From a virus, in the IMG/VR virus record IMGVR_UViG_3300010233_000280, positions 319 through 22,269 of that record: a DNA stretch of 21,951 nucleotides, one strand, 5' to 3'. Numbering within the stretch: position 1 is the stretch's first letter; every line of letters begins with the position of its first letter. This document shows positions 1-21,951 of this stretch, piece by piece. The translations under genes and the position numbers were made by a program. The notes beneath the pieces are model-generated. The model saw nothing but the letters and a program-made list of their open reading frames with translations. It was not told where the DNA came from and did no database searches.

Positions 1-114
1 TTCATGGGGCAGCATGCGCTGAAGCCAGAATATACGCTGTCTGAAATCCTTGAGCAAACCAAAGGAGCGTATGGTCATGAGGCGTTTCGGCGCGTAGTGG
101 AGGGGGCAGAATGA
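1..114 (+). CDS. Partial CDS, C-terminal 37 residues, unknown function
   Basis: An open frame runs from the first base of the window to a TGA at 112-114 (residues ...GQHALKPEYTLSEILEQ...). Only the tail of the protein is visible, so no domain can be named. It is polar and probably helical. Its stop overlaps the ATG of the next gene in an ATGA arrangement, the same coupling used along this early gene chain, which supports it being a real gene end. Confidence 0.6.
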   Translation, partial: FMGQHALKPEYTLSEILEQTKGAYGHEAFRRVVEGAE

Positions 115-275
115 ACGCTTTAATGGTCGCCATTACCATGTTCGCGGTGTTTTTCTACGGTGCTAACTTCTGTAGGGCGGACATCGACAATAATAAGCTC
201 GGCATGTCTTTTGATGTGGCTATCGCGATTTTGCAGACCGTGGTTTGTTTAATGGTATTGAGGACATCACCATGA
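111..275 (+). CDS. Small membrane protein, 54 aa
   Basis: This short frame starts at ATG 111, which overlaps the preceding stop (ATGA), and ends at TGA 273-275, which overlaps the next gene's ATG (ATGA again). GGGGG/GGAGG-like bases at 100-106 can act as ribosome binding site. The protein has a hydrophobic N-terminal segment (about residues 4-20, LMVAITMFAVFFYGANF) and a second hydrophobic stretch near residues 35-50 (VAIAILQTVVCLMVL), so it is probably a two-pass membrane protein. The double overlap is the main reason to call such a short frame. Function is not recognised; small early phage membrane proteins have many roles and none is indicated here. Confidence 0.6.
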   Translation: MNALMVAITMFAVFFYGANFCRADIDNNKLGMSFDVAIAILQTVVCLMVLRTSP

Positions 276-760
276 TCTGGCTCCTCACAGCACGCATCTA
301 TATCCTGGTGATACTAATTATCATGTTTATCGTGGGTGCGGTACAGGTGTTTGCACAGAATCCTACCGTGCTCCTGCATGTTCCGATCACTCCGGGAGCG
401 TGCTTTCATTATGACGATGATACAAAGCAGATCACGGAGGCTGATTGTCCGCCGCAAAACATTGACGACGTTTTGCATCCCGCCATCCAACAAAAAGGGC
501 CAGTGACATCTACCATAACCTTGCTTCCTTATAACCATGAATATTTGCCGCATAAGCTTCCAGAACTGACAGTCCCACCCAACGAGACAATTAAATTCTA
601 TGAGGACACCACTGCCATATTGACCATAACTGCGGACAAGAAAATACAGTACAGCGAGGGCATTACTCCAGACATGGCGGTTATGGCATTAATGAAATAC
701 ATAGTGGGAATCCCGCATATCGAAGCATGTAGCCCATACTCGAAACCCGAGCCGAAGTGA
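272..760 (+). CDS. Hypothetical exported or membrane-anchored protein, 162 aa
   Basis: I place the start at ATG 272 and not at the upstream TTG 245, because ATG 272 overlaps the preceding stop and has a GAGG about 8 bases upstream. The first ~28 residues are strongly hydrophobic (WLLTARIYILVILIIMFIVG) and end in VFAQ, which looks like a signal peptide or a single N-terminal anchor. The rest is polar, with two cysteines near residues 45-60 and one near the C-terminus, and would face the periplasm. The end, SPYSKPEPK, is proline-rich. No family is recognised. Its place next to another membrane protein suggests an early envelope-directed function, but that is inference only. Confidence 0.65.
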   Translation: MIWLLTARIYILVILIIMFIVGAVQVFAQNPTVLLHVPITPGACFHYDDDTKQITEADCPPQNIDDVLHPAIQQKGPVTSTITLLPYNHEYLPHKLPELTVPPNETIKFYEDTTAILTITADKKIQYSEGITPDMAVMALMKYIVGIPHIEACSPYSKPEPK

Positions 761-767
761 GGATGTG

Positions 768-1181
768 ATGAATCCAGAAATCCCCCCATCCCTAGACGAC
801 CCACGCTCGCTGCTAGCGGCACGCCTATTCCCCCTCATCGAACTTATCGCCGCTCTTGAGGCAGCGGAAGGACCGAGCCAGACGCTAGATTGCGCCATTG
901 AATCTTGGGCTGTGAAAATGCCCGTGTGCATTGGTGAGTTTGGGCCGCAGCCATTCACATCTAGTATTGATACAGCGCTTAAGCTGGTGCCGGAAGTTTG
1001 GCTGTGGAAATTAACAAATTGCACGGTACCTACACACGGTGGAAAATACATGGCGGTTGTTTGGAAATTAGTGTCAGAGACACAAGCTCGCCCCATCATT
1101 AGTGTAATGGGAGCAACGCCTGCAATAGCCCTGTGCATAGCAGCCCTGAAGGCGCGGGCGGAGATGGAGAAAAACAAATGA
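768..1181 (+). CDS. Conserved phage hypothetical protein, 137 aa
   Basis: The ATG at 768 is preferred over the GTG at 765; a GTGAGG lies just upstream at 756-761. The N-terminal third is helical (LFPLIELIAALEAAEG), resembling proteins that begin with a short helical region followed by a compact C-terminal domain. The middle and end carry the pattern FTSSIDTALKLVPEVW ... ATPAIALCIAALKARAEM. That pattern is typical of a widespread family of small phage proteins in Alphaproteobacteria, related in style to DUF2591-like proteins. No catalytic motif is visible. The stop overlaps the next ATG (ATGA at 1178-1181). Biochemical function is unknown. Confidence 0.75.
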   Translation: MNPEIPPSLDDPRSLLAARLFPLIELIAALEAAEGPSQTLDCAIESWAVKMPVCIGEFGPQPFTSSIDTALKLVPEVWLWKLTNCTVPTHGGKYMAVVWKLVSETQARPIISVMGATPAIALCIAALKARAEMEKNK

Positions 1182-1369
1182 GAATTGATTCTACGGAAGA
1201 CACCCCATCAGATTTAATCCATGTTTTAATTGGATGGATGGCATGGAATCAAAGACCGGAAACTTATGAAGAAGGTCTAATAGACTTAAAAGAGATGATA
1301 GAGCACACACTTGAAAAAATTAAGTGTGCCAAGAAAGCAAAGACAAAGTATGGGGATAACGCGCTATGA
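1178..1369 (+). CDS. Hypothetical small protein, 63 aa
   Basis: The start at ATG 1178 overlaps the upstream stop in an ATGA, and the stop overlaps the next ATG in the same way at 1366-1369. The protein is MRIDSTEDTPSDLIHVLIGW... followed by an acidic/helical middle and a lysine-rich end (EKIKCAKKAKTKYGDNAL). It is predicted to be mostly alpha-helical. Not recognised. Coupled overlaps on both sides support expression as part of the early operon. Confidence 0.65.
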   Translation: MRIDSTEDTPSDLIHVLIGWMAWNQRPETYEEGLIDLKEMIEHTLEKIKCAKKAKTKYGDNAL

Positions 1370-1719
1370 CCACCGACACTGACACCCTGCTCCGGCTGGC
1401 TGAGGCGGCTCTCAAAGGGCAGATAAGTGACTTCCTTTACACCACGGAAAAGAAACGCTTGTTGGCTGCGTTTCAAGAAGCCGCGAACCCCGCCGCCATC
1501 ATCGCGCTGTGCAAGAGGGTGAAGGAGTTGGAAGGGCGGATTGAAGCTGCACATAAACGTCTTGGTGATCTGAAAGCTTATCATACGAGATGGGCCGAAG
1601 GCAGAGAACAGCGCGGGGAAAGCGCACTAATGAACGACATGGAAAGCATAGCGTACTCAGCGGGCTGCTATCTCGAAGGTATTCCCGGAAATTATCTACC
1701 AAAAACACCTACGGAGTGA
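1366..1719 (+). CDS. Ea22-like/coiled-coil early phage protein, 117 aa
   Basis: The ATG overlaps the preceding stop. Residues ~40-75 read FQEAANPAAIIALCKRVKELEGRIEAAHKR, which contains the NPA-I-AL...VKELE signature seen at the end of many Ead/Ea22-like early phage proteins, leading into a short coiled coil. The N-terminus (DTDTLLRLAEAALKG) is also helical and similar in style to the start of that group. No enzyme motif is visible. Lambda Ea22-type proteins are dispensable early proteins of poorly defined function. The family link is pattern recognition, not a search result. Confidence 0.65.
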   Translation: MTTDTDTLLRLAEAALKGQISDFLYTTEKKRLLAAFQEAANPAAIIALCKRVKELEGRIEAAHKRLGDLKAYHTRWAEGREQRGESALMNDMESIAYSAGCYLEGIPGNYLPKTPTE

Positions 1720-1722
1720 GAC

Positions 1723-1950
1723 ATGAATAAGGAACAATGCAAAGTTTGTAGAGATGAAGATTTCTCGCCCAATTTAGAGGCGTTCGAGGAGTTTGACTTG
1801 ATAGTTTGTGACGAATGCGCCGAAGCCTTGTTTGAAAACAAAGCGGAGGCAGACTGGGAACGGCAGCAGGTTTCTAATATCGAATGTCCGCCCACTACCC
1901 TGCAAGAACAGATGGAACAAGCTTGGAAAGAAAAACAGAGGCTATCATAA
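1723..1950 (+). CDS. Small zinc-ribbon-like protein, 75 aa
   Basis: The ATG at 1723 follows the previous stop by three bases; GGAGTGAG at 1712-1719 is the ribosome binding site. The protein has a CxxC pair at residues 6-9 (CKVC) and another near 29-32 (CDEC) separated by about 20 residues, the arrangement of a single treble-clef or zinc-ribbon knuckle. The C-terminal third is charged and helical. A zinc-binding role is inferred from cysteine spacing; the partner (DNA, RNA or protein) cannot be told. Its neighbours are small early proteins. Confidence 0.65.
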   Translation: MNKEQCKVCRDEDFSPNLEAFEEFDLIVCDECAEALFENKAEADWERQQVSNIECPPTTLQEQMEQAWKEKQRLS

Positions 1951-2003
1951 CCATGTGGTTAAATTTAGTTTGCCAGAATTTAATCTTGTGATGGAGGATT
2001 CCA

Positions 2004-2288
2004 GTGGCTCATTGGGCAGATGAAAAGGCGGATGAAACTTTGTTACGGGAGTTTGAAAACATAGAATATGAAACGCGCCTAAGGAAATTTATCGCCGAAG
2101 CCCTCCGTGAAGCCCGCGCGGAAGGATATGCGGCGGGCAAGGAAGAACTCGAAGAGCAACTATTTTCTGTCTATGGAATAGATGTCGGACGTATACAGGA
2201 TGCTTTTGAAAAGGCGCAAGGAAAGGGGAATGGCGCACTGGATGAGATACCGGAAGCATATATCAATAAGGGGGGATCGGGAGAATGA
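2004..2288 (+). CDS. Hypothetical acidic helical protein, 94 aa
   Basis: The GTG at 2004 is the likely start: a GGAGG at 1993-1997 sits at the right distance and no better ATG exists in frame. The protein is rich in Glu/Ala/Lys (LLREFENIEYETRLRKFIAEALREARAEGYAAGKEELEEQ) and is predicted to be a long helix or coiled coil. The EARAEGYAAGKEE stretch is common in small alphaproteobacterial phage proteins. No domain of known function is recognised. Its stop overlaps the next start (ATGA at 2285-2288). Confidence 0.6.
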   Translation: MAHWADEKADETLLREFENIEYETRLRKFIAEALREARAEGYAAGKEELEEQLFSVYGIDVGRIQDAFEKAQGKGNGALDEIPEAYINKGGSGE

Positions 2289-2668
2289 AGAGCGTCGATG
2301 AGATTATCTCGCATAATCAGCATTGGCATAAGGACGGAGAATGTCGATTGCCGACTCAAGATCTTATAACGCTTCAGGGCGAAATCCACTCCCTCCGCCA
2401 GCGCCTAGCCGAGGCAGAGGCGAAGGTGCCGAGGTGGCAAAAGATTGATGAAAATACGTCACGCGATGGAAGAACCATTCTTGGCTTTTCTCGTTATTAC
2501 ACTGTGGCGCTGACTATCCGATGGGACTCACGAAAAGATTGCTGGGAATCTACCTGGGATGGACAACAAGTTATAGAATCTCAGGATGATTTCGGAACTG
2601 ACTATCGCGATCCTAACCCGATGGAATACTGGATGCCCCTCCCCGCACCGCCCGAAGGAGACAAATGA
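2285..2668 (+). CDS. DUF551-type phage protein with N-terminal coiled coil, 127 aa
   Basis: Residues ~30-48 form a coiled coil (LQGEIHSLRQRLAEAEAKV). It is followed by WQKIDENTSRDGRTILGF, which corresponds to the W..I....PKDG..ILG block of DUF551-like proteins, and the end reads PNPMEYWMPLPAPPEGDK, the hallmark W-MPLP-PP terminus of that family. DUF551 proteins are common in phage early regions and their biochemical function is unknown. Start ATG 2285 overlaps the previous stop, consistent with translational coupling. Confidence 0.78.
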   Translation: MKSVDEIISHNQHWHKDGECRLPTQDLITLQGEIHSLRQRLAEAEAKVPRWQKIDENTSRDGRTILGFSRYYTVALTIRWDSRKDCWESTWDGQQVIESQDDFGTDYRDPNPMEYWMPLPAPPEGDK

Positions 2669-2669
2669 G

Positions 2670-2864
2670 ATGAGCGATCTGAAAAGGATAGAATGCCATC
2701 GCATGGCCCAATTCATTTGTGCAGTTCATGCCAAGTCTCTAGCTGATGCTAGGTGTAAACCTAGGATGGGACGAACGAAGAAATTAGATTGGCATAATGA
2801 ATATGATGCTATGGCCGCCACTGAGCTAGGTGAACTTCTATATAAAAAATTGGTGATACCATGA
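2670..2864 (+). CDS. Hypothetical small protein, 64 aa
   Basis: The start is taken at ATG 2670, preceded by GGAG at 2656-2659. The frame stays open further upstream, but that stretch is antiparallel coding space of the DUF551 gene in another frame. The protein begins MSDLKRIECHRMAQFICAVH and ends in a helical, hydrophobic segment (ELGELLYKKLVIP). It is basic overall. Not recognised. The stop overlaps the next ATG in an ATGA (2861-2864), supporting its reality. Confidence 0.6.
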   Translation: MSDLKRIECHRMAQFICAVHAKSLADARCKPRMGRTKKLDWHNEYDAMAATELGELLYKKLVIP

Positions 2865-3169
2865 CCACGCTAGACCTCGCCGCGCTTAGGAAGAAGATCG
2901 AGAAAGACGAAATGGTTCATCAGACGATTGCCATTATGCTTTTTGAGATGGTTGAATCCGCAAATGCTGAGAATTATAAATTAAGACAGAAATTAGATCA
3001 TGCGGAGGAATGCTGCGCCAATCCAACATTAGAAATAGGAGAACTATCTATTGGTCTTCACGAAGACCACCCTGATGATGTTTACCTGATGTGCAATGGC
3101 GAAGGTGGTATGTATAATAAAGCCCCATTCATTAAACTTGTGAAAGATTATCTATTGGGTGATCTCTGA
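2861..3169 (+). CDS. Hypothetical protein, 102 aa
   Basis: The ATG overlaps the previous stop. The first ~45 residues are helical and charged (LAALRKKIEKDEMVHQTIAI... ENYKLRQKLDHAEE), probably a coiled coil. The second half (GLHEDHPDDVYLMCNGEGGM) looks like a small beta-rich domain ending in a helix (FIKLVKDYLLGDL). No known family is recognised. Its stop shares one base with the next ATG (TGATG), continuing the tightly packed early operon. Confidence 0.65.
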   Translation: MTTLDLAALRKKIEKDEMVHQTIAIMLFEMVESANAENYKLRQKLDHAEECCANPTLEIGELSIGLHEDHPDDVYLMCNGEGGMYNKAPFIKLVKDYLLGDL

Positions 3170-3507
3170 TGGCTGAGAAAACACGCGACAAACTGGCCGC
3201 CGAACTTAGAAAAGTTGCTGCAATAGCTTCCACGGAGAACGCGACGAAGTATGAGGCTTTTGCAGCCCGTGCCGAAACCGGTGAATTTGACGATTTTGCG
3301 GATACCTATGCTTGCCCCATTACGCAACTTCACAGTGAACTGATGGCAGCGGGTTTCACCAAATTTGCGACCCGCGTTGCCACTGGCGAGTTTGACGCTA
3401 CAAAGGAAGAAAGCGATGAATGGGCACGAAGCGCCGCTGGCCAGGAAGCCGCAAAAAGTTTACCACCAGAATTGCGCAAAGCTTTGGGAATGGATCTTTT
3501 GATCTGA
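3169..3507 (+). CDS. Hypothetical protein with internal repeat, 112 aa
   Basis: The start overlaps the previous stop by one base (TGATG). The protein is helical and contains an internal near-repeat: FAARAETGEFD at residues 31-41 and FATRVATGEFD at residues 66-76. This suggests two copies of a short motif that arose by duplication. The C-terminus is leucine-rich (LPPELRKALGMDLLI). No enzyme motif or known domain is recognised. The repeat points to a symmetric binding surface, which is inference only. Confidence 0.65.
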   Translation: MAEKTRDKLAAELRKVAAIASTENATKYEAFAARAETGEFDDFADTYACPITQLHSELMAAGFTKFATRVATGEFDATKEESDEWARSAAGQEAAKSLPPELRKALGMDLLI

Positions 3508-3528
3508 ACTTTGGAACAGGAGAGCGTG

Positions 3529-3774
3529 ATGGATAATAAATCAAAAGAAATAGCTGACCGCATTTACAACGCATTTTCGCAGTCCGTGCAAGGGAACGGT
3601 GACTATAATGCTGCACGAAATATTGCGGGGGAGATTATTACCAAAGCCCTTTCACAGGCCCGCAACGACGCGCTAGAAGAGGCCATAGAAGTTTACGAGC
3701 GACTGTATCAACTACCGTCCGGGCAATTTCATAAAACAATCCGCGCACTAAAGGACAAACAAAATGGACAATGA
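3529..3774 (+). CDS. Hypothetical small early protein, 81 aa
   Basis: ATG 3529 is chosen over the upstream TTG 3511 because AGGAGAG at 3518-3524 sits 5-10 bases before it. The middle and end (ITKALSQARNDALEEAIEVYERLYQLPSG...IRALKDK) match the general pattern of small phage proteins with an RNDALEEAA...IRALK core, often found among alphaproteobacterial early genes. Predicted all-helical. Function is unknown. The next frame begins inside its 3' end at 3764. Confidence 0.6.
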   Translation: MDNKSKEIADRIYNAFSQSVQGNGDYNAARNIAGEIITKALSQARNDALEEAIEVYERLYQLPSGQFHKTIRALKDKQNGQ

Positions 3775-3866
3775 TTGGGCACTGAAAAAGGTATGGCTGC
3801 ACATGTGTTCGAGCAGTGGGCACCGCATCACGCCCCGCACGACCGCAAGGATTATCTAATGAAGCG
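3764..3866 (+). pseudogene. Truncated, apparently frameshifted small gene next to the TnpB element
   Basis: The ATG at 3764 opens with MDNDWALKK and then runs into a short out-of-character tail (stop at 3857-3859). One frame over, from 3793, the sequence reads MAAHVFEQWAPHHAPHDRKDYLMKR, which looks like genuine protein. Joining the two frames at the A-run near 3785-3789 would give one sensible protein. The TnpB element begins right after this sequence, so the 3' part of the gene is either lost or lies beyond the element. I infer a small gene broken by insertion and by a one-base slip; the slip could be a sequencing error. Confidence 0.35.
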
Positions 3867-3871
3867 TAAAA

Positions 3872-3892
3872 CCCCTTCCTTTAGGTATGGGG
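3872..3892 (+). repeat. Left-end subterminal hairpin of the TnpB element
   Basis: CCCC (3872-3875) and CCT (3878-3880) pair with AGG (3883-3885) and GGGG (3889-3892), giving an imperfect stem with a two-base tip. In this family such structures mark the ends recognised by TnpA on single-stranded DNA. Confidence 0.5.
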
Positions 3893-3928
3893 ATATAAGC
3901 GTCTTGACTTCTTAGATATAGCCGTGGT

Positions 3929-5125
3929 ATGTCTAATCTCATGATAAACGCAACGCGCATCCGCATCTATCCAACCGGCCAACAGGCGCAATCTCTCGCT
4001 GTCCAATTCGGCTGTGCGCGGTGGGCTTGGAACAATGCGCTTGCTGCATCACAAGAACTCTACCGTGCAACCGGCAAAGGCTTAAACTATCACGCAATGG
4101 CAATCCGCCTTCCAAAACTCAAACAGGAACATGAGTGGCTGCGCGATGCCGATTCCCAATCCCTCCAACAATCATTGCAGCATCTATCCCGCGCCTATGA
4201 AAACTTCTTTGCCAAGCGCGGCAAATACCCTCGTTTCAAGTCTAAGCACGGTCGCCAGTCCTTCCAGTATCCACAGCGCGTGAAGCTAAATGGCACGCGC
4301 ATCTATCTGCCTAAGGTGGGCTGGGTGAAATGCGTTGTGCATCGTGAGATCATTGGCACATTCAAAACCGTGACCATCAGCCGAAGCGCTTGCGGGCAGT
4401 TCCATGCCTCAATCCTTACCGACAATGGCGAGGCTATGCCAGAAGTATCGACGGACGGAAAAGCAATCGGCATTGACGTTGGCCTTACGCACCTTGCTGT
4501 CACAAGCGACGGATCAAAGTTCGATAATCCCCGCCACCTTCGCAAGGCGGAAAAGAACCTAAAGCGGAAGCAGCAAAGCCTATCTCGGAAGGTGAAAGGC
4601 TCAAAGAGCCGAGCCAAAACTCGGCAACTGGTGGCGCGGGCGCATGATCGAATTGCGTGCGCCAGAAAAGACAATCTTCACAAGGTATCCCGCCGTATCG
4701 TAAACGAAAATCAAGTGATCGTTACGGAGAATCTTAACGTAAAGGGGATGACGAAAAACCACAATCTATCCAAAGCAATCTCGGACGCTGGGTGGTCAAC
4801 CCTCGTTAATTTCCTCGAATACAAAGCGGCGCGAGCCGGTAAAGCGTTCGTGAAGATTGATCGGTGGTTTCCATCAAGCAAGGCTTGCTCAGACTGTGGG
4901 GCGATTTGCGATAAGATGCCGCTCGATGTTCGATCATGGAAGTGTGCCCACTGCGGAGCAAGCCATGATAGGGACATCAATGCGGCCAAGAATATCCGCG
5001 CCGAAGGGTTGCGGATATTGGCCGGAGGGACTCCGGCTTCTGCGAGTGGAGGGACGATCAGTCAGCAAAGGAAACTTGTTTCCGGCGCTGCGCGTCCCGT
5101 TGAAGCTCGAAGCCCCCGGCTTTAG
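3929..5125 (+). CDS. tnpB: TnpB, RNA-guided endonuclease of IS200/IS605 family
   Basis: This 398-aa protein has the full TnpB architecture. The N-terminal wedge/REC-type region (residues 6-130) starts with RIRIYPTGQQ and QFGCARWAWNNAL. It is followed by RuvC-I GIDVGLTHLAV with Asp183, RuvC-II VIVTENLNVKGM with Glu267, a zinc finger with Cys320, Cys323, Cys339 and Cys342, and RuvC-III HDRDINAAKNI with Asp349. All three catalytic acids are present, so it is probably active. TnpB proteins are RNA-guided DNA nucleases that cut the empty donor site and promote element retention. The last codons overlap the predicted omega-RNA hairpin. The start may also be ATG 3941. It lies between two phage early genes and is a clear insertion. 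Confidence 0.93.
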   Translation: MSNLMINATRIRIYPTGQQAQSLAVQFGCARWAWNNALAASQELYRATGKGLNYHAMAIRLPKLKQEHEWLRDADSQSLQQSLQHLSRAYENFFAKRGKYPRFKSKHGRQSFQYPQRVKLNGTRIYLPKVGWVKCVVHREIIGTFKTVTISRSACGQFHASILTDNGEAMPEVSTDGKAIGIDVGLTHLAVTSDGSKFDNPRHLRKAEKNLKRKQQSLSRKVKGSKSRAKTRQLVARAHDRIACARKDNLHKVSRRIVNENQVIVTENLNVKGMTKNHNLSKAISDAGWSTLVNFLEYKAARAGKAFVKIDRWFPSSKACSDCGAICDKMPLDVRSWKCAHCGASHDRDINAAKNIRAEGLRILAGGTPASASGGTISQQRKLVSGAARPVEARSPRL

Positions 5126-5141
5126 CCGTGGGGTCGTTCAC
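5020..5141 (+). ncRNA. Putative omega-RNA (reRNA) scaffold of TnpB
   Basis: The 3' end of tnpB and the element's right end are GC-rich and foldable. CGGC (5117-5120) pairs with GCCG (5125-5128), and CCCC (5113-5116) with GGGG (5130-5133) around a bulged T. Upstream, CCGGAGGGACTCCGG near 5023-5037 can form another hairpin. Known omega-RNAs are processed from exactly this place, ending at the right-end boundary with the guide taken from flanking DNA. If the boundary is 5141, the present guide would begin AAGGCGCGTAGCC. The 5' limit is not visible; the call rests on position and fold. Confidence 0.5.
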
Positions 5142-5163
5142 AAGGCGCGTAGCCCTTCATAAT

Positions 5164-5199
5164 AATTATCTTGTAAGATAATTTAAACTAGGTTATAAC
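5164..5199 (+). promoter_or_regulatory. Promoter with palindromic operator upstream of the recombination genes
   Basis: A -35-like TTGTAA (5171-5176) and a -10-like TATAAC (5194-5199) are separated by 17 bases. A perfect 20-base palindrome, AATTATCTTGTAAGATAATT (5164-5183; 9-bp arms around GT), overlaps the -35 box, which is where a repressor would sit. The first gene starts 30 bases downstream. An AATTATCTT half-site recurs at 9244-9252. Confidence 0.55.
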
Positions 5200-5228
5200 C
5201 CTTACTGTCTTCCAATTAAGGAGCCGTA

Positions 5229-5987
5229 ATGAGCAACGAAATTCAAGCCGTGCCAGAAGCCCACGCCCCAGCCTTAGCGTCTCAGGATCCATTCCTAATG
5301 ATGATTGAGCGCGTGGCGCTTGATCCCCGCGCCGATGTTGGCAAGCTTACAGCCCTTCTGGACTTGCAGGAGCGCGTTCTGTCTAAACAAGCAGAGACAG
5401 AAGCAGATCAAGCATTCGCCCGTGTCTGTGCTCAAATGCCGCGCGTTACTAAGAACAGCATGATTGATTTCGGCAAGGGGAAACCAATCCCTTATGCAAA
5501 ATTCGAGGATATAGACGCCGCTATCCGCAGTATCTACCAGGGCGAAGGCTTCACTTTGACCTTCGACACAGAGCCGTCGGCACAAACTGGATGGACAACT
5601 TACCATGCCATTCTAATCCATCAGAACGGCAACAAGCGCCGTTCCTCTATCTCTCTCCCTCTGGACACATCGGGGGGAAAGCAGAATATCCAAGGCGCCG
5701 GATCAAGCTCAAGCTATGGCGTGCGATATGCCACCAAGAACCTTTTCAATATCGTTTTTGAAAACGAGGACGACGATGGGAAGTTTGCCAGCACATCATT
5801 TATCGATGCCGTTAGCGTTGCAAAACTTGAGGCACTTATCACCGAAACTAAGACTGAACTAAGCCGATTTTTAGAAGCTTTCCAAGCTTCCGCTTTAGAG
5901 AACATCCAAACTAAGGATTTCGCGCGTGCGGTGGATATGCTCACGAAGAAAAAAGCCAAAATGCAGCAAGGGAGTACAGCGGTATGA
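5229..5987 (+). CDS. erf: ERF-family single-strand annealing protein
   Basis: This 252-aa protein matches the ERF superfamily of phage recombinases, which coat and anneal single-stranded DNA. Diagnostic stretches are PYAKFEDIDAAIR (89-101), the beta-rich core TTYHAILIHQNGNKRRSSISLPLD (123-146), and GAGSSSSYGVRYATKNLFNIV (157-176, the G-S-S-xYGxRYA signature), followed by an acidic ENEDDDGK (178-185). The C-terminus (about 200-252) is helical and lysine-rich. The ribosome binding site AAGGAG at 5218-5223 supports the ATG at 5229. Its stop overlaps the ATG of the YqaJ exonuclease gene (ATGA), so the two are co-translated as an exonuclease/annealase pair for recombination and replication-linked repair. 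Confidence 0.9.
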   Translation: MSNEIQAVPEAHAPALASQDPFLMMIERVALDPRADVGKLTALLDLQERVLSKQAETEADQAFARVCAQMPRVTKNSMIDFGKGKPIPYAKFEDIDAAIRSIYQGEGFTLTFDTEPSAQTGWTTYHAILIHQNGNKRRSSISLPLDTSGGKQNIQGAGSSSSYGVRYATKNLFNIVFENEDDDGKFASTSFIDAVSVAKLEALITETKTELSRFLEAFQASALENIQTKDFARAVDMLTKKKAKMQQGSTAV

Positions 5988-6703
5988 GTATAATCCATGA
6001 TGTTGAGCAAGGCTCAGATGCTTGGTTGAAAATCCGCCTGGGCGTCCCAAGCGCCTCAAACTTTCATCGCATCCTCCAGCCCACTACAGGCAAGCTCTCT
6101 ACGGCAAAAGGGGACGATAAGAAACTGTCCGAGAAGGCCAAGGGCTATGCCTTTGAACTTATCGCTGAGAAGATACTTAATCGTCCGATGGAAGGCCTAG
6201 AGGGGCTGAAATGGATTGAGCACGGTAAGCAATATGAAGATCAAGCCGCACTGACGTATGAAATCATTAATGATGTGGCACTGCGCAAGGTTGGGTTCAT
6301 CACTACTGATGATGGCCTTTTAGGATGCAGTCCTGATCGTCTAATTGATGGAGGAAAAGGAGGCGTGGAGTTCAAATGTCCAGCCCCCAACACCCATCTA
6401 GCCTACGTGTATGAAGGTTTTGAAGGTGACTACATGCCGCAAGTTCAGGGGCAAATGTATGTCGCCGAATTAGATTTCGTGGATCGCTGTTCTTACCATC
6501 CAGAGCTTGGCCAATGGCCAGAACGTACTATGCGCGACGATATTTATATCTCAAACATGGGGCCAGCACTGCGGCAGTTCTCCGATCTTATGCATGAGAT
6601 GATGGAGGTTATTAAATCACGCGGCATCATCATTGCACCACGGGAATTTAAGAACGCCGCTGATGTGGAGCTTGCTCCAATTGCTGACGAGATTCCGTTA
6701 TGA
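5984..6703 (+). CDS. YqaJ-type phage exonuclease (lambda Exo-like)
   Basis: The 239-aa protein shows the YqaJ/lambda-exonuclease fold signatures: QGSDAWLKIRLGVPSASNF (9-27), the helical WIEHGKQYEDQA (77-88), the catalytic CSPDRL with Asp118, the paired VEFKCP with Glu129 and Lys131 (a PD-(D/E)xK core), and QVQGQMYV (153-160). It would degrade one strand of double-stranded DNA ends processively, giving the 3' overhang bound by the ERF protein. It is coupled to erf by a four-base overlap, and its own stop overlaps the next ATG. Length is normal for the family, and no key residue is missing. Confidence 0.92.
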   Translation: MSIIHDVEQGSDAWLKIRLGVPSASNFHRILQPTTGKLSTAKGDDKKLSEKAKGYAFELIAEKILNRPMEGLEGLKWIEHGKQYEDQAALTYEIINDVALRKVGFITTDDGLLGCSPDRLIDGGKGGVEFKCPAPNTHLAYVYEGFEGDYMPQVQGQMYVAELDFVDRCSYHPELGQWPERTMRDDIYISNMGPALRQFSDLMHEMMEVIKSRGIIIAPREFKNAADVELAPIADEIPL

Positions 6704-6948
6704 CGAACGAAGAATTAACCGCTGCAATCATTGAAGGCCACAAGGCCAACAAGAAGCGCAATCAGATTGCCGCCGACCTGAAAATAGATCCAGTTCGATT
6801 GGATATCTTTATATCCACGAACAATCTTTCACGCACTAAGCTTGGATTTCAACCTTTGTTCGGCCAGATTATTCCAGCGGCTGAAAAGCCCATCAGGGCG
6901 AAAATGTCGGAGGGTGAAATCGCAATGCTCGGTAGTGTCTCAGTTTAA
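6700..6948 (+). pseudogene. 5' part of a phage gene split by the 1801-bp cassette
   Basis: The ATG overlaps the YqaJ stop (ATGA). The first 77 codons (MTNEELTAAIIEGHKANKKR..., with an AADLKIDPVRLDIFI stretch that looks helix-turn-helix-like) end exactly at the inserted element. The last five codons, GSVSV, and the TAA come from the element's inverted repeat. Joining 6700-6930 to 8740-8847 restores a single 112-aa frame with no mismatch, which shows that this is the disrupted third gene of the ERF/YqaJ operon. The intact protein is small, basic at its start, and of unknown function. The truncated 82-aa form could still be made. Confidence 0.75.
6923..6930. repeat. Left copy of 8-bp target-site duplication
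   Basis: CAATGCTC directly precedes the left inverted repeat and is repeated exactly at 8732-8739 right after the other end. Position and identity fit a duplication made on insertion. Confidence 0.85.
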
Positions 6949-6950
6949 AA
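6931..6950 (+). repeat. Left terminal inverted repeat of the cassette
   Basis: GGTAGTGTCTCAGTTTAAAA here is the exact reverse complement of 8712-8731. Identity stops at the next inner base. It supplies a stop codon (TAA, 6946-6948) to the interrupted gene. Confidence 0.88.
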
Positions 6951-6993
6951 GTTAAAGAGTTTCCAGCCTATCGCAAATTTCCCAACGCCCCTA

Positions 6994-7015
6994 TATAATG
7001 CTTACCGACAAGCAT
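6994..7015 (+). promoter_or_regulatory. -10 element and palindromic operator at the left of the cassette
   Basis: A perfect TATAAT lies at 6994-6999. An 18-base palindrome, ATGCTTACCGACAAGCAT (6998-7015; six-base arms), overlaps its end, near the expected transcript start. No good -35 box is visible 17 bases upstream, so the promoter may need an activator or be weak. Confidence 0.4.
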
Positions 7016-7031
7016 GATATGGAGCGAGAGA

Positions 7032-7256
7032 ATGTCCAACAATGATATGCCCTTCTTTAAATGGTGCAGGCAAGAGATTGCCGATTGTCAGGGGCTTTTA
7101 GAGAGGTATGAATCTGGCTCCATGCGCTTACGGCGGGGACCAGCTGGCGGCCCCTTAGAAGACATCACTGAAGCTGAAATTGCCAAACTAAAGATTGAGA
7201 TTAGTAACTTATCAGCTTTTCTTGAGCGGCACAGCCTAGAGAACACCAATGCCTAA
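7032..7256 (+). CDS. Cassette passenger 1: small helical protein, 74 aa
   Basis: I prefer ATG 7032 to ATG 7014: the sequence GGAGCGAGAG just before 7032 is a usable ribosome binding site, and the 7014 ATG lies inside an operator-like palindrome. The protein has two predicted helices (WCRQEIADCQGLLERYESG and ITEAEIAKLKIEISNLSAFLERH) separated by a short basic loop with RLRRGPAGGP. This is a helical-hairpin arrangement that suggests dimerisation. No known family is recognised. Its 3' end overlaps the next gene by 8 bases, so the two are probably translated together. Confidence 0.6.
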   Translation: MSNNDMPFFKWCRQEIADCQGLLERYESGSMRLRRGPAGGPLEDITEAEIAKLKIEISNLSAFLERHSLENTNA

Positions 7257-7482
7257 AGGTCCCAAAGGACAGAAACGCCCGGCTGACGTGATAGGCGCTG
7301 CCGTTATGGTCGCCCGTATCGCCACGGGTGAGATCGAAGATAAGGCCCAAAATGACGGAAAAGACCCTGCGGCCAAAGCCTTAGGCAAGAAAGGCGGGGT
7401 GGCCCGCGCCAAGGCTATGACGCCGGAGCGGCGGGCAGAGATTGCCAAAAAGGCCGCCGCCAGCAGATGGAACAAAAAATGA
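7249..7482 (+). CDS. Cassette passenger 2: basic KGG-type small protein, 77 aa
   Basis: The start is ATG 7249, overlapping the end of passenger 1. The N-terminus is very basic (MPKGPKGQKRPADVIGAAVM). Residues 38-76 carry DPAAKALGKKGGVARAKAMTPERRAEIAKKAAASRW, a lysine/alanine-rich segment with a KGG motif and an ERR-EIAKKAA-SRW pattern. Similar proteins are common in Alphaproteobacteria and are often labelled RNA-binding or histone-like without direct proof. It probably binds nucleic acid through the basic helix; whether DNA or RNA is not visible. A stop at 7480-7482 leads into the promoter region of passenger 3. Confidence 0.75.
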   Translation: MPKGPKGQKRPADVIGAAVMVARIATGEIEDKAQNDGKDPAAKALGKKGGVARAKAMTPERRAEIAKKAAASRWNKK

Positions 7483-7484
7483 CT

Positions 7485-7561
7485 CTGTTCTATCCTTATA
7501 CTATTTGTCCTTGATTTTTTAGAACAGGTCTGTACTATCCTCGGAAATGACTTTACCGAGG
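7485..7561 (+). promoter_or_regulatory. Promoter and operator repeats of passenger 3
   Basis: TTGATT (7511-7516) and TACTAT (7533-7538) are spaced by 16 bases. TCTGTTCTATCCT (from 7485) and TCTGTACTATCCT (ending 7541) are near-identical direct repeats. TGTTCTA near 7487 and TAGAACA near 7520 form an inverted pair that overlaps the promoter spacer. A second palindrome, CCTCGG (7539-7544) / CCGAGG (7556-7561), spans the likely transcript start and touches the Shine-Dalgarno GAGGAG. Autoregulation by the downstream winged-helix protein is an inference. Confidence 0.5.
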
Positions 7562-7569
7562 AGCGTAAA

Positions 7570-8370
7570 ATGACTGTAATTAAAGAGGTTAAGGATGAGC
7601 CGGATGCCAAGCGCCCACGGGCACAGTCTGGCACGGCTTACCCGTATTTCAATCTTGATGCCTCTATAAAGGTGGCGGCGATAATTTATGAGCGCGGGGG
7701 CGGCGCATGCACTGCGGACCAGCTCGCTTCTTTTCTTGGATATAGTGGTGTCCGCAACGGAACATTTCTGACGCGCGCTTCATCGGCAAAGCTTTTTTGC
7801 TTAATCGAAGCGCAAGGCGAAAAATACAGCCTTACTGAACGCGGTTACGCGATTATCACTCCCGTCATGCCAGAAGACCCGATCAACGCAAAGGTTCGTG
7901 CCTTTCTTGCTGTTCCGCTTTTCAATCTCATTTATGAAGAGTTCAAGGGAAAAACCCTGCCGCCGGAAATAGGGCTGCGTAATCTTTTTGAAAACAAATT
8001 TAAGATTGTGAAGGACCGCATAAACCCAGCCCTGAGGGTGTTCTATGAGTCCGCCGAACAGGCTGGTTTCTTTACATTAAACGGGGACCGCTCAAGGCTA
8101 ATTATGCCCATAACACAGGCCTCAGCGACTTCTCCTCATCTGCCCTCTGCATCGGAGATCAAGGAACCTACCTCTCCTCTGCCCCCCCAAGAGAAGCCGC
8201 GATTCAGTGGCGGTGGAGAAGGCCCTCCTCCTGGCGTTCACCCCGCCATTGTTGGGTTATTGCGTGAACTTCCGGCCCCGGGAAAGTGGTCCGGCAAAGT
8301 CAGGTTTATGAGGGCTTTTCAAAACACTTTAGATTTCATCTACCCAGATGATGAAGATTCTGCGTCATAA
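7570..8370 (+). CDS. Cassette passenger 3: predicted winged-helix protein, 266 aa
   Basis: Residues 24-100 (YPYFNLDASIKVAAIIYERGGG... DQLASFLGYSGVRNGTFLTR... YSLTERGYAII) look like a winged helix-turn-helix. Residues 105-180 form a second helical domain with LAVPLFNLIYEEFKG, LPPEIGLRNLFENKFKI and ALRVFYESAEQAGFF. A Pro/Ser/Gly-rich linker (about 184-222) leads to a conserved-looking tail, HPAIVGLLRELP ... FIYPDDEDS (224-264). The layout resembles a family of uncharacterised proteins (possibly DUF5343-like) found in accessory regions. It has no DDE, HUH or recombinase motif, so it is not the transposase. SD GAGGAG precedes ATG 7570. The stop lies in the loop of a 9-bp hairpin. Confidence 0.7.
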   Translation: MTVIKEVKDEPDAKRPRAQSGTAYPYFNLDASIKVAAIIYERGGGACTADQLASFLGYSGVRNGTFLTRASSAKLFCLIEAQGEKYSLTERGYAIITPVMPEDPINAKVRAFLAVPLFNLIYEEFKGKTLPPEIGLRNLFENKFKIVKDRINPALRVFYESAEQAGFFTLNGDRSRLIMPITQASATSPHLPSASEIKEPTSPLPPQEKPRFSGGGEGPPPGVHPAIVGLLRELPAPGKWSGKVRFMRAFQNTLDFIYPDDEDSAS

Positions 8371-8550
8371 GACGCAGAAGCGGCTCGGTGAGACGAGCCG
8401 TCCGCAATGCGCCAACGAGATAAGGGGGATAGGTAGTGTTAAGAAGAGTTTGATGCCCCAACAGATCCACGGGGTGGCCTGAGGGTCAGCGGGTGAGTGA
8501 AGGTGCTCTAACACCAACACTCATCCCGCAAGGCTTTTAAAACCCTGGTA
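8358..8550 (+). ncRNA. Putative structured RNA: run of adjacent hairpins
   Basis: Hairpin 1 is TTCTGCGTC (8358-8366) / GACGCAGAA (8371-8379), perfect, with the passenger-3 stop in its loop. Hairpin 2 is CGGCTCG (8381-8387) / CGAGCCG (8394-8400), also perfect. Three more helices then abut without spacers: CCCC (8456-8459) / GGGG (8471-8474); TGGCC (8475-8479) / GGTCA (8484-8488); and an 11-bp stem 8489-8499 / 8518-8529 with one bulged T, capped by GGTG (8502-8505) / CACC (8512-8515). No reading frame explains this stretch. It ends just before a tRNA-like fold. I recognise no known RNA family. Hairpin 1 may also serve as a terminator. Confidence 0.45.
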
Positions 8551-8621
8551 GGGGGCAGCAGGTTCGCGGGACAGGGACTTTCCATTCTCCACCCGACGGT
8601 TCGATTCCGTTTGCCTCCACC
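8551..8621 (+). ncRNA. tRNA-like fold without a clear anticodon arm
   Basis: GGGGGCA (8551-8557) pairs over seven positions (one G-T) with TGCCTCC (8612-8618), followed by A-CC and a T-run. Upstream of the 3' strand is a normal T-arm: GACGG (8595-8599), loop TTCGATT (8600-8606), CCGTT (8607-8611). The 37 bases between have GGG-A in a D-loop-like place but no clean D stem and no convincing 7-base anticodon loop. GGTTCGCGGGA resembles the D-loop region of tmRNA, but no tag frame is present. It could be a decayed tRNA, a tRNA-like 3' end of the upstream structured RNA, or a mimic. Probably not a working tRNA. Confidence 0.4.
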
Positions 8622-8711
8622 TTTTTCAATTTATAACATATTGAGCTTACTGTCAAAATTAAATTTTTGATTAAAGATCAAGGCCTTGGTGCGTCCAAGC
8701 CGATAGAACGT
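8622..8711. other. AT-rich noncoding spacer before the right end of the cassette
   Basis: A T-run directly after the tRNA-like fold could end its transcript. The rest is AT-rich, with AAATTTTTGATTAAAGATC-like sequence, and carries no gene. Confidence 0.5.
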
Positions 8712-8731
8712 TTTTAAACTGAGACACTACC
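8712..8731 (-). repeat. Right terminal inverted repeat of the cassette
   Basis: TTTTAAACTGAGACACTACC is the exact reverse complement of 6931-6950. Confidence 0.88.
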
Positions 8732-8739
8732 CAATGCTC
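8732..8739. repeat. Right copy of 8-bp target-site duplication
   Basis: CAATGCTC matches 6923-6930 exactly and abuts the right inverted repeat. Confidence 0.85.
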
Positions 8740-8847
8740 TATGCAGGGCGCCGATATGAGGATTATAAGGTACGCTCCTCCGGCGCGTCTATAAATAAGC
8801 CGATATGGAGCGGGGAAGTCTTCACGGTTTCTTCGATGGCGTTTTAA
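8740..8847 (+). pseudogene. 3' part of the phage gene split by the cassette
   Basis: Thirty-five codons (YAGRRYEDYKVRSSGASINK then PIWSGEVFTVSSMAF) and a TAA continue the frame of 6700-6930 once the cassette and one 8-bp repeat are removed. The stop ends exactly one base before tRNA-Gln, so the original operon ran straight into the tRNA. The fragment has no start of its own and is probably not translated now. Confidence 0.72.
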
Positions 8848-8922
8848 TCCCGCGTAGCCAAATGGTAAGGCACATGACTTTGAATCATGTAATTTTAGGT
8901 TCGAGCCCTGGCGCGGGAACCA
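8848..8922 (+). tRNA. tRNA-Gln (anticodon TTG)
   Basis: The acceptor TCCCGCG (8848-8854) pairs perfectly with CGCGGGA (8912-8918), followed by discriminator A and an encoded CCA (8920-8922). The anticodon stem CATGA/TCATG encloses the loop CTTTGAA, with TTG at 8880-8882 reading CAA (and by wobble CAG). The T-arm has the usual GGTTCGAGCCC form. Encoded CCA and position at a phage operon end fit a phage-carried tRNA. Confidence 0.93.
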
Positions 8923-8928
8923 AATAAA

Positions 8929-8956
8929 AAGGGCAGCTCAGAAATGGGCTGCCCTT
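8929..8956 (-). terminator. Rho-independent terminator between converging units
   Basis: AAGGGCAGC (8929-8937) pairs perfectly with GCTGCCCTT (8948-8956) around a 10-base loop. On the minus strand it is followed by a T-rich run, so it mainly ends the small minus-strand gene at 8974. It can also stop read-through after tRNA-Gln. Confidence 0.75.
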
Positions 8957-8973
8957 CCTACACCGTCGAGAAA

Positions 8974-9195
8974 TTAAACTTTATCAACACTCGCCGTAAC
9001 TTTCAATACCACACCGAGAGCCGACAGCTCATCAGTCAGAACCTTCACTTTAGCGGCCGCATCGCCAAAGCTTTCGGGGTTCAGGGTATCCACAGGGATG
9101 TAACCCGTGATCGCGAATTTATAAGCCGTTTGACGGCTGTTACGGGGCTTACGTTCGGTTTCGGCCACGACAGCCAATTTAGGATGCTCGCTCAT
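8974..9195 (-). CDS. Hypothetical small protein, 73 aa
   Basis: The protein begins MSEHPKLAVVAETERKPRNS and continues TAYKFAITGYIPVDTLN...AAKVKVLTDELSALGVVLKVTASVDKV. This is a small alpha/beta domain with a repeated beta-strand pattern. AAGAGAG lies about 5-10 bases before the ATG on the minus strand. A perfect terminator hairpin follows the stop. It is the only minus-strand gene among the early genes and has its own AT-rich promoter region at 9200-9290. No known family is recognised. Confidence 0.7.
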   Translation of the reverse strand: MSEHPKLAVVAETERKPRNSRQTAYKFAITGYIPVDTLNPESFGDAAAKVKVLTDELSALGVVLKVTASVDKV

Positions 9196-9337
9196 GATTC
9201 TCTCTTACTTTTAAGGTTTGTCGGAAAGTTCATCATAGAAATAAATTATCTTATATGCAAATTATATCTTGTGCGCACGATAAGAATATGGGAGCTTATT
9301 TTTGTCTGCGGCGGCATCTCACATAAGGCGAAAATTC
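9196..9337. promoter_or_regulatory. AT-rich divergent intergenic region
   Basis: This separates two divergently read small genes. On the minus strand a perfect TATAAT is present (9266-9261) without a strong -35. AATTATCTT (9244-9252) repeats the arm of the palindrome before erf, and TCTTGTGCGCACGATAAGA (9267-9285) is an imperfect palindrome around GTGCGCAC. These may be repressor sites; the evidence is modest. Confidence 0.35.
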
Positions 9338-9526
9338 ATGTCCATAAACACTGCAAGCACTGTATTCTTCGATCCAAAAAATGCCCGCACTATTTTATCC
9401 AAAGCCAAAAAGCCTATGAAGGTTTTCTCTGGCATTGATATGAAGCTAGCAAAGCTGCTTACGAAGCGTTCTGAGCGCACCGCGCGCGGTCGCTGGGCGA
9501 CGGGTGAAGATAAGGTAATAAAATAG
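9338..9526 (+). CDS. Hypothetical basic small protein, 62 aa
   Basis: ATG 9338 is taken as start; the frame opens further upstream at a TTG (9302), but that part lies in the AT-rich promoter-like region. The protein is lysine/arginine-rich (FFDPKNARTILSKAKKPMKV... LLTKRSERTARGRWATGEDKVIK), so it may bind nucleic acid. Its TAG stop (9524-9526) shares its last base with the first base of tRNA-Tyr. No family is recognised. Confidence 0.5.
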   Translation: MSINTASTVFFDPKNARTILSKAKKPMKVFSGIDMKLAKLLTKRSERTARGRWATGEDKVIK

Positions 9527-9611
9527 GGTAGGTTGGTGAGTGGCTAAAGCCTTCAGACTGTAAATCTGATCTCTTCGGAGTACGCAGGTTCGAATCCTGC
9601 CTTACCCACCA
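9526..9611 (+). tRNA. tRNA-Tyr (anticodon GTA)
   Basis: This is a class II tRNA of 86 bases with a long variable arm (CTCTTCGGAG). The acceptor GGGTAGG (9526-9532) pairs with CTTACCC (9601-9607; one G-T) plus A and an encoded CCA (9609-9611). The anticodon loop CTGTAAA holds GTA at 9560-9562. The T-arm is GCAGGTTCGAATCCTGC. All canonical parts are present. Confidence 0.95.
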
Positions 9612-9617
9612 AGATTG

Positions 9618-9692
9618 ATGCATGGCTACCCGGAGAGCCTGGCCATGCATTAATAGGACGGTGCCCTGCGGGATTAAGTTCCGGGGCGCCGT
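9618..9692 (+). terminator. Tandem hairpins after tRNA-Tyr
   Basis: ATGCATGGC (9618-9626) pairs perfectly with GCCATGCAT (9642-9650). A second stem, ACGGTGCCC (9658-9666) / GGGCGCCGT (9684-9692), has one G-T pair and is followed by TTTCTATTT on the plus strand. The second looks like a plus-strand terminator, and the pair separates the converging transcription units. Confidence 0.6.
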
Positions 9693-9698
9693 TTCTAT

Positions 9699-10142
9699 TT
9701 ATGCCGCAGGCTGATTCCACAGCGCAATTTCAGAATTCCGCCGAGCAGTCAGGGCACTCGAAGGCTGCCCATTAATCTTGTTCCACCGTGCTAGCTGTGC
9801 TGGCACTTGGTCATATTGGCCCTGGTTAAGCAATTCCAGCAGGGTTGAGCCCTGTAAGCGCCCAGCACCCACGTTAAACGTAAATACCACCAAGGCTGCA
9901 AACTGGTTATCCGTCAGCGGAACCTTCACCAGATCCTCAACCAATGCCCCCGTGGTGGCGATATCCTGCGCCAGGAGGGCCTCTGCCCTAAATTGGGATA
10001 TGGTGAGGCCCATGAACACGTCCGCGCCCGTGTGACCATAGCCTATGGTCGGGATGCCCGCAGGATCAAGATAGGCGCTAAGGGAGCACCCTTCATATTT
10101 CTTAATAAGAGGGACGACACTACCCGGAATTTCCCTAGCCAT
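9699..10142 (-). CDS. Endolysin, GH24 lysozyme
   Basis: This 147-aa protein matches phage T4-type/lambdoid lysozymes (glycoside hydrolase 24), which cleave the MurNAc-GlcNAc bond of peptidoglycan. The catalytic triad has the exact family spacing: Glu17 (KYEG), Asp26 (YLDP) and Thr32 (IPTIGYGHT). Further blocks are PLTDNQFAALVVFTFNVG and LARWNKING followed by ALTARRNSEIALW, the usual R-R-E-LW end. There is no N-terminal signal or SAR segment, so release depends on a holin. It is the last gene of the minus-strand late/lysis module. Length is normal. Confidence 0.95.
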   Translation of the reverse strand: MAREIPGSVVPLIKKYEGCSLSAYLDPAGIPTIGYGHTGADVFMGLTISQFRAEALLAQDIATTGALVEDLVKVPLTDNQFAALVVFTFNVGAGRLQGSTLLELLNQGQYDQVPAQLARWNKINGQPSSALTARRNSEIALWNQPAA

Positions 10143-10314
10143 TAGCCTCTCATCCTAATACGCTTCTTCCTAACGGGACGCATAGCAGAGACGGGGCGAC
10201 ACACTAAGGCGCTATTTTCCACCCAATCTCTTGAAATGTCATACCTACGGCGGCGCGTCATCGGGGGACACATACTTGTTGAATCGTCCATTCATGGGAA
10301 CCCCTGGGCAGATG

Positions 10315-10536
10315 TTACTGAGGATGGATAGCGCGCCAATTGGAAAGAAAACTCTCAATGGAGGCCAACAATGCAGCCGCCCCAACAAGAAACCCACCGA
10401 TGACTATTGAAAGTCGCCATAATGTTCGACCTACAGCTGTCCATCGTTGGTAATCATCAATCAAAGCATTCAATACCTTTTGTCTTTTTTCAACTATGGG
10501 GATCTCTGCCATGGACTCCGGTTCTTGATCGTTCAT
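10315..10536 (-). CDS. Small one-TM protein of the lysis module, 73 aa
   Basis: A charged N-terminus (MNDQEPESMAEIPIVEKRQK) is followed by a helix and a single clear membrane segment (about residues 41-62, RLSIVIGGFLVGAAALLASI). The start overlaps the upstream holin-like gene's stop (ATGA). Between holin-like and endolysin genes it may be a second holin, a pinholin or an antiholin; the sequence does not decide. The 172 bases between it and the endolysin gene hold only very short frames. Confidence 0.65.
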   Translation of the reverse strand: MNDQEPESMAEIPIVEKRQKVLNALIDDYQRWTAVGRTLWRLSIVIGGFLVGAAALLASIESFLSNWRAIHPQ

Positions 10537-10751
10537 TTCGGAGCATCCTGTGAAGGAGGTGGAGAAGAATCTCCATTTAGAAGGAATGCCGCCAGTCCCG
10601 CAAGGGCTGAGGCAACATCCGTGATCTCCGTGAGCAACCCAGGACTGGCATTAAAATGAAATACCAGGAGGATGGCACCTAGGCCCGCATAAGACGATGG
10701 TTGCTTGAGGCGGATTAAAAGTGGCAATAGGCGCTCTTTATCGATCTTCAT
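10533..10751 (-). CDS. Holin-like protein, 72 aa
   Basis: The start is set at the second Met (ATG 10751) because GGAGGT lies six bases before it on the minus strand; an upstream Met at 10766 has no such site. The protein has two hydrophobic segments (SYAGLGAILLVFHF and VASALAGLAAFLL) joined by a short loop containing SPGLLTEI, with a polar C-terminus (DSSPPPSQDAPK). This matches small two-TM holins of the type beginning LK-PSSYAGL in proteobacterial phages. It would form membrane lesions that free the endolysin. Its position next to spanin and lysozyme genes supports the call. Confidence 0.78.
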   Translation of the reverse strand: MKIDKERLLPLLIRLKQPSSYAGLGAILLVFHFNASPGLLTEITDVASALAGLAAFLLNGDSSPPPSQDAPK

Positions 10752-10753
10752 TA

Positions 10754-10969
10754 TCAACCTCCACACTTTCTATCCCAAGCTTCGTTGAGTGCCTCTATCT
10801 GGATCTTTTCCTGGCGTGTAAGGCGATCTTCATAGCCGTCATCAACATCAATCGGTTTTACCCAGGAACATCCGTCTGCGCCTATCTTGCTCGTCGTGCA
10901 CCCGTTGATTAAGCTCATCATCGCTAAGAGTGCCAAGCTCAGAACTAATTTTATTGGCTTCCTCTGCAT
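10754..10969 (-). CDS. Outer-membrane spanin lipoprotein (Rz1-like), 71 aa
   Basis: The N-terminal signal (KLVLSLALLAMMSLINGC) has a lipobox ending at Cys24, which would be lipidated. The mature part contains GCSWVKPIDVDDGYEDRLTRQ...IEALNEAWDRKC, a C-W-PI...D-LT...N--W--C pattern common in short o-spanins of proteobacterial phages. Its 5' third (10848-10969) lies inside the i-spanin gene in another frame, the classic Rz/Rz1 nesting. It would bridge to the inner-membrane partner and fuse membranes at the last step of lysis. Confidence 0.85.
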   Translation of the reverse strand: MQRKPIKLVLSLALLAMMSLINGCTTSKIGADGCSWVKPIDVDDGYEDRLTRQEKIQIEALNEAWDRKCGG

Positions 10970-11111
10970 AGCTCACGGCCTCCCTCAGATCGTCAGCTTG
11001 TTGGGATTTCTCTCCGCGCCTAAAGATCGCCCATGAGGTTAGCAATGAGCATAGGCCGCCCATGATCGCCTCAAAGACCCCCTTGAATAGCGCGGAGAGA
11101 ATAGTGCCCAT
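10848..11111 (-). CDS. Inner-membrane spanin (Rz-like), 87 aa
   Basis: The N-terminal hydrophobic segment (about residues 5-29, LSALFKGVFEAIMGGLCSLLTSWAIF) is an inner-membrane anchor. The rest is charged and helical (EKSQQADDLREAVSYAEEANKISSELGTLSDDELNQRVHDEQDRRRR), forming a periplasmic coiled coil. It is short for an Rz protein, but the overlapping Rz1-like lipoprotein in another frame fixes the assignment. Its start shares a base with the previous stop (TAATG). Confidence 0.8.
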   Translation of the reverse strand: MGTILSALFKGVFEAIMGGLCSLLTSWAIFRRGEKSQQADDLREAVSYAEEANKISSELGTLSDDELNQRVHDEQDRRRRMFLGKTD

Positions 11112-11530
11112 TAGGGTGTCTGCACTTCTGTTGCGGCTACCGGAGAAACTTCAGGAGCAGCGTCCGTAGTAGTCGCTGTAGCAGGTAGTGCCGCAGCAGA
11201 ATGAACTGCCGAAACCGCCGTAGCCAAGGCAGCCCCCTGGAATGCGGCAAGGTCTTGATCCAGAATAGGCGTGCCTTGCGTCTTGAGCGTTTCGATAGCC
11301 GCCGCCGCCACCGCCGCGCCAACACTGGCCGCTGTTGCGCCGGGTACCGCTGCGGCAAAAACTGCCGGGATCGCTGCCTGCAGCTCGTCAAGAGCAATTT
11401 GCGGAAGCTGTTTCATCGCCGTGTAGAATAGATCAATCACGTCTTGAGCTTCGCCCTTAGCGAGGTTTTCCAGAGGCTGAATGACAGCTTCGGCATCGGC
11501 TTCGAGGTTTTGTACAAATTCGCTATTCAT
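11111..11530 (-). CDS. Alanine-rich hypothetical protein, 139 aa
   Basis: The first ~50 residues are amphipathic helix (FVQNLEADAEAVIQPLENLAKGEAQ), followed by a strongly Ala/Val-rich stretch (IPAVFAAAVPGATAASVGAAVAAAAIETL, about 64-92) and an Ala/Thr/Pro-rich tail (ATATTTDAAPEVSPVAATEVQTP). AAGGAAG precedes the ATG. It lies between tail-fibre-like and spanin genes. The Ala-rich part is hydrophobic but interrupted by prolines, so a membrane or holin-related role is possible but not shown. No family is recognised. Confidence 0.6.
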   Translation of the reverse strand: MNSEFVQNLEADAEAVIQPLENLAKGEAQDVIDLFYTAMKQLPQIALDELQAAIPAVFAAAVPGATAASVGAAVAAAAIETLKTQGTPILDQDLAAFQGAALATAVSAVHSAAALPATATTTDAAPEVSPVAATEVQTP

Positions 11531-11541
11531 GGTTGTCTTCC

Positions 11542-11781
11542 TTAGGCTGGGGTTGAATCGGTGAGAAGCTGTTGGTAGGACGCAATGGCGGCCTGCGCGG
11601 AGGTGATGAGGGCGTTTAGGTCTGCCACCGTGTCGAAGGAAGATGTATTTGGCCCTTGAACACCAGTGTCTGGACAGTACGTCTTGCGCACGATGGTGAT
11701 ATTGCCGCTGCCGTCCTGCGTTGCGCTGACAATGTTGCCGGCATTTTTTAGAGTGAGGTACTGGTAGGAATCAAAGGCCAT
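11542..11781 (-). CDS. Small putative virion-associated protein, 79 aa
   Basis: A strong AAGGAG precedes the ATG. The N-terminal half is beta-rich with glycine turns (YLTLKNAGNIVSATQDGSGNITIVRKTYCPDTG) and the C-terminal half is a helix (TVADLNALITSAQAAIASYQQLL). It follows directly after the tail-fibre-like gene, only 12 bases away. A fibre-associated or chaperone role is suggested only by this position. Not recognised. Confidence 0.6.
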   Translation of the reverse strand: MAFDSYQYLTLKNAGNIVSATQDGSGNITIVRKTYCPDTGVQGPNTSSFDTVADLNALITSAQAAIASYQQLLTDSTPA

Positions 11782-11793
11782 AGTTTGTTCTCC

Positions 11794-13275
11794 TTATTGC
11801 ACGACGAAGTATTCAACAGAACTCGCCGTCACGGCGGTTCCAAAACTGACTGTAAAGCCTGTGCTCGACCGTGCAGTCACCGAAGGCCCAGCCATAACCA
11901 TGGTATTGCTGTCAGCCGTTAAAAAGATGTGGGGCGTTGACGTAGAAATAGTTCCATTGAACGCCACGACGCAAGATGTGGACAGGACGCCTGTTGTGAT
12001 TGTTCCGCGCATCAAATTGGCATCGGCGCTTAAAGAACCTGAGCCGCTTGAGCCTGCACAGCTAACCGTCGGCGTTGAGCCTGACGTAGCCGCACCGATA
12101 ATCCCTTCCATCGACACAGACCCTGTAAAAACAGGGGACTGCCAAACGCCGGTATTGATGAACCCCAGTGGGCTATCGGGCCACACCACCCAAATCTGGC
12201 CCACGCCCGGAACATCAATATCCTTCAGGTGTACGGCGTTGTTAACCCCGACCGTTAATGAGGAAACGGTGCTACTGCCATTCAGAATTTCATCCGATCC
12301 GTTTGCAGCAACGGTAAAAGACGTGCCACCGGCATCGATCAACCAGATTCCGGACACAAGCGTCGATGGCAGTCCGGAAAGCGGCGGTAGCGTCATCGTT
12401 CCGCCCGAAGTGGCCCCGACGATGCCGCCGACATTTGCGTTCGTTAACAGGGTGGACGTGGAGTAAAAATTCGCCCCGTTTTCTTGCAGTCCGATAAGAT
12501 TTGCAAAAGCTGTCGTGGCAATCTTTGTGCTATTATCGAACTGAGAAGGTGTCGTGGACGTGCCGCCGCCGTTCAATGCTGCCGCGCCGGTAACCGCCAT
12601 CCCTCCGCCGACAGTAAGCGCCGAAGTTCCCCAGCTTGAATTTGCCGGGGCTGAACTTGAAACGCTCCAAACACCTGCGGAAGTGGTTCCATCGATCAGG
12701 GTAATCTTCGCGTAAGCGCCGCTAGGAATTGTCGCCAGTGCACCACCGCCGTCTTTGGTGAGGGTCAAACTTCCCGTACATTGATTGTTGACGTTATAAT
12801 GCTGATTTGCAGGGAGCAGCGTCGCATCTGGAAAGCTGATTGATTCTGTAGTGCCCGAGCCATTTACAAGGACAATTTCCTGCGGAGCTTCCGCTGAAAG
12901 CCCAAGCGAGCCACCGCTGCACGACGTAGAGAGATCTGTGGCGTTTAAATTATATACATTCAACGTTCCGTAGGCGTCGCGTTCAGCAGTTGTGCCCCCA
13001 GTCGCAGATACAGCGGGCAGAACAGTAAGGCTGAGAGTGCCAGCCCCCGTGATGGGATTGGGAGAGGCCGTTAGTCCCGCGCCCGCCGTACTGCTAGTGG
13101 CGGTGCCGCAGGGACTTCCAACGTCCTGTATCACCCCATTGGAAGCCCATTCGGCACAATCATCCGGAGTCACAGCACCTTTTTGGTTTACGCCGCCACC
13201 GGCAATCTGAGCCATAGCCAGATCAGGGACAAGCAAAAGCATCATGATTATGAGAATTTTCTGGATTCTATTCAT
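11794..13275 (-). CDS. Tail-fibre-like protein with N-terminal signal-type sequence, 493 aa
   Basis: The first 22 residues (MNRIQKILIIMMLLLVPDLAMA) form a textbook Sec signal peptide with an AMA|Q cleavage site. The rest is Gly/Ser/Thr-rich and repetitive (AGAGLTASPNPITGAGTLSL; ALTVGGGMAVTGAAALNGGG; MTLPPLSGLPSTLVSG), as in phage tail fibres with beta-rich shafts. The end GFTVSFGTAVTASSVEYFVVQ resembles trimerising fibre or spike tips. Gene position after the internal virion proteins matches a T7 gp17-like place. AAGGA upstream overlaps the stop of the 46-aa gene. The odd signal sequence may instead be a hydrophobic virion anchor. Confidence 0.65.
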   Translation of the reverse strand: MNRIQKILIIMMLLLVPDLAMAQIAGGGVNQKGAVTPDDCAEWASNGVIQDVGSPCGTATSSTAGAGLTASPNPITGAGTLSLTVLPAVSATGGTTAERDAYGTLNVYNLNATDLSTSCSGGSLGLSAEAPQEIVLVNGSGTTESISFPDATLLPANQHYNVNNQCTGSLTLTKDGGGALATIPSGAYAKITLIDGTTSAGVWSVSSSAPANSSWGTSALTVGGGMAVTGAAALNGGGTSTTPSQFDNSTKIATTAFANLIGLQENGANFYSTSTLLTNANVGGIVGATSGGTMTLPPLSGLPSTLVSGIWLIDAGGTSFTVAANGSDEILNGSSTVSSLTVGVNNAVHLKDIDVPGVGQIWVVWPDSPLGFINTGVWQSPVFTGSVSMEGIIGAATSGSTPTVSCAGSSGSGSLSADANLMRGTITTGVLSTSCVVAFNGTISTSTPHIFLTADSNTMVMAGPSVTARSSTGFTVSFGTAVTASSVEYFVVQ

Positions 13276-13286
13276 CAGCGTGATCC

Positions 13287-13427
13287 TTATTTACGGATAG
13301 AGACGAGTGAATGCCGAGCGAGATTCTTAGTCGGCGGCGTGCGGAGTTTCGTACGCGTGGGACGCTTACCCTTCAAAGGAGGGCGTGTATTGCTCTTAGG
13401 AGGATGGGGAGGGGGAAGGGTTGTCAT
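13287..13427 (-). CDS. Pro/Lys/Arg-rich peptide, 46 aa
   Basis: A short frame whose ATG (13427) overlaps the stop of the 1918-aa gene (ATGA), with GGGAGAG eight bases upstream. The peptide begins MTTLPPPHPPKSNTRPPLKG and continues with many K/R/T, so it is strongly basic and probably disordered. It is followed within 12 bases by the next gene, whose ribosome binding site overlaps its stop. The tight packing supports translation. A basic DNA-associated virion peptide is possible but unproven. Confidence 0.5.
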   Translation of the reverse strand: MTTLPPPHPPKSNTRPPLKGKRPTRTKLRTPPTKNLARHSLVSIRK

Positions 13428-16400
13428 TGTTGCTCTCCCATATATTTCTGATTCTTAATTATAGAAGCGCGTGCAGGAATATCAGGATATTCTCTCATCG
13501 TGTCTAACCTAGCGTCTTTACGAGCATTTTCCATTTGTTTATGAATTTCCATTACTTGAATACCTTCCGGCAACTTTTCAAATCCAGGTCTTATCATATT
13601 ATTAAGAGAATCCTTAATAAATTGCCCAGTCTTCATTGTATAATAATCATGCTGTTCAGGCGATAGAGGGGCGCCGTTTATGGAGCGTTCTGGCTTGGTT
13701 ATGCCCATATGAAGCGCCTGCAAGCGATCAACTACAGGATCGTTTTTATAATCTACATGCCCAACAGGCTCACCAAACCTATCGCGCTTTGGCAGCAGGC
13801 TCTGTGACCACAGCGGGGTGTTGTTTTTTATCTGATCAAGAAGACCAAATACATTATTCCAGCCTTCGCTATGAACTTCATGCTGATTGGGATCGGTCAA
13901 ACGCGCGACTTGACGCTGGCCAGATGAAAACGGCAACCAATTTGATGCATAAGACCTTAGAAATTGCGGACCATAAATTGTTGGATGCCATGCAGCATCA
14001 AGAACGTCCTTCATGCTGCCAAGAGCGCTTCCGTCAATAAAAATCTTTGATGCAATCTCTGTGGCGGCCATCGCGACTTTATCCATTTCTTCATGGCTCG
14101 CGAGCGATGCAACTTCATGCATGGACGCTCCGGCCAATAACAGATTGCCAACTGGTCCCAAGCCGTCAAAGGATATGCTTGTGCCGCCAATCTTTAGCGA
14201 ATTTGGCTGGTTAGTCATGAGCCACACAGCCCGTTGGCTGGGATCAGTTGGGCCATTACCTGTAACCATTCCCATCGCCGCCATTGTCACTCCAGCACCC
14301 ATGAGTGACGTGCCAATAAGAACCTTTGATATTTGAAGATCTTGGGCGGCACCTCCATTTTTGCCCATCAAATTATCACGAATTTCTTTACTGAAAACGA
14401 CGCCGAGAGGCGTTTTATCAGAAAATGTATTACGTAACATCTGAGTCTTGATCTTAACGAACGGTACCAATGTTTTTAGGCCAGCGTTTGAATCAATGAT
14501 CTTTTGCAGATGATACATCCGCGTGCCGTATTCTGTGGGAGCCATATAAAGTTCCTTCATGGCGCCAGCCACGGAATTCTCAATGGCTTCAAGTTTTGCA
14601 GGATCAATTTTACCGGAAACCAAGCCGCCAAATTGATCAATCATATCGCCGGATGGGCGCTGAATTATATCAGCAACGCGATTTTTGAATGCGTCCCCAA
14701 CAAGCCCTTCATTGGTGGCTATGCGATAAGCCTGCCCAGCAATGCCCTGCTCATACCGCAACGTTTCAAAAGCCGTATGAATGGCCTGAACAGATTTGAC
14801 GGGCAATCCTATGACTGCGCCCAATCTTCCTTCAAACGGGTTTCGACCTAGAGAATAGTTCGGATTGCCCCTAGCTCCCGGCAGAGGATTGCTCGTGTCA
14901 TTTTTCCATCCTTCAAAAGCCGCTCGTAAACCTTGAATAGAACCATATCCAAGAGCATGAAGCTCCGCCCCCACCTCTCCAAAATAAACACGATCAGGCG
15001 CAACTTCCCCAGTAATAGCTTGCCTAGCCGCTCCCAAAGCAGCGGCTGGGAGATGAAATAACAGAGGATCAGCGACGGCATTAATTGCATTGCCAACAGC
15101 ATAACAGAAGTGGGTAACTGGGCCAGACAGTAGTGCATTGATATAATAGAAAACCATCTTGTTCGCAAAAGTTGGCTTCGCGGAATCTTGAATAAAACGA
15201 GCCTGTTGAGCCGGCGTATTCAGCTTCTGCATAAAATCCATCTGTTTCGATATGTCTTCTCGTGTTTTTCCAACCGTGCGCTGAAAAAACTCATCAATGT
15301 CACGAGCCTGTTTGATGGATTCGCGCAGCATATTCAAAATATTAAGAGAGCGGCCTGCTTCAGATGTTGCTCCTAGCAAATGTTGTGTGACCATGATGAA
15401 CTTATTATTAGCCGCCTCAAATGCAACCATGCCAGCATCGCTTTTATCAAATGCCAAGCGCTGGGCTTCTGTTGATAGTGTCTTCCAAAGCGCCCCGATG
15501 GCCGTCAATTGATGGGCGTTATAGGTTGCACCAATGCGACCTTCTTGCGCTTTAATCAAAACACTGGGTGGCACACCAGCCGCATCCGCCAATTCCAATG
15601 TTTGGGCGTGAGATATTCTACCACCCCCTGGATTTCCAAAGTTTCCGGTATTCTCGGCAGAATCCATGACGAATTTATCAACATCGGAAGGGAGCGCCAT
15701 TCGTTCGCTCCAATTCTTGACGACGCTAAAATCTACGGTTCCATCTGGCTTGAAGATGGGATCTGGCTTGGGGACTGGCTGGTGTATTCCTCCGCCAGAT
15801 CCGGCCCCACTTCCGCTTTCGCTTGCTCCAGCTTCTCCTGCTGTATCGCCTGTGCGTCCTGCAGCCCCAGCGCCGCCTCCGCGTGATCCAGCGCTCTCTT
15901 GTAACTGTCCCTCACCGGCTGCGGCAGATCCGGGTTCGCTAACGCCTGGCGCGCTTCCTGGCTCCCTCGGAGCAGCTTCAGCCTGTTGGCGTGCATTTTC
16001 CAGTTCCTCTAGTGTTTGTGGAGTTCCATGCTCAGTATCGTGATCTGGCGTCCAATGTTCACCGCGATCTGCAAGGGCATCCTTGCGGAGATCCTGAGCT
16101 TCCCGCAATTCAGTCTCGAAACTAACGGCTTCCGACGCAGCCTCTTCAATCACTTTCTGGGCCGACATGTGCTCAGCAACGGCATTCCAAAATTCGGCAT
16201 GTGTCTTGCCATTTTGATCAATGCCCAAGGAACCTGCAATGCGATCAATCTCTTCATTGCGATCCAACGCCGCATGATAATCGCGCACTGCATCAGCGTC
16301 ATGATCTGAGTACTGAGGATTTCGGTTTATATCCTCATCCAGTTTATCAAGGAACTCGGCTGGCATAGGACGCTCTGCACCTTTTTCTGGGAAATACCCT

Positions 16401-19174
16401 GCTTCCCATGCCCTATGCGCCAACTCATCAACGGAAATTCCATTAGGCCGAATTAATCCACGATTTTTCGCTCCACCCAGAGCCTGCCGAACTTCTCCAC
16501 CGTCATCTCTAACGCCCCCCTCTGTCCGTATAAAATCCGCCAATGTTTTCGGCCGACGCGGAACGGGACTATAAAGTTTCTTAGGGCGCGGTGCGACATA
16601 CAAATCAGGGCGTAAATTTACGCCAGGCTGAAGAGTTACGCCTTTTGGCTGACCTGCAGGTGGTGCAGAGCCTTGTGGCAGAGCTTCTCCTCCGCCCGCG
16701 CCGACCGTTCCAGGTTGCGGAATAGCGCCCGCTTCTCCGATGTTTGCCCCGGCTTCAGGGACAGCACCCGAAGATTCTCCGCCTCCCGCTGGGCGTCTCT
16801 CAGATGCGTCTGAAGTTCCCGATGTGATGTCATGAATAGCCTCTGGTGCTTGCTGTTGTGCTATTGCGCGGCGCTCTGATTTAACAACTTCCCTTGCGTC
16901 CGCCGCATGTTCAGGCAATGTATTTTCAGCATCGGATTCGTGAATATCAGCGAACGTTTTTCCAGGATCACGATCTACCGAGAGATATGTACGCTCCGGC
17001 TTGGCTGAAATCAATCTATCGAAAACGCCGCGAATTTCATTATTGATCGGCACATTTAGGCGCGAAAGCGTGCTGTAAATACTTTCTAAGTATCCTTTGA
17101 ACTTTTCAAATACACCCATCAGTTCTCGACTAGGAGCAACGCCTTCACGCATAAAACGCTCGAAAGTCTTGGCAAACTGTTCATGTTTGCCCCTTGGGAT
17201 TGGCTGGCCATCCTTAAGCTTGAGATGCTTGCGAACTGTAGCAGCATCATCTTTCAAGGATTGCGGAGCATCAGGATCGGCAGCGTTATCCAGCATTTCC
17301 TTAAGCCATTGGTGGCCAGTCTCGTGAATAAGGGTGCTGGCGTCTCCCTTTTCAAAAACGGTTATCAAAGGTTTAATGCGTCCAGCAAAACTGATAAGGC
17401 CCTTTTCCCCAGACGCGAATTCATTGGCCGCCTTCGCACCACGTTTTGGCTTTACATATTCCTTAAGATATTGAATATCCGCTCCATGCTTCTGATACAA
17501 TTCCTCGGCAGTACCCTTGCGCCCCTCAAATTGAGCAGCAACAGCCTCATAGTGAGATGCAATTAGAGCACCATAGGCATTGGCTTCTTCAGCGGGACGA
17601 CCAGCAGAGAGTGCTTGAGCCGTTGCATGATCAGCAATAGCCTGCTTCTGAACATCGATAGGACGCGCAGGAGCCGCCTCAGGAGTAACAGGAGCCCCCT
17701 CTGGGGCTACCATAGTCTTAGGGGCCACTTCCGGCGTTTCTGGCGCTGGCACAGGAGCAGGCGGCTCGATAACCTGCTCTGGCGGCAACCGTGCCTTAAC
17801 TTTTTCCAGCGCCTCCGACTTAGCAACAGCAATGTCACGCATCGCATAATCATTTTGCTGTATTGCATCACGCACTGTCGCCATATCCGGCGTATCGCGT
17901 GCCGTCATATCGGCAATGAACGCATCATGCTCCGGTAACAATTTATCAAGACGTTCCTGGTATTTCTTTTGTAGACGCGGAGTTGCTGTTTCCATGCGGT
18001 TTTGTAAATCAGCGATTTCATCAGCATGAGGGGCGCTAGCTTCAGCATCTAATTGGCGCTTATCGGCTAACTGTTGCATCCACTGATCATAAGTAGCTTT
18101 ACGCGCATCCAGATTATCCGCCTTCTGCATCGTAATAGGATCAATCTGGTGGGCAATATCATAAACCGACTGAGGAACAACTGGCTTAGGCTCAAAATCA
18201 GCAAGCGATTGCGCTGCATCATTGGCTATCTTGGCCTGCTCTGGTGTTGGCGGCGTTAAACCAAAATATACATTCTCATCAGCAAGAGCATGTGTTTCTT
18301 GCATCTTGGCAACGTCAACGGTGACTCCAGTAGAGGTGCGAAGGGGAATAGCTTGCTGTACTGCATTTCTTGTAGCTTCCAAACCGTATCCGGCATGAAG
18401 CCCTGTATCAGATGCTTCAACTTCTCGGGCAAAATTAGCTGCCCTCCCAGCACCAAATGCCCCTGGCATGGCTCCTTCAGTTACCATCAAGGCTTCTAGT
18501 GCCTCGCTGCCAGCCTCGCCTTTATAACCAAGAGAGGCGGCTAGAGCATTCCCTGCCCCAGCAACCCCTCCAAGAACTGCATTAAATTCCGTCATGGCAA
18601 CTTGGGCAGGGCGATATACAAATAAATCCAAATTTTGGGCCAAACCATTGACAACAGTGTTCTGAAAATGTTGTGCAAACGTCTCTTGGCCTTTTTTGAC
18701 ATCCGCCAATATTCCAACAGATTTAAACGCATCTGATGCTTCTGGCGTTAGGCCCAAAGGACGCGATAAACCTTCTTCATTTTCTTGGTAAGCCCCGACT
18801 GCAGCGGTAGAAGCCGCAGTTCCCATAGAAGCGATCACACGAGCAAAAGAACTCTGCTTGATCTGTTCCTTTTCAGCCGCTTCAGCGTTTTCAAACCAAT
18901 CACTTCCAGTGGCAACATCAATAGCATTTTGCCCGGCAAGCCCAGCAACCGCCAAACCAGTTTTGGCCACTTCTTTAGCGGCCGTGCCAACTTGAGATAA
19001 AATTCCTGGCTTATATTGATCTGCAAATTCATCTTCAGTTGGCAATTGCGGACCAACTGGATTAGAGGACATCGGCGAGCCTGGCGGTGCAGAAGGAGCA
19101 GCATATTGCGCTGCAAACTCATCCTCAGTCGGTAGCTGTGGTGCCGCAGATTGATCTGGTGAATTATTGTCCAT
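13424..19174 (-). CDS. Giant polyvalent/internal virion protein with zincin motif, ~1916 aa
   Basis: This is by far the longest gene of the window. Near the N-terminus PQLPTEDEFA occurs twice (residues 14-23 and 44-53, counted from GTG 19180), each followed by a QY. A central metallopeptidase-like site, STLIHETGHQWLKE with HETGH at 619-623, fits a zincin domain of phage large polyvalent proteins. Proline- and glycine-rich linkers (about 480-510 and 840-920) separate domains. From about 1340 the protein has hydrophobic stretches (MVFYYINALLSGPVTHFCYA) typical of DNA-ejection proteins, then a long helical tail. It takes the place of T7 gp16. ATG 19174 is preferred; GTG 19180 is possible. It overlaps the previous gene by 11 bases. 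Confidence 0.8.
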   Translation of the reverse strand: MDNNSPDQSAAPQLPTEDEFAAQYAAPSAPPGSPMSSNPVGPQLPTEDEFADQYKPGILSQVGTAAKEVAKTGLAVAGLAGQNAIDVATGSDWFENAEAAEKEQIKQSSFARVIASMGTAASTAAVGAYQENEEGLSRPLGLTPEASDAFKSVGILADVKKGQETFAQHFQNTVVNGLAQNLDLFVYRPAQVAMTEFNAVLGGVAGAGNALAASLGYKGEAGSEALEALMVTEGAMPGAFGAGRAANFAREVEASDTGLHAGYGLEATRNAVQQAIPLRTSTGVTVDVAKMQETHALADENVYFGLTPPTPEQAKIANDAAQSLADFEPKPVVPQSVYDIAHQIDPITMQKADNLDARKATYDQWMQQLADKRQLDAEASAPHADEIADLQNRMETATPRLQKKYQERLDKLLPEHDAFIADMTARDTPDMATVRDAIQQNDYAMRDIAVAKSEALEKVKARLPPEQVIEPPAPVPAPETPEVAPKTMVAPEGAPVTPEAAPARPIDVQKQAIADHATAQALSAGRPAEEANAYGALIASHYEAVAAQFEGRKGTAEELYQKHGADIQYLKEYVKPKRGAKAANEFASGEKGLISFAGRIKPLITVFEKGDASTLIHETGHQWLKEMLDNAADPDAPQSLKDDAATVRKHLKLKDGQPIPRGKHEQFAKTFERFMREGVAPSRELMGVFEKFKGYLESIYSTLSRLNVPINNEIRGVFDRLISAKPERTYLSVDRDPGKTFADIHESDAENTLPEHAADAREVVKSERRAIAQQQAPEAIHDITSGTSDASERRPAGGGESSGAVPEAGANIGEAGAIPQPGTVGAGGGEALPQGSAPPAGQPKGVTLQPGVNLRPDLYVAPRPKKLYSPVPRRPKTLADFIRTEGGVRDDGGEVRQALGGAKNRGLIRPNGISVDELAHRAWEAGYFPEKGAERPMPAEFLDKLDEDINRNPQYSDHDADAVRDYHAALDRNEEIDRIAGSLGIDQNGKTHAEFWNAVAEHMSAQKVIEEAASEAVSFETELREAQDLRKDALADRGEHWTPDHDTEHGTPQTLEELENARQQAEAAPREPGSAPGVSEPGSAAAGEGQLQESAGSRGGGAGAAGRTGDTAGEAGASESGSGAGSGGGIHQPVPKPDPIFKPDGTVDFSVVKNWSERMALPSDVDKFVMDSAENTGNFGNPGGGRISHAQTLELADAAGVPPSVLIKAQEGRIGATYNAHQLTAIGALWKTLSTEAQRLAFDKSDAGMVAFEAANNKFIMVTQHLLGATSEAGRSLNILNMLRESIKQARDIDEFFQRTVGKTREDISKQMDFMQKLNTPAQQARFIQDSAKPTFANKMVFYYINALLSGPVTHFCYAVGNAINAVADPLLFHLPAAALGAARQAITGEVAPDRVYFGEVGAELHALGYGSIQGLRAAFEGWKNDTSNPLPGARGNPNYSLGRNPFEGRLGAVIGLPVKSVQAIHTAFETLRYEQGIAGQAYRIATNEGLVGDAFKNRVADIIQRPSGDMIDQFGGLVSGKIDPAKLEAIENSVAGAMKELYMAPTEYGTRMYHLQKIIDSNAGLKTLVPFVKIKTQMLRNTFSDKTPLGVVFSKEIRDNLMGKNGGAAQDLQISKVLIGTSLMGAGVTMAAMGMVTGNGPTDPSQRAVWLMTNQPNSLKIGGTSISFDGLGPVGNLLLAGASMHEVASLASHEEMDKVAMAATEIASKIFIDGSALGSMKDVLDAAWHPTIYGPQFLRSYASNWLPFSSGQRQVARLTDPNQHEVHSEGWNNVFGLLDQIKNNTPLWSQSLLPKRDRFGEPVGHVDYKNDPVVDRLQALHMGITKPERSINGAPLSPEQHDYYTMKTGQFIKDSLNNMIRPGFEKLPEGIQVMEIHKQMENARKDARLDTMREYPDIPARASIIKNQKYMGEQQ

Positions 19175-21362
19175 TTGCACTACTCACAGGAACTTGCGGA
19201 AGGGCTTGCGGATTTGGGCGCATAAGACCACGATTAATAGCTTGCGTTCTTGCCCAACTGGCCACCTGTGGATCGGGATCACGCAATAATGGACCCAAAA
19301 TTGCCCCAGCTTGATTTTTAGATTCTTGACCCGTCATCGTGCCATGAGACACAGCGACATCAATATCTGCCAAAGCATGTAGAGGCGGTGTAACGCTTGG
19401 AACAGTCGTTAGTGTTTGAGGCGAATTTACTATGGGGTTTATAACATTCCCTACCCAATTTTTATTCTTTGGATCGTATAATTCAGAGGCAGGAATTCCA
19501 TTATTCCTTCCCTCAACAAAAGCCTTATCCATGGCTATTTGGGCAGATGCTATTTGGGAATCCAATCCAGCTGGCTTCATGCTCTGATACGGGCCTTTTA
19601 ATTTTTCAATAACAGCCTTTTCAGAGGCGGCACTCATAATTTTAAGCTGAGGATCTCTTCCCATATAAGATAAAGCATTATCCTGCTGCGCTGTTGTCAA
19701 ACCGTTCTGACCAACATAAGCAGCAAGCTGCTGTGGGCTTGCAATTGTACCGGCATCAATAAGTTGGCGAACTTGACGCAACGGGCCTTCACCGCCAGGA
19801 CCACTGTTGTTTTCTTTAATCCATTTGGGAACCATAGAACGCGCCACATCTGGTTGATAGCGCTGAACATTTAGCCACGCATCACGAACGCCAATAGGAG
19901 CATTATTTAATTGGGCAATATCTGTTATTTTTACAGCATTGTTACCAATGCCATTCACATATTGGCTAACCGTCATATAGTCTGATGAGTCTTGGTTTCT
20001 TTGATCTCCCAAGGCACGCTCAACCTTGCTTCTAATGTTGTTTTCTGCCATGTTCGGGTCAAGGCCATTAGATACTGCAAACTGACGAGCCTGGTTAACG
20101 AGAGTAGGTAAATTATTTACCAAACTTGTAGCCCTGCGAATTGGTGCGTCTGAAGGCGTTGGCTGTGGCAAAGCATTGGTGGGAATAGTAGGTGATGGCG
20201 GCGTAATTGTTGCCTGAGATGGGTTTTGTGTAGCGCCTGGAAGATTCTTAACGGCAGTCTGAGCAGCCGAACTTATAGCGGTAGCGTTATCACCGGAAAA
20301 CTGCTTGCTAACAGCATCAGGAATTGGAACTTCTCCCTGCCTGATTTGTATATTGGCTGGCGTTACCCCTGAAGCTACTTCTTGAGCATGGTTGGCGATC
20401 CCATCTCCCAAAATCGCGTTTATGCCATTATCCATAATTTGGGCGTTCATTTGCGGTTTTAATAGAGATCCTATTTGTGCCTGAACCTCTGGGGACATAT
20501 TGGATTTATGCGCTTGGAAAAAATCATTAGCCGATTGTGGATTTGCCAAAGCCATGTTTTGAATAGCTGTCTTCCAACCATTATTAAGAAGGTTATTAGC
20601 CTCACTTTCTTCCTTGGTTCCCGCAAATTTTTCACTGTTTTGATCATATATTTTTTGCGCCATAACAGGATTTTTATCCGCAACACCACCGATCTGAGCA
20701 ACGGCCCACATACGATCAGCTTGATCAATGCCACCGTGCAGAATCTCCGGCGGTAGATCATTACCATATTTATTCTGATTTTTTTGCGTAATAGCCGATC
20801 TTAAGTCTTCACGAGACTGAATCGCAAGATCACCGTTTCCAGTTGTTGCTGCATTCGCAGCATTATTCTGCGCGGCGACAATTCGACTATCTTGCACGCC
20901 TTCATTGTAAACTTTCATCTGCCTATCAGCTTGTTCGCCAACCTGACCAGATGTGATGCTTTGAAAATGCCGGGAATATTCATCAAAATTTAATTGAGAT
21001 TCTAGTGTCGGCATGTTTTCACGGGTTTGCTGCCGAAGCTGCTCTATCTGCTGCTCAACAATAGGACGCTGCTTCAGAGCATCAGCCCCAGTAAGCCCCA
21101 TATAACCAGTGTCACCTTCCACATTTGGATCACCATGCAATATTTTATTAACTGCATTCATGTACCCAACATTGCCATCATTAGCAGCTACTTGACCGTA
21201 AAATTTACTGGCCTGTGTTGCTCCGGCGCCAAGCTGCTGCTCACCCTGCGCAATCAATCCACCGAACTGCGCTGGAGTCGCGTTAATGCGCTGATAGTCA
21301 TCCGGTGCCTGAACTTGGGCACTGGTATCTGGGACGCCTTCGTTGAAATTAGTTTGGGCCAT
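19164..21362 (-). CDS. Internal virion protein, gp15-like position, 732 aa
   Basis: The protein is Gln/Ala/Asn-rich and largely helical. The region around residues 85-125 (GYMGLTGADALKQRPIVEQQ...LRQQTRENM) and repeated NAA/QSR segments are typical of podovirus internal core proteins. The central part (about 375-400) is Pro/Thr-rich and separates N- and C-terminal helical halves. No enzyme motif is visible. Its place between a gp14-like protein and a giant gp16-like protein gives the best clue: a component of the ejected core channel. The ATG at 21362 lies ten bases after the upstream stop. Confidence 0.72.
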   Translation of the reverse strand: MAQTNFNEGVPDTSAQVQAPDDYQRINATPAQFGGLIAQGEQQLGAGATQASKFYGQVAANDGNVGYMNAVNKILHGDPNVEGDTGYMGLTGADALKQRPIVEQQIEQLRQQTRENMPTLESQLNFDEYSRHFQSITSGQVGEQADRQMKVYNEGVQDSRIVAAQNNAANAATTGNGDLAIQSREDLRSAITQKNQNKYGNDLPPEILHGGIDQADRMWAVAQIGGVADKNPVMAQKIYDQNSEKFAGTKEESEANNLLNNGWKTAIQNMALANPQSANDFFQAHKSNMSPEVQAQIGSLLKPQMNAQIMDNGINAILGDGIANHAQEVASGVTPANIQIRQGEVPIPDAVSKQFSGDNATAISSAAQTAVKNLPGATQNPSQATITPPSPTIPTNALPQPTPSDAPIRRATSLVNNLPTLVNQARQFAVSNGLDPNMAENNIRSKVERALGDQRNQDSSDYMTVSQYVNGIGNNAVKITDIAQLNNAPIGVRDAWLNVQRYQPDVARSMVPKWIKENNSGPGGEGPLRQVRQLIDAGTIASPQQLAAYVGQNGLTTAQQDNALSYMGRDPQLKIMSAASEKAVIEKLKGPYQSMKPAGLDSQIASAQIAMDKAFVEGRNNGIPASELYDPKNKNWVGNVINPIVNSPQTLTTVPSVTPPLHALADIDVAVSHGTMTGQESKNQAGAILGPLLRDPDPQVASWARTQAINRGLMRPNPQALPQVPVSSANGQ

Positions 21363-21371
21363 TATGAATCC

Positions 21372-21950
21372 CTACGCCAATGCCGCTAGAAAGGCTGTAT
21401 CGTCGATAGCCCCAGATCCAGCGCTCGCAGCACCGCCAGCAGCACCGCCAATCCCACTAGCGGCACCGGACCATTTGAACCCAAGTGATGACGCATTACT
21501 CGCCAACGATCCAACAGCACCTAGATCAGCGCCAATAGGGGCCTGAGCAGCTTCGGCACTCTCAAGTCCTGCCTGCGCTGTATAGCCCGTTGCCTGCGTC
21601 TGATACCCATACGCCTGTAACAGAGCTTGGTTCATGACGTTCTGTGTGTTCAGATTATTTGTCTCGCGCTCCGTAGCCAACACTTTTGAAGCAGAACCCG
21701 TATTCGCATCCACACCATTTGCCGAAATGGCAGCCTTAAGGTTAGCCTGTTGCGCTGCGCCCTTAAGGCTAGCACTGGCCGCATTGGCCTCACCAGCCTT
21801 AGCGGCATAGGATGCGTTCTGTTGGGCTATTGTGGCGTTGTTGCGAGAGACTTGGGCTTGATAGTTGGCAGCGTTGGATTGTGCTTGCCCTTGCTCAATC
21901 GCACTTCCAGCAGTTACAGTGGCTCCCACAATGCCCGCAGTTAATGCCAT
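21372..21950 (-). CDS. gp14-like internal virion protein, 192 aa
   Basis: The first ~20 residues are small and hydrophobic (MALTAGIVGATVTAGSAIEQ), followed by an Ala/Gln-rich helical body: NYQAQVSRNNATIAQQNASYAAKAGE, SLKGAAQQANLKAAISANGVDANTGSA and a following ETNNLNTQNVMNQALLQAYGYQTQATGY. This motif order is typical of small internal core/ejection proteins of podoviruses (T7 gp14 position). They sit in the virion near the portal and enter the host envelope during DNA ejection. The gene is complete: its ATG is at 21950-21948, at the very edge of the window. Confidence 0.8.
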   Translation of the reverse strand: MALTAGIVGATVTAGSAIEQGQAQSNAANYQAQVSRNNATIAQQNASYAAKAGEANAASASLKGAAQQANLKAAISANGVDANTGSASKVLATERETNNLNTQNVMNQALLQAYGYQTQATGYTAQAGLESAEAAQAPIGADLGAVGSLASNASSLGFKWSGAASGIGGAAGGAASAGSGAIDDTAFLAALA

Positions 21951-21951
21951 C

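Follow-up and report, generated by a model that had tools for sequence, protein, structure and literature searches.

The question raised by this locus is what is encoded by the gene-free stretch that follows the last gene of a small phage-borne cassette. The window, i.e. the whole stretch of DNA analysed (21,951 nt), is part of a virus record 23,960 bases long. An initial annotation had proposed a candidate structured RNA with a tRNA-like 3' end that might work with the basic KGG-type protein of the cassette. In the reading favoured here, to which we assign a probability of roughly one half, positions 8371-8621 form a leader-plus-tRNA-type RNA module of a transposase-less KGG/IS1-like element, whose 3' end would be generated by tRNA-processing enzymes.

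The cassette spans positions 6931-8731 (1801 nt) and is bounded by perfect 20-nt terminal repeats and an 8-bp target duplication. Its features are as follows.

6923-6930, no strand: left copy of the 8-bp target-site duplication CAATGCTC, read directly and repeated at 8732-8739
6931-6950, plus strand: left terminal inverted repeat GGTAGTGTCTCAGTTTAAAA of 20 nt, with 100% complementarity to 8712-8731
7014-7256, plus strand: open reading frame of 80 aa, for which a search for relatives found none
7249-7482, plus strand: basic KGG-type protein of 77 aa, hallmark of the element family, with copies of 44-83% identity in most family elements
7570-8370, plus strand: P3, 266 aa, with two predicted winged-helix domains (AlphaFold2, pLDDT 72)
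8712-8731, minus strand: right terminal inverted repeat, 20-nt perfect partner of the left repeat
8732-8739, no strand: right copy of the 8-bp target-site duplication CAATGCTC, read directly

On direct reading, the phage frame starting at 6700 is continuous once the flanks are joined across the 8-bp duplication. Since the joined flanks restore an uninterrupted phage gene, the cassette is a clean insertion; the small gene that it splits has flanks at 6700-6948 and 8740-8847. The plus-strand open reading frames of the cassette comprise the 80-aa frame, KGG and P3, with no transposase among them, and no plausible plus-strand gene was found in 8371-8711. The boundaries of the element and its family are established: with its 20-bp terminal repeats, 8-bp duplication and KGG protein, the cassette is a non-autonomous copy of the KGG/IS1-like transposon family, which often moves or persists without an enzyme of its own, as this copy does.

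Family members were collected with a 16-base segment of the terminal repeat as query, which matched at least 119 viral stretches, placing the family in more than 100 viral contigs. The viral sample was taken among the matches listed and is hence not random. Among these, most bounded elements had 8-bp duplications and a KGG relative, and many had a transposase; in intact copies among the matches listed, the left end was taken up by KGG and the transposase frequently extended to the right repeat. The transposases are IS1-like, matching NCBIfam NF033558 and Pfam PF03400 at scores below the NCBIfam cut-off. Insertion sequences of the IS1 family share these transposase models and the 8-bp target duplication, whereas the KGG/IS1-like elements additionally carry the KGG protein, passengers and tRNAs. 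Passenger functions were assigned by inspection, except for P3, KGG and the transposases. Nine elements (L185, L187, L191, L209, L218, L233, L234, L247 and L248) carry passengers that by inspection resemble toxin-antitoxin or defence genes, comprising XRE/ImmA-type pairs, AAA ATPases, a methyltransferase, and DUF4065-like and NYN-like proteins. Shortened transposases were seen at L204:8940-10788, L174:7047-7822, L234:3766-6472 and L213:9526-11597. Elsewhere in the phage, the window holds an IS605-type OrfB/TnpB gene (3929-5125; Pfam OrfB_IS605, E 1.6e-28).

The gene-free region makes up 251 of the 1801 nt, about one seventh of the cassette as first annotated, and on the plus strand holds no plausible gene. 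The hairpins and the tRNA-like module lie at the places initially given, and the three directly abutting hairpins were recovered by folding.

8380-8401, plus strand: hairpin 1, GCGGCTCG GTGAGA CGAGCCGT, from folding, directly after the P3 stop codon
8455-8475, plus strand: hairpin 2, from folding, first of the three abutting hairpins
8476-8487, plus strand: hairpin 3, short, from folding, paired differently in alternative folds of the whole region
8489-8529, plus strand: hairpin 4, GCGGGTGAGTG..CACTCATCCCGC enclosing a GGTG/CACC stem, the strongest of the hairpins and present in the MFE and centroid structures
8551-8621, plus strand: tRNA-like module of 71 nt without anticodon arm, consisting of acceptor and T arm, then ACC
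8622-8626, plus strand: T-run (T5) directly 3' of the module, read directly and likewise found after the L158 and L206 tRNAs

Hairpin 1 may terminate the P3 message. A plus-strand search of the region found no promoter-like site, a result that weighs against the favoured reading and under which any transcript may be plain read-through from P3. The Rfam search proposed in the initial annotation was run on the region and gave nothing at the gathering threshold. Chance folding of G-rich intergenic sequence would fit the longest unbroken helix, whose 9 bp are not unusual (167 of 300 shuffles reach the same or a greater length). Against it, region 8371-8630 has an MFE z-score of -2.6, with 3 of 200 shuffles equally stable, local segments of 120 nt go down to z = -4.2 and -4.4 (30 shuffles each), and the tRNA-like pattern is absent from all shuffles, the combination of acceptor and T arm occurring in 0 of 20,000 region shuffles and 0 of 300 window shuffles. 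Chance folding is therefore hardly credible as an account of the region; compared with chance, the hairpins taken alone are suggestive.

The module itself corresponds to the initial description of a tRNA-like fold with a good acceptor stem and T arm, no anticodon arm and a T-run behind it. The acceptor (8551-8557/8612-8618, GGGGGCA/TGCCTCC) forms 7/7 pairs including G3:U70, the T stem (8595-8599/8607-8611) forms 5/5 pairs within a T arm GACGG TTCGATT CCGTT, and the module ends with a discriminator A and CC before the T5. The acceptor and T arm are thus established as intact, and the tRNA-like part, as a sequence, is certain. Compared with a canonical tRNA, the acceptor and T-arm pairing is present, whereas the D and anticodon arms are absent, as the interior measures 37 nt and about 41 are needed. 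At 8551-8621, neither ARAGORN nor the Rfam tRNA model (RF00005) gave a match, and an exact search of viral contigs for the 3' end of the module found none. An attachment site, which would consist of only the 3' half of a tRNA gene, was rejected: the module also has the 5' acceptor strand, in exact complementarity.

As to its origin, alphaproteobacterial tRNA-Ala(UGC) (GGGGGCA..TGCCTCCACC) is the closest match to the acceptor and 3' end. The D-loop leans weakly towards tmRNA: compared with alphaproteobacterial tmRNA (GCAGGTTCGCGGGAC vs ACAGGATCGACGGAC) it gave p = 0.037, one of three comparisons, with p = 0.09 for beta/gamma tmRNA and p = 0.70 for tRNA-Ala. The module was treated as Ala-type, with either a tRNA or a tmRNA as its putative ancestor. 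It resembles the tRNA-like domain of tmRNA (RF00023, RF01849) in its G3:U70 acceptor, its T arm and the lack of an anticodon arm, and differs from tmRNA in having no coding region, pseudoknots or tag and in its length (71 nt compared with about 360). A tmRNA as such was rejected, given the lack of a tag reading frame and pseudoknots and a score of 15.5 bits against a 47-bit threshold; permuted alphaproteobacterial tmRNA has its halves in the opposite order. When the short stretch was searched alone, RF00023 matched 8551-8622 at these 15.5 bits with 328 interior model positions deleted. The same model also matches ordinary tRNAs, archaeal ones included, usually at about 25-40 bits, so that the match says nothing in favour of tmRNA. 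Titration of AlaRS, SmpB or EF-Tu by a mimic of the tmRNA tRNA-like domain would account for the G3:U70 pair, the discriminator A, the missing anticodon arm, the D-loop and a 3' end that matches beta/gamma tmRNA at 22 of 28 positions. This 3' end is, however, equally or more similar to tRNA-Ala, RF00023 does not discriminate, and the D-loop p-value is weak, which leaves such a mimic very improbable.

The main rival to the favoured reading is a relic, in which a captured tRNA-Ala gene decays behind hairpins that do no more than terminate the P3 message. Consistent with it, the acceptor and T arm are near-identical to alphaproteobacterial tRNA-Ala(UGC) (29-31 of 34 positions), hairpins of unrelated sequence also adjoin or directly follow the gene in relatives of P3, and conservation is shown by no homologue, none for the window's own RNA having been found in any collection searched. 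Decay would have been uneven, however: the middle of the module is no more similar to tRNA-Ala(UGC) than shuffled sequence and thus unrecognisable (contrast of outer and middle parts, Fisher p 0.004-0.034), while all 12 stem pairs are intact. In addition, the hairpins have no subsequent T-run, and a search of the plus strand of the region found no terminator-like site. We regard the relic as possible, if on the doubtful side.

The favoured reading draws on a layout that recurs in the family. Among the matches listed, a tRNA was present in 6 of 38 distinct regions upstream of transposases (L158, L189, L204, L258 and, twice, L275), in each case on the transposase strand and with 106-141 nt between its 3' end and the gene downstream. 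A strong hairpin was found in 6/6 upstream regions with a tRNA and in 4/32 without (Fisher p = 7.6e-5). Within KGG elements or next to them are five further tRNAs (L003, L205, L206, L212 and L268), and a strong hairpin precedes all 11 element tRNAs (10 contigs; among the matches listed). The 110 nt before the element tRNAs had a median z of -2.5, compared with -0.4 at control phage tRNAs (p = 0.004; control set of 12 phage tRNAs only); as one control, L274, is a second copy of L003, this test is conservative. Chromosomal transposase copies were sampled afterwards as a held-out check: 2 of 37 upstream regions (L291 and L305) had hairpin and tRNA at the same place, and at two further held-out loci (L279 and L284) a UUA tRNA with a hairpin leader is convergent to KGG, the L279 KGG protein being 83% identical to that of the window. 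The recurring layout is thereby established, and it suggests an undescribed kind of mobile RNA module; among the matches listed, most family elements have no tRNA.

In six viral and two chromosomal copies, the unit has a fixed place and strand before the transposase, with terminators or T-runs 3' of the tRNA. This would also suit an insulator, in which hairpins and tRNA-like site cut passenger read-through and so limit expression of the downstream transposase. Odd anticodons and armless forms would be explained as well, since only the half recognised by RNase P and RNase Z is needed. Yet four leader-tRNA units are convergent beside KGG rather than placed before a transposase, most transposases among the matches listed have no such unit, the window copy has no transposase left that needs protection, and the repeated UUA anticodon points to decoding. 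An insulator is accordingly improbable.

Four copies (L212, L268, L279 and L284), all with a UUA anticodon, were alignable over leader and tRNA. Their consensus leader is built from a closing helix of 8 bp, a conserved AUAAC segment and a hairpin of 11 bp; of its 21 pairs, 6 carry changes on both sides in one or more of these four sequences. For the hairpin alone, covariation exceeded that in 498 of 500 shuffles and in every slide (n = 4 sequences), which establishes covariation in the leader of these other family members. A covariance model built from the four leaders (model R1), with rough E-values, matched outside its training set at L189 (E 5e-4), L275 (E 2e-3) and L300 (E 3e-4) and more weakly at L144 (E 0.016), and all four new matches adjoin KGG or transposase genes. 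A pattern search for the leader elsewhere returned the four known copies only. In the six copies with a tRNA, 6-13 nt separate leader end and tRNA; a leader without a recognised tRNA lies at L300:403-481 (minus strand) beside KGG and at L144:3631-3706 (minus strand) beside a transposase. Leader and tRNA are thus separable, given that most family elements lack the tRNA and L300 has the leader alone.

When window positions 8365-8640 were searched with model R1 and filters off, the best score was 6.6 bits, on the wrong strand. As the model is not matched, homology of the window hairpins to this leader is unsupported, and it is by layout only that the window copy appears to be a divergent or reduced relative of the hairpin-plus-tRNA units. 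It shares with them the element family, KGG, the hairpins before a tRNA-type end and the T-run after the module, and the sequence upstream of its module (z -2.93) falls within the range of the eleven other element tRNAs. The module is found close to the inner edge of the right repeat, where the transposase gene would come next, a place compatible with the units in a copy without transposase. The functional RNA initially proposed thus stands in part: a non-coding stretch rich in hairpins and ending in a tRNA-like module does exist in the cassette, and its layout recurs across the same transposon family, most members of which bear KGG. The suggested cooperation with the KGG protein is not supported, as no functional link was found and KGG is the hallmark of the whole family, not the partner of the RNA.

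RNase P and RNase Z act on minihelices of acceptor and T arm, and AlaRS charges minihelices with G3:U70. Under the favoured leader-plus-tRNA-type reading, the stretch would be transcribed after P3, and RNase P and RNase Z would recognise the acceptor/T-arm minihelix and cut the transcript. These cuts would give a hairpin RNA and a small tRNA-like RNA defined ends, and the 3' terminus of the cassette RNA would be set by the module. AlaRS could charge the module through G3:U70; lacking an anticodon, the module cannot decode.

The UUA anticodon occurs in 4 of the 11 viral element tRNAs (L212:9080-9192, L268:4856-4943, L158:10304-10387 and L003:4912-5001), and the chromosomal copies add two (L279:307-404 and L284:2932-3018). 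All six, from phages and bacteria, have a chassis that by inspection is of the Ser or Leu type and lie in or beside KGG/IS1-like elements; the anticodon loop CTTTAAA is found in three (L158, L212 and L268). Because the synthetases for Ser and Leu do not read the anticodon, these tRNAs seem to be functional ochre suppressors. That they serve read-through of a UAA stop in KGG was rejected, the KGG stops at five UUA loci being TAG, TAA, TAG, TAG and TGA. The tRNAs of L189, L204, L205, L206, L258, L275 and L291 have by appearance an Arg- or Glu-type chassis; non-cognate anticodons on such element tRNAs are AGU, GCU, CCC, CGU, ACU and UAC, and the L204 tRNA has no canonical T loop.

In a wider reading, the IS1-like transposons found in phages and bacteria would harbour an RNA gene of a kind so far undescribed, made up of a conserved structured leader and a single tRNA, often an ochre suppressor on a Ser or Leu chassis, with the window copy as an armless, non-decoding alanyl acceptor; we offer this tentatively and consider it doubtful to unlikely. 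If it were true, the element would use the tRNA processing and charging machinery for a non-decoding purpose. Transposable elements that hop between phages would, if the unit is functional, spread suppressor tRNAs with a conserved RNA leader, and the armless form in the window raises the question of what a non-decoding tRNA-like RNA does for a transposon.

Several known systems are comparable. As described in a review (PMC7609411, citing Mukai et al. 2017), irregular tRNAs or allo-tRNAs have a Ser chassis whose synthetase ignores the anticodon; their anticodons are diverse and non-cognate, ochre included, some carry the Ala G3:U70 pair, and one allo-tRNA pseudogene overlaps a transposon-related reading frame. 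They differ from the window module in having an anticodon and a 12-bp acceptor branch of 8/4 or 9/3 rather than 7/5, and the section of the review that describes them mentions no structured leader. Theta ribozymes adjoin phage tRNAs, often suppressors, which they are thought to mature (PMC10879173). They lie 3' of the tRNA and their associated suppressors are 99.7% amber (PMC10879173), whereas in the KGG/IS1-like units the structure lies 5' of the tRNA and the suppressor-like anticodon is ochre (UUA); Rfam gave no match to an HDV-type or theta ribozyme at the window region or beside the element tRNAs. Plasmid-borne tRNA array units, considered to be anti-defence (PMC12803027), have tRNA cargo on mobile DNA in common with the KGG/IS1-like elements, which usually carry a single tRNA with a hairpin leader instead of arrays.

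Searches for the family of P3 returned no match, and a fold search returned weak winged-helix-like matches only, none at E <= 0.001. Relatives are rare (31-38% identity) and come from phages and bacteria; none were found in phage and plasmid record collections. The first viral contig with a P3 relative, L003 (35% identity), carries a UUA-anticodon tRNA 87 nt downstream of P3, then a KGG gene, and shows no family terminal repeat within five mismatches. A Hydrogenophilales chromosome (L021) combines P3, hairpins, KGG and an IS1-like transposase in one element with the same terminal repeat as the cassette and an 8-bp duplication. An RNA linked to P3 was rejected: hairpin-rich DNA adjoins P3 at eight loci, yet the sequences do not align, and other family elements were seen without P3. 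At L040:1501-2740 and L041:1110-2190, P3 and a hairpin-rich non-coding stretch are inserted into a run of ordinary chromosomal genes, and no transposase is visible there. At L275:2629-7584, a P3 gene lies between two direct IS1-like copies, each with hairpin, tRNA and transposase, an arrangement that is possibly a composite transposon.
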